Positions 1 through 49,222 of a DNA stretch of 49,222 nucleotides are shown here, one piece after another. The DNA comes from Pseudomonadota bacterium. GTDB taxonomy: Bacteria > Pseudomonadota > Alphaproteobacteria > Acetobacterales > Acetobacteraceae. The stretch is taken from positions 1 through 49,222 of the forward strand of contig JABBNW010000006.1 in assembly GCA_019352115.1 (NCBI GenBank). The letters run 5' to 3'. The notes under the pieces were generated by a model. It was not told the DNA's origin and did not search any database. It saw only the letters and a list, made by a program, of their open reading frames with translations. The position numbers and the translations under genes were made by a program. How positions within the stretch are numbered: the stretch's first letter is position 1; every line of letters starts with the position of its first letter.

Positions 1-98
1 TCCGGCCCCGGCACACTCACCGCATCCGGACCGTTCGGATAGAGCGCGGCCGCCAAGAGATCGACCACGGCCGTTTCAACATCTGCCTGATCGGCCAT
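1..98 (-). CDS. Phage-type protein, N-terminal fragment (runs off window)
   Basis: The first 32 residues are visible, beginning MADQADVETAVVDLLAAALY; the rest lies beyond the left edge of the window. The ATG at 98 overlaps the TGA of the preceding phage gene (100..98) in an ATGA arrangement, so it is translationally coupled to the phage head/tail genes. I do not recognise a specific family from so short a piece. Position downstream of capsid and connector-type genes suggests another head-completion, tail or baseplate protein, which is inference only. Confidence 0.6.
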   Translation of the reverse strand, partial: MADQADVETAVVDLLAAALYPNGPDAVSVPGP

Positions 99-745
99 CA
101 GGTGATCGCCTGCTTCATGGTCAGCCGCCAACCCAGTGCAGTCAGCTCGGCTGCCGAAACGACAGCGCTGCGCCCGAGATCATCGGTCATCAGGTCAGCG
201 GGTAGCAGCACCACCCCAGGAAATGCAGGCAGCAACACCGTCCAGTACGGTACGGTGCTGTCCGACGGCAGCCCCGCCTCGGGCTGGCCACCACCCGCCG
301 CCCCCATCACGCTCGCCGGCCAGCCGGTCAGCAGCGGTGTCGTGGTGGTTGCGGTCACGCCGCCATAGGAATTCACCCCCGTCGTGGAGGGTGCGACGGC
401 GCGGGCGAAGGATACCACCCGGCTCGTCCGCACGCACAGAACCGGCAGCAGAGGCTCCTGGGACGCGATGAACCAGATGCCGCCGCCCTGCTGAACCAGG
501 TAGTCACCCGGCTGGGTATAGGCTGCATCGAAGATGCCGTGCACCAATGACTCGCCGTAGCCCTCGGGGCGCAGGAACTTCCCCATCATCCCGGTGAACA
601 GTGCGTGCAGCCTCAGGTATCGATTGGTGGGGTCAAGGGGGTTGGCCACACCGGTCGGGCGGTAGGCGTCCATGCTGGCCCCTGCCGCCCGTGCAGCGAC
701 ATTGAATCCCCACTGGATGCGGTCCTGGATGCGATTCTGCGCCAT
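98..745 (-). CDS. Phage structural protein, unknown function
   Basis: This 215-residue protein has no recognisable catalytic motif. The N-terminal half is mixed helical and polar. The central part, around residues 110-160, is rich in Gly, Thr, Ser and Val, as in beta-rich virion proteins. It is the third gene after the capsid gene in a tight co-directional block. Its ATG at 745 directly abuts the stop of the gene at 746, and its own stop overlaps the next start. Position suggests a tail, head-tail connector or minor virion protein. That role comes from context, not from a motif. Confidence 0.6.
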   Translation of the reverse strand: MAQNRIQDRIQWGFNVAARAAGASMDAYRPTGVANPLDPTNRYLRLHALFTGMMGKFLRPEGYGESLVHGIFDAAYTQPGDYLVQQGGGIWFIASQEPLLPVLCVRTSRVVSFARAVAPSTTGVNSYGGVTATTTTPLLTGWPASVMGAAGGGQPEAGLPSDSTVPYWTVLLPAFPGVVLLPADLMTDDLGRSAVVSAAELTALGWRLTMKQAIT

Positions 746-1120
746 CTACACCACCCAGGTAATGCCGCCGTCCGCCAGTGCGGGCCCAGGCGGCACGCCC
801 AGAAACCCGCACAGCCGCCGCCGCCAATCATCGAACAGTTGCGCGCGGTCCCGCGCCTCATGCCGATTGCGGGTCCACACCGCAGCCTGATCGGTGTCCA
901 TCCCATCCCCGGCGCGCGGCACCGCGAACTCCAGTGCCGCAAGCTGCGCCAGGTATGTCAGCACCACGTTGGTCTCGGCGGCGGAGAGATTGTTCAACCG
1001 GAATTCCAGGAGGCCGTACACCTGATAGAAGCGCCAGTTGTCGAACCCCGCCGGCGTCGCGCCATAGGCCGGATAGCCGCAGAACCGGCGGATATCCGTC
1101 TTCTGCGCATCGGTGAACAT
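746..1120 (-). CDS. Phage head-tail connector-type protein
   Basis: A 124-residue, largely alpha-helical protein with many aromatic residues (for example the stretch around residues 14-36). It contains motifs such as LNNLSAAETNVVLTYLAQL that would fit a packed helical bundle. Small helical proteins of this length directly after the capsid gene are often head-tail adaptors in tailed phages, but I see no diagnostic residue. Its ATG at 1120 shares a base with the stop of the upstream gene. Confidence is good that it is a real phage gene and low for the exact role. Confidence 0.6.
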   Translation of the reverse strand: MFTDAQKTDIRRFCGYPAYGATPAGFDNWRFYQVYGLLEFRLNNLSAAETNVVLTYLAQLAALEFAVPRAGDGMDTDQAAVWTRNRHEARDRAQLFDDWRRRLCGFLGVPPGPALADGGITWVV

Positions 1121-1428
1121 CAGATATAGGACCCGTCACCGCGGGTGAACAGAACGCCACCGGACCCGCTCGCCAGGATTGAAGCGGCGTACGTAATAAG
1201 CGGGTTCGCCGCCAGCATCACCCGCGCGCCCGGCAGGACCGGCATATCCGCGGAGGTGGCCGCCACCGAGGGATCAGCGCCAAAACGCACGAACGCGAGG
1301 GCGGCGGTGGTGTTCGTCACCACCACCGTCTCACCGCCGCCCGCAAGCGCGATGCTGGCCGAACTCGTGCCCGATGCCAGGCTCACCGTCCCGGCGGGGC
1401 GGAACGGCTGGGTTGATCCGATCGCCAT
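1120..1428 (-). CDS. Small beta-rich phage protein
   Basis: A 102-residue protein dominated by Val, Ala, Thr, Ser and Gly, with alternating hydrophobic stretches that predict a small beta-barrel or decoration-type fold. There are no catalytic motifs. It follows the capsid gene by 21 bp on the same strand and overlaps the next gene by one base. Beta-rich proteins of about 100 residues directly after a capsid gene can be head decoration proteins, so that is one possibility. It could equally be a tail-completion protein. Confidence 0.55.
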   Translation of the reverse strand: MAIGSTQPFRPAGTVSLASGTSSASIALAGGGETVVVTNTTAALAFVRFGADPSVAATSADMPVLPGARVMLAANPLITYAASILASGSGGVLFTRGDGSYI

Positions 1429-1449
1429 GTCAGTCCGCCCCTTTCTGGT

Positions 1450-2772
1450 TCAGCCGATGTGCTCGATCATCACCGCGCGCTTGAAGGCGGCGTTCGTCGC
1501 AGTAGGGATAATCGTAGGATTGGTGGTGGTATCGGACGGGGTGCAGAAGCCGCCGATCCAGTACCAGGACTGGGCGATGATCTGCTGCAGGCGGTCGAGC
1601 GGCTCGCGGGTCACCATTGCCACACCATCGACCAGATGCACGATCGAGTCCTTCGGCGCCACGTCGTCCGCCGCCATGCCCGCGAAATCGCCCTCGATCA
1701 GGGCGCCCTGGCCACAGATGATAGGGCGACGCACCATGAGACCCGCGAGGGTCGGATGCGCCTGCACGAAGGCCTCGGTGGTCGGAATGAAGCGCAGACC
1801 CAGGAACTGATTCACCATGCCCCGGCGGAACACCTGGTTGGCCGAAGTGGCCCCCTGGAACAACTGCTTGAAATCCGGGTCGGCGAACAACTGGCGCGCC
1901 GAGACGGGGTCCAGATAGCAATTGTAGACCCCGTCCACTTCGGGTACCGCGTTCATCCGCAGCTTCGACACCGCATCGAGCAGACTGCCCATGGTCAGCG
2001 TGTCGCCGGCCAGCAGCCCGCCCGTATTGCCGCGCGCCGCCGGACGGAGGATCACGGAGGCATTCGCCGCAGTCACGGTGTTACCCGTAGTGCCGTCCGA
2101 CACCGACACATTGGTGGAGAACGTCAGTACGCCCGAAATCCCGTTCGGTGCGGTGGAGACATTGGTCGCGTCAGCGACGCTGCCGATCAGGGTATAGGCG
2201 TCCGCGCCCACGGTGACGGTCAGCGGGTTGGCGCTGCTCACCGGCTGCTGAACGCCGTTGACGAACCCGGTCAGGAAGCCGCGCACGTCATCGACCGCCA
2301 ACGCCGGCCCGGCCGCCCCAAGCGTCACACGCACTCTGGTATTGCCGCCGAAATAGCTATTGAACAGCGCGTTGCGCGCCAGCTCGTCGAGGCTGCGCGC
2401 CGCCTGCTCGCCGTTCACATAGGCATTCTGCAAGAACTGGCTGGCGATCCCGACCCGGCTCGTCACCATGTTCAGATCGGTGGTCGCCGCATAGTGATTG
2501 ATGGTGATCGTGTACTGTTCCACGCTCCACGTAGTCGGGGACAGGCCGTTGTCGAAATTGTTGTTCGATGCGGGCGGGAGCGGCGTTGTCACGCTCGGCT
2601 TCAGCCCCGCGCGGGTCTTGGTGAGCGTCTCGCCGATGCCCACCGCGATCTCCTCGCGGTCGGCGATCGCGCGGTAGCCCAGGCGGGAACGCAGTGCCTG
2701 CTCGAACTCGCGTTCCAGGAAGCCCTGCTGGATGATCGGCTGCAGGGCGGCGGGGAAATTCTGGATACCCAT
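1450..2772 (-). CDS. Phage major capsid protein (putative)
   Basis: A 440-residue protein with a helical N-terminus (residues 1-45). Around residues 150-260 there is a Gly/Thr/Val/Asn-rich segment, and the C-terminal part resembles capsid cores (for example the region around YLDPVSARQLFADPDFKQL). The central beta-rich segment looks like an inserted domain in an HK97-type fold, as in P22-like coat proteins; this is structural inference. A strong Shine-Dalgarno (AAAGGAG on the minus strand) precedes the ATG at 2772. Placement right after a scaffold-like gene and portal gene supports the call. A capsid of this size with a separate scaffold and no protease gene suggests it is not proteolytically matured. 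Confidence 0.75.
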   Translation of the reverse strand: MGIQNFPAALQPIIQQGFLEREFEQALRSRLGYRAIADREEIAVGIGETLTKTRAGLKPSVTTPLPPASNNNFDNGLSPTTWSVEQYTITINHYAATTDLNMVTSRVGIASQFLQNAYVNGEQAARSLDELARNALFNSYFGGNTRVRVTLGAAGPALAVDDVRGFLTGFVNGVQQPVSSANPLTVTVGADAYTLIGSVADATNVSTAPNGISGVLTFSTNVSVSDGTTGNTVTAANASVILRPAARGNTGGLLAGDTLTMGSLLDAVSKLRMNAVPEVDGVYNCYLDPVSARQLFADPDFKQLFQGATSANQVFRRGMVNQFLGLRFIPTTEAFVQAHPTLAGLMVRRPIICGQGALIEGDFAGMAADDVAPKDSIVHLVDGVAMVTREPLDRLQQIIAQSWYWIGGFCTPSDTTTNPTIIPTATNAAFKRAVMIEHIG

Positions 2773-2814
2773 GCCGGGAGCTCCTTTGGATCAGAGGAAA
2801 ACGGTGGTCCGCGA

Positions 2815-3231
2815 TCAGCTGCGGCGCTTCAGCAACGCCGCACGTGCGGCCCGATACTCGTCGTCAGTCATTTCGGTAGCGAGCTTCTGGCGTGGTGGCT
2901 GCGCCGCCGGCGGCTTCGCGCTGGCGGACGAGGAGACCGACCCGAAAAGCCACGGCTTCGATCGCTTCAGTCCGGAGATGAGCGCAGCGCCGCCCTCAAT
3001 CTCCCCGCTTGCATTCGGCTTCAAACCGGACAGGTCGATCAGCTTCAGACCATCCAGGTCGATGATGCCTGCACGCAGCGCCTCGGCTTTCAGCTCCGCG
3101 AGCACCAGGCGGGATTGCGCTTCCCGCTGCAGCTCCCCGAGCTGGCGTTCCAGCGCCTCGGCGCGGGCACGTAGTTCGGCCATCCCGTCGGCGGCAGGTT
3201 CCGCGTCGGGTGGGATCTCCGGTTCCGGCAT
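2815..3231 (-). CDS. Phage capsid scaffolding-type protein
   Basis: A 138-residue charged protein. Residues about 15-50 form a Glu/Arg/Leu-rich heptad pattern (MAELRARAEALERQLGELQ) predicting a coiled coil, and the C-terminal end is basic (ALLKRRS). A central coiled coil with a short basic tail, located directly before the capsid gene, is the usual picture of a scaffolding protein that nucleates procapsid assembly and then leaves. The ATG at 3231 overlaps the portal gene's stop in a TGATG junction. No protease motif is present, so it is not a fused protease-scaffold. Confidence 0.65.
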   Translation of the reverse strand: MPEPEIPPDAEPAADGMAELRARAEALERQLGELQREAQSRLVLAELKAEALRAGIIDLDGLKLIDLSGLKPNASGEIEGGAALISGLKRSKPWLFGSVSSSASAKPPAAQPPRQKLATEMTDDEYRAARAALLKRRS

Positions 3232-4655
3232 CAGGGGGTCCTTGGCAATTGAACAGGGGAATCGGTGGCTATGCGGGCAAGTTCTGCCGGCACGTCTTCG
3301 ATGTCGTAGGTACCAGCGATAGATTTGACGGCCGTTTCGCGACTTATCTGACGTGCGGCAGCCAGGGTGGCGAGCGTTTGCGCATCCTTCATCCGGTCGT
3401 CCGCAGTCGGCGCCACCCAGCGCGGCCAGTTAAGGACCAGGCGCGCTGTCGGATCGAGCGGCGGAATCTCCTCGCCCATGATCGAAAGCCGATAGCGCTG
3501 GGCCGCACGCAGAACCATGCGTGCGAGCCCCAGCAGCGCGCCCTCCCCGTAGCTCACGCGCAACGTGTCCGCGAGCGAGATCAGTCCCTGGTTCATCAGC
3601 TCGATGGCACGGCCCGACTGCGCTGCAGTCAGCCGGTCGGCACTTGCACGGTTGCCATGGATGCTTTCGAGTGCCATCTCTCGCAGCACGCGCACGTAGT
3701 CGAGTACGGCGGCGGACGCGGTGCCCCCGATCTCCAGCAGTTTCGCGTCACCTTTCTCACTGACGACCAACGCATTGCCAGCGCCCTTGACGATCTCACT
3801 GTCGCTGGTCGCCGGCTCCTTGATGAGCAGGGTGGGATCGCTGCTGTATTTCAAGCCCCGTCCGGCCTGGCTCAGCTGGTAGTCGATCTCGATCTGGGTC
3901 TCGATCGCCGCCCGGAACGTACAGGCGCCGTCGCTTGGATCGCCCGATGCCGATGGACCCGGCAGGTTGCGTACCCACACGATCGGCACAAACCCGAGGT
4001 CGTGTGCTACGGTCCGGGCAAGGTCGACGTCCGCGGACGCCGCGGCACCCACCGGCGTCGGCAGGAACCAGACCTCCGACTGCCGGTCCCAGCGGCGCAT
4101 GAACCAGTATTCAGCGCCGGGGTCGTCGATCGCATAGCCTTCGGCTGCGAGCTGCGCACCTGTGACTTTATACTTCTCGTTCACCGCGATCAGGGTATCC
4201 GGCGCCTCCGGATCCCAGGACGGCACGAGATAGGTCGTGTCCAATGGACTGAAGAACAATCGACCGCGAAGCACGCGCATCAGGATCGCGACCGAGCCGA
4301 TCGAGCCGCGCAGCGCGGCTTCCGTCATGACCTGATTGAGACGCGTGTCCTTCACCAGATCCGCGAAGACGCTGCGAATCATCGGATCGGTGCAATCGAT
4401 GGCGGGAAAATGCCCCTCGCTGAACAGAAGTGCGACGCTGTCTTCGACAACGATCCGGCTGAGCGCATAGCGTACGCTGGGGCGCCGATTCCGCAGGGGT
4501 ATATACTCACCTCCTGCGCCGCGCTCCTCGTGAAACTGGTACGGCAGCACGTCGTACAACGTGCCGTCCAGTACCCGCTTGAGGATGTCCAATGTCCGGC
4601 TGCGCGCCGAATAGTCCGGATCGCGCGGAATCAGGTCGCAGATGGTTTCGAACAT
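3231..4655 (-). CDS. Phage portal protein (Gp6-like family)
   Basis: A 474-residue protein whose length and position between terminase and scaffold fit a dodecameric portal, the ring at the capsid vertex through which DNA is packaged. Recognisable portal-like features are the N-terminal region ending in a NRRPSVRYALSRIVVEDSVAL segment, a long stem-type helix region around residues 310-370 (REMALESIHGNRASADRLTA, followed by a Gln/Ser-rich helix), and a conserved NWPRWVAPTADDRMKDA stretch near the C-terminus. It ends by overlapping the scaffold start and begins 14 bp after the terminase stop, consistent with one transcript. Confidence 0.8.
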   Translation of the reverse strand: MFETICDLIPRDPDYSARSRTLDILKRVLDGTLYDVLPYQFHEERGAGGEYIPLRNRRPSVRYALSRIVVEDSVALLFSEGHFPAIDCTDPMIRSVFADLVKDTRLNQVMTEAALRGSIGSVAILMRVLRGRLFFSPLDTTYLVPSWDPEAPDTLIAVNEKYKVTGAQLAAEGYAIDDPGAEYWFMRRWDRQSEVWFLPTPVGAAASADVDLARTVAHDLGFVPIVWVRNLPGPSASGDPSDGACTFRAAIETQIEIDYQLSQAGRGLKYSSDPTLLIKEPATSDSEIVKGAGNALVVSEKGDAKLLEIGGTASAAVLDYVRVLREMALESIHGNRASADRLTAAQSGRAIELMNQGLISLADTLRVSYGEGALLGLARMVLRAAQRYRLSIMGEEIPPLDPTARLVLNWPRWVAPTADDRMKDAQTLATLAAARQISRETAVKSIAGTYDIEDVPAELARIATDSPVQLPRTP

Positions 4656-4669
4656 GCTATCCTGGTCTG

Positions 4670-6103
4670 CTAGCGGGCAAGAAACGGTAACGCCATCCGG
4701 CGGGCCGGCGCGCTCATTTCGGTGACAACCAAAAATCCGCGTACTAGCGCATCGACCTGGTCATCCTTGCGGCCGTAGGGAAAATCACGCAGCTCTTCAA
4801 TGAAGTCATGGTTCCATGCAGCAGGAACGAGCGCCAAATTTCCGACTTCGATCTGGGCGGCAACCGGCAAAGCCCGGATCTGCTTTGAGCCTGACTCAGG
4901 TGACCTGTGTACCCGATAGCCCGGAAGGCTGCGCACATAATTGTCGACCTGTGCCTTGCCGGCCTGCCCCGGGTCTTGCGGCAGGCAGACAATCACGGAT
5001 TTGCCGTCAGCTTGGGCCGCACCGAACAGGGCCCGCTCTACCTCCAGAGCACTGGTTCTCTGTCGTATGATATCCAGTACGATCCAACGACCGGCAGAGT
5101 CGCGCATCAGCTTCACTCCGACCGTGTGGTCGGGGTCGTTGCGGCCGTCAGGCGCGGTCGCGGCGAGGTCCCAGGCCCGCACAATCACGCCGTCAGACAG
5201 ATCCGGCGGCGCGGACAGAATCTCGATCCCGGAGACCACGAACGTGCTGCCCTGCGCCGGGCGCGGTGTCTGCTGGAAGAGCGCCGTCCAGACCCGTTCG
5301 CCGACCTGGTCACGCTTGCGCAGAAGCGCCGCCTCGTCTTCCCATTCCGGCCAGAGCGCCTGGCCGGGCAGCCGTCCCAACGGATCGCCGGCCTCAGCCA
5401 GCGCGGGCAGCTTCAGGACGGTCCATTCGGAGGCATGTTTGTCGAGCAGCCTCCCAGCCAAGTCGTCCTGATGCCACCGGGTCATCACGAGCACGATCCG
5501 CCCGCGTGGCTTCATGCGCGTGACGAGATCAGAGCGGAACCAGTCCCATACGTTGTCCCGGTGGCGCAGGCTTTCCGCGTCGGCAAAGCCCCGGATCGGG
5601 TCATCAATGATCGCGAGGTCGGCCCGCCGCCCGGTGAGTGGTCCGCGCACACCGGTCGCAAAATACCGTCCGCGGTTCGACGTAACCCAGCGCGATGCCG
5701 CGCGCTCGCCGCCCTGGAGCTGGTAACCCAGGGCGTCCGCATGCTCAATCACCAGGCTTCGCGCCTGGCGGGCAAAAAGGTTGGCGAGGTCGGCGGTATG
5801 ACAGGCCGAAATGACCGAGCTTCCCGGATGGCGGGCGAACCACCAGACTGGGAACAATATAGAGGTGTAGGTCGACTTCGCGGCCCCGGGGGGCATCAGC
5901 ACCATGAGTCGATCGATCGTCCCCTCGGAGACGGCCTGAAGCCGCTCCATGAGCAGCCGATGGTGCACGGCCGGGACCATCCCGTCGGCCCCCATGACAT
6001 ATTCGCCCCATGTCACGAGATCGTCCCGGATCGCCGCCGGAACCGGAATCAGGTCAGGTCCGTCGGACGCAGACCCTTCCGAGCGGCCTGAGGCGCGCGA
6101 CAT
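4670..6103 (-). CDS. terL: Phage terminase large subunit
   Basis: A 477-residue DNA-packaging motor. The N-terminal ATPase has a Walker A variant MPPGAAKST (about 70-78), a Walker B IIDDP (about 165-169) and the downstream motif VMTRWHQDD (about 206-214). The C-terminal RNase H-like nuclease shows acidic positions in RAWDLAAT (about 309-316), PQDPGQ (about 376) and GRKDDQVDAL (about 444-453). Together these match the large terminase family with the conserved C-terminal nuclease domain. It is the first gene of the phage block. No small-terminase gene is visible upstream, so one may be elsewhere or absent. The open frame and intact motifs suggest it is not simply a decayed relic. Confidence 0.93.
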   Translation of the reverse strand: MSRASGRSEGSASDGPDLIPVPAAIRDDLVTWGEYVMGADGMVPAVHHRLLMERLQAVSEGTIDRLMVLMPPGAAKSTYTSILFPVWWFARHPGSSVISACHTADLANLFARQARSLVIEHADALGYQLQGGERAASRWVTSNRGRYFATGVRGPLTGRRADLAIIDDPIRGFADAESLRHRDNVWDWFRSDLVTRMKPRGRIVLVMTRWHQDDLAGRLLDKHASEWTVLKLPALAEAGDPLGRLPGQALWPEWEDEAALLRKRDQVGERVWTALFQQTPRPAQGSTFVVSGIEILSAPPDLSDGVIVRAWDLAATAPDGRNDPDHTVGVKLMRDSAGRWIVLDIIRQRTSALEVERALFGAAQADGKSVIVCLPQDPGQAGKAQVDNYVRSLPGYRVHRSPESGSKQIRALPVAAQIEVGNLALVPAAWNHDFIEELRDFPYGRKDDQVDALVRGFLVVTEMSAPARRMALPFLAR

Positions 6104-6476
6104 CGATTGGTGTTGGAGGCGAAGAACGCAGGGGCCGCTGATCGCTCAGACCAACGCACTGGCGCCGAGGCACCCGTCTTCTGTGCCGTCCGCGCAAACC
6201 GCCATCATACCGATTTGTATACCCGAAATTGGGGCGAGTGGGCAAGGCTTTTTTTCTTAACGCAAGACTAAATTCCTGCGCGGCCAACCGGCCCTCCAAG
6301 ATCAACGGGGGGCCTCCCGCGGAACGTCAATTGTGCAACCGCCATTTTTGACGGACATTCACGATCGCGTGAGCAGATTTGACGATAGCCCCCGCTATTT
6401 CCGGTAAAGCATCATGCGGCAGGATACGACATCGCACCACTCCGGCAACCATCGCCGGTCGACGTTAGGAAAAGTC
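6104..6476. other. Intergenic region between phage module and receiver gene
   Basis: About 370 bp separating the divergently transcribed terminase and receiver-type genes. It has lower GC than its flanks, with A/T runs at 6249-6256. On the minus strand there is a plausible promoter for the phage block (listed separately). A short inverted repeat, TCACG-N4-CGTGA, lies at about 6359-6372 upstream of the receiver gene. No small-terminase, repressor or integrase reading frame can be recognised here. Confidence 0.5.
6216..6245 (-). promoter_or_regulatory. Candidate promoter of the phage head module
   Basis: On the minus strand, TTGCCC (6245-6240) and TATACA (6221-6216) are separated by 18 bp, a reasonable sigma-70-like arrangement in otherwise GC-rich DNA. 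It lies about 115 bp upstream of the terminase start. The call is by eye only; the match is partial. Confidence 0.35.
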
Positions 6477-6953
6477 ATGAACGATCTTGTCGAGCCTGTT
6501 CGCCTCACATCCGCCCCGCGCCGCCAGGCCGCCGCGTCCTCTCCACACCGCATGCCTCTGGTTCTGGTGGTGGAGGACGGCGTCAGGCTGAGCGAAGCCA
6601 TCCAGGGACTCTGCGAATTCCTGCGCGTCGACATCGCGACGATCGGCGGTGAGGACGACCTGGCCCGCACGTTGCGCGACTCCCGCCCGATGGCGGTTCT
6701 GGCTGAAATGGACGGCAAATCGCAAGACGGCGGCTACGTGATGATGCGCATCGCGGAGCATGACCGGACGCTGCCGCTCATGCTCCTGACCGGCGCCGAC
6801 CCGTCGCTGATCGGCGCGGCAGAAGCAATCGAGGAGCTCTGCGATCTGTCGGCCGTCACCCGGTACCCGGTACTGCCCGCGATCGGGGAGGTCGTCGAGT
6901 TCCTGTTCCGTGCCGGCCAGAGCGGCTCGTGCCTGGGACTGATGCCGGCCTGA
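6477..6953 (+). CDS. Degenerate response-regulator receiver domain protein
   Basis: The start chosen is the ATG at 6477, preceded by AGGAA at a suitable distance, giving 158 residues; an in-frame ATG at 6414 lacks a site. The protein is essentially a single CheY-like receiver fold (LVLVVEDGV at its first strand, LMLLTGAD at the fourth) with no DNA-binding output domain. The expected phosphoacceptor Asp appears to be replaced by Glu (AVLAEMDG), and the usual Lys-Pro near the end reads Tyr-Pro (TRYPVLP). It therefore looks like a pseudo-receiver acting by protein-protein contact rather than by phosphorylation. It converges on dnaQ, 84 bp away. Confidence 0.7.
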   Translation: MNDLVEPVRLTSAPRRQAAASSPHRMPLVLVVEDGVRLSEAIQGLCEFLRVDIATIGGEDDLARTLRDSRPMAVLAEMDGKSQDGGYVMMRIAEHDRTLPLMLLTGADPSLIGAAEAIEELCDLSAVTRYPVLPAIGEVVEFLFRAGQSGSCLGLMPA

Positions 6954-7037
6954 GAGCTTCTGGACGAATGGCCGCCGGCAGGCAAAATCGGCTGGACAAC
7001 CCGAGCAACTGCAGCCGTTCTTTCCCACGTTCGGTTG

Positions 7038-7724
7038 CTATCCGGCCGGCCCGTCCCGCCACAGCGGCTCCTTCAACCTGTCCAGAAGCGCGCCGTGCGC
7101 GGCCAGTTCGGCGGCATCGGGTACCACTGGCCGAGGCGTTCGACGTCCTTCGAACGTATAGACGATCGTCTGCGTGGGGCCGATCTCGTTCTCGAGGATC
7201 AGACCGCGTTGGCGCCCGCCCGTCAGCTCCAGATACACTGCCGCAAGCAGCCTGCAGTCCAGCAGCGCGTTGTGGGTTGAGCGCGCGGAAAGATCGACGG
7301 AGAAGCGGCGGCAAAGCGCGTCCAGGCTGTTCGGCATCCCCGGAAACCGCTGCTTGGCGAGCACCAGCGTATCGATCATGCGACCCGCGTCGAGCCTTGG
7401 CCGACCAACCCGCGAAAACTCGGCATTGAGAAACCCGAAATCGAAGGGCGCATTGTGCGCGATCAGCGGGTCGTCTCCAAGGAAGGTCAGCAATTCCTCG
7501 ATGATGGCCGGAAACCGCGGCTTTCCTGCCAGCCGAGCCGCAGTCAACCCATGGATCCGCGCGGCTTCTTCCGGAATGTCGCGCTCCGGGTCGATCTCGG
7601 CATGGAAATGCCGCCCTGTCGGGAGGTCGTTGATCAACTCAAGCGCCGCGATCTCGACGATCCGGTGCCCTTCGGCGGGGTCGAGCCCAGTGGTTTCCGT
7701 ATCGAACAACACGCTACGGTGCAT
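7038..7724 (-). CDS. dnaQ: DNA polymerase III epsilon subunit (3'-5' exonuclease)
   Basis: A 228-residue proofreading exonuclease of the replicative polymerase. The DEDDh motifs are intact: DTETTG near the start (residues 8-13), HNAPFDFGFLN around 91-101, and a late THNALLDCRLL segment carrying the catalytic His and Asp. This length covers the exonuclease domain plus a short C-terminal segment of the kind that binds the alpha subunit. The start overlaps the end of coaE by 11 bp, so dnaQ is the last gene of the aroE-coaE-dnaQ operon. This order is familiar in alphaproteobacteria. Confidence 0.95.
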   Translation of the reverse strand: MHRSVLFDTETTGLDPAEGHRIVEIAALELINDLPTGRHFHAEIDPERDIPEEAARIHGLTAARLAGKPRFPAIIEELLTFLGDDPLIAHNAPFDFGFLNAEFSRVGRPRLDAGRMIDTLVLAKQRFPGMPNSLDALCRRFSVDLSARSTHNALLDCRLLAAVYLELTGGRQRGLILENEIGPTQTIVYTFEGRRTPRPVVPDAAELAAHGALLDRLKEPLWRDGPAG

Positions 7725-8307
7725 CGCGAAGCTCCTTGATGAAGCGGTTCACGGCCCGCAGCGCATGATGGCGGGACAGGCCGGTACGAATCACGATATC
7801 GGCGCGGCGCCGCTTTTCGGCATCCGGCATCTGATGCCGGATCATCGCGTCGGCCTCGGCGGCGGTCATCCGCCGGCGCCCCGCCACGCGGCGACGCTGC
7901 ACGGCGGCCGGCGCAGAGACCACGACGATCCGGTCGACCCGGCGGTCGCCGCCGGTTTCCAGCAAGAGAGGAATGTCCAGCACGGCGATGCGATGACCGC
8001 CACGCCGCGCCCGAGCAAGAAACGCCACCTCTTCCCGCCGGACCATGGGGTGCAGAATCTGCTCCAGGATCCCCAGGCTCTCGGGCCGGTCGAGCACCGC
8101 GCGCCGCAGACAGCCGCGATCCACGGCGCCCTCGCGCACGCAGTCCGGAAACGCAGCTCGGATCCGTGGCACTGCCCGCCCGCCGCGAGCCTGCAACCGA
8201 TGCACCGCGGCATCCGCGTCGAACACCGGGATGCCCGCCCGCCGAAACACCCCGGCCGCTGTGGACTTGCCCATTCCCATGCCGCCCGTCAGCCCGACGA
8301 TGATCAT
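7714..8307 (-). CDS. coaE: Dephospho-CoA kinase
   Basis: Final step of CoA biosynthesis: phosphorylation of the 3'-hydroxyl of dephospho-CoA. The start used is the ATG at 8307, beginning MIIVGLTGGMGMGKST, which places the P-loop GGMGMGKS right at the N-terminus as usual and gives 197 residues, the normal family length. A longer frame extending upstream lies inside aroE and is rejected. The segment VFDADAAVHRL is the conserved acidic motif after the P-loop. The start overlaps the aroE stop in an ATGA junction, and the end overlaps the dnaQ start. Confidence 0.95.
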   Translation of the reverse strand: MIIVGLTGGMGMGKSTAAGVFRRAGIPVFDADAAVHRLQARGGRAVPRIRAAFPDCVREGAVDRGCLRRAVLDRPESLGILEQILHPMVRREEVAFLARARRGGHRIAVLDIPLLLETGGDRRVDRIVVVSAPAAVQRRRVAGRRRMTAAEADAMIRHQMPDAEKRRRADIVIRTGLSRHHALRAVNRFIKELRDAP

Positions 8308-9143
8308 GCCGGAGGCAGGTCCGCCAGCACGAACGCACGGAGCGCCGCGTCCACCACGGGGTCGATGCCGAACCAGGCAGCAAAGCCCGGCCGCGCTTGG
8401 TGCAACAGCATCCCCAGCCCGTCGATCGTGCGCAACCCGCACCGCCGCGCCGCCGCCAGCAGCGGCGTTTCCAACGGGACATAGACCAGATCGGCCACCA
8501 CCAGGGTCGACCGGGCCCCATCGAAGGCCAGTCCGGGATCGCCCTGGCCGCCCATGCCAAGCGTGGTCGAATTGACCAGCAACGCATGATCCCCAAGGAC
8601 CGCCGACCGGTCGTCCCAGCCGACGACCCGGAGCCCAGGCAGTTCACGGGCAAGCACCACCGCGCGTTCGGGCGTCCGGTTGGCGATGCTGACCGCCACT
8701 CCCAGATCCAGCAATGCCGCCGCGACCGCCCGCGCCGCACCTCCGGCCCCCAGGATCAGCGCCGGGCCGGCGGTCGCATCCACCTGCGCGTCGCGCAGCC
8801 CTGCCAGGAATCCGAAACCATCGGAGTTGCTGCCCTCGATCCGCTCGAGCTTGAAGATCAGCGTGTTCACGGCACCGGCGCGCCGCGCGCTGTCGTCCAC
8901 CCTGTCGCACAAGGCAAACGCGGCAAGCTTGTGGGGCACCGTGACGTTGGCCCCGGCAAACCCCGCTGCCCGCAGCCCCCGCATGGCGGCGATGAACGAG
9001 GCGGGCTCGACCGGCAACGGCACATAGGCGCCGTCGATCCCGTAGTGGTCGAGCCAGAAGCCGTGGATGCGTGGCGAACGGGAATGGCTCACGGGCCAGC
9101 CGGCGATGCCGGCGACTCGCGCCTTGGCGGAGACGATGTGCAT
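8304..9143 (-). CDS. aroE: Shikimate dehydrogenase
   Basis: NADP-dependent reduction of 3-dehydroshikimate in aromatic amino acid synthesis. The start is taken at the ATG at 9143 (MHIVSAKARVAGIAGWPVSH), giving 279 residues. Family marks are the substrate-binding SHSRSPRIHGFWL, the catalytic Lys in NVTVPHKLAAF, NSDGFGFL, and the nucleotide-binding GAGGAARAVAAAL followed by IANRTPERA, which is typical of an NADP-preferring AroE. It is the first gene of an overlapping three-gene operon with coaE and dnaQ. The longer upstream frame to 9464 has no family similarity. Confidence 0.95.
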   Translation of the reverse strand: MHIVSAKARVAGIAGWPVSHSRSPRIHGFWLDHYGIDGAYVPLPVEPASFIAAMRGLRAAGFAGANVTVPHKLAAFALCDRVDDSARRAGAVNTLIFKLERIEGSNSDGFGFLAGLRDAQVDATAGPALILGAGGAARAVAAALLDLGVAVSIANRTPERAVVLARELPGLRVVGWDDRSAVLGDHALLVNSTTLGMGGQGDPGLAFDGARSTLVVADLVYVPLETPLLAAARRCGLRTIDGLGMLLHQARPGFAAWFGIDPVVDAALRAFVLADLPPA

Positions 9144-9438
9144 GACCCCACCATTCCGCGCCACGCACGGAAGATCAATCGGCTCCGCCGCAGGCGGTTG
9201 CGGCGTCCCGACAGCGCCGGGGCGCGCGTGACGGCAGAGCAGCCGGGTCCCCGGCCGGGTCCGGCCCGACCGTCCGCCCGTCGGGCAACGCAGGGAGCCC
9301 GATCCAACCCGAGCCGCTATCGTCCGCGATCGACGGTCGCCGACCACCCGACACCGGGCCGGCTTGCCGTCGGCAGCCCGGACGAGAATGATCGGGGCGC
9401 CGCTGGCAGTCCGGCTCGGCACAAGAAAGGGGTCTTTG

Positions 9439-10461
9439 ATGCTTCCCATGCAGGTCCACACCATCCGTGACTTCCGCCTGACGAGCGGCGCAGTGCTGCA
9501 GGAGGCAAAGATCGGCTATCTCACGACGGGCCGCCTGGCAGCGAACGGGCGGAACGCGGTGCTGGTCACCCACGGCTACACCAGCGGTCCGCGCATGATC
9601 GAGGGTGGCGAGAGCGCCTCCGAGGGCTCCTGGGCCGCGCTGGTCGGGCCCGGGCGGCCGATCGACTCCGAGCAGTATTTCATCGTCGCGTCGAACATGC
9701 TGGGCTCGTCCTTCGGGTCTACCAATGGCGCCAGTATCGATCCGTCGACCGGGCGGCCCTACGGCCCGCGCTTTCCGGAACTGACGGTGAGCGACATCGT
9801 GGCTGCGCAGAAGCACCTGTTGGATGCGCTTGGCGTGCGCCACCTGGTCGCAGTGGCGGGTCCGTCCTATGGCGGCTACCAGGCCTTCCAATGGGCTGTG
9901 GACTACCCCGATTTCATGCACGGCATCGTCGCGGCGGTGAGCGGGTTGCGGTCGTCGGTGACCACGATCGCGCCGCTTCTGGCCCAACTGGAAAAGGACC
10001 CGAACTGGAACGGCGGAGACTACTACGACCGCGGCGGCGTCACCGACACAACCACGGCGATGCGGGTTGAAACATTGAAGGGATACGGACTCGACACCGC
10101 CCTCGCGGCGCGCTTTCCGGATCCGGCAGCGCGAACGACCGAGCTGCACCGCATCGCCCGCGCCTGGGCCGAGCAGTTCGATGCCAATTCGCTGGTGATC
10201 CTGCGCAAGGCGATGCTGCGCTACGACGTCACGCCCGCACTGTCGCGCATCCGCGCCCGGGTTTTGTACGTCCTCTCACGCACCGACAGGCTGTTTCCGC
10301 CCACGCTTGCGCCGGAAGTGATGGATGCCTTGCACGCCGCCGGGGTGTCAGCGGACTACGTCCCGCTCGACAGCTCCTTTGGCCATCTGGCATCGGGTCT
10401 GGATGCCGAAAAATGGGCGCCGGCGCTCCGCGCGTTCATGGCAGCGCTGCCGGCCGCGTAA
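9439..10461 (+). CDS. MetX-family alpha/beta hydrolase
   Basis: A 340-residue alpha/beta-hydrolase of the homoserine O-acetyltransferase (MetX) family. The nucleophile elbow reads AGPSYGGYQ (Ser about 143), with a candidate Asp in SRTDRLFPP (about 283) and His in SSFGHLAS (about 316), completing the triad. MetX proper usually has GGSMGGMQ, so substitutions around the serine and the shorter length leave the substrate open; it may act as an acyltransferase or a hydrolase. The start at 9439 has AGAAAGG upstream; an in-frame ATG at 9364 is less likely. It stands alone, divergent from aroE, with no methionine-pathway neighbour. Confidence 0.75.
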   Translation: MLPMQVHTIRDFRLTSGAVLQEAKIGYLTTGRLAANGRNAVLVTHGYTSGPRMIEGGESASEGSWAALVGPGRPIDSEQYFIVASNMLGSSFGSTNGASIDPSTGRPYGPRFPELTVSDIVAAQKHLLDALGVRHLVAVAGPSYGGYQAFQWAVDYPDFMHGIVAAVSGLRSSVTTIAPLLAQLEKDPNWNGGDYYDRGGVTDTTTAMRVETLKGYGLDTALAARFPDPAARTTELHRIARAWAEQFDANSLVILRKAMLRYDVTPALSRIRARVLYVLSRTDRLFPPTLAPEVMDALHAAGVSADYVPLDSSFGHLASGLDAEKWAPALRAFMAALPAA

Positions 10462-10483
10462 GGCAGCGGCCGCCCCGCCGCAA

Positions 10484-10512
10484 GGCGAGCGGCCGTGCGG
10501 CAGCCGCTCGCC
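10484..10512. terminator. Bidirectional hairpin between convergent genes
   Basis: Arms GGCGAGCGGC (10484-10493) and GCCGCTCGCC (10503-10512) pair perfectly around a 9-nt loop. It sits between the MetX-like gene and the SDR gene, which end towards each other. It lacks a T-tract, so termination efficiency is uncertain. Confidence 0.55.
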
Positions 10513-10520
10513 CTTCGGCA

Positions 10521-11303
10521 TCACGCGATCGAGGAGTTGAATGCCCCGCCATCCAGCAGAAGATTGTGCCCGACGATGAACCCCGAGGACGCGGCGCACA
10601 GGAACGCGCACGCCTCCCCGAACTCCGCGGGGTCGCCCACCCGACCGGTAGGATTCTCCTTCCCCCGTTCTGCCAGCACCTCCTCGACCGGTCGTCCCGC
10701 CTTCTTCGCCGCGAACGCGGCGCCACTGCGCAGCCGGTCGGTGAGGAAAGGCCCGGGCAGCAGGTTGTTGATCGTCACATTATGCTTCGCAACCTGTCGC
10801 GCCAGGCCAGCAACGAATCCCGTCAGCCCCGTCCGCGCGCCGTTGCTCATGCCAAGCTGCGGAATCGGCGACTTCACGGAAGCGGAGGTGATGTTCACGA
10901 TCCGCCCGAACTTGCGTCCGGCCATCCCGTCGACCACCGCCTTGATCATGAAGATCGGGGCCAGCATGTTGGCGTCGATCGCCTTGATCCAATCCTCCCG
11001 CCCCCAGTCCCGGAAATCACCGGGCGGTGGGCCGCCGGCGTTGTTCACCAGGATATCGGGCTCCGGGCAAGCCGCGAGCGCCGCGGCGCGGCCTGCTTCG
11101 GTGCTGATATCGCCCGGCACGGCAGTCACCTTTACCCCGGTCGCGGCGCGGATCTCTGCCGCGGTCGCCTCCAGCGCCTCGGCCGTCCGCGCCGTGATGA
11201 CGAGGTCCACCCCCTCACGTGCGAGGGAGAAGGCGCAGGCCCGACCGAGACCCTTGCTTGCCGCGCAGACGATCGCCGTGCGGCCCTTGATGCCGAGATC
11301 CAT
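10521..11303 (-). CDS. SDR-family oxidoreductase with atypical active site
   Basis: A 260-residue Rossmann-fold short-chain dehydrogenase-like protein. The cofactor region reads CAASKGLG (13-20), differing from the usual TGxxxGIG, and NNAG (87-90) is present. Ser at about 140 is retained, but the canonical YxxxK is replaced by SNGAR (153-157). This matches the known divergent beta-ketoacyl-ACP-reductase-like SDR subgroup, which lacks a perfect cofactor motif and catalytic tetrad. It is annotated in many genomes as a 3-oxoacyl reductase, but activity cannot be assumed. It follows a thioesterase gene by 17 bp, so the two form an operon. Confidence 0.8.
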   Translation of the reverse strand: MDLGIKGRTAIVCAASKGLGRACAFSLAREGVDLVITARTAEALEATAAEIRAATGVKVTAVPGDISTEAGRAAALAACPEPDILVNNAGGPPPGDFRDWGREDWIKAIDANMLAPIFMIKAVVDGMAGRKFGRIVNITSASVKSPIPQLGMSNGARTGLTGFVAGLARQVAKHNVTINNLLPGPFLTDRLRSGAAFAAKKAGRPVEEVLAERGKENPTGRVGDPAEFGEACAFLCAASSGFIVGHNLLLDGGAFNSSIA

Positions 11304-11320
11304 GTGTGCTGTTCCCTTTG

Positions 11321-11758
11321 TTATTCGATGGATATGGTTTGCAGGACGGCCCGCGCCGCCGCCGGAATCGGCGTCGGACGCTGGTCGCCGCGAGTGACGA
11401 AAACGTGCACGAAATGCCCCTCCGCCGCCGCCGTCTCGGCGTCGCCACGAAATATCCCGATCTCATAACGCACCGAGCTGCCGCCGATCCGCGCGACCCG
11501 GATGCCCACCGCGACCCGATCCGGCCACGCGATCGAGCTGTGATAGCGGCATGCCACCTCCGCCACCACGCAATGCACCGGCCCGTCCAGGAGATCGGCC
11601 ACGCCGTGGGACATTTCGAAATAGGTCACCGCGGTATCGAAGAACGAGAAATACGTGACGTTGTTGACGTGCCGAAACACGTCGTTGTCCATCCACCGGG
11701 TGGTGATGTCGTGGAACCAGCGATAGTCGGCCCGGCGGCCAGGTGGTTGTCGGCTCAT
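11321..11758 (-). CDS. Acyl-CoA thioesterase, 4-hydroxybenzoyl-CoA thioesterase type
   Basis: A 145-residue hotdog-fold protein. The motif RWMDNDVFRHVNN (about 21-33) contains the acidic residue and His-Val-Asn-Asn pattern of the 4HBT family, which hydrolyses acyl-CoA thioesters. The start chosen is the ATG at 11758 (MSRQPPGRRA), with GGGGAC just upstream; a slightly longer frame begins at 11785. It is immediately upstream of the SDR gene on the same strand, and a thioesterase with a reductase-like protein suggests acyl-CoA metabolism. The substrate cannot be read from the sequence. Confidence 0.8.
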   Translation of the reverse strand: MSRQPPGRRADYRWFHDITTRWMDNDVFRHVNNVTYFSFFDTAVTYFEMSHGVADLLDGPVHCVVAEVACRYHSSIAWPDRVAVGIRVARIGGSSVRYEIGIFRGDAETAAAEGHFVHVFVTRGDQRPTPIPAAARAVLQTISIE

Positions 11759-11901
11759 GCGTCCCCGTGCAGTGCTCGGCCGCACCCATGGTCCGGGGCG
11801 GCGGGTTCTGCGTCACAATAGACCGGAGACGGGAGCCTTCGTCCATCCGACGGCCGGCCCCGGGATGACAGGCGGGCCCGGGGCTCCTAGGACAGGCGCC
11901 C

Positions 11902-12513
11902 ATGAGTCTTCCCGAGGCCATCCATGCCGCCCGCCGCCGCCACGGCCTTTCCACGGCGGAGCCGGTCCTGGTCCTGCCGGCGTTCCAGGGACGGATCGTG
12001 CCCCTGGCGGCCGCGCGGCGTCGCGCCTTCACCCGCCACCTCACCGAGGCGATCGCGGACGCGGTTGGCGAGCCGGCTGCCCCGCCAAGCAGGCCCGAGC
12101 CGCCGCTCGCCGCCGGCCTCACGAGCCTGGCGGGAGCGGCCTGCGCCTGCTGCCGCGGCCACTGCTGCTCGCGTGGCGGCGAACACGCCTACATTGATGC
12201 CGACACGATCCGCCGATTGCGTCGGGACGAGCCGGGCCTCGGCCGCGCCGCCATCATCGCCCGCTACCGCGCAGCCCTGGGTCCGGAGAGCTATGAAGGT
12301 TCCTGTGTCTTCCATGGGCCCGCCGGCTGCCGCCTGGGTCGCGCGCTGCGCTCCGACCTGTGCAACACGTTCTATTGCACCGACCTGAAGCGCTTTCTGC
12401 GCGACCAACCGGCCCCCCCGCCGCGCACCCTGCTGCTCGCCCATGACGGCGAGCAGGCCCGGCGGGCATCCGTCCACCGGGCCGACCCGGCTCACGTGGC
12501 CCAACAGACTTGA
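11902..12513 (+). CDS. Cysteine-rich protein, possible metal-cluster binder
   Basis: A 203-residue protein of unknown function. Cysteines cluster in two groups: ACACCRGHCC (about 80-89) and SCVFHGPAGC followed by LCNTFYC (about 134-158). The pattern of CxxC/CC pairs separated by about 50 residues resembles YkgJ-type zinc or iron-sulfur cluster proteins, but the match is loose. It begins divergently from the thioesterase gene and is 82 bp upstream of the PmbA/TldE gene on the same strand, so co-transcription is likely. A role in maturation or protein processing would be a guess. Confidence 0.6.
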   Translation: MSLPEAIHAARRRHGLSTAEPVLVLPAFQGRIVPLAAARRRAFTRHLTEAIADAVGEPAAPPSRPEPPLAAGLTSLAGAACACCRGHCCSRGGEHAYIDADTIRRLRRDEPGLGRAAIIARYRAALGPESYEGSCVFHGPAGCRLGRALRSDLCNTFYCTDLKRFLRDQPAPPPRTLLLAHDGEQARRASVHRADPAHVAQQT

Positions 12514-12595
12514 TCCGCCGGGCCGCCGGGGCCAGCCTGCGCGGTGCGCAACGGGGCCGACCCGGCAAAGGCCGCGGCGTGCCCGAAGGAGACCC

Positions 12596-13924
12596 ATGGA
12601 CCATCTCGACCTGCTCGCCGACCTGATCGCCCGCGCCCGTGTCGCCGGTGCGGATGCCGCCGATGCAGTGCTGATTGCCGGGGCCGCGCTCTCTGTCCAG
12701 CGCCGCCTCGGCTGCACCGAGCACATCGAGCGCGCCGAAGGCCGCGACCTGGGATTGCGCGTCTTCGTCGGCGCCAAATCCGCCATCGTCTCCGCCACCA
12801 CGATCGATCCCGCAGGGTTTGCAACCCTGGCAGAACGGGCCGTCGCGATGGCCCGCGTCGTGCCGGACGACCCCTATGCCGGCCTCGCCGATACGGCTGC
12901 GCCCCCGGATGCCCTGTCGCTCGACCTTGAAGATCCGATCGAGCCCGACGCCAACGCCCTTCTCGCACGGGCTGCGGCAGCCGAGGACGCGGCTCTTGCT
13001 GTCCGCGGCATCACCAATTCCGAAGGTGCCGAGGCGGCCTGGAGCCGCACCGAAGCCGTGCTCGTCACCTCAGGCGGGTTCGCGGGACGCACGGTCCGAA
13101 CCGGACACTCCGTCTCCGCCAGCGCCCTGGCCGGAAGCGGCACCGGGATGCAACGGGATTTCGATTATCACTCGGTCGTGCATCTGGCCGATCTCGACGA
13201 CCCGGCGGAGATCGGCCGCAGCGCCGGCGAGCGCGCGGTGGCAAGGCTCAATCCGATCCGCGCGAAAACCGCGAAGTTGCCGGTGGTGTACGATCCGCGC
13301 GTCGCCGGCAGCCTGCTCGGGCATCTGATGGGCGCGATCAACGGAGCATCGATTGCCCGCGGTACCTCGTTCCTGAAGGACCGGATGGGCGCGCGCATCT
13401 TCGCCCCGGGCGTTGCCATCCATGAGAACCCACGCCGGCTGCGCGGGCTGCGCTCGCGGCTGTTCGACGGCGAGGGCACCCCGACCGTCGCCCGCGCCCT
13501 GATCGACGATGGCGTGCTGACCACCTGGCTGCTCGACAGCCGCTCGGCGCGGCAGTTGGGGCTCCGGTCCACCGGTCACGCCGCGCGCGGAACCGGCGGA
13601 CCGCCGTCGCCGGCACCGACCAATCTCTATTTGGCGGCCGGCACCCTGACCCCGGCGGCGCTGATGGCCGATATCAAACTTGGTCTCTACGTGACCGAAC
13701 TGATCGGCATGGGCGTGAACGGGCTCACCGGTGACTACAGCCGCGGCGCTGCCGGCTTCATGATTCGCGACGGTGCGCTGGCCGAGCCGGTGGCGGAGAT
13801 CACGATCGCCGGAACCCTGCCGGAGATGTTCGCCCACCTCACGCCCGCCAACGACCTCGTGTTCCGGCGCGGCACGGATGCGCCGACGGTACGGATCGAG
13901 GGAATGACCCTGGCCGGCGCGTAG
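12596..13924 (+). CDS. pmbA: TldD/PmbA family protein (PmbA/TldE type)
   Basis: A 442-residue protein of the TldD/TldE metalloprotease family, which acts in peptide maturation and degradation in partnership with TldD. This copy lacks the HExxH metal motif carried by TldD and has the features of the TldE/PmbA partner, including GTSFLKDRMGARIFAPGV and the C-terminal NGLTGDYSRGAAGFMIRDG. The start at 12596 has GAAGGAG just upstream; longer frames run back into the previous gene. No tldD gene lies in the window. The preceding cysteine-rich gene is probably in the same operon. Confidence 0.88.
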   Translation: MDHLDLLADLIARARVAGADAADAVLIAGAALSVQRRLGCTEHIERAEGRDLGLRVFVGAKSAIVSATTIDPAGFATLAERAVAMARVVPDDPYAGLADTAAPPDALSLDLEDPIEPDANALLARAAAAEDAALAVRGITNSEGAEAAWSRTEAVLVTSGGFAGRTVRTGHSVSASALAGSGTGMQRDFDYHSVVHLADLDDPAEIGRSAGERAVARLNPIRAKTAKLPVVYDPRVAGSLLGHLMGAINGASIARGTSFLKDRMGARIFAPGVAIHENPRRLRGLRSRLFDGEGTPTVARALIDDGVLTTWLLDSRSARQLGLRSTGHAARGTGGPPSPAPTNLYLAAGTLTPAALMADIKLGLYVTELIGMGVNGLTGDYSRGAAGFMIRDGALAEPVAEITIAGTLPEMFAHLTPANDLVFRRGTDAPTVRIEGMTLAGA

Positions 13925-13974
13925 ATGCACGCGTCCGGTTTGGGGGCGGCGCCCGCATCCAGATGAGGCCGGGA

Positions 13975-15033
13975 TCAAGCGGCGTCGGTTCCGGCCGCGG
14001 CGGCTTCCGCTTCGTCGCCATAGCCGAGCAGCCGTAGTTCCCCGCCGCGCACCCCGCTGCGCCAGCGCGTGGATCAGAGCCTCCTCGCGCTCATGCGTCA
14101 CCCAGACCTCACCCGCCCCGGTATCCGCGCTCGTCCTAAGCAGCCCATCCCAATCTGCGTGGTCGGAGATTACCAGCGGCAGTTCCACCCCGCGCGTCCG
14201 AACCCGCTGACGCAACGCCATCCATCCGGACGCGAGCGCCACACCCGGGTCGACCAGCCGCCGCACCCACGGCTCCGATGCCGCCCCGGGCGGAGCAAGC
14301 ACGATCGCGCCGGCGAGTTCGGATTTCGCCGCACCCGTCGCCGGGCGCAACGGCCCCAACGGCACGCCTCGCGCTTCATAGGCTGCACAAAGCTTGAGCT
14401 GCGCCCCATGCACGAAGATCGGCCTGTCCCACCCTGCCGCACGCAGCAGCGCGATCAGCCGTTGCCGAGCGGATAGCAGCCAACCAGATGCGTCCGATCC
14501 GGGAAAACGGCCAGGCTCGCCAGCAGCCGCGCGATTTCCCGCTCCGGCGCGGGAAATCGGAAGACCGGGAGGGCGAAGGTTGCCTCCGTAACGAACACGT
14601 CGCAGGGCACGGGCGTGAAGGCGGCGCAGGTGGTGTTTGTCTGGCGCTTGGAGTCACCGCTGATCACCACCCGATGGCCGGCGGGAGCCAGCGCGATCTG
14701 CACCCCGCCGTGCTCCAGCCGCTCGTCCCATCCGAGCGGCTGCTGGCAGCGTCCCGCGCCATCCTTGCCAAGCCGTACCCGCATCAGCGCCAGCGTGTCG
14801 GGGTGCGCCAGCACATGGGCGTGCCCGGGCCGCGCATGATCGGAATGGGCATGGGTGATGACCGCACGGTCGACCGCAACGACATGATCGATGAAGAACC
14901 CGCCCGGCTCGCAGAGCAGCCCCTGCGGTCGCGGATGTAGCCAAGTGGCCGGGGCGGACGAGGTAGACATCAGGGAGACCGGAGCGCGAATGCGTATATA
15001 CTCGCCCGGAACGGCAGCGACCGCCGGTCGCAT
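13975..15033 (-). pseudogene. Ligase-associated DNA exonuclease, multiply disrupted
   Basis: A metallo-beta-lactamase-fold exonuclease normally of about 335 residues and usually next to an ATP-dependent DNA ligase and Lhr-type helicase. The N-terminal frame (to 14455) shows ITHAHSDHARPGH, then LVGCYPLGNG and a stop. The protein resumes in another frame at about 14464 (RLIALLRAAGWDRPIFVHGA, then VELPLVISDHADWDGLL) and shifts again near 14050 to end in LLGYGDEAE at 13977-13975. The segment after APAGH lacks about a dozen residues expected before RVVISGD. Three separate lesions and missing ligase/helicase partners indicate real decay. The ATG at 14970 (MSTSSAPATW) is an alternative start. Confidence 0.8.
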
Positions 15034-15059
15034 CGGCGACGTGGTCGACCCCGCACCAG

Positions 15060-15080
15060 CCTGTCAGACAACTTGACAGG
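15060..15080. promoter_or_regulatory. Inverted repeat upstream of sugar transporter genes
   Basis: Arms CCTGTCA and TGACAGG pair perfectly around a 7-nt spacer, 102 bp upstream of the binding-protein start. Size and position fit a repressor operator for the transporter operon, but no regulator gene is adjacent, so this is only a candidate. Confidence 0.3.
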
Positions 15081-15182
15081 ACACCACGCCCGTGGGACGC
15101 CCTTCCCCAGGGGCGCAAAGGACCGATCCGTGGCATCATGGCCGGCGGTCCGGAAGCGAACCGATAACGGAGGAACGTCAAA

Positions 15183-16286
15183 ATGCCCGACCAAACCGAT
15201 CCCGCTGCCGAGGACGCGGCGGCAGAAACCGTCGCCAAGCGCCTGCCGCGCCGCGCGATGATGCACGGCGTGACCGCGGGCGGCGCGGCGGCCCTGCTGG
15301 CCGCCGCGGCAACGCGCGCCCACGCCGCAGGTGCCGGGCCGTTTCCGGCACACCCGCGCTGGAAATTCGTGTTCGTCAACCACGTCACCACCAGCGCGTT
15401 CTTCGTGCCGTGCCAGTACGGCATCCACGACGCATGTGCGCTGTTGGGGTGCGATTACCAGTGGACCGGCTCGGAGACATCCGACGTCGGGCAGATGGTC
15501 AATGCGATGAACACGGCGATCGCCGGCAAGGTCGACGCGATCGCGACATGCATCGTCGACCCACGCGGCTTCGATCGCCCGATCGCGCGCGCGCTGGAGG
15601 CCGGCATTCCGGTGTTCAGCTACAACGCGGATGCGCCGCGTGGCAGCCCGAACCGCCGGCTTGCCTATATCGGGCAGGACCTGTTCCTGTCGGGACAGAT
15701 GATGGGCGAGCGGATCGTCAAACTGGTTGGTTCCGGCAAGGTTGCGCTGTTCATCGCCACACCGGGCCAGCTCAATCTGCAACCGCGGGTTGACGGCGCC
15801 ATGGACGCCATCAAGAAGTCCGGTGCCAAGATCACGGCGACAATGATTGCCACCGATCCGACCGTGAACGTGGCGCTGTCCAAGATCCGCGCCTACTACC
15901 TCGGCAACCAGGACGTGAAGGGGATGTTCGGCACCGGCGGCGGCGACACCATGAACGTCGGGCTCGTGATGCAACAATACGACCTGCCGAAGAAAGGCGT
16001 TCATGGAGGTGGCTTCGATATGCTGCCGAAGTCGCTGCAAGCCGTCAACGACGGGTACCTCGACTTCGTCATCGACCAGCAACCCTATCTGCAGGGGTTC
16101 TATACGGTGATGGAAATGTTCATGTTCAAGGCCTCGGGCGGCCTGGTGGGACCCGCGGACATCAACACCGGCCTCAAGTTCGTGACCAAGGGGGCGGTCA
16201 AGCCCTATCTCACCACCAAGACCCGTTACGAAGGCAGCTCCGGCGCCGCGCAGATCGTGCCGCGCTCCGGTCCGATCGCGAGCTGA
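15183..16286 (+). CDS. frcB: Sugar ABC transporter substrate-binding protein
   Basis: A 367-residue periplasmic binding protein of the ribose/fructose type. The N-terminus (residues 1-50) carries RLPRRAMMHG followed by a hydrophobic Ala-rich segment ending AHAAG. The paired arginines hint at Tat export, although the motif is not canonical. The mature domain has the type-1 periplasmic-binding pattern, for example NAMNTAIAGKVDAIAT and the RVDGAMDAIKK segment. GGAGGA precedes the ATG at 15183. It is followed at 4 bp by the permease gene and then by a single ATPase gene, the FrcBCA arrangement. The true sugar is unknown. Confidence 0.85.
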   Translation: MPDQTDPAAEDAAAETVAKRLPRRAMMHGVTAGGAAALLAAAATRAHAAGAGPFPAHPRWKFVFVNHVTTSAFFVPCQYGIHDACALLGCDYQWTGSETSDVGQMVNAMNTAIAGKVDAIATCIVDPRGFDRPIARALEAGIPVFSYNADAPRGSPNRRLAYIGQDLFLSGQMMGERIVKLVGSGKVALFIATPGQLNLQPRVDGAMDAIKKSGAKITATMIATDPTVNVALSKIRAYYLGNQDVKGMFGTGGGDTMNVGLVMQQYDLPKKGVHGGGFDMLPKSLQAVNDGYLDFVIDQQPYLQGFYTVMEMFMFKASGGLVGPADINTGLKFVTKGAVKPYLTTKTRYEGSSGAAQIVPRSGPIAS

Positions 16287-16289
16287 GCC

Positions 16290-17306
16290 TTGACGGTGGA
16301 TCACACCGCTTCAGCGGGCGGGTCGGCAAACGCCGGCCCGCGCCGCGGCATTGCCGGGCGCCTCCATGCCTTCCTGCTGCGCCCGGAGGCCAGCGTCATC
16401 GTCGTCGCAGTGGTGCTGGTGATCTATTTCCAGTTCGCCAACGCGAATTTCCTGACTGACGCGAACCTGCAGACGGTATCGCAGTTCATCGCCGCGCCGG
16501 TCATCATCGCCTGTGGCGAGATCATGCTGCTCATCTGCCGCGAGATCGACCTGTCGGTCGGCCAGGTGTTCGCGCTGGCGCCGTTCGTGATGGAACGCGC
16601 GGCACACGCCGGCGCACCCGTGGTCCTGGCGATCGTAGCCGCGCTCGCAGTCTGCGCGCTGATCGGGTTCGTCATCGGGCTGATCACCATCCGCCTCAAG
16701 GTGCCGTCCTTCATCACGACGCTCGGGATGCTGTTCCTGATCACCGGCGTCACCTTGACGATCTCGCGCGGCTTTCCCGCCGATACGCCGGGCGGCCCAC
16801 TGCTGACCAATATCATGGGCAACTGGGGCTACGCGGAGATCGTCTGGGCGTTGGGCGTGGTGCTGGTCATGCACATCGTGTTGCGGGATACGCGCTGGGG
16901 GCTGCACACGATCGCCACCGGCGGCAATGTGATTGCCGCCGCCGAGGCCGGGATCAACATCAACCGCATCCGGATGGGGAACTTCATCCTGACCAGCACG
17001 CTGGGCGGGTTCGCCGGTCTGCTGGAGGCGTTCCGGATCGGCTCGACCGATCCGCTGGCGGGCGGCAGCAACATCATGTTCCTCGGCGTCGCGTCAGGCG
17101 TGATCGGGGGCACCGCAATCGCCGGGGGCGCCGGCACGATCGTGGGCGGTCTGGTCGGCGGCATCGTGCTCGGCGTGCTGCAGGACGGCTTCACCTTGCA
17201 GGGCATCAACGCGTTCACCTTCGATATCATCATCGGCGCGGCGATCCTGCTGGCGATGGTCGCGAACATCCACCTGGCGCGGTTGCGCGGCGCGGGGCAA
17301 GCATGA
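16290..17306 (+). CDS. frcC: Sugar ABC transporter permease
   Basis: A 338-residue inner-membrane permease of the RbsC/FrcC family with about nine or ten hydrophobic segments. Family features include GEIMLLICREIDLSVGQV after the second or third segment, and GLITIRLKVPSFITTLGM. The frame opens with a TTG at 16290, 3 bp after the previous stop; an in-frame GTG at 16296 is an alternative. The TGA at 17304-17306 overlaps the ATG of the ATPase gene, so the three transporter genes are translationally coupled. Confidence 0.88.
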   Translation: MTVDHTASAGGSANAGPRRGIAGRLHAFLLRPEASVIVVAVVLVIYFQFANANFLTDANLQTVSQFIAAPVIIACGEIMLLICREIDLSVGQVFALAPFVMERAAHAGAPVVLAIVAALAVCALIGFVIGLITIRLKVPSFITTLGMLFLITGVTLTISRGFPADTPGGPLLTNIMGNWGYAEIVWALGVVLVMHIVLRDTRWGLHTIATGGNVIAAAEAGININRIRMGNFILTSTLGGFAGLLEAFRIGSTDPLAGGSNIMFLGVASGVIGGTAIAGGAGTIVGGLVGGIVLGVLQDGFTLQGINAFTFDIIIGAAILLAMVANIHLARLRGAGQA

Positions 17307-18082
17307 GCACGACCGCAATGAGCGCCGGCACGGAGGCGCTGCGCGCCGAAGGCATCGTCAAGACCTTTGGTCGCATCACGGCCTTGAACGGCGTGTCGAT
17401 GCACGTGGCACGTGGCGAGATGCTCGGCATCCTGGGCGACAACGGCGCCGGCAAATCGACCTTGATGAAGATCTTGACCGGCTATCACCAGCCGACTTCG
17501 GGGCAGGTGTTCGTGAACGGTGCGCCGGTCGATCTCGGTTCGGTGGACCAGGCACGCGCGTTCGGGATCGAGTGCGTCTACCAGGACCTGGCCCTGGTCA
17601 ACGGCCTGTCGATCTACCACAACCTGTTCCTGAATCGCGAAATCCTGCGTCGCGGGCCGTTCCGGCTGCTGGATCATCGCACGATGCGGCGACGTGCGCA
17701 GGCCGCGCTAGAGGATATCGGCGTAACCGTCGCTTCGGTGGACCTCGAAGTCGGCGCACTCTCCGGCGGGCAGCGGCAGGCGATCGCGGTGGCGCGCGCG
17801 GTCGCCTCCAACGCGCGGATCCTGCTCCTGGACGAACCGCTGGCGGCGATGGGCGCCCGCGAAGCCGGACTGATCATCGACCTCATCGAACGGCTGAAGG
17901 CACGCGGCGACATTGCGATCGTGATGATAGCGCACAACTACGCCCAGACACTGGAGATCTGCGATCGCGTGATGCTGATGCAGCATGGCGAGGTGACGTA
18001 CGAAAGTCACGCCGCGGAGACGTCTCCAGCCGAGTTGCTGGAGATCGTGCGCCGGGAGTACCGCGCCGCCCGCGCGGGATAA
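17303..18082 (+). CDS. frcA: Sugar ABC transporter ATPase, single-domain
   Basis: A 259-residue ATPase with Walker A GDNGAGKST (about 50-58), Q-loop VYQDLALV, signature LSGGQRQAIAVARAV and Walker B ILLLDEPLAAMG. Ribose-type systems usually have a fused double ATPase of about 500 residues. A single-domain protein of about 260 residues is the FrcA (fructose/mannose/ribose) form, which suggests a homodimer. The start overlaps the permease stop (ATGA). A strong hairpin follows 12 bp after the stop. No sugar kinase or dedicated regulator accompanies it. Confidence 0.88.
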   Translation: MSTTAMSAGTEALRAEGIVKTFGRITALNGVSMHVARGEMLGILGDNGAGKSTLMKILTGYHQPTSGQVFVNGAPVDLGSVDQARAFGIECVYQDLALVNGLSIYHNLFLNREILRRGPFRLLDHRTMRRRAQAALEDIGVTVASVDLEVGALSGGQRQAIAVARAVASNARILLLDEPLAAMGAREAGLIIDLIERLKARGDIAIVMIAHNYAQTLEICDRVMLMQHGEVTYESHAAETSPAELLEIVRREYRAARAG

Positions 18083-18094
18083 CACATGGAACGC

Positions 18095-18117
18095 GGCGGG
18101 CGTGGGACACGCCCGCC
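18095..18117. terminator. Hairpin between frcA-type gene and lexA
   Basis: Arms GGCGGGCGTG (18095-18104) and CACGCCCGCC (18108-18117) form a perfect 10-bp stem with a GGA loop between the convergent ATPase and lexA genes. It could serve both strands. There is no clear T-tract. Confidence 0.6.
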
Positions 18118-18138
18118 GGATCGGCCGAAGGCGGACGC

Positions 18139-18870
18139 TCAGTAGCGCCGGAGCAGCGCCACCAGGCGTCCCTGCACCTTCACCCGGTCGGCCGGGAAGA
18201 TGCGCGTCTCATGCCTCTGATTCGCCGGTTCCAGAGCTATCGAATTGCCGCGTCGGCGCAGGCGTTTCAGGGTCACCTCGGCGTCGTCCACCAGAGCGAC
18301 CACGATCTGCCCGTTCTCGGCGGTTTCGTCCTTGCAAATGATCACCGTATCGCCATCCAGGATGCCGGCTTCGATCATCGAGTCGCCCGCCACTTCCAGG
18401 GCGTAGTGTTCCCCGTTGCCGAGCAGCGCCATCGGCACATCGAACTGGGCAGCGGGATCGGCGCGCAGCGCTTCGATGGGCAGGCCGGCAGCGATCCGGC
18501 CATACAGCGGGATCTGCACGGCGGCGGCGTCGTTGGCAGTCCGAACACCGGACAGACGCGGCGAGAAATCGCCACGGATCACCGTCGGCGCAAAACCGGA
18601 CGCCGCGCGATCCGCGGTTTGCTCCATATAGGCTGCGGCGCCCCGTGGCATCTGGTCTTCCGGCAGGCGCAATACCTCCAGCGCGCGGGCCCGGTGATGA
18701 TGGCGACGCAGGAACCCTCGCTCCTCCAACGCCGAGATCAGGCGATGGATGCCGGATTTCGACCGCAGGCCGAGTCCATCCTTCATTTCCTCAAACGAGG
18801 GAGAAACGCCGGTCTGGCGCAGATGGCGGTCGATGTAGACCAGCAATTCGTGCTGCTTGCGGGTGAGCAT
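18139..18870 (-). CDS. lexA: LexA repressor
   Basis: A 243-residue SOS regulator. The N-terminal winged-helix region covers residues 1-65. The self-cleavage site is Ala128-Gly129 in GRIAAGLP, and the catalytic dyad is Ser164 (AGDSMIEAG) and Lys202 (VTLKRLRR). RecA filaments on damaged DNA stimulate cleavage and release of SOS genes. The linker is longer than in enterobacterial LexA, as is usual in alphaproteobacteria. Two direct-repeat LexA boxes lie 65-104 bp upstream of the start, consistent with autoregulation. Confidence 0.96.
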
Positions 18871-18934
18871 GGCAGACGATGTTTCCTTTCCAGCACGCCG
18901 GGCCGCAGGCCGGCCCGACTAAACGGCCGATTCG

Positions 18935-18949
18935 GAACAAACCGACAAC
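18935..18949 (-). promoter_or_regulatory. LexA box (one mismatch)
   Basis: On the minus strand the site reads GTTGTCGGTTTGTTC, i.e. GTTG-N7-GTTC. The alphaproteobacterial consensus is GTTC-N7-GTTC, so there is one mismatch. It is 65 bp upstream of the lexA start and oriented with the gene, fitting autoregulation. Confidence 0.6.
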
Positions 18950-18959
18950 CGGCCGAGGC

Positions 18960-18974
18960 GTTCTACATAGGTTC
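18960..18974 (+). promoter_or_regulatory. LexA box (perfect direct repeat)
   Basis: GTTCTACATAGGTTC is an exact GTTC-N7-GTTC, the alphaproteobacterial SOS box. It lies 90 bp upstream of lexA in the opposite orientation, and about 300 bp from the MarR-family gene on the plus strand. Paired boxes in the lexA promoter region would tighten self-repression. Confidence 0.7.
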
Positions 18975-19062
18975 GCGCCGGGCCGTCAAGCGATTCCTTT
19001 CGCCGCCGCGGCGACGTGCCGTTCGACGGCCCGTCGCCAGGCCGCAAGCACGGCAGCCGAGC

Positions 19063-19167
19063 CTGAGAGTTTGTGAAAAAATACCTGTCAGCCGCCAAAA
19101 TCCCCAAAGAATCGAGCATTTTCAATGGGTTCTCCTTCACAAGTTCGATTGCATTTCACGCTCTCAG
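19063..19167 (+). repeat. Inverted-end repeat element, copy A1
   Basis: A roughly 105-bp element with imperfect terminal inverted repeats: CTGAGAGTTTGTGAA at the left, and the complementary TTTCACGCTCTCAG at the right. A second copy occurs in opposite orientation at 43925-44030 with the same ends and the same internal blocks (AGCCGCC, then CAAGTTCGATTGC near the right end). Between these blocks the two copies differ. It has no coding capacity and looks like a MITE-like or extended palindromic intergenic repeat. Confidence 0.7.
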
Positions 19168-19271
19168 GCCGAGACGCGCGCCCGCCGGACCTGCCGTCCA
19201 ACGCCGTGCGGACCGGTGCGCGAGACGACCGCGGGAGAACTCCGGCCTTGCGCGCGCCGATCGGGTGCGGG

Positions 19272-19769
19272 ATGCAGACGGTGGCCATGCCGTCCCGGTC
19301 CCTTTCCCCTCGCGCCCGCCCTGCCGCCGCGAGCGCCAACATCGCGCCGCCAGCCGCCCCGGATTACGCGGCGCTGGCCGCATTCCGATACGCGCTGCGT
19401 GGCTTCACCGCCTTCAGCGAAGCGCAGGCCCACGCCGCCGGCCTGACCCCGCGCCAGCACCAGGCGTTGCTTGCGATCAAGGGCACCCCGGACCCGCAGC
19501 CCATCGGGATCGGCGCGCTCGCCAGGCAATTGCTGATCCGGCCGCACAGCGCCGTGGAACTCGTCGATCGCCTGGTGCAGCTCGGCCTGGTCGAACGGCA
19601 GGAGGCGCCGGAAGACCACCGTCGCGCCCAGCTTCGCCTGACGGCAAAAGCCGAGCTGCTGCTGCGCGATCTCTCGGCCGCCCATGTGCAGGAATTGAAC
19701 GCGATCCGACCGACCCTCATCGATCTGCTGCGTCGCTTCGCCCCGCCCGATGCGGCCCCCGATCCTTGA
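19272..19769 (+). CDS. MarR-family transcriptional regulator
   Basis: A winged-helix regulator of 165 residues from the ATG at 19272 (MQTVAMPSRSLSP). An upstream in-frame ATG at 19125 lies within the repeat element and is rejected. Family features are HQALLAIKGTPDP leading into GIGALARQLLIRPHSAVELV (recognition helix region) and the wing, LVQLGLVERQEAPEDHRRAQ, with the conserved Asp-His-Arg-Arg. Such proteins bind palindromic sites as dimers and respond to small ligands. Its target is unknown, and pyk converges on it from the other side. Confidence 0.82.
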   Translation: MQTVAMPSRSLSPRARPAAASANIAPPAAPDYAALAAFRYALRGFTAFSEAQAHAAGLTPRQHQALLAIKGTPDPQPIGIGALARQLLIRPHSAVELVDRLVQLGLVERQEAPEDHRRAQLRLTAKAELLLRDLSAAHVQELNAIRPTLIDLLRRFAPPDAAPDP

Positions 19770-19800
19770 AACCTGCAATTGATCGCAAGGCTGCCGGCGG

Positions 19801-21270
19801 TCACTCGTCCTGGCCCCCGACATCCACCGCCCCGCGCCGCTGCACCGTCGCGACCCGCAGCACATTCGTCGAGCCGGAATGTCCGAACGGCACTCCGGCG
19901 GCCACCACGATTTCCTGCCCCTGCTCGGCGAACCCCTCGGCCTGGGCGATCCGCACCGCGCGCGCGACCGCCTCGTTCAGCGAATGGACGTCGGGGCTGA
20001 TCACCGCGTGCACACCCCAGACGACGGCAAGCCGGCGCGCCGTAACCAGATGCGGCGTGAAGCCGATGATCGTGCTTTCCGGTCGTTCCCGCGCGATGCG
20101 CAGGGCGGTTGCGCCGGACGCGGTGAAAGCCACGATCGCCGCGGCACCGATGGTGTGGCATATCTGGCGCGCGGCGGCGGCGATCGCATCGGCCGCCGAA
20201 TGTTCCGGCTCCGCGCGGCTGGCCTCGATCATCGCCCGCCAGCCCTGGTCCTGCTCCACTCGCGCAAGGATGCGGTCCATGATGTTCACCGCCTCGAACG
20301 GGTATTGCCCGGCGGCGGTCTCGGCCGACAGCATCACCGCGTCGGCGCCGTCGAACACCGCGGTCGCGACGTCGGACGCCTCGGCACGGGTCGGCGCGGG
20401 GGCTGAGATCATGCTCTCCAGCATCTGCGTCGCCACCACCACCGGCCGGCCGAGCGCGCGCGCGGCACGCACGATCCGCTTCTGCGCCAACGGCACTTCC
20501 TCGGGCGGCAATTCCACGCCGAGGTCGCCACGCGCCACCATGACGGCGTCCGACAGGCGCACGATCTCATCCAGATTGTCGAGCGCCTGCGGCTTCTCCA
20601 TCTTGGTCATGATCCAGGCGCGGCCGGCCGCAATATGTTTTGCCTCCGCCACGTCCTCCGGTCGCTGCACGAACGACAGGCCGATGTAGTTGGCCCCATG
20701 ATCGAGCGCGAAGGCGAGGTCCTCGCGGTCCTTGGCGGTCAGCGCGGGGATCGGCAACACCACATCCGGCACGTTCACGCCCTTGCGGTCCGACAGCGGG
20801 CCGCCGACCACGACCTCGGTCTCCAGCGCGTCCGGGCGCTTGTGCACGACGCGCAGGCGCAGCTTGCCGTCATCGAGCAGTAGGGTGGCCCCAATCGCGG
20901 CCGCCGCGATGATCTCCGGATGCGGCAGGTTCACCCGCTGCGCATTGCCCGGAGTCGCATTGAGATCGAGCCGGAACGTCTGCCCGGTCTGCAGATGCAC
21001 GCGCCCGCCCGCGAACTGACCGACCCGCAACTTGGGTCCCTGCACGTCGGCAAGGATGCCGATCGGGCGGCCGACGCGGGCTTCCAGCTCGCGGATCATG
21101 GCGAAACGGGCGGCGTGGTCGTCGTGCGTGCCGTGGCTGAAATTCAGCCGGAACACGTCCGCGCCGGCGTGGAACAGCCGCGCCAGCACCTCGGGCGAGG
21201 AGCTGGCCGGTCCCAGGGTAGCAATGATCTTGGTGCGCCGGCGGCGGCGGATTTTCGGGCGGCTGGCCAT
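19801..21270 (-). CDS. pyk: Pyruvate kinase
   Basis: A 489-residue glycolytic enzyme converting PEP and ADP to pyruvate and ATP. Diagnostic regions are KIIATLGPAS at the start, VFRLNFSHGTHDDH with the substrate Arg, the catalytic Lys region TKMEKPQALDN, VMVARGDLGVELP (metal-binding Asp), and ATQMLESM followed by PTRAEASDVATAVFDGADAV. A basic N-terminus (KIRRRRR) precedes the barrel. It lies downstream of dnaX and ybaB on the same strand, where recR is usual in many relatives. A C-rich hairpin separates it from ybaB. Confidence 0.95.
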   Translation of the reverse strand: MASRPKIRRRRRTKIIATLGPASSSPEVLARLFHAGADVFRLNFSHGTHDDHAARFAMIRELEARVGRPIGILADVQGPKLRVGQFAGGRVHLQTGQTFRLDLNATPGNAQRVNLPHPEIIAAAAIGATLLLDDGKLRLRVVHKRPDALETEVVVGGPLSDRKGVNVPDVVLPIPALTAKDREDLAFALDHGANYIGLSFVQRPEDVAEAKHIAAGRAWIMTKMEKPQALDNLDEIVRLSDAVMVARGDLGVELPPEEVPLAQKRIVRAARALGRPVVVATQMLESMISAPAPTRAEASDVATAVFDGADAVMLSAETAAGQYPFEAVNIMDRILARVEQDQGWRAMIEASRAEPEHSAADAIAAAARQICHTIGAAAIVAFTASGATALRIARERPESTIIGFTPHLVTARRLAVVWGVHAVISPDVHSLNEAVARAVRIAQAEGFAEQGQEIVVAAGVPFGHSGSTNVLRVATVQRRGAVDVGGQDE

Positions 21271-21299
21271 TGTCGTCTCCTCCGCGCGGGGGCGGCAGT

Positions 21300-21332
21300 T
21301 TCTCTCCCTCTCCTTGCCGGAGGGGGGGAGAA
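21300..21332. terminator. Pyrimidine/purine-rich hairpin after ybaB
   Basis: A pyrimidine-rich arm (about 21300-21313) can pair, imperfectly, with the purine-rich arm GGAGGGGGGGAGAA (about 21319-21332) around a short loop. It lies in the 64-bp gap between ybaB and pyk and may attenuate transcription into pyk. Similar C/T-rich hairpins are dispersed in many alphaproteobacterial genomes, so it may also be a repeat copy. Confidence 0.4.
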
Positions 21333-21334
21333 GG

Positions 21335-21658
21335 TCAGAACGGCAGCTTCATTCCGGGCGGCAATGGCATCCCGGCGGTAACTTTCTGCATCTCGGCCGC
21401 GTTCGTCGCTTCGATCTTGCGCTTCGCGTCCGCGTGGGCGGCGACAATCAGATCGGAGAGCATTTCGATATCCGCCGGATCGACCACCTTCGGGTCGAGC
21501 CGCAGCCGCTTCAGCTCGCCCTTGCCGCTCAGCACCACGGCCACAAGGCCGGCGCCGGCTTCGCCCTCCATTTCCATCGCTTCCAGCCGGGCCTGCATCT
21601 CCTGCATGCGGTCCTGCATCTGCTGCGCCTGTTTCATCAGGCCGGCGAGATTCTTCAT
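21335..21658 (-). CDS. ybaB: YbaB/EbfC nucleoid-associated protein
   Basis: A 107-residue DNA-binding protein. It opens with a long Met/Gln/Glu-rich helix ([20 protein letters not shown]), followed by the beta strands [20 protein letters not shown] and a C-terminal helical arm with [15 protein letters not shown], exactly the family layout. It forms dimers that bind and bend DNA. Its ATG at 21658 overlaps the dnaX stop in an ATGA junction, the standard dnaX-ybaB coupling. Confidence 0.95.
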
Positions 21659-23532
21659 GGTTCTGGCTCCATCTGGGCAAAGGCGGCAGGCGGTTCGGAG
21701 AGGTCCGGCGGCTCGCCGTCCATCGGTTCGGCATCGATCGGGGCGAAATCGGGCAAATCCGGGGGCGCCGCGGGCAGCCCATAGGCGTCGGCGGCGGCGT
21801 CGTGCACGGATTCGATGCGCGCGCCGGGGAAAGCATCGAGGATGGCGCGGACCAGCGGGTGCAGCGCAGCCTCGGCGCGGCGGCCGGCATCGGCGGCGCT
21901 GCCCTGTTCGGCCAGGGTGGGCTCACCCGGTTCGGCCGACAGCGCGATGGTCCAGCGCTGACCGGTGACGCCCAGCAGTACGGCGGCGAGCTTTCCGGCC
22001 AGATCGCGCGGGGCGTCCGACAGTGGGCGCAGTTCGATCACCGGAGGGGCGAACCGCACCAGGTGCACCGAATGGACCAGATGGGCGTGCAGCAGCGCTT
22101 CCCGCTGCTCGGCCACCAGGGCGGCGACAGCACGGAAACTGGTCGGACGCGGGGCGGCCGGGGTCGGTTCAGCCGCCAGCGCGGCGCCCCCTGCCACCAT
22201 GCGGGTGCCGCCGTTGCCGCCACCGCCCGCGGGAGCGGCCAGGCCGGACACGCCAGGGCTGGCGGTGAGGCGGCGGACCAGATCGCCCGGCGGCGGCAGG
22301 TCGGCGATGTGGCACAGACGGATCAAGACCATCTCTGCCGCCGCACGCCGATCGGGAGCGAATTCGACCTCGCCGACACCTTTCAGCAGCATCTGCCAGG
22401 CACGCGCCAGCACCGGGACGGACAGACGCTCGGCCAGCGCGGCGCCGCGGGTCCGTTCGGCCTCCGGCAACTCAGTCGAACTGCGCAGTTCGGGGATGGC
22501 TTTCAGCCGGGTGAGTGTGTGCACGAGTTCGAGCAGGTCGGCGAGCAGCAGGCCGAGATCCGCGCCGCGTTCATAGGCGCGCTCGGTCAATGTCAGCGCG
22601 GCGGCCGGCTTGCCGGCCATCACTGCATCCATGAGGTCGAACACCGCCTCCCGGTCCGCCAGCCCCAGCATCTCGGCGACCTGGGCCGCGGTGATCGGCG
22701 CGTCCTCACCCTGCTCGCGCTGGGCGATCGCCTGGTCGAGCATCGACAGTCCGTCGCGCACCGACCCGTCCGCGGCGCGCGCGATCAGATCGAGCGCGGC
22801 GGGGTCGGCCGCCACGCCTTCCGCCGCGCTGATGCGGGCAAAATGCGCCGTCAACTCCGCCACGCGAACCCGGCGCAGGTCGAACCGCTGGCAGCGCGAC
22901 AGGACCGTGATCGGCACCTTGCGCAGTTCCGTGGTGGCGAACACGAATTTCACATGCGGCGGCGGTTCTTCCAGCGTCTTCAGCAGCGCGTTGAAGGCGT
23001 TGCGCGACAGCATGTGGACTTCGTCGACGATGAAGACCTTGGTCCGCGCCTGCAACGGGCGGAACCGGGTCGCCTCGATGATCTCGCGCACATCGTCGAC
23101 GCCGGTGCGGGAGGCCGCGTCCATCTCCATCACATCGGGATGCCGGTCGGCGAGGATCGCGCGGCACTCGCCGCAGACGCCGCAGGGATCGGCGGTGGGG
23201 CCGCCCTGACCGTCGGGGCCGGTGCAGTTCAGGCAGCGGGCGATGATGCGCGCGGTGGTGGTCTTGCCGACGCCGCGCACGCCGGTAAGCATGAAAGCGT
23301 GCGCGACCCGCCCGGCGGCGAAAGCGTTGCGCAGAGTCCGCACCATCGCCTCCTGACCGATCAGATCGGCGAAGGACGTGGGGCGATATTTGCGGGCGAG
23401 CACCCGATACGGGGTGGCAAGCTCGGCCGGCGGGGGAACGACCGGCAGGGCTTCGCCGAACAGGCCGGGGCCGGCGGGGGGCTCCGGGAGCATTTCCGGT
23501 GGCGCAGGATCGTCCTGGAACAGGCCGGACAT
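21655..23532 (-). CDS. dnaX: DNA polymerase III tau/gamma subunit
   Basis: The clamp-loader ATPase and polymerase-tethering subunit, 625 residues from the ATG at 23532 ([15 protein letters not shown]). The AAA+ domain carries Walker [14 protein letters not shown] (about 83-95), zinc ligands in CLNC and CGVCGEC (about 100-123), Walker [11 protein letters not shown] and sensor-type [10 protein letters not shown]. After about residue 370 comes the collar region, then a low-complexity linker and a divergent C-terminal domain. A longer upstream frame to 23691 overlaps the SRP RNA gene and is rejected. The SRP RNA gene lies 55 bp upstream on the same strand. Confidence 0.96.
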
Positions 23533-23587
23533 GCGGAGCTTGTTTAGCCGCCGCGGCGGCCCCCTCGGACAAAGCGATCGGCGTTGC

Positions 23588-23689
23588 GGGGTGGGAGGCC
23601 GGACCGGCGACCCGGGCGGAAACTCGCTGCGGCTGCTTCCTTCCGGACCTGACCGGGTTGGCAAGGCGCCCGTCCGCGGCCGACCCCCC
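23588..23689 (-). ncRNA. ffs: Signal recognition particle RNA, small bacterial (4.5S) type
   Basis: The minus strand contains the highly conserved SRP RNA core GGTCAGGTCCGGAAGGAAGC, including the tetraloop and Ffh-binding internal-loop bases. Flanking GC-rich arms can pair (a G-run at the 5' side near 23689, and CCTCCCACCCC at the 3' side near 23588), giving an elongated hairpin of about 100 nt. Ends are estimated from the pairing. Location just upstream of dnaX is the familiar alphaproteobacterial context. The RNA guides ribosomes making membrane proteins via Ffh and FtsY. Confidence 0.93.
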
Positions 23690-23693
23690 ACGC

Positions 23694-23725
23694 GCTATAT
23701 CGCGCGTCGCGCGACAGGGCACAAG
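23694..23725 (-). promoter_or_regulatory. ffs: Candidate ffs promoter
   Basis: On the minus strand TATAGC (23699-23694) lies 5-7 bp before the predicted SRP RNA 5' end, and TTGTGC is about 19 bp upstream of it within the first tandem repeat unit. The -10 region replaces bases that differ in the other two repeat units. Spacing is slightly long; the call is by eye. Confidence 0.4.
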
Positions 23726-23792
23726 GCTGGATCGCGCGTCGCGCGACGGGGCACAAGGCTGGATCGCGCGTCGCGCGACGGGGCACAAGGCT
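23697..23792. repeat. Three tandem 32-bp hairpin repeats
   Basis: Three head-to-tail units at 23697-23728, 23729-23760 and 23761-23792. Units two and three are identical; unit one differs at its first two bases and at one internal position (ACAGGG versus ACGGGG). Each contains the perfect palindrome TCGCGCGTCGCGCGA followed by GGGCACAAGGCT. The array lies between the 3' end of the YkgJ-type gene and the SRP RNA gene, covering the latter's promoter region. Confidence 0.9.
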
Positions 23793-23802
23793 GATCGGGC
23801 GG

Positions 23803-24165
23803 TCAGCGGTCCTTGGCTTCTTCCGCGCGCAGGGCCCCGGGCGCGGTCTGGAAGAAGCGGGCGAATTCATGGACCGTGGTGTCGGCCTGGTCCCAGCAGA
23901 AATAGCCCCGGCAGTCCTTCGGGCGGCCGGCATAGACCGTGCACATCCGGTCTTCGCCGAGGAATTGGCACGTGTCGTAGCCGGATTTGATGCGCTTCGC
24001 GCCCTTGCGGGTGCGCTCCACGATGTGGCGCCGTTCGAACTCCGGCACCGTGAGCCCGAGGAATTTCGCCAAGCGGCGGATGTCCGCGCGCGTCACTTCC
24101 ACATAGCCGGCCATCCGGCAGCAGAGGCTCGGGCATTTCAGGCAATCGAGCGTGTGGCCGGTCAT
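23803..24165 (-). CDS. YkgJ-family cysteine cluster protein
   Basis: A 120-residue protein of the zinc/iron-chelating YkgJ family, starting at the ATG at 24165 (MTGHTLDCLKCPSLCC). The cluster is complete: C8xxC11xxxC15C16, then C66, C75, C85 and C90, with the family block AGRPKDCRGYFCWDQ. This ligand set is thought to bind an iron-sulfur or zinc centre; the biological role is not established. It is divergent from bpt, with 89 bp between the start codons, so shared regulation is possible. A longer frame to 24228 runs into the bpt upstream region. Confidence 0.85.
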   Translation of the reverse strand: MTGHTLDCLKCPSLCCRMAGYVEVTRADIRRLAKFLGLTVPEFERRHIVERTRKGAKRIKSGYDTCQFLGEDRMCTVYAGRPKDCRGYFCWDQADTTVHEFARFFQTAPGALRAEEAKDR

Positions 24166-24254
24166 GGCGGATATGTGCCATGGAGAGAGGCGGGGCGGAA
24201 GTCGGGGAGCGCGATAGCCACCGGCCATTGACCCGGCGCCCCGGGTCCTGGAAC

Positions 24255-25055
24255 ATGCCCTCGGACGCCCATCGCATGACCTACAAACCGCCGCGCCGCC
24301 CGCAGTTCTTCTATACCACCGCGCCGCTGCCCTGCCCGTACCTGGCAGGCCGGACGGAGCGCAAAGTGGTGACCGAAATCACCGGCCCGGACGCCGAGGC
24401 ATTGCACGACCGCCTCTCCCGCGCCGGGTTCCGTCGCAGCCACAACATCGCCTACGCCCCGGTCTGCCCGTCCTGCCAGGCCTGCGTGCCAATCCGCATT
24501 CCCGTCGCCGCCTTCCAGCCCGACCGGGCGCAACGCCGCATCGCCCGCGCCAATGCCAGGCTGGACGGGTTCGAAGTCCCGGCACGCGCCACCGCCGAAC
24601 AGTTCCAGCTTTTCCAGCGCTACCAGAACGCCCGTCACGGCGAGGGCGACATGGCCACGATGACCTTCTACGACTATCGCGCCATGGTCGAGGACACGCC
24701 GATCGAAACGTTCATCGTGGAATACCGCGATCCTGATGACCGGCTGGTCGGCGCCTGCCTCGCCGATCGGTTGGCGGACGGGCTGTCGGCTGTGTACAGC
24801 TTCTTTGCCCCCGAGTTGGAACGTCGCTCGCTCGGCACCTACACCGTCTTGTGGCTGATCGAACGGGCGAAGGCGCTGGGGCTGCCGTATGTCTACCTCG
24901 GCTACTGGGTCGCGGAGAGCCGCAAGATGGCCTACAAAACGCGCTTCCGGCCAAGCGAGGTGTTGCTGGGCGGGGCCTGGCGGATCCTGATGGATGCCGA
25001 TCTGCAAGCCCCGGGGCCGATCTCCGAACCGATGGTGACCGAGGCGACCCCCTGA
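24255..25055 (+). CDS. bpt: Aspartate/glutamate leucyltransferase
   Basis: A 266-residue aminoacyl-tRNA-protein transferase of the N-degron pathway, which adds Leu to proteins with N-terminal Asp or Glu so that ClpS/ClpAP can degrade them. Diagnostic stretches are QFFYTTAPLPCPYLAGRTER near the start, VCPSCQACVPIRIP, and the late LGYWVAESRKMAYKTRFRP. The ATG at 24255 is chosen over 24180; an ATG at 24276 (MTYKPPRR) is also possible. Its stop borders a decayed ABC binding-protein gene on the other strand. Confidence 0.93.
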   Translation: MPSDAHRMTYKPPRRPQFFYTTAPLPCPYLAGRTERKVVTEITGPDAEALHDRLSRAGFRRSHNIAYAPVCPSCQACVPIRIPVAAFQPDRAQRRIARANARLDGFEVPARATAEQFQLFQRYQNARHGEGDMATMTFYDYRAMVEDTPIETFIVEYRDPDDRLVGACLADRLADGLSAVYSFFAPELERRSLGTYTVLWLIERAKALGLPYVYLGYWVAESRKMAYKTRFRPSEVLLGGAWRILMDADLQAPGPISEPMVTEATP

Positions 25056-25059
25056 CGCA

Positions 25060-25320
25060 CCGAATCGCGATGGAGGACGCGACGGCCGGCATGTTCTTAT
25101 GATCCGCCTCGATCATCGAAGCCGTGCTTCAGCGGAGTGAAGTCGCGCAGCGCGACTGGTGCGCGCAGGCCACCGAATGGGGCCCGGTATTGTCGCGATA
25201 GCTGCCCGCCAGATCGGTGAGCACGCCGAGGCGGATGGTCGGCCGGCAGGCCGTCCTGTCCTCGGCAATGACGCCGAGCGCCGCGGCGCTGCCGAGGACA
25301 GCGCCGCGGGACATGGGCAT
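25060..25320 (-). pseudogene. Amino-acid-type ABC substrate-binding protein remnant
   Basis: The minus strand carries the start of a branched-chain-amino-acid-type binding protein: MPMSRGAVLGSAAALGV, then IRLGVLTDLAGSYRDNTGP and SVACA. The frame then shifts, continuing as ALRDFTPLKHGFDD, and shifts again to IEADHKNMPAVASSIA, which matches the conserved ADHQNKxDVGxxIA block of this family. Similarity stops at the end of bpt, so only about the first 85 of some 400 residues survive. Two frame changes and the missing C-terminal three-quarters mark it as a relic. No transporter permease or ATPase genes remain nearby. Confidence 0.65.
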
Positions 25321-25699
25321 GGGCGGTCTCCCGGAATGGTCTGTTATGGGTTTGTCGCGCCCGGGCCGCCTCGGCATTGGATCGATTGGGCACGGAACCG
25401 CCAAGGCAAACCTCCAGCGGGCGGCTGCTGCGGTCGGGTGCGGCGGCGGCGCGCCGGATCGGACGTGACCCTGCTTGCGCGTGCCCCATCCGCCCCAGAC
25501 CCCGACGGACGCGGATCGTCCGTTCGAAACAGGGTCTGCCCGTTCCCCGTCCCGGACGAGCCACGCGGGAGCCATCGCCGGTACGCCCGGGCCGGGATCG
25601 GCCCGACAACCAGCCGCGCGCCCGGCCGCCTTGCGGCATGCCGCAGCCGGGGCAAAACTGCCTGGCCGTCACCGTCGATCGCCCCGGGAGAAGCGCGCC
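25321..25699. other. Non-coding stretch before enolase-superfamily gene
   Basis: About 380 bp with no convincing gene on either strand; long open frames here are composition-driven and match no family I know. It presumably holds the promoter for the enolase-superfamily gene and upstream sequence of the decayed binding-protein gene. A good Shine-Dalgarno (GGGAGAAG) lies just before 25700. Confidence 0.4.
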
Positions 25700-26815
25700 A
25701 TGAAGATCGTCGCAATCGAGACCAGCCTGACCCGCATCCCGTTCGACATGGGCGCCAAGCCCGTCTCCTTCGGTGGCGTCGGCTGGCAATCGATGAACAG
25801 CCTATGGCTGCGGGTCGTCACCGACACCGGGATCGAGGGCTGGGGCGAGGGCTTCGGCCATGCCTGCGTCGCCACGACCCGCACGGTACTCGATACGCAG
25901 CTGGCGCCGCTGGTGCTCGGCCAGGATGCGCGCGACATCGCCGGGCTGCGCGCCCGCCTGTCCAGGACCCTGCACCTGTTCGGCCGCAACGGACCGCATG
26001 TGTACGCGCTGTCCGCGCTGGACATCGCCCTGTGGGACATCGCCGGCAAAGCGGCCGGGCTGCCGCTGTGGCGGCTATGGGGCGCCACGCCGCCCGGCAA
26101 GCTGCGCGCCTACGCCAGCCTGTTGCGCTACGGTGCCCCCGACCTGGTCGCGACCGCGGCCGCGCGCGCCGCCGCGCGCGGCTACGCCGATCTCAAGCTG
26201 CACGAAATCGAAGTCCCGATGGTGCGGGCGGCGCGCGAGGCGCTCGGTGCCGGGCCGCGGCTGATGGTGGACACCAATTGCCCCTGGACGGTGGCCGAAG
26301 CGACCGCGATGGCCCGCGCGCTCGCCCCGTGCGATCTCGCCTGGCTGGAGGAGCCGATCTGGCCGCCGGAGGATTTCAGCGGCCTCGCCCGTGTGCGCGC
26401 CGCCGGCGGCATCCCGATCGCGGCCGGCGAGAATGCGGGCGGCACGATGGACTTCCGTGCCGCGTTCGCTGCCGGCGCGCTGGACGTGGCGCAGCCGAGC
26501 GTGATCAAGATCGGCGGCCCCTCGGCGATGCTGGAGATCGCGGCCCTGGCGCGCGCTGCCGGCGTCCGGCTGGTCCCGCACAACGCATATTTCGGTGCCG
26601 GCTACCTGGCGTCGTTGCATCTGAACGCGACGGTGGCACCGGGAGAACCGTTCGAGCGGTTGTTCATCGATCTGGAAGCGAGCCCGTACCATGACCTTGT
26701 GACGGCGACGGACGGGTACGTGATGGTGCCGGACGGCCCGGGCCTCGGGCGTGATCCCGATCCGCAGGTCCTGGCGCGCTACCGTGTGGGGGACGTCGCC
26801 CAGCACCGCGTCTGA
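25700..26815 (+). CDS. Mandelate racemase/muconate lactonizing enzyme family protein
   Basis: A 371-residue enolase-superfamily enzyme, N-terminal capping domain followed by a TIM barrel. Metal ligands appear in LMVDTN, WLEEP and AAGENAGG, and a late His in LVPHNAYFG is a candidate base. At the position of the usual KxK pair the sequence reads LKLHE, so the second Lys seems replaced by His. That argues for a non-standard member, perhaps a sugar-acid dehydratase or racemase. The start at 25700 has GGGAGAAG in front. It converges on the FAD monooxygenase/DUF2783 operon with only 6 bp between the stops. Confidence 0.8.
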   Translation: MKIVAIETSLTRIPFDMGAKPVSFGGVGWQSMNSLWLRVVTDTGIEGWGEGFGHACVATTRTVLDTQLAPLVLGQDARDIAGLRARLSRTLHLFGRNGPHVYALSALDIALWDIAGKAAGLPLWRLWGATPPGKLRAYASLLRYGAPDLVATAAARAAARGYADLKLHEIEVPMVRAAREALGAGPRLMVDTNCPWTVAEATAMARALAPCDLAWLEEPIWPPEDFSGLARVRAAGGIPIAAGENAGGTMDFRAAFAAGALDVAQPSVIKIGGPSAMLEIAALARAAGVRLVPHNAYFGAGYLASLHLNATVAPGEPFERLFIDLEASPYHDLVTATDGYVMVPDGPGLGRDPDPQVLARYRVGDVAQHRV

Positions 26816-26821
26816 CCGACT

Positions 26822-27025
26822 TCACCCATCATCCCCGGCCGCGCGCGCCGCGGCGATGGCTTCGGCAAGAATCGCGGCGTCGCCGATGTGATTGGCGAGC
26901 AACAGGATCAGCCGCGCGTCCAGACGGCGCGAGGCGTCCGGCGACAGGCCGCGATGGACTTCCATCAATGCCGCGAACAGCGCGTCCGGATCATCGAGTC
27001 GCGGAGACGTATCAAGCCTTGCCAT
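26822..27025 (-). CDS. DUF2783 protein (monooxygenase partner)
   Basis: A 67-residue protein from the ATG at 27025 (MARLDTSPRL). It has the family pattern DPDALFAALMEVHRGLS, then RLDARLILLLANHIGDAAIL, typical of DUF2783. These small proteins are repeatedly found beside FAD-dependent aromatic monooxygenases. Their role is unknown; an accessory or regulatory function is inferred from linkage. It overlaps the end of the monooxygenase gene by 14 bp, so the two are coupled. Confidence 0.85.
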   Translation of the reverse strand: MARLDTSPRLDDPDALFAALMEVHRGLSPDASRRLDARLILLLANHIGDAAILAEAIAAARAAGDDG

Positions 27026-28640
27026 GCGAGCGCTCCCTGCTTGGCGCCGCGCGTGCCAGGGCGCGATCGCGCGCGGCCACGATGGCGAGGGCATCAAATC
27101 GGTGCCAGCGCGCGGCCACGTGCTGGTCGGGACGCACCAGGATGGCGTCGCCCGCGACAGCGGCATACCGATGCGCCACCAGGCCGGCGTGGTCGTGCGC
27201 CGCGCCAGCTTGCGGTTCCGGCGTGATGAAGATCGTCTCCACGTCCGGCAGGTCGGCTTCATCCGGCGCCGCAAAACGCAGCAGGGCGAATCCCGGGGCA
27301 CGATTGAGCCGTTCGAGCAGCCACCCGGTTCCGCCGACCGGCGCATCGATCGCGACCGCGCCAGGTGGGACGCCACCATCCCATGCCGCATCGTCATCGG
27401 TATTGAGCGGGCTTCCCACCAACACGGCGGGGCGAGACAGCCGACCCGAGTTCACCAGCCCGCGGGCGAATGCATAGCGCCCGGCAAGCTCCAGCACCGC
27501 ATCCCGGTAGGCGCGCGCGGCCTCCGACTTCGGGGTGATGAAATCCGTGCTGCGGGTCGAATGGAGGATGTCCTCGTCGTTGGCGGGCCCGCGTTCGGCG
27601 TCGTAGCTGTCCAGCAGCCGTTCCGGCGCCGTGCCGTGCAGCACTGCGGCGAGCTTCCAGCCGAGATTGTCCGCATCCTGCACGCCGGCGTTGCCGCCGC
27701 GTGCGCCGAACGGGCTCACCTGGTGCGCCGCGTCGCCAAGGAACAGGATGCGCCCGTGGCGGAACCGTTCCAACCTGCGACAGCGGAAGGTGTAGACACT
27801 GATCCATTCGATCTCGAACCGGACGCCGGGCCCCAGCATGGCGGCCACGCGCGCGCGGACCCGTGCCGGATCGCGCTCGATCTCGGGGTCGGCTTCCGCG
27901 CCGAGCTGGAAGTCGATCCGCCAGAGGTGATCCGGCTGGCGATGCAGCAGGACGGACCCGTCGGGATGGAACGGGGGGTGGAACCAGAAGCGGCGGACCG
28001 GGGGAAACGCGGCATCCATCACCACGTCGGCGATCAGGAACCGGTCGCGGAACACCTGCCCCACGAAATCGAGCCCCAGCGCTGCCCGGATCGTGCTGTG
28101 CGCACCGTCGCAGGCGAGCAGCCAATCCGCTGTCAGGCGATACGGTCCCTCCGGGGTCTCCACCGTCAGCGTTACCGCGTCAGCGTCCGGCGCGACCGCC
28201 ACCACGCGATGCTGCCAGCGCAGATCGACGCGCGCGCTGGCTCGGCAGGCATCGACCAGGTATTCTTCCACATAGTACTGCTGCAGGTTCACGAAGGCAG
28301 GGAAATGATGGCCCGCTTCCGCCAGCAGATCGAAGCGGTACACCGGGCGGTCGTGGAACAGTACCTCGCCGCGGCTCCAGGTCACCCCCTTGTCCAGCAT
28401 CCGCGCCCCGACATCCAGCCGGTCGAAAATCTCCAGCGAGCGCTTGGCCATGCAGATGGCACGCGAGCCAGCGCCCACGGTAGCAGCGGCATTGAGCACC
28501 ACAACCGAAATCCCGCGCCGGGCGAGATCAAGCGCGATGGTCAGTCCGACCATCCCGCCGCCGGCCACGACGACCGGATGGCGTGCCGTCCGCCCCGGCC
28601 GTGCCGCTGCCTGATAGTTCGGGGAGACATAGGTCCGCAT
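27012..28640 (-). CDS. FAD-dependent aromatic monooxygenase (MhpA/PHBH type)
   Basis: A 542-residue flavoprotein hydroxylase. The N-terminal dinucleotide fold reads VVVAGGGMVGLTIALDLARRG (about 24-44). The DG motif is CDGAHSTIR, and the second FAD motif is FLGDAAHQVSPFGARGGNAG. A C-terminal thioredoxin-like domain beyond about residue 400 matches the length of MhpA-like hydroxylases, which oxidise phenolic substrates using NAD(P)H and oxygen. The ATG at 28640 has GAGGA 7 bases upstream; a TTG start at 28652 is rejected. The MarR gene starting 643 bp upstream is a likely regulator. Confidence 0.88.
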   Translation of the reverse strand: MRTYVSPNYQAAARPGRTARHPVVVAGGGMVGLTIALDLARRGISVVVLNAAATVGAGSRAICMAKRSLEIFDRLDVGARMLDKGVTWSRGEVLFHDRPVYRFDLLAEAGHHFPAFVNLQQYYVEEYLVDACRASARVDLRWQHRVVAVAPDADAVTLTVETPEGPYRLTADWLLACDGAHSTIRAALGLDFVGQVFRDRFLIADVVMDAAFPPVRRFWFHPPFHPDGSVLLHRQPDHLWRIDFQLGAEADPEIERDPARVRARVAAMLGPGVRFEIEWISVYTFRCRRLERFRHGRILFLGDAAHQVSPFGARGGNAGVQDADNLGWKLAAVLHGTAPERLLDSYDAERGPANDEDILHSTRSTDFITPKSEAARAYRDAVLELAGRYAFARGLVNSGRLSRPAVLVGSPLNTDDDAAWDGGVPPGAVAIDAPVGGTGWLLERLNRAPGFALLRFAAPDEADLPDVETIFITPEPQAGAAHDHAGLVAHRYAAVAGDAILVRPDQHVAARWHRFDALAIVAARDRALARAAPSRERSHGKA

Positions 28641-29282
28641 GGCGGTCCTCAACCCGGCGATCCGCGCTCTCGGTCCCGTTCGGGTCGGGCGATCCCGGCG
28701 CTCACATCGGACCAGATGATCCCACTGCCGCCCAGGCCACCGTCGCCACGCATCAGTACCGCGCGGTTATATGCGCCGCCGTAATGTGCCGGACCGCTCC
28801 GGTTCATTTTCGTCTCGTCACCGAAGGCGTACGGCGCCGACCGCGTCTCGACGTTGCCGGTCGCCAGGACAACATCGTCGCCGACATTCCCGCACAGGCG
28901 GCGGCATGAAGTGATGCAAGGAACACATCTCCCGGCGCGATCGGCAGCGGCGGCGATAACGAACCCGGCCATCGGACTGTTCCTCGGAATTATGGAATTT
29001 TGCAGCGACCCGACACGCCGGCCACCGGTTCTCCGCTGTCAGGACAGCGGCGACGGGGATCGGCTGTCAAGGACTGCCCGGACGCGCGAAGCCGAGGCCC
29101 TGCGGAGGTAACACACAGGAAATTTTGTGACGAACCGTCTCAGCGGGGGGATGAAACAAAAAAAGATGCCTCGGGGCCATTCCGGTCGGCGTCGATCCGG
29201 GTTACACGACGGCGCGACCGCAACCGTCCGCACGATCCATCGGGCGCGACCGGTTTCCGATACGAAGGAGAAGACACCGATT
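28641..29282. other. Intergenic region between monooxygenase and MarR gene
   Basis: A 640-bp divergent region. An open minus-strand frame at 28649-28972 is possible but has no recognisable family and ends at the start of the monooxygenase, so I leave it unannotated. AT-richer patches such as GGAATTATGGAATTTT near 28986-29001 and GAAATTTTGTGACG near 29118-29131 are the most likely promoter or operator zones. Confidence 0.45.
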
Positions 29283-29795
29283 ATGAGAGCCAAATCCGCA
29301 GTTCGCGAGGCCGACCCGGAGACCGTCTCCGACGACTTCAAGCTCGAGGACTTCCTCCCCCATCGCCTCGCGGTTGCCGCGACGCGCGTCAATCGCCTGA
29401 TGTCGCACCGCTTCGAGGAAGCAAGCGGCGTTTCCATCCCCGAATGGCGGGTGCTGGCAGTGATCGCCCGCTTCGGCGTGCTGTCGCCGAGCGTCGTCGG
29501 CGAGCGCACCAACATGGACAAAGTGAAAGTAAGTCGCGCAGCCGCAAGCCTGGTCGCCCGTGGCCTGCTGAAGCAGAGCCAGGACCCGACCGACGGGCGC
29601 GGCCGCCTGCTCCGCCTCACGCGCAAAGGCGCCGGCGCCTGCCAGAGCCTGATGCCGCTCGCGCATTCTCTGGAGGATGAGCTGTCCCAGGGCCTCGGGC
29701 GCGCCGAATGGACCACCTTGCAGAAGGCACTCGTCCGGCTCGACCAGCATGTCCTGGCGATCGAGCAGCCGGACGTGGCCGAAGCCGCGGATTGA
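29283..29795 (+). CDS. MarR-family transcriptional regulator
   Basis: A 170-residue winged-helix regulator from the ATG at 29283, preceded by GAAGGAG. Family features: MSHRFEEASGVSIPEWRVLAV leads into VVGERTNMDKVKVSRAAASL (recognition helix), and the wing is GLLKQSQDPTDGRGRLLRLT with a conserved Asp near DGRGR. Regulators of this type often control divergent aromatic-degradation genes in response to a phenolic ligand. The FAD monooxygenase operon on the opposite strand is the obvious candidate target. A perfect 15-bp hairpin follows the stop. Confidence 0.82.
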   Translation: MRAKSAVREADPETVSDDFKLEDFLPHRLAVAATRVNRLMSHRFEEASGVSIPEWRVLAVIARFGVLSPSVVGERTNMDKVKVSRAAASLVARGLLKQSQDPTDGRGRLLRLTRKGAGACQSLMPLAHSLEDELSQGLGRAEWTTLQKALVRLDQHVLAIEQPDVAEAAD

Positions 29796-29802
29796 CCGTC
29801 TC

Positions 29803-29839
29803 GCCTGCATGCCGACCGCCCATCGGTCGGCATGCAGGC
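29803..29839. terminator. Strong hairpin between MarR and LpxR-like genes
   Basis: Arms GCCTGCATGCCGACC (29803-29817) and GGTCGGCATGCAGGC (29825-29839) pair perfectly over 15 bp with a 7-nt loop between the convergent genes. It lacks a clear T-run but is the strongest stem in the window. Confidence 0.65.
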
Positions 29840-29850
29840 GTGCCAACCGC

Positions 29851-30843
29851 CTAAAACGGAACCGATACGGTCAGCGAATCGAACCAGAATACGCCGCCCG
29901 ACTGGCCGCGGAAGCTCTGCGTCTGCATCACGTGGGTGAAGCTCGCCCGCACGCCGTGCACGATGACGGCGACGCCGATCTCCGCCTCGCCCAGCAAGGG
30001 TTCGAGTGCGACGTGGCGGGTGCTGGCGAACGGCTCGCCCTCGATCGTTTCATCCCATGCGACGGCCTGGCCGTCGGCGCCCACGAAGGCGTACCACGCG
30101 AAGCGACGGGCTGTCTCATACGCATCGTCGCCCGTGAGGCCCGGCTGGATGCGCGGGGCGCCGAAATCCGCTCCCAGCCCCTGGCCGATCCGCAACATCG
30201 CGCCGGCCTCCCCCGCCACCCGCCACGTCCCGACCGAGCCGGTCAACTCCGGCAGCATGTCGATCTCCAGCGGGCCGGCCACGCCGAGCCGCACGCGCCA
30301 GATCCGCTGCGCGATCAGTTCCACGACCGGCTGGTTCGGAAGCTGATCCGACCAACCCCTGTTGGTGGTGTCGCCGATCAGGTGGTGGAAGCCGTTTTGC
30401 ACCTGCTCGCCAAGCGCGTCCGGGCCGATCACCCCGAGGTCGACCCGCAGCACGTCGCGACGGGTCGGCGTGTCCTGGATCAGCGACACGCCGCCAAGCA
30501 GCAGCCCGGCATAGGGCCGGTCCTTGGGATCGGGCGGGCTGATCTGGGTGTTGGCGGGGGTGAACAGCAGTTGCGTCAGGCCGAGGGAGATGCGCTGCTG
30601 TCCGTCACCCCAAAGACGATGACCAAGCTGGCCCAGCACGTCAGGCACATCCCCTACCGGCCCGGTCCAGCCGAAGGATTGGCCGGCCGTGTAGTAGCGG
30701 TCGGTACCGTTCAGCGCGTCGTTCTCGAGCCGCACGGTCAACGTGCCGTCGCTCCCTGCCGGCGCCGCGGCGTGCGCCGAGCCCGCAAGCCACAACAACG
30801 CCCCGAGCGCAAGCATACAGAGGCCGCGCGTCCTGTCGATCAT
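29851..30843 (-). CDS. LpxR-like lipid A deacylase family outer-membrane protein
   Basis: A 330-residue protein from the ATG at 30843, with a signal peptide over residues 1-25 (GALLWLAGSAHA). The family block TVRLENDALNGTDRYYTAGQ retains the Asn-Asp pair used by Salmonella LpxR, followed by PPDPKDRPYAGLLLGGV. It ends in a terminal aromatic strand (SLTVSVPF), typical of outer-membrane barrels. Family members remove the 3'-acyloxyacyl chain from lipid A. Enzymatic competence is not provable here: downstream active-site residues were not mapped with certainty. An upstream frame extension to 30972 is rejected. Confidence 0.75.
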   Translation of the reverse strand: MIDRTRGLCMLALGALLWLAGSAHAAAPAGSDGTLTVRLENDALNGTDRYYTAGQSFGWTGPVGDVPDVLGQLGHRLWGDGQQRISLGLTQLLFTPANTQISPPDPKDRPYAGLLLGGVSLIQDTPTRRDVLRVDLGVIGPDALGEQVQNGFHHLIGDTTNRGWSDQLPNQPVVELIAQRIWRVRLGVAGPLEIDMLPELTGSVGTWRVAGEAGAMLRIGQGLGADFGAPRIQPGLTGDDAYETARRFAWYAFVGADGQAVAWDETIEGEPFASTRHVALEPLLGEAEIGVAVIVHGVRASFTHVMQTQSFRGQSGGVFWFDSLTVSVPF

Positions 30844-30956
30844 GATCGCATCCTGCTGGTCGGAGACGGCTCCGACACACACGAATCCGTGTTCATCGGG
30901 TGCGGTAAGGATACCTGTCAAGGGCCGGCGCGCGGGTCCATGCAAACGCGCAACCT

Positions 30957-32048
30957 TCAGCCGGCTCCCCACAATCGGATCGCCTCAGCCGGAAAGCCGA
31001 GGGTCACCGGTTCACCCGGTCGCAGCCCGCACCCGGGCGGCGCCCCCACCATCACCTCGGCCTTGCCGCACCGCACCACGCAGACGGAGCGATCACTGAG
31101 CGCGTGTCGCGCCACCACCTCGCCCGCGACCCGATTCTCCCGTCCGCCTCCGCCGACCGGGCCGGGTGGCAGCAGATGCACCGCTCCGGCGGAAATCCCC
31201 CATGAGACCGTCACACCCGGTAGCGCCGGCGGACGCGCCCGCAACCGCAGCACCGTCCCTGCCGCCTCCCACGCCAATTGCGCGCTGCCCGCGGCGTCCG
31301 CCCCGCGCAGGCTGCCCGTGAACAGGTTGCGCCACCCGAGCAGGGCTGCGGCTTCGGGGTCCACAGGCGCGGCGAACACCTCCTCCGGCGCCCCTTCCTG
31401 GACCACGCGCCGTCCGTGCATCACCGCCACGTGGTCGGCCATCGCCGCCAGCAGCGCGTCGTGGGTGGCGACCAGCGCCGGCAGGCCCAGTTCGCGGGTG
31501 CGCGCGATCAGTTCGGCCATGATCGCCTCCCCGGTGGCTGCGTCCAGGGATGCGGTGGGCTCGTCGAGCAGCAGCAGCGCAGGATGGCGCGCCAAGGCCC
31601 GCAGCAGCGCGACCCGCTGCTTCTGCCCCCCCGACAACTGCGCCGGGTAACGCTCGGCCAGCGACCCGAGACCCAGCCGGTCAAGCCAGGCCACCGCCGC
31701 CGCCCGCCGTTCGGCGCGCGAGCCATCGAGCGCATAGGCGACGTTGCGCCACACCGACAGGTGCGGGAACAGCGCCGAACCCTGCGGCAGGTAGCCCACC
31801 GGCCGCCGATGCGCCGGCAACCCGCCGAACGGCTCCCCGGCCGCCGGCAACAGCCCGGCGAGCGCCTTGAGGAGCGATGACTTGCCCTCTCCGCTTGCCC
31901 CCAGCAGCACGGTGAAGCCGCGGATGGTGAAGCGCGCGGCCAGGGCCACCGGCCGGGTCAGCCGCAGATCGACCGCCAGCCCCGCGGCGGCGGGCGGTAC
32001 ATCCGGATCTCGGCGGGGGGCGCCGTGGGGGGTGGGGTCAGGCCACAT
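30957..32048 (-). CDS. modC: Molybdate/tungstate-type ABC transporter ATPase
   Basis: A 363-residue ATPase: Walker A LLGASGEGKSSLL, Q-loop GYLPQGSALFPHLSV, signature LSGGQKQRVALLRALARHP, Walker B LLLLDEPTASLD, and H-loop VATHD. A C-terminal extension (residues about 240-363) fits the regulatory TOBE-type domain of ModC-like proteins. The ATG at 32048 overlaps the end of the permease gene by 11 bp; a GTG at 32057 is also possible. With a matching permease and binding protein it forms a complete importer for an oxyanion, probably molybdate or tungstate. Confidence 0.85.
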   Translation of the reverse strand: MWPDPTPHGAPRRDPDVPPAAAGLAVDLRLTRPVALAARFTIRGFTVLLGASGEGKSSLLKALAGLLPAAGEPFGGLPAHRRPVGYLPQGSALFPHLSVWRNVAYALDGSRAERRAAAVAWLDRLGLGSLAERYPAQLSGGQKQRVALLRALARHPALLLLDEPTASLDAATGEAIMAELIARTRELGLPALVATHDALLAAMADHVAVMHGRRVVQEGAPEEVFAAPVDPEAAALLGWRNLFTGSLRGADAAGSAQLAWEAAGTVLRLRARPPALPGVTVSWGISAGAVHLLPPGPVGGGGRENRVAGEVVARHALSDRSVCVVRCGKAEVMVGAPPGCGLRPGEPVTLGFPAEAIRLWGAG

Positions 32049-32877
32049 GCCGCCCACGCCCCCACAGTCCCAGCAGCAACGGCAGCGGCAGCCCGATCAG
32101 GAAGAACACCCACACCACCGGGTACACCGCCGACAGCCCCGTATCCTGTAGATCGACCCACAATCGCACCGGAATGCCTTGCGGGTAATAGGCGATGATC
32201 AGCGCGATCCCGAATTCGCCCAGCGCCCGCACCCAGGCAAGCGCCATGCCGGTGGCAAGCCCGAGACGTGCCAGCGGCAGGCTGACATGCCAGAACGTAT
32301 GCCACGGCCCACGCCCGAGGGTGCGCGCGATGTCCTCGTATTCGCGCGGCACGCCCTCGAACGCCGCGCGCGCGGCGAGCACGTAGTAGGGTGCGCTGGC
32401 ATAGACCTGCGCCAGCAGGAACGCCGCCGGCGTGTTGGACAGATCGAGCCCCATTCCGCCCGCGGCGCGCCCGATCGCGCTGTACGGACCGTAGGCCATC
32501 GCCAGCAACAGGCCCATCGCCAGTGGCGGCGTGAGCAGCGGCACCAGCAACAGCCCATCGAGTACCGCCCGCCCGCGCCGCCCGCGGCGCGCCATCCACC
32601 AGGCGAGCGGCGTGCCGCCCAGCACCACGAGCCCCAGCGCCAGCAAAGTCCCCGCCACCGACGTCCGCACCGAAGCCCAATCCCCGGCATCGGGCGCCAT
32701 CCGGGTCCAGGGCGTCGTCAGAACCAGCCCGGCATACGGCAGCAGCAGGAAGCCAAGCGCCAGCAGGCCCAGCACCGGCAAAGTCCAGGAGCGGGCGGGG
32801 ACCGCGCCCCCGCCGCCGAGACCCGGCCCGCTTGCGGGTGGCCCGGCGGACAGCAGCGGCTCGGCGCTCATCGACAT
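32038..32877 (-). CDS. modB: Molybdate/tungstate-type ABC transporter permease
   Basis: A 279-residue inner-membrane permease with about six hydrophobic segments. It contains the ATPase-coupling EAA loop around EYEDIARTLGRGPWHTFWHV, and ends in a charged GRGRHVA tail. The start chosen is the ATG at 32877, 16 bp after the binding-protein stop; MSAEP at 32871 is an alternative. It overlaps the downstream ATPase start, so the binding protein, permease and ATPase are one operon. Metal-oxyanion specificity is inferred from the binding protein. Confidence 0.82.
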   Translation of the reverse strand: MSMSAEPLLSAGPPASGPGLGGGGAVPARSWTLPVLGLLALGFLLLPYAGLVLTTPWTRMAPDAGDWASVRTSVAGTLLALGLVVLGGTPLAWWMARRGRRGRAVLDGLLLVPLLTPPLAMGLLLAMAYGPYSAIGRAAGGMGLDLSNTPAAFLLAQVYASAPYYVLAARAAFEGVPREYEDIARTLGRGPWHTFWHVSLPLARLGLATGMALAWVRALGEFGIALIIAYYPQGIPVRLWVDLQDTGLSAVYPVVWVFFLIGLPLPLLLGLWGRGRHVA

Positions 32878-32893
32878 CAGGCGTTGGCCGACA

Positions 32894-33823
32894 TCAGGCG
32901 CTGAGGACCGGGCCGCCGGGCTTGCTGTAGCCGAAGTCGGCGAACAACTTCTGGCCCGCCGGACTGCGCAGGAAGCGGATGAACCGCTGCGCCGCCGCCG
33001 CATCCGGCGCGTTGGCAAGGGCGACTGCGTAGAATTCGAGCGGCTGCGGGCTTGCCGTGACGGTGGTCCCATGCGGACCAGGCACCGGGATCCGGGCGCG
33101 GCTATACCATTTTGCCGCCATCGTCGGATCGCCGAGGTTGATCTCCGCAGGCAGCGGAATGAACGGCAGATGCTGGGAGTGCACCGCGCTCAGATAGCCG
33201 GAGGAGGCGTCGATCTGCCCCGCCTCCAGCCGCGCCAGCAAGGACGGCTCCGTAAAGATCTGCTTCGGATTGAGCGCCGGGCCGAGCAGCTTCGCCGCCA
33301 GGCCGGGCCGATGATAGAAAATCTCGGCCAGGCGCAAGGTGAACAGGATGTTGCGCCCCTGCGGATCGGTGCGCGGATCGGTGCGGCCGAAGCGGACGCC
33401 GGGTTTCAGCAGCACTTCGTACCAAGGCAGGCGACCCGCGGCGGCGGCCGCGAACTCCTTGGCGAAGCGACTTTTCGGGCTGTAGGGGATGCACATCTGC
33501 GTGCTTGCCACCGGCACCGCATGCGGCCCGAGCCCGGCTTCGCGCACGAGCTCGAACGGGCCGGCAGTGATGGGGATGAAGACGTCGGCGACGAGCTGCT
33601 TCGCCGCGATCAGGCGGGCCAGTGCGAAAGCCCCCTGGCCGATACCCTGGTAGGCGACATGGTCCATGGCCGCGAACGCCGGCCCGATGCCGTGGTCCAT
33701 CAGCGCGCCCATCGAGCCGGCGTATGCGACTCGGAACGGCGGCGCGGCGACGGCGGCGCGGCCGGCAAGGGTCGGTACGGCAGCGAGCAGCGGCGCGGCG
33801 AGCGCCTGGCGGCGGGTGAGCAT
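32894..33823 (-). CDS. WtpA/ModA-like oxyanion substrate-binding protein
   Basis: A 309-residue periplasmic binding protein from the ATG at 33823 (MLTRRQALAAPLLAAVPTLAG), with a signal peptide over about residues 1-27. The mature N-terminus reads VAYAGSMGALMDHGIGPAF, then ALARLIAAKQLVADVFIPIT, matching the tungstate/molybdate (WtpA-type) group better than classical ModA. It starts the three-gene operon with permease and ATPase. The exact anion cannot be told from sequence. Confidence 0.72.
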   Translation of the reverse strand: MLTRRQALAAPLLAAVPTLAGRAAVAAPPFRVAYAGSMGALMDHGIGPAFAAMDHVAYQGIGQGAFALARLIAAKQLVADVFIPITAGPFELVREAGLGPHAVPVASTQMCIPYSPKSRFAKEFAAAAAGRLPWYEVLLKPGVRFGRTDPRTDPQGRNILFTLRLAEIFYHRPGLAAKLLGPALNPKQIFTEPSLLARLEAGQIDASSGYLSAVHSQHLPFIPLPAEINLGDPTMAAKWYSRARIPVPGPHGTTVTASPQPLEFYAVALANAPDAAAAQRFIRFLRSPAGQKLFADFGYSKPGGPVLSA

Positions 33824-34042
33824 GGAGCCTGATCCTCGGACGGTTGCGATAGGTCCAGAGGACGATATCGCCCGACGGGAATATCGGCAAGCGCCGGGCC
33901 CGCTCATGCGCCGCGTTCCGCGACGATCCAGTCCGCCACGCGTCCTTGGCCGCCGGGCCGCTGAACCGGCAGACGCAATGAGAGCGCCGGCGCCACATCG
34001 TGTCCGGCGTCACGCTTCCGGGAATCACGCCCCGATGGAAAC

Positions 34043-34065
34043 GGCCCCGGCGACCCGCCGGGGCC
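34043..34065 (-). terminator. Terminator hairpin after glycosyltransferase gene
   Basis: Arms GGCCCCGGCG (34043-34052) and CGCCGGGGCC (34056-34065) with a 3-nt loop, followed on the minus strand by GTTTCC. It lies 8 bp beyond the glycosyltransferase stop, a good position for transcription termination. Confidence 0.6.
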
Positions 34066-34072
34066 GCCCCCC

Positions 34073-35125
34073 TCAGCCCACCGCCCGCAACCGCGGCCGA
34101 GCCTTCGCCCCGAGGCCGCGATACAAGGTGAGGTAGTCGGCGGCCATGCGCTCCACGCTGAACCGTTCTTCGAACCGCGCCCGGATTGCGGTCCGGGATA
34201 AGGTGTCGAGCCGACCGACCGCGGCAACCGCCGCAGCCTCGTCACGCACCACGAAGCCGGTCAGGCCGTCGTCGATCACTTCCGGCACCGAGCCGGCCGG
34301 GAAGGCGATCACCGGCGTGCCGCAGGCCATCGCCTCGATCATCACGAGGCCGAACGGCTCCGGCCAGTCGATCGGCAGCAGCAGGCCCATCGCGCCGCTG
34401 AGGAACTCGGGCTTGTCGGCGTCGCCGATCTCGCCGATCATTTCGACGTGGCGACCGTCGATCATGGGGCGAATCTTGGTGCGGAAATACTCTTCGTCCA
34501 CGCGGTCGACCTTGGCCGCGATCTTGAGCGGGATGCCGGCCCGCCGTGCGATCCGGATCGCACGGTCGGGCGACTTTTCCGGAGCGATGCGACCGAGAAA
34601 CGCAAGGTACGACGGCTTGACCGGGCGCGGCGTGAGCAGATCGAGCGGCAACCCGTGGTAAACGGTCGCGACGTAATTCGCCTCCGGCAGCGGCCGGCGC
34701 TGCGCGTCGGAAATCGAGACGACCGGGGCCTCGTTGAACCGGCTATAGACTGGCCGCAGCTCCGGCAGGTCGAGGCGACCGTGCAGGGTCGTCACGAACG
34801 GCGTACTCTGACGGCTGAACAGGGGATAGGACCAGTAGTCCAGGTGGAAATGCAGCACGTCGAACTCATGCGCGCGGCGATAGACCTCCTCCAGCATCAG
34901 CAGCATGGGCGCCATGGCGTCGCGCAGGCCAGGCTCGAAGCGCAACGCGCGCGGCGCCATCGGCACCAGATCGGCTGCGGTGACGGAATCGCCGCTGGCG
35001 AACAGCGTCACGTCGTGGCCCTGGCGGACCAGCTCTTCGGTCAGGAAGGAGACCACCCGTTCGGTGCCCCCGTAGAGGCGCGGCGGGACGGATTCGGTCA
35101 GCGGAGCGATCTGCGCAATTCGCAT
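34073..35125 (-). CDS. Glycosyltransferase family 4 protein
   Basis: A 350-residue GT-B fold enzyme from the ATG at 35125 (MRIAQIAPLTESVPPRLYGG). Typical features are the N-terminal GGTERVVSFLTEELVRQGHDV, the central YLAFLGRIAPEKSPDRAIRIA, and the donor-binding EPFGLVMIEAMACGTPVIA with the E(x7)E pattern. Such enzymes build polysaccharide, glycolipid or small glycosides using nucleotide sugars. No other sugar-polymer genes are next to it, so the acceptor is unknown. It is followed by a terminator hairpin. Confidence 0.88.
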   Translation of the reverse strand: MRIAQIAPLTESVPPRLYGGTERVVSFLTEELVRQGHDVTLFASGDSVTAADLVPMAPRALRFEPGLRDAMAPMLLMLEEVYRRAHEFDVLHFHLDYWSYPLFSRQSTPFVTTLHGRLDLPELRPVYSRFNEAPVVSISDAQRRPLPEANYVATVYHGLPLDLLTPRPVKPSYLAFLGRIAPEKSPDRAIRIARRAGIPLKIAAKVDRVDEEYFRTKIRPMIDGRHVEMIGEIGDADKPEFLSGAMGLLLPIDWPEPFGLVMIEAMACGTPVIAFPAGSVPEVIDDGLTGFVVRDEAAAVAAVGRLDTLSRTAIRARFEERFSVERMAADYLTLYRGLGAKARPRLRAVG

Positions 35126-35247
35126 GGCGAGTGTGTCTCCTTGATCCGCCAACGGCGTCCGGCGGGTGATGGAACGCTTAAAGCGGCAGGATCGGGCTTT
35201 TTTGCGGCAATGGCGGTCCGGAACTCGCCGCAAACGGGCTGCCCCAC

Positions 35248-36144
35248 ATGAGAAAGGGCGTTCGCGCGCGATTGGCAGGACACCTTGTCGTGTTCCTGGC
35301 GATAGCCCCGAGCTTGTCGCACGCCGCGCCGGCGCCTCCGGCGGCCACGTCCGGGGGGGCGCCGCCGGCGGCCGCTTCCGCAACGGGAACCGCCGCCGGC
35401 ACACCGGGGCAGGCTGCTCCCGTTGCCGCTCCCGTTGCCGCTCCCCCGGGCGCGCCGCCGCCCCACGCACCGCCGGCGCCGTCCGGTGCGGCGGTCGTTC
35501 ACCCGCGCGTGCGCCGTGTGCCGCCCAACGAAATGATTGCCGTGCTCGGGCAGCCGGTGACGGGGCCGGATGGCAAGCAGATCGGTCGCCTGACCGACGT
35601 GCTCGTCAATGCGGCCGGCGTCCCGGAGGCGGCGGTGATCGACTTCGGGGGCTTCATGGGCGTTGGCAGCCGCAATGTCGCCGTGCACTGGAGCACCTTG
35701 CGGTTCCATCCGGGCGCGGGAGGGAACCACATCGCCATCACGTTGACGCCGGCCGAAATCGGTGCGGCGCCGCAATACAAAGGGACGCAGCGTCCGGCCC
35801 CGGTCGTGGTGGCGCACGCCCACCCGGCAGGAGCAACCTCGAACGCGCTCCCGGGGACGGGCGCGGGGCCAGGCCCTGGTACGGCATCCGAGCCGCCGCA
35901 CGCCGCTGCCGTCCAGCCAACACCGTCCCTCCCAGCCGTTCGCCCGCACGAACCCGTGTCAAACCCGACGGGCACGATCGCCGCTCCCATCCCGTTCGAC
36001 GCCCCCGCGACTACCCTCTCCACGAACCCTCTGTCGACGTCTTCCGATGCGCTTCCCGTCGCCCCCTTCGCCATCCCGCCGGCCGCTCCCTTGGCCGTGT
36101 CTCCGCTCGCTCCCCCGTCGGGCGGTACGGCCGCACCCCGCTAG
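35248..36144 (+). CDS. Secreted PRC-barrel domain protein with low-complexity flanks
   Basis: A 298-residue protein with a signal peptide (residues 1-27, ending SLSHAAPA). A Pro/Ala-rich linker covers about residues 28-85. A PRC-barrel-like domain runs from about residue 92 to 170 (MIAVLGQPVTGPDGKQIGRL, then VPEAAVIDFGGFMGVGSRNV). A further long Pro/Thr/Ala-rich tail follows. PRC barrels bind other macromolecules; here the protein is likely periplasmic or cell-surface. The function is unknown. The stop TAG (36142-36144) lies inside a MITE-like element, so the original C-terminus may have been different. Confidence 0.75.
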   Translation: MRKGVRARLAGHLVVFLAIAPSLSHAAPAPPAATSGGAPPAAASATGTAAGTPGQAAPVAAPVAAPPGAPPPHAPPAPSGAAVVHPRVRRVPPNEMIAVLGQPVTGPDGKQIGRLTDVLVNAAGVPEAAVIDFGGFMGVGSRNVAVHWSTLRFHPGAGGNHIAITLTPAEIGAAPQYKGTQRPAPVVVAHAHPAGATSNALPGTGAGPGPGTASEPPHAAAVQPTPSLPAVRPHEPVSNPTGTIAAPIPFDAPATTLSTNPLSTSSDALPVAPFAIPPAAPLAVSPLAPPSGGTAAPR

Positions 36145-36251
36145 TGTCCCGACACGCAAACGGCGTCATCATGCGTCGGGACACCAGCTCTTTGTTTTCA
36201 GTGGCCTGCTGGTCCCTGAAATGGGAAGGCATTTCAGGGGCAGGACACTAG
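36141..36251. mobile_element. MITE-like element with TA flanks and two hairpins (element B)
   Basis: A 111-bp element with ends CTAGTGTCC (36141-36149) and the complementary GGACACTAG (36243-36251), i.e. GTGTCC ends flanked by TA on both sides, as in IS630/Tc1-type insertions. Two internal stems are seen: GTGTCCCGAC with TGCGTCGGGACAC (36144-36184), and CCCTGAAATG with CATTTCAGGG (36214-36239, 6-nt loop). There is no coding capacity. It supplies the TAG stop of the PRC-barrel gene, and its right end places AGGA 9 bp before the MFS start. Confidence 0.7.
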
Positions 36252-36254
36252 CCG

Positions 36255-37529
36255 ATGCCGGATCTCCGCCCACCGGGTCAGGACCGCGGCAAGCGGGCCC
36301 TCGATCTGCTGAATTTCTTTCTCGCCAATGTACAGACCGGCTTCGGGCCCTTCGTCGCCGTCTATCTGACCGCGCACAAATGGACCGAAGGCGATATCGG
36401 CCTCATGCTCAGCGTCGGCACCATCGTCGGGGTGGCGAGCCAGCTGCCGGCGGGCGCGCTGGTGGATGCCACGACAGCGAAGCGCGCAGCGACGGCGACA
36501 GCGATCGGCGGCATCATGGCGGCGGCGCTGCTGCTCGCGCTTTGGCCCGTCGCGCTAGGGGTCATGGCCGCCGAAGTGCTCCACGGGATCGCGAGCAGCG
36601 TGCTGACCCCCGCCATCGCCGCCCTCAGTCTTCGCCTCGTCGGCCGCGCAGCGCTGGGGGAGCGGCTGGGACGCAACGCGGCCTTCGGCGCCGTGGGCAA
36701 CGGTCTTGCGGCGGCGGCGATGGGCGCGGCCGGCAGCACGCTCGGCACCCGCGCGGTGTTCTGGCTCACCGCGGCGCTGGGCGTGCCGGCGCTGGCGGCG
36801 GTAGCGCTCCTCCCCCGCCAGGCGGTTCGCCGCGCAGACGCGCCGCCCGAGGCCACCGGGCCGGCAGCAGCCCCCGAGGCGCCGCGCGCAGCCGCGCCCT
36901 TCAGGACCAGCATCGTCGCTCTGCTGTCCGATCGACGGCTGCTCATATTCGCTGCCGCCCTCGTGCTGTTCTTCCTGGCCAATGCGGAGGTCCTGCCGCT
37001 GGCGGCGTCGTTGATGACCCGCCAGGCCGGCACGCGCGCCAGCCTCATCATTGCCGCCGCCATCGTCCTCCCCCAGGCAGTGGTGGCACTCACGTCCGGG
37101 TGGGTCGGGCGGGAGGCCGAGCGACGCGGCCGGCGCCCGCTTCTGGTGCTCGGCTGGACGATCCTGCCGCTGCCGGGTGTGCTGCTGGCCCTGCTGCCGA
37201 CGCCGGCGGTACTGCTGGCCGGCCAGGCGCTGGGCGGCGTCAGTGCGGCGGTGATCGGCGTCATGCTGCCGCTGACCGCTGCCGATCTCACACGCGAAAG
37301 CGGGCATTTCAACCTGTGCATCGGCCTGTTCGGCCTCTGCGCCGCCGGCGGAGCGACCCTCGGCACGGCTCTCGGCGGCGCGTTGGCGGACATGGCGGGC
37401 AACCGGGTGGCGTTCCTCTGCCTGGCTGCGATCGGGCTGGCCGGGGCGGCGCTGCTCGCGACGTTCATGCCCGAGACCCGGGCCGCAACGCCGGCGGGCC
37501 GCGTTGACCCTCGGGAAGCCCCAGAGTAA
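36255..37529 (+). CDS. MFS transporter
   Basis: A 424-residue membrane protein with about twelve hydrophobic segments in two halves separated by a hydrophilic loop at about 190-215 (Arg/Ala/Pro-rich). The segment LVDATTAKRAATATAIGG is the loop 2-3 motif region, and GREAERRGRRPLLVLG is its counterpart in the second half, both typical of the major facilitator superfamily. Substrate unknown. The ATG at 36255 comes 3 bp after a MITE-like element whose AGGA appears to be its ribosome-binding site. It ends 52 bp before sdhC. Confidence 0.85.
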   Translation: MPDLRPPGQDRGKRALDLLNFFLANVQTGFGPFVAVYLTAHKWTEGDIGLMLSVGTIVGVASQLPAGALVDATTAKRAATATAIGGIMAAALLLALWPVALGVMAAEVLHGIASSVLTPAIAALSLRLVGRAALGERLGRNAAFGAVGNGLAAAAMGAAGSTLGTRAVFWLTAALGVPALAAVALLPRQAVRRADAPPEATGPAAAPEAPRAAAPFRTSIVALLSDRRLLIFAAALVLFFLANAEVLPLAASLMTRQAGTRASLIIAAAIVLPQAVVALTSGWVGREAERRGRRPLLVLGWTILPLPGVLLALLPTPAVLLAGQALGGVSAAVIGVMLPLTAADLTRESGHFNLCIGLFGLCAAGGATLGTALGGALADMAGNRVAFLCLAAIGLAGAALLATFMPETRAATPAGRVDPREAPE

Positions 37530-37581
37530 GGGTCCGCAACGGCTTGGTGCAGTGCGTCAGCCGGAGCAACAGGATGCCGCC

Positions 37582-38013
37582 GTGCAGGATGTCCGCGACG
37601 CGCTGATGGTAGCGCGCACTTCCGAGGGCAAGCTGGTTCGCCGCCCGCTGTCGCCCCATCTGCAAGTCTATCGCTGGCCGGTCAGCATGGCGCTGTCGAT
37701 CAGCCACCGGGTGACCGGCGTGGGCCTGGCCCTCGGCACCCTGCTGCTGACGTGGTGGCTCGTTGCCGCGGCCATGGGGGATGCCAGCTTCGCCGTCGTG
37801 CAGGGGTTCCTGGGCTCGGTGATCGGTGTGCTGCTGCTGCTCGGCTGGTCGGCCGCCCTCATCTTCCATCTGTTCACCGGTATCCGGCATCTGTTCTGGG
37901 ACATCGGGCGCGGCTTCGACGACCGCGCCTATCGCGCCTCCGGATGGGCCGTGGTGGCGGCGACCGTGGCCACGACCGTGATCGTGTGGCTCGTCGGATT
38001 GGTGGTTTGGTGA
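37582..38013 (+). CDS. sdhC: Succinate dehydrogenase cytochrome b subunit
   Basis: A 143-residue membrane anchor of complex II. It begins at a GTG (37582) with AGGA upstream, giving VQDVRDALMVARTSEGKLVR, the usual N-terminus in relatives; an ATG at 37606 is the alternative. RPLSPHLQVYRW, SISHRVTGVGLALG and the heme-region histidines in IFHLFTGIRHLFWD identify the family. Three transmembrane segments are visible. The stop overlaps the sdhD start (TGATG). It heads the sdhCDAB operon. Confidence 0.93.
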   Translation: MQDVRDALMVARTSEGKLVRRPLSPHLQVYRWPVSMALSISHRVTGVGLALGTLLLTWWLVAAAMGDASFAVVQGFLGSVIGVLLLLGWSAALIFHLFTGIRHLFWDIGRGFDDRAYRASGWAVVAATVATTVIVWLVGLVVW

Positions 38014-38417
38014 TGGCCGGTTCGGATCCCACCCCGCAAGTCGTGATCCGCCGCTCGCAGCTCGGACGGGCGCGAGGGCTCGGGTCGGCACGCGCCGGCT
38101 CTGGGCATTGGTGGGTCCAGCGGGTCACCGCGCTGGCACTGGTGCCGCTGTCGCTGTGGTTCATCGCCAACATGATGCGGATGGAAGGCAGCGGGGCGGA
38201 GACGGTCGCCCGCTGGCTGCACGGACCGGTTTCGCTCGTGCTGCTGCTGTGCCTGATCATCGCCAGCTTCTGGCACATGGCGTTGGGCTTGTGCGTCGTG
38301 ATCGAGGACTATGTTCATCGTGAATCCGCGCGCCTTGCGCTGGTGCTGGCCGTGCGCGGCGGATCGGTGGTGCTGGCGCTGCTGTGCACGGTGGCCGCGC
38401 TGCGGCTCGGACTGTAG
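38013..38417 (+). CDS. sdhD: Succinate dehydrogenase membrane anchor subunit
   Basis: A 134-residue hydrophobic subunit with three membrane segments. The motif [21 protein letters not shown] opens the first segment, and [15 protein letters not shown] carries the heme-ligand region, as in SdhD. The ATG at 38013 overlaps the sdhC stop. It anchors SdhAB and helps bind quinone with SdhC. It is 29 bp upstream of sdhA. Confidence 0.92.
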
Positions 38418-38446
38418 CTGCCGGGACGGAGAGAAGGGATTTCAGG

Positions 38447-40258
38447 ATGAACGCGATCACCATGCCGTCGGCGCACGCCTATCCGGTGGTGGATCACACC
38501 TATGACGTGGTGGTGGTCGGCGCCGGCGGGTCCGGGCTGCGGGCCACCCTCGGCATGGGGGCGGCGGGACTGAAGACCGCCTGCATCACCAAGGTGTTCC
38601 CGACCCGCAGCCACACCGTGGCGGCGCAGGGGGGAATCGGCGCCGCGCTCGGCAACATGGGCGAGGACGACTGGCGCTGGCATATGTACGACACCGTAAA
38701 AGGGTCGGACTGGCTCGGCGACCAGGATGCGATCGAGTACATGTGCCGCGAAGCGATTCCGGCCGTGTATGAACTGGAACATTTCGGCGTTCCGTTCAGC
38801 CGCACCGAGGAAGGCAAGATCTACCAGCGCCCCTTCGGCGGTCACATGAAGGAATACGGCAAGGAGCCGGCGATGCGCGCCTGCGCCGCCGCCGACCGCA
38901 CCGGCCATGCGATCCTGCACACGCTCTACCAGCAGAGCCTGAAGCACGAAGTCGAATTCTTCGTGGAATACTTCGCGCTCGATCTCATTCTGGACGACGA
39001 AGGCGTCTGTCGCGGCGTCACCGCCTGGTGCCTGGACGACGGCTCGATCCACCGCTTCCGTGCCCAGACCGTGGTGATGGCGACGGGGGGCTACGGCCGC
39101 GCGTTCCTCTCCTGCACGTCCGCCCACACCTGCACCGGCGACGGCAACGGCATGGTGCTGCGCGCGGGACTGCCCTGCCAGGACATGGAGTTCGTGCAGT
39201 TCCACCCCACCGGCATCTTCCCCGCCGGTTGCCTGATCACCGAAGGCGCGCGCGGCGAGGGTGGCTACCTCACGAACGCCGAGGGCGAGCGGTTCATGGA
39301 GCGCTATGCGCCCACCGCCAAGGACCTCGCGTCGCGCGACGTCGTGTCGCGCTCCATGACGATCGAAATTGCGGAAGGTCGCGGCTGCGGTCCGGACAAG
39401 GATCATATCATGCTGCACCTGGAGCATCTGGGTGCCGACCTGCTGCATGAACGCCTGCCGGGCATCTCCGAGACCGCCAAGGTGTTCGCTGGCGTCGATG
39501 TCACGAAGGCGCCGATCCCGGTGCTGCCGACCGTGCACTACAACATGGGCGGCATCCCGACGAACTACCGCGGAGAGGTGCTGCGCCCGACCCCGGGGAA
39601 CCCCGATGCGGTGATTCCCGGGCTGATGGCGGTAGGCGAATGCGCCTGCGTGTCTGTGCATGGGGCGAACCGACTCGGTACGAACTCGCTGCTCGATCTC
39701 GTGGTCTTCGGCCGCGCCGCAGCGCAGCGGGCGGCGGAGATCGTGAAATCCGGCGCCTCCCAGCCGCCGCTGCCGGCGCGTGCCGGGGAAGGGTCTCTCG
39801 ATCGCTTCGATCGCGCCCGCCACGCCAAGGGCGGCACCAAGGTTGCAGATCTGCGGCTGACCATGCAGCGCACGATGCAGAACCACGCGGCGGTGTTCCG
39901 CAACAGCAAGACCCTGGCCGAGGGCGTGGACAAGATGCGCCAGCTCTGGGGCGGCATGCAGGACATGTCGGTGGCCGACAGCAGCCTGATCTGGAACAGC
40001 GACCTGATGGAGGCGCTGGAATTGCAGAACCTGATGGGCAACGCCATGGTCACCATGTTCGGTGCCGCGGCGCGCACCGAAAGCCGCGGCGCGCATGCCC
40101 ATGACGACTATCCGGACCGCGACGACGCGCACTGGATGAAGCACACCCTGGCCTGGTGCGACGACGCCGGGGACGTGCGGCTCGACTACCGGCCGGTGAA
40201 GATGCAGACCCTGACGAACGAGGTTTCGGTGTTTCCGCCGAAGAAGCGGGTGTACTGA
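38447..40258 (+). CDS. sdhA: Succinate dehydrogenase flavoprotein subunit
   Basis: A 603-residue catalytic subunit with covalent FAD. The N-terminal [17 protein letters not shown] binds FAD. The His in [17 protein letters not shown] is the covalent FAD site. [22 protein letters not shown] holds the substrate-binding and catalytic Arg region. It oxidises succinate to fumarate in the TCA cycle and passes electrons to SdhB. The ATG at 38447 has GAGAAGGGA upstream; a longer frame to 38384 is rejected. Start and length match the family. Confidence 0.96.
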
Positions 40259-40281
40259 GCGGCATAGGAAAGAACGCAACG

Positions 40282-41064
40282 ATGGTCGCCTTCAGCCTCC
40301 CCGCCAACAGCCGCATCGGCCAGGGCCGCACCTTTCCCGCGCCCGCCGGCGCGAAGCGCGTGCGCGCGTTCCGCATCTATCGCTGGAACCCCGACGACGG
40401 GCAGAACCCGCGCACCGATACGTATGAGATCGATCTCGATGCCTGCGGGCCGATGGTGCTCGACGCGCTCATCAAGATCAAGAACGAGGTCGATCCGACC
40501 CTGACTTTCCGCCGCTCCTGCCGCGAAGGCATCTGCGGCTCCTGCGCGATGAACATCGACGGCGGCAACACGCTCGCCTGCCTCAAGCCGATCGAGGACG
40601 TCACCGGCGCGGTGCGCATCTCCCCGCTGCCGCACATGCCGGTGGTGAAAGACCTGGTGCCCGACCTGAACCAGGCCTACGCGCAGTTGCGCAGCATCGA
40701 GCCCTGGCTGAAATCCGACACCCCGCCGCCGCCGGACGGGGAACGCCAGCAGAGCCGGGAGGAGCGCGCCAAGCTCGACGGGCTGTGGGAATGCATCATG
40801 TGTTTCTGCTGCACCACCTCCTGCCCGAGCTACTGGTGGAACGGCGACCGCTACCTCGGCCCCGCGGTGCTGCTGCAAGCCTATCGCTGGATCGCCGATT
40901 CGCGCGACGAGGCGACCGGGGAACGGCTCGATGCGCTGGAAGACCCGTTCAAGCTGTATCGCTGCCATACGATCATGAACTGCACCGATAGCTGCCCGAA
41001 GAACCTCAATCCGGCGAAGGCGATCGCCTCGATCAAGCAGTTGATGGTCGAACGCCGGCTGTAG
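40282..41064 (+). CDS. sdhB: Succinate dehydrogenase iron-sulfur subunit
   Basis: A 260-residue electron-transfer subunit. The three clusters are all visible: 2Fe-2S in [20 protein letters not shown] followed by AC, 4Fe-4S in [19 protein letters not shown], and 3Fe-4S in [20 protein letters not shown]. The ATG at 40282 has AGGAAAG upstream, and the N-terminal [18 protein letters not shown] is normal for the family. It is the last gene of sdhCDAB; a hairpin follows at 41073-41094. Confidence 0.96.
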
Positions 41065-41072
41065 CGACCCCA

Positions 41073-41094
41073 GGGCAGCAGCGGACCGCTGCCC
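41073..41094 (+). terminator. Hairpin after sdhB
   Basis: GGGCAGC (41073-41079) and GCTGCCC (41088-41094) pair around an 8-nt loop just beyond the sdhB stop. It has only weak T enrichment downstream, so it is a candidate intrinsic terminator. Confidence 0.45.
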
Positions 41095-41177
41095 ATTCCA
41101 AAACTGCGAAGAACCGCGTCAGGACGCGGGCGTGGTTCGTGGGGACAGCCGAGCAGGTCTGCCGGGCGGATGGATTT

Positions 41178-41210
41178 GGTCATTGACACAGTCGGTCAAT
41201 GACCTAGACT
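41178..41210 (+). promoter_or_regulatory. Autoregulated promoter of brnT-type toxin operon
   Basis: A perfect -35 TTGACA (41183-41188) and -10 TAGACT (41205-41210) with 16-bp spacing. A perfect 10-bp inverted repeat GGTCATTGAC / GTCAATGACC (41178-41187 and 41195-41204, 7-nt spacer) covers the -35 and spacer, as expected for antitoxin binding. The predicted start of transcription falls at about 41216-41218, i.e. at the toxin ATG. Confidence 0.7.
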
Positions 41211-41215
41211 GGCCC

Positions 41216-41503
41216 ATGCGCTTCGGGTGGGACCCGTCCAAGAGCGACCGCAACGCGCGCGAGCGGGCGCTGCCCTTCGCGATCGCCATGGCGCTGTTCG
41301 ACGGACACACGATCGAGCTTGACGACCGCCGGAACGACTATGGCGAGCATCGGATCGTCGCGTATGGCCGCGTCGCCGGCCGGGTGCTCGTATGCGTCTA
41401 TACGTGGCGCGGGACCCCCGAGGAGCCGCAGCGCTGGATCATCAGCCTGCGCCGGCCCAACAAGGGTAAGAGCCATGCCTACAGCGCCACTTTCTCGGAA
41501 TGA
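41216..41503 (+). CDS. brnT: BrnT-family toxin
   Basis: A 95-residue RelE-fold toxin of the BrnT type, starting at the ATG at 41216 (MRFGWDPSKSDRNARERALPF). Family features are the N-terminal FGWDPSKSDRNARE, the central DDRRNDYGEHRIVAYGRVAG and the C-terminal RWIISLRRPNKGKSHAY. BrnT toxins block translation, probably by cleaving RNA. There is no Shine-Dalgarno upstream and the promoter sits just before the ATG, so the message is likely leaderless. The next gene overlaps its end by 29 bp. The usual partner is a ribbon-helix-helix BrnA; here the partner is an HTH protein. Confidence 0.85.
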   Translation: MRFGWDPSKSDRNARERALPFAIAMALFDGHTIELDDRRNDYGEHRIVAYGRVAGRVLVCVYTWRGTPEEPQRWIISLRRPNKGKSHAYSATFSE

Positions 41504-41849
41504 ACTCGACCTCGCCAGGATCGACTGGAGCCGGGTCGATACCACGACGGACGAAGAGATTGCCCGCCAGGCCGCCGAGGATCCAGACACCGCCCCGGTG
41601 CTCACGCCGGCGCAGCTTCGCACTGGGCGTCGCATCACACCGGAAGCGGTGGAGGATGTGCGGGCGCTGCGCACGGGGCTTGGGTTGTCGCAGGAGGCGT
41701 TCGCGGCCCGCTTCGGCTTCTCGGTCGATGCGGTCCGCCAATACGAGAGCCGCCGCCGTGTCCCGACCGGCCCGGCGCGTGCCTTGCTACGCGTGATCGC
41801 GTGCGCGCCGGACGTCGTGACCCGCGCCCTCGCGGGGCGTCAGAGGTAG
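41475..41849 (+). CDS. HTH-type antitoxin partner of BrnT
   Basis: A 124-residue protein with a C-terminal XRE-type helix-turn-helix (ALRTGLGLSQEAFAARFGFS, then VDAVRQYESRRRVPTGPARA). The N-terminal region (residues 1-60) is acidic and probably wraps the toxin. The ATG at 41475 overlaps brnT, coupling expression. It likely binds the inverted repeat at 41178-41204 to repress the operon, alone or with BrnT. Canonical BrnA is a ribbon-helix-helix protein, so this is a different antitoxin fold paired with BrnT. Confidence 0.78.
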   Translation: MPTAPLSRNELDLARIDWSRVDTTTDEEIARQAAEDPDTAPVLTPAQLRTGRRITPEAVEDVRALRTGLGLSQEAFAARFGFSVDAVRQYESRRRVPTGPARALLRVIACAPDVVTRALAGRQR

Positions 41850-42178
41850 CGGCCCGTAACTGGGCGGTACCGTTTACCTGAGCGCTACCGCTTCAGCATT
41901 TCGCCGGAACGCCCGCCCCGCCGCGGATGACGCTGCGGCGGCTCAAGGCTCCTCGGGCCATGGCCGGACTGGAGACACATGACGGCCGAGCCTTGTACAG
42001 CCCGGGCATCCGCGGCGTCCCGGGTGTACATTCCGCTTGGAACGAAATGCCGCTGATGGGTCAGGTTTTACAACACGCTGCCTCACGTGCGGGACGACGG
42101 GGCGACCCCGCCGGCAGGCAGGAAGGGTGAACGAAGCCCTACCGCCAGGGGTACCCTCCGGCGCTCGGACCGGCGGGC
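41850..42178. other. Intergenic region between TA module and recN
   Basis: About 330 bp between convergent genes with no convincing coding frame. It holds a hairpin at 41994-42030, with arms TGTACAGCCCGGG and CCCGGGTGTACA, that may act as a terminator for either side. Nothing else was recognised. Confidence 0.5.
41994..42030. terminator. Candidate hairpin downstream of recN/TA module
   Basis: TGTACAGCCCGGG (41994-42006) and CCCGGGTGTACA (42019-42030) pair with a single bulged G and a 12-nt loop. It is placed between the converging recN and antitoxin genes and lacks a T-tract. Confidence 0.35.
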
Positions 42179-43912
42179 TCACCCCGCCCCCAGCAACTCC
42201 GCCGCCGCCGCCCGCGCCGCCTGGGTCACCGTCTCCCCCGCCAGCATCCGCGCGATTTCCTCCCGCCGTGCTGCCGGATCCAGCGCCTCCACCAGGGTCG
42301 CCGTCCGGCCGGCCGCGCTCGCCTTCGCCACCCGCAAATGCGCCGCCCCGCGCGCCGCCACCTGCGGGCTGTGCGTCACCACCAGCACCTGCACCCCCTC
42401 CGCCACCCGCGCCAGCCGCTCCCCCACCGACGCGGCCGTGGCGCCGCCGATGCCGGCATCGACCTCGTCGAACACCAAGGTGGGGACCGGCGAGCCCGCC
42501 GCGAGCACCACCTTCAGCGCCAGCATCAGCCGCGACAATTCCCCGCCCGAGGCCACCCGCGCCAAGGATCCCAGTTCCTGTCCCGGGTTGGTCGCGATCA
42601 GGAAGCGCACCGCATCGGCCCCGCCCGGACCCCAGTCGGCCTCGGCCAGCGGCGTCGCTTCCACGTGGAACCGCGCCTTCTCCAGCCGCAGCGGGGGCAG
42701 TTCGCGCCCCACCGCGCGATCGAGCTTGCGCGCCGCCGCCGCCCGCGCCGCCGATAGCGCGCCGGCGGCCGCCTCGTAACGGGTCCGGGCAGCCGCCGCC
42801 GCGGTCTCCAGCGCCGCCACTTCCGCCTCCCCGGTCTGCAACGCCGCCAGGCGCGCCGACAGGGTATCGAGCAGCCCCGGCAGCTCGGCGACCGCCACCG
42901 CGTGCTTGCGGGCGGCGGCGCGCAGGGCGAACAGGCGCTCCTCGGCCTGCTCCAGCCGGCGCGGATCGGACTCCGCCTCTGCCGCCAGGCGCGAAAGCAG
43001 GGTCTCCGCCTCCGCCAGCGCTTCCTCGGCCCGCTCCAAGGCCGCCAGAGCGGGGTCTACGGGGTTCCCCGGGGCCGGCGCCGCCTCCCGCGCCCCCTCC
43101 CCCCGGGGGGTGGTCGGGATCAGCCGCTGCAAGGCCCGCGCGGCGGCGCGCAACGCGGCCCCCGGACCGGGATTGCGGCGGTCGCGGCCGTGGCTGCCGG
43201 GGGAAAGTTCGGCCGCGGCGGCGGCGATCGCCTCGGCCCGGCGCTCGGCCTGTTGCAGCCGCTGACGTTCGCCGGCGAGCGCCTCCTCCTCGCCCGGCTG
43301 CGGCGCCAAGCCCGCCAGTTCGGAGACGGCGTGGGTCAGCCACTCCTCGTCCCGCCGCGCCGCCGCTATCGCCTCTCGCGCACGGCCCAGGGCATCGCGC
43401 GCGCCGCGCCAGGCTGCCCAGGCCGCGGCCACCTCCGCCCGCAAAGGCGGCGGCACGCCGAAGGCATCCAGCAGCGCCGCATGGCTCGCGGGGTCGGCAA
43501 GCCCCATCTGCTCGTGCTGACCCTGCACTTCCACCAACGCCGCGCCGATGCGGCGAAGCAGGGCCACCCCCACCGGCTGGTCGTTGACGAACGCGCGGGA
43601 GCGCCCGTCGCCGCCTACCACCCGGCGCAGCACGATGTCCTCGCCCGGCTCGGCTGCGATCCCGCCTTCGCCCAGCAGCACCGCCACCGGATGCCCGGCC
43701 GGCGGGGCAAAACACGCGGTCACGCTGGCCTGGGCGGCACCGGCGCGCACCAGCCCGGCTTCGGCTCGCGCGCCGAGCGCCAGCCCCAGACTGTCCAGCA
43801 GGATCGACTTGCCGGCCCCGGTCTCCCCGGTCAGCACCGTCAACCCCGGGCCGAACCCGAGGTCCAGCCGTTCGATCAACACCACGTCGCGGATGGCGAG
43901 CGCGGTCAGCAC
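42179..43912 (-). CDS. recN: DNA repair protein RecN
   Basis: A 577-residue SMC-like ATPase for double-strand-break repair. Walker A is LTGETGAGKSILLDSLGLAL near the N-terminus. The hinge-side coiled coils cover about residues 150-350, rich in Ala, Glu, Arg and Leu. The C-terminal half has the signature RVASGGELSRLMLALKVVL, Walker B TLVFDEVDAGIGG and THSPQVAARG. The start is placed at the GTG (43912), giving VLTALAIRDVVLIERLDLGF; a longer frame to 44020 reads through repeat copy A2. No SOS box lies immediately upstream, so transcription probably comes from bamD. Confidence 0.95.
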   Translation of the reverse strand: MLTALAIRDVVLIERLDLGFGPGLTVLTGETGAGKSILLDSLGLALGARAEAGLVRAGAAQASVTACFAPPAGHPVAVLLGEGGIAAEPGEDIVLRRVVGGDGRSRAFVNDQPVGVALLRRIGAALVEVQGQHEQMGLADPASHAALLDAFGVPPPLRAEVAAAWAAWRGARDALGRAREAIAAARRDEEWLTHAVSELAGLAPQPGEEEALAGERQRLQQAERRAEAIAAAAAELSPGSHGRDRRNPGPGAALRAAARALQRLIPTTPRGEGAREAAPAPGNPVDPALAALERAEEALAEAETLLSRLAAEAESDPRRLEQAEERLFALRAAARKHAVAVAELPGLLDTLSARLAALQTGEAEVAALETAAAAARTRYEAAAGALSAARAAAARKLDRAVGRELPPLRLEKARFHVEATPLAEADWGPGGADAVRFLIATNPGQELGSLARVASGGELSRLMLALKVVLAAGSPVPTLVFDEVDAGIGGATAASVGERLARVAEGVQVLVVTHSPQVAARGAAHLRVAKASAAGRTATLVEALDPAARREEIARMLAGETVTQAARAAAAELLGAG

Positions 43913-43924
43913 GGTCCGAATCGG

Positions 43925-44030
43925 CTCAGAGCGTGAAAAGCAATCGAACTTGCGAAAGAATGCCCGATGAAACTGCCCGGGTGTTCGGGCGATTTCGGCG
44001 GCTCGCGGGCATTCATTCACAAACTCTCAG
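43925..44030 (-). repeat. Inverted-end repeat element, copy A2
   Basis: The second copy of the 105-bp repeat family seen at 19063-19167, inverted relative to it. Read on the minus strand it starts CTGAGAGTTTGTGAA and ends TTTTCACGCTCTGAG, with shared internal AGCCGCC and CAAGTTCGATTGC blocks. The middle differs between copies. It lies in the bamD-recN gap. Its left end on the minus strand provides the TGA of bamD (44029-44027), and its other end lies 12 bp before the recN GTG. Confidence 0.7.
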
Positions 44031-44866
44031 AACAGCCAGCCGAAGGTGCGGTCGAGGAAGCCGTGCCCCGGACCTTTGGGCGGCGGCAATCCCTTCACCA
44101 GCTTGTCGTTGTAGAGATCGGCATAGGTATCCGCGTACCAGGAACTGCCCGGGTAATTGTAGCCGAGCACGGCGGCCGACCGCAGCGCCTGCGCGCGCAT
44201 CCCGAGTCGCAGATAGACCTCCACCAGCCGGTGCAGCGCCTCGGCGACGTGGTTGGTGGTCTGGAAATCCTCCACGACCCGCTGGTAGCGGCCGATCGCG
44301 GCCTCATACAGGTGCTGATGTTCGTAGAAGAGGCCGATCGCCAACTCGTGGCCGGCCAGATGATCGCGCGCAAGGTCGATCTTCAGCCGCGCGTCGCGCG
44401 CATAGGCGGTGCCGGGGAAGCGGTCGACCACCTGGCGCAGCGCCGCGATCGCCTTCAGGGTGTTGTCCTGGTCGCGCTCGACGTCCTCGATCTGCTCATA
44501 ATAGCAAAGCGCGCGCAGGTAGTACGCATAGGCGATATCGCGGCTCGCGGGATGCAGCTCGATGTAGCGATCGATGGTGTCCAGCGCCCCGGTGTAGTTC
44601 TGTTGCAGGTACTGGCTGTAGCCCAGCATGAGCTGCGCCTTCGTCGCCCATTCCGAATAGGGGTAGTTCTCCTCCACCGAGGTGAACTGGTCGCCGGCCG
44701 TCTGGTACCGCTGCGCGTTCAGCGCGTCGATCCCATGGTTGTACAGCACGTCGACCGGGGCGGGCGGAATGCCCGGCGCGCCCGCCTTGGGCGTGTCGGA
44801 CCCGCCGCAGCCCGACAGCAGCAGGAGAAACGCGGCACAGCAGACGGCGCGGAGGGCGGGGGTCAT
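44027..44866 (-). CDS. bamD: Outer membrane assembly lipoprotein BamD
   Basis: A 279-residue lipoprotein from the ATG at 44866. The signal peptide is MTPALRAVCCAAFLLLLSGC, with the lipobox LSGC ending at Cys20. The rest is tetratricopeptide repeats, including YNHGIDALNAQRYQTAGDQF, YPYSEWATKAQLMLGYSQYL and FPGTAYARDARLKIDLARDH. BamD is the essential scaffold of the BAM complex that inserts outer-membrane barrels. Its stop codon is contributed by repeat copy A2, and recN follows. bamB is encoded divergently nearby. Confidence 0.94.
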   Translation of the reverse strand: MTPALRAVCCAAFLLLLSGCGGSDTPKAGAPGIPPAPVDVLYNHGIDALNAQRYQTAGDQFTSVEENYPYSEWATKAQLMLGYSQYLQQNYTGALDTIDRYIELHPASRDIAYAYYLRALCYYEQIEDVERDQDNTLKAIAALRQVVDRFPGTAYARDARLKIDLARDHLAGHELAIGLFYEHQHLYEAAIGRYQRVVEDFQTTNHVAEALHRLVEVYLRLGMRAQALRSAAVLGYNYPGSSWYADTYADLYNDKLVKGLPPPKGPGHGFLDRTFGWLF

Positions 44867-45090
44867 CGGATCGGCTCCATTGGCCGGCTTATAGCAGGCG
44901 GATTGGGGCGGGAGGCAAGGAAGGGCCCGCACGACACCCCCGCCTTGTTGTGAAAACGTCACGGGGCCCCCCGGCCGAACCCCATGCGCCCGGCGTGGTG
45001 GAGGCGGTGTTTGCCGCCGCACGCCGCGGTCGCTATGGTCCGCCGCCCCAGAAACCCAGGATCGGCCAGCGGCCAGGCGGGAGTACGTGC

Positions 45091-45753
45091 GTGCCCGACA
45101 TCTTTGACGAGGTCGAGGAGGACTTGCGCGCAGAGCGCATGCGCCACCTCCTCACCCGCTACGCCGGCGTCGTCCTGACCCTCGCGCTGATCGCCATCGT
45201 CGGCGTCGCCGGCTGGCAGGGCTGGCGCTGGTACGAAGCCCGCCAGGACCGGAAGGCGGCGCAGGTCTATGTCACGGCGATGCTGGAGGCCGAGGCCACT
45301 GGACCCCAGGCCGCCGCCGCGCATGCCCGTGCCCTCGCCACGTTCGACACGCTCGCCCGCTCCGCTCCGCCCGGCTACCGCACCCTGGCGCGGCTGCGGG
45401 CCGCGGCGCTGAATGCGGACGACGGTCACGCCACCGCCGCCCTCGCGCTCTGGAACGCCGTCGCCGCCGATCGCGACGCCGACCCGCTGCTGCGCGGTCT
45501 CGCGAGCCTGCTGTGGGCCAGCCGGCAGCTCGACGCCGGCGATCCCGGCGTGCTCGCCGCAAGGCTCCGCCCGCTTGCGATCCCAGGCGGGGCCTGGCGG
45601 GACCTGGCCGAGGAGGACCTTGCCCTCCTGGACCTGCGCCAGCACCGAACCGCGGAGGCGAAGCGACGCCTGACCGCGCTGATGCAGGACAAGACCGCCC
45701 CCGGCGGCCTGCGCCAGCGCGCCAACGCCCTGCTCGCGGGGCTGAACGGATGA
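45091..45753 (+). CDS. YfgM-like tetratricopeptide-type periplasmic protein
   Basis: A 220-residue protein starting at the GTG (45091; VPDIFDEVEEDLRAERMRHL), with GGGAG upstream. A single membrane segment around residues 27-50 (YAGVVLTLALIAIVGVAGW) anchors a mainly helical, Ala/Leu-rich periplasmic domain with TPR-like periodicity. Length, topology and linkage to bamB and der match the YfgM family, a SecYEG-associated chaperone-like factor. The longer frame from 44950 is less likely. Its stop overlaps the bamB start. Confidence 0.82.
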   Translation: MPDIFDEVEEDLRAERMRHLLTRYAGVVLTLALIAIVGVAGWQGWRWYEARQDRKAAQVYVTAMLEAEATGPQAAAAHARALATFDTLARSAPPGYRTLARLRAAALNADDGHATAALALWNAVAADRDADPLLRGLASLLWASRQLDAGDPGVLAARLRPLAIPGGAWRDLAEEDLALLDLRQHRTAEAKRRLTALMQDKTAPGGLRQRANALLAGLNG

Positions 45754-47096
45754 CCGCCCGTCGCGCCTTGTCGCCAGCCCAATTGTCCCGCCGCGCCGCC
45801 CTCGCCCTGCCTCTGGCCCTGACCGGCTGCGGTCTGGGGGGCGACTGGTTCGGCAAGATCAAACCGAAGCTGCCGGGCGTGCGCATACCGGTCCTGACCG
45901 CACGGAACACGCTCGCGGTCGGCCACACGCCGCCCCCCGTCGTGCTGCCGCCGGCGGTCGCCAATGCCGATTGGCCGCAACCGGGCGGCAACCCGGCGCA
46001 TGACATGGGCCAGCTCGCCGCACGGCCGGTGCTCGCCGAGGCCTGGGCTACCGGCATCGGCGCCGGCGGCGGCTACCGGCAGAAGCTGCTCGCCGCCCCG
46101 GTGGTTGCCGACGGGGTCGTCTATACGATGGATGCCCGCGCCCGGGTCCGCGCGTTCGACCTCGCCACCGGCACGCCGCGCTGGGCCGCCGAAACCCGCG
46201 GCAAGCATGTTCGCAGCACCAATGTCGGCGGCGGCATCGGGATCGCCGACGGGGTCCTCTACGCAGCCAACGGTCTCGGCGATCTGGTGGCGCTGGAAGC
46301 CGCGAACGGCAAGGAACGGTGGCGCGCCGGCCTCGGGTCGCCGGCGCGGTCCGGTCCCACGATCGTCGCCGGACGGGTGTTCGTCACCACGATCGACGAC
46401 CAGGTGCGCGCGCTCGACACCGGCCACGGTCAGGCGTTGTGGTCCTACCAGGCCAGCAACGCGGTCACCGCACTGCTCGGAGAACCGGCGCCCGCCTTCG
46501 CCGACGGGCTGGTGGTCGCCGGCTTCGCCTCCGGCGAGATCGCAACCTTGCGCGCCGAATCCGGCAACGTGGTCTGGACCGATACGCTCTACGCGCCGGC
46601 CATCGGCGGCACCCTGCCCGAGATCGCCTCGATCCGCGGGCTCCCGGCCATCGCCAACGGGCGAGTGGTCGCGATCGGGATGGGCGGCCTCGCGGTCGGC
46701 ATCGACCTGCCGTCCGGCCGGCGACTCTGGAGCCACGCCGTCGCCGGGGAAGACAGCCCCTGGGTGGCCGGGGAATGGGCCTTCCTCGTCACCCTCGACC
46801 AGATCATCACCGCGATCCGGATCGACGACGGCACGGTGGCCTGGGCGACGCAGTTGCCGCAGTGGAAGAATCCGAAGAAACGCAGCAACCCGCTGACGTG
46901 GTTCGGTCCCGTGCTGGCCGCCGACCGACTTGTCGTGACCGGCACCGCTGGCGACGCGCTCGCGGTGAGCCCCTACACGGGCGCCATCCTCGGTCGCCAG
47001 AAGCTGCCCGGGCCAGCCGCTCCGGTGCAGCCCGTCCTCGCCGGCGGAACGCTGCTGCTGCTGTCCCAGGACGGCCGCCTGATCGCCCTGCGATGA
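45750..47096 (+). CDS. bamB: Outer membrane assembly lipoprotein BamB
   Basis: A 448-residue PQQ-type beta-propeller lipoprotein of the BAM complex. The signal peptide is RRAALALPLALTGCGLGG, with the lipobox LTGC. Propeller blades recur as VVADGVVYTMDARARVRAFD, GIADGVLYAANGLGDLVALE and VVAGFASGEIATLRAESGNV. It helps coordinate BamA-mediated barrel insertion. The ATG at 45750 overlaps the upstream stop, and its TGA overlaps the der start, so yfgM-like, bamB and der form one operon, as in E. coli. Confidence 0.92.
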   Translation: MTARRALSPAQLSRRAALALPLALTGCGLGGDWFGKIKPKLPGVRIPVLTARNTLAVGHTPPPVVLPPAVANADWPQPGGNPAHDMGQLAARPVLAEAWATGIGAGGGYRQKLLAAPVVADGVVYTMDARARVRAFDLATGTPRWAAETRGKHVRSTNVGGGIGIADGVLYAANGLGDLVALEAANGKERWRAGLGSPARSGPTIVAGRVFVTTIDDQVRALDTGHGQALWSYQASNAVTALLGEPAPAFADGLVVAGFASGEIATLRAESGNVVWTDTLYAPAIGGTLPEIASIRGLPAIANGRVVAIGMGGLAVGIDLPSGRRLWSHAVAGEDSPWVAGEWAFLVTLDQIITAIRIDDGTVAWATQLPQWKNPKKRSNPLTWFGPVLAADRLVVTGTAGDALAVSPYTGAILGRQKLPGPAAPVQPVLAGGTLLLLSQDGRLIALR

Positions 47097-48439
47097 CCGG
47101 CGAGCGGCTCCCGCTGGTCGTCGTCGCGGGGCGGCCGAACGTCGGCAAGAGCACGTTGTTCAATCGGCTGGTGGGGCGTCGCACGGCATTGGTGGCGGAC
47201 ACCCCCGGAGTGACCCGCGACCGCAAGGAGGCCGAGGCTATGTTGCGCGGCCGGCGGGTCATGCTGGTCGACACCGCGGGGCTCGAGGAGGCGCCGCCCG
47301 AGAGCCTGGCCGGACGGACCGCGGCCTCCGCCGCCGTCGGCGTGGGGCAGGCCGATCTGATCCTGTTCGTGGTGGACGCGCGGGCCGGGATCACGCCCAC
47401 CGACCGGCATTTCGCGCAGTGGCTGCGCCGGCAGGGGCGCCCCGTGCTGCTGGTTGCGAACAAGGCGGAGGGCCGCTCGGCCGCCGCCGCGACGTTGGAA
47501 GGCTATGAGCTGGGCCTGGGCGACCCGGTGGCCGTATCCGCCGAGCATGGGGAAGGTGTGGCCGACCTGATGTCGGAGATCGCCGCCCGACTGCCCGAGG
47601 CGGTCACGCCGGCCGAGGACGAGGGCGGGCATCCGCTGAAGCTCGCGATCGTCGGGCGCCCCAACGCCGGCAAGTCCACCCTGCTCAATCGCCTGGTCGG
47701 CGAGGACCGTATGGTGACGGGGCCCGAGCCGGGGCTGACCCGCGACGCCGTGGCGGTCGTGCTGGCCGATCCGGACGGGCCGATCGAACTGGTGGACACG
47801 GCGGGCCTGCGCCGGCGGGCTCGGGTCGAGGAAGCGTTGGAGAAGCTTTCCGTCGGGGCGGCAATCGGCGCGCTGAAGATGGCCGAGGTGGTGGTGCTGG
47901 CGGTCGACGGCACGGAAGGCCTGCACGACCAGGACCTGCAGATCGCGCAATTGATCGCACGCGAAGGCCGGGCCTGCGTGCTGGTGTTGACCAAGTGGGA
48001 CGCGGTGGCGGACCGCACGGCGGCGCGCCGGGCGGTGGGCGAACGGTTGGAGGAATCGCTGTCGCAGCTGAAGGGCCTGCCCGTCGTCACCCTGTCGGCC
48101 CTGACGGGGGCCGGCATGGCGCGATTGTTGCCGGCCGTGCGCGCGGCGCATGCGGTGTGGAACACGCGCCTGCCGACTGCGGAGTTGAACCGCTGGTTCT
48201 CCGAGGCGCTGTCCCGCCATCCGCCGCCGATGATGGGGCGCGGGCGGATCAAGCTGCGCTACATCACCCAGGCCAAGGCGAGGCCGCCGACCTTCATCGC
48301 CTTCGGCACCCGGGCGGAGGCGCTGCCGGAAGACTACCAGCGCTACCTGGCGAACAGCATCCGGGATCGGTTCGGCCTGCCCGGCGTGCCGATCCGGTTG
48401 CAGTTGCGCGGGACGAAGAACCCGTTCGCCGAGGAATAG
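47093..48439 (+). CDS. der: Ribosome biogenesis GTPase Der
   Basis: A 448-residue double-GTPase. First G domain: VAGRPNVGKSTLFNRLVGRR, then VDTAGLEE. Second: IVGRPNAGKSTLLNRLVGED, VDTAGLRRRARVEE and TKWD. The second NKXD motif is intact; the first reads NKAEG, a usual variant. A C-terminal KH-like domain (residues about 350-448) ends the protein. It is essential for 50S subunit assembly. It is the last gene of the yfgM-bamB-der operon. Confidence 0.95.
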   Translation: MTGERLPLVVVAGRPNVGKSTLFNRLVGRRTALVADTPGVTRDRKEAEAMLRGRRVMLVDTAGLEEAPPESLAGRTAASAAVGVGQADLILFVVDARAGITPTDRHFAQWLRRQGRPVLLVANKAEGRSAAAATLEGYELGLGDPVAVSAEHGEGVADLMSEIAARLPEAVTPAEDEGGHPLKLAIVGRPNAGKSTLLNRLVGEDRMVTGPEPGLTRDAVAVVLADPDGPIELVDTAGLRRRARVEEALEKLSVGAAIGALKMAEVVVLAVDGTEGLHDQDLQIAQLIAREGRACVLVLTKWDAVADRTAARRAVGERLEESLSQLKGLPVVTLSALTGAGMARLLPAVRAAHAVWNTRLPTAELNRWFSEALSRHPPPMMGRGRIKLRYITQAKARPPTFIAFGTRAEALPEDYQRYLANSIRDRFGLPGVPIRLQLRGTKNPFAEE

Positions 48440-48874
48440 AGGCGGGCTCTGCCGGCGGATGCCGACCGCACGCGCAATGATCTCCACCTGAGGCCCGTTG
48501 TCGCGCCTGAGCCGAGCGGCAGGTTTGTCGGGGCAGCGGCCCTCCGCGCCGGGCCGGCAAGGCGGCCGGTCCAGGCGCGCGTGCGCCGGCCCCGGTGCCG
48601 GCGAACCGGCGCGCCTGCGCTGCCCGTTGGGGGGCGCGGCGGAATGACCCCTGCGTTTTTGTCGCCTCGTCCGGGCCATCGTGGCGGCCGTAGCTTGGCG
48701 TTTGGTGCGCTGTCTGCTGGCGCGGTCCCTGTGGTCCCGGCGCCGTCCCCCGAGGCGCCGTCCCCGGGGGCTTCCGACGCTGGGGGCCGCCCTCCCGGGC
48801 GATTGTGGGGACGATCGCAGGGCAGTTACGTTGCGATATAGCAACGATACGGACGTGCGAAACCCCGCGGTGCT
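48440..48874. other. Intergenic region at 3' side of der
   Basis: About 435 bp with several overlapping open frames on both strands, none resembling a known family; their composition follows the very high GC. An AT-richer patch near 48829-48852 (GTTGCGATATAGCAACGATA) contains a short inverted repeat GTTGC-GATATA-GCAAC. No terminator with a T-tract was identified. Confidence 0.45.
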
Positions 48875-49222
48875 CTAGCGTCCGAAAAGCGGAGGGCGGA
48901 AGCCTTGCGGGCCGTACTCGCGGGCCGCCGCGGCGTCGGACAGCCGGAGCATGCGCACGGGATCGGGTCTTCCCGCCGGCGCGCGCCGCGCCGGCCTGGG
49001 CGGCGGGAGCGGCAGGGTCTCGGGCGGCATGATGCCGAACATCCGGCAGATCGGGCGCAGCACGTTCCACAGCCGCGGGGCGGTCGCCAGAAATTCCGCC
49101 ATTTCCGGCTGCGCCAGGAAATGGGCGAGCTCGATGCCGTACGGCACCAGATCCGGCGCCATCCGCGCCAGCCAGCCGTAGCCGCGGGGCAGCAGGCGCA
49201 GCGGCTTCTTGGGCCGCGCGCG
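48875..49222 (-). CDS. Hypothetical protein, C-terminal part (runs off window)
   Basis: The minus-strand frame is open to the right edge, so the start is outside the window; the ATG at 49162 is internal (preceded in frame by RLLPRGYGWLAR). The visible 115 residues include PYGIELAHFLAQPEMAEFLA and a Pro/Arg-rich stretch, ending REYGPQGFRPPLFGR. I do not recognise the family. It converges on der from the other side. Confidence 0.6.
   Translation of the reverse strand, partial: RARPKKPLRLLPRGYGWLARMAPDLVPYGIELAHFLAQPEMAEFLATAPRLWNVLRPICRMFGIMPPETLPLPPPRPARRAPAGRPDPVRMLRLSDAAAAREYGPQGFRPPLFGR

Follow-up and report, generated by a model that had tools for sequence, protein, structure and literature searches.

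The locus considered here raises the question of what a short insertion does when it comes to lie between the stop codon of one gene and the start codon of the next. In the window (the whole 49,222-nt stretch of Acetobacteraceae DNA that was analyzed), a compact two-hairpin element separates the genes for a PRC-barrel protein and an MFS transporter, both of which have orthologs in related genomes (Table 1). The original prediction held that this element supplies the stop codon of the first gene and the ribosome-binding site of the second, thereby joining the two, and that its stems might also act as a partial terminator or RNA processing site.

Table 1. Coordinates of the element, its parts and the flanking genes, numbered from the first nucleotide of the window.
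Feature	Position	Strand	Remarks
PRC-barrel protein gene, upstream	35248–36144	+	Pfam PF05239; stop TAG at 36142–36144
Module B hairpin	36140–36188	+	Adjoins the PRC stop; approximate boundaries
Target TA duplicate, left	36142–36143		Completed by the first G of the element to give the PRC stop TAG
MITE proper, GTGTCC...GGACAC	36144–36248	+	105 bp; contains no ORF
Module A hairpin	36200–36249	+	Adjoins the MFS start; approximate boundaries
AGGA, possible Shine-Dalgarno sequence	36242–36245	+	9 nt 5' of the MFS ATG; predicted anti-SD pairing
Target TA duplicate, right	36249–36250		Inside CTAG 36248–36251
MFS transporter gene, downstream	36255–37529	+	PF07690; ATG at 36255

The element is a bacterial MITE with IS630-type ends. 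CTAG is read directly at both of its borders (36141–36144 and 36248–36251), and its length is 105 bp without the target TAs, 109 bp with both, and 111 bp from CTAG to CTAG, the last being the size originally given for a TA-flanked, two-hairpin, MITE-like unit, a description that held up. The terminal inverted repeats, TAGTGTCC and GGACACTA, are imperfect over about 28 bp (71%). In the PRC-to-MFS direction module B, a hairpin that has TAGTGTCC at one edge and the complement at the other, comes before module A, which begins with another TAGTGTCC and is also found alone, in tandem or as a palindrome. Folded as RNA, the two hairpins have a predicted energy of −55.2 kcal/mol (z −4.26), and folded as DNA one of −34.9 (z −6.43); none of 200 shuffled sequences folded as stably. 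A search against Rfam gave nothing above the gathering score at the element; the only match in the window lies elsewhere (23591–23688, minus strand) and is an ordinary bacterial small SRP RNA (RF00169).

Tandem arrays of module A occur on contigs C39 (five units, period 59) and C199 (three units). The five units of the former (C39:762–1069), four of them nearly identical, repeat with a 59-bp period from within the stop codon of a 253-aa gene, suggesting amplification of individual modules through slippage or through insertion at the same place again and again. Perfect 51-bp palindromes (TAGTGTCCTGCCCCTGAAAT...ATTTCAGGGGCAGGACACTA) were also seen, both in the host genome (C234) and in the Acidiphilium sp. 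37-60-79 MAG (L138–L202), and may represent minimal elements or have arisen from module A by recombination.

Whether the element created the PRC stop can be judged from relatives that lack it. In four such genomes, one of the same genus, the PRC gene stops 0–12 nt before the MFS start, and a fifth is similar. The same-genus junction (G004) reads GGC-TGA-GCG-ATG, with 77% identity over 57 aa at the start of the MFS protein, and those of other genera read CCG-TGA-ATG (G007), GGC-TGA-CGCGCC-ATG (G021) and AAC-TAG-(12 nt)-ATG (G008); at G019 the junction is GGAATAATCAATG, with a TAA just 5' of the start. Joining the flanks of the window copy gives CGC-TAG-CCG-ATG with the TAG in frame, so the PRC stop predates the insertion, and TAG was rebuilt because both ends of the element begin with G after the duplicated TA. 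That the element supplied the stop and fused or re-cut the two genes, as originally proposed, was therefore rejected as very improbable: the junction does contain a TAG whose G belongs to the element, but element-free relatives share both the stop position and the gene order, and the joined flanks already read TAG. The two genes were neighbors without it, and the stop and start context of G004, G007, G021 and G008 is the same in its absence, the outcome originally named as refuting the idea.

The expectation of further copies in the genome was borne out, with 49 distinct full or partial copies in the host assembly (4.76 Mb in 385 contigs), several of which sit at contig ends; this number lies well outside what chance would produce. 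The element was present in all five other genomes examined for the genus, and other genera of the family gave only weak partial matches. Dissemination via plasmids or phages was rejected, as searches of plasmid and phage collections returned zero matches in either. When targets were reconstructed by joining flanks, CTAG was found at 20 of 30 copies in the host genome and 19 of 24 in relatives (39 of 54 both-ended targets), with TA as the duplication; the same preference, CTAG with duplication of TA, is reported for IS630 in the passages of PMC2170065 and PMC6811581 that cite Tenzen and Ohtsubo (1991).

Contigs of the genomes were also scanned with a pattern fitting both element ends. Such ends turned up in other lineages. 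One instance is L165, an element of 1186 bp from a Planctomycetota MAG that carries an IS630 transposase (NF033545); its ends, TAGTGTCCCGACTCTGAAATG, show 3 differences in 21 positions to the A end and 2 in 20 to the B end. An IS630 in the same-genus genome G003 (L213), likewise inserted in CTAG, has more distant ends (TAGTGTTCTGAACC / TAGTGCTCTGACTC). By these sequence comparisons the IS630-type affiliation of the element is well supported, and we infer that it would have been mobilized in trans by an IS630 transposase. An autonomous parent in the same genome, usual for MITEs and not strictly required, was not found in the draft assembly: none of its 11 DDE_3 loci is bounded by element-like ends, and nothing matched the L165 transposase at E 1e-20. 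The IS630-type GTGTCC ends originally described are supported, with similar ends in L165 and L213; the host assembly itself yielded no transposase with such ends.

Two candidate parents in the host genome were rejected. At C273, two element copies flanking a DDE_3 gene proved to be separate insertions, one of them truncated, around a broken IS630, and the five-copy IS630 of the host has ends (TACTAATACCCC) unrelated to the element. An IS630 with ends TACTAATACCCCAACAATATAC is present in five near-identical copies (L079–L083, on C157, C186, C191, C219 and C309), each cut by a contig end, and is probably a recently active IS of this genome. Elements of ~164 bp in Pseudomonas (L140, L156, L169 and L206), with TAGTGTCCTGCCTCG and a matching inverted end, form a separate IS630-type MITE family with the same end motif.

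The window copy is one of many that lie in stop codons. For every copy the flanks were joined and genes were called with a codon model of our own, trained on 444 kb of the host genome. Of the 49 host copies, 25 (19 of the 30 both-ended ones) fall exactly on a stop codon that is in frame once the flanks are joined, and genus-wide this is so for 39 of 66 distinct both-ended copies, with four inside genes. With element copies masked, 100 of 4744 background TA sites (2.1%) lie in stops, vs. 15 stop, 30 intergenic and 18 genic positions among background CTAG sites. Insertions were biased toward non-genic over genic sites (p = 0.004), and for the residual excess of stops over intergenic sites the CTAG targets gave p = 0.074 and the GTAG targets p = 0.002. 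Most of the stop-codon frequency is accounted for by the CTAG preference together with loss of genic insertions; since stop vs. intergenic reached only p = 0.074 at CTAG, special recognition of stop codons is not needed, and the strong claim that they are recognized as such was rejected. Empty sites are known in relatives for other copies as well as for the window junction, and the empty alleles of four of these (L014, L016, L019 and L028) have stops at or near the same position. The pattern recurs among related elements in an Acidiphilium MAG, where 10 of 30 A ends come directly after an in-frame stop.

The two ends of the element differ in what they place before a downstream start codon. We defined a stop-start junction as a stop hit with a co-directional start within 15 nt. 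Of the 11 distinct copies at such junctions, 10 have the A end (...GGCAGGACACTA) toward the start and one has the B end (...GTCGGGACACTA) there (p = 0.012, for a test that covers 11 sites and was set after the bias had been partly noticed), vs. an A/B orientation of 11:17 at stop-only sites (Fisher p = 0.0046). Stop-start junctions make up 11 of 39 stop insertions (28%) vs. 16 of 81 TAG stops generally (20%), and are thus not avoided. In Acidiphilium the orientation bias did not recur, with no convincing starts at the 30 A ends. The predicted anti-SD pairing before the MFS ATG, for which a generic 16S tail sequence was used, is −7.3 kcal/mol with the element, −1.7 at the empty site and −4.0 with the element flipped; the first is a stronger pairing than in 65% of 306 host genes. 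In the predicted folds the AGGA is partly paired (0.28 unpaired here, 0.04–0.57 across 10 sites), and in a flipped element the GGGA would be fully paired in the B stem.

For the ribosome-binding site that the element was proposed to set in front of the MFS ATG, there is partial support at the level of inference, from the predicted pairing energy and from the orientation bias at other stop-start junctions. The Shine-Dalgarno function of AGGA is a suggestion from modeled pairing, and the bias would fit selection, its putative cause, retaining only copies oriented so that they can provide initiation. A purely neutral IS630-type MITE offers another account, which we hold to be a real though lesser possibility: the stop frequency would be a by-product of CTAG targeting in a GC-rich genome, and the AGGA an accident with no effect on MFS translation. 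It draws on the same p = 0.074 at CTAG, on the AGGA belonging to the conserved end of every copy, and on the 176 of 306 host genes in which an SD motif of such kind is absent, so that one is perhaps unneeded. It does not fit as well with the 10:1 orientation at stop-start junctions vs. 11:17 at stop-only sites, or with the predicted full pairing of the flipped end.

We consider it likely, overall, that an IS630-type MITE hit an existing PRC TAG, that the stop was rebuilt, and that the A-end AGGA probably substitutes for lost coupling. In the proposed sequence of events, a non-autonomous element would have inserted at the TA of a CTAG containing the in-frame PRC TAG, 3 nt before the MFS start, and the duplicated TA plus the G of the end would have restored TAG, leaving the PRC protein unchanged. 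The MFS start would thereby be shifted about 110 nt from the terminating ribosome, and the A end facing the ATG would bring AGGA to a usable distance, probably replacing the lost stop-start coupling. Across the family, the element would enter CTAG or GTAG targets, genic insertions would be lost, stop-codon insertions would be silent, and at stop-start junctions mainly copies with the A end at the start would survive. A further step, which we put forward only tentatively, is that the asymmetric ends, either of which rebuilds the stop while one carries a portable Shine-Dalgarno sequence, are in effect adapted to stop-start junctions. If so, an insertion could split tightly coupled operon genes with neither the upstream protein nor downstream translation being lost.

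Another reading gives the hairpins a role at the mRNA level: they might terminate transcription in part, mark a site of RNA processing or stabilize the transcript, and so set the PRC/MFS ratio. This we regard as unlikely. The predicted folds are very stable, and ERIC elements in Yersinia destabilize upstream transcripts in an orientation-dependent manner (reviewed in PMC2229807), but a search of the element for terminator-like or promoter-like sites found none, there being no GC stem with a U run immediately after it, and a terminator or promoter inside the element was rejected along with the proposed partial termination of the U-tract type. Also against this reading, the hairpin followed by a T-rich stretch (CTCTTTGTTTTC) occurs in the orientation found in operons, whereas the reverse orientation would be left if termination were selected against. 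The element sequence is conserved and the consensus fold was kept in 92% of cells, but both sides of a stem had changed in 25 cells vs. 10–18 in slid controls, an excess too modest to count as clear covariation, and RNA structure under selection was rejected. Terminator or RNA-processing roles for the element gained no support here.

Among known systems, RUP of Streptococcus pneumoniae is similar in length (about 107 bp), TA target, IS630-type ends, copy number (~110) and lack of an ORF, and is a MITE thought to be mobilized by IS630-Spn1; it differs in sequence, in being AT-rich and in having its parent IS in the same genome (PMC2229807, PMC3049150). Stop-codon rebuilding and an SD-bearing end are not described in those two papers. 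BOX of S. pneumoniae is likewise modular and encodes the stop of 36 genes with no evidence of truncation, but it is not of IS630 type, its A, B and C modules are unrelated, and no start-codon orientation rule is described (PMC3049150). In Coxiella burnetii, the MITEs QMITE1 and QMITE2 lie over the last 1–50 bp of functional genes, a 3'-end preference whose reason is unknown according to the authors; their sequences differ, and no IS630 link or SD role is given (PMC5896051). MITEPsy1 of Pseudomonas syringae is a 100-bp bacterial MITE with demonstrated transposition that inserts at CTAG or YTAA, but it is linked to the IS5-family ISPsy2, makes a 4-nt duplication and has unrelated ends (PMC3189936). 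IS630 of Shigella sonnei and other IS630-family elements share the duplication of TA within CTAG and have similar (L165) or distantly similar (L213) ends, but are autonomous and about 1.1–1.2 kb long with a transposase, whereas the MITE carries no gene. In the open-access literature, of which coverage was incomplete, we found no paper on stop rebuilding by IS630-type ends or on an SD-bearing end; the novelty of this combination is a lead rather than proof.

Bacterial MITEs have repeatedly been reported at the 3' ends of genes. The copies described here suggest a rule by which TA-targeting elements with G-first ends rebuild TAG when they insert inside TAG or TAA stops. Stop codons would then be harmless places to insert, especially where a GC-rich genome has few CTAG sites within genes. 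The orientation bias would add a route through operons by way of a carried ribosome-binding site. Together, the silent landing on stop codons and the end that can carry such a site suggest how elements of this kind may spread through operons at little cost.
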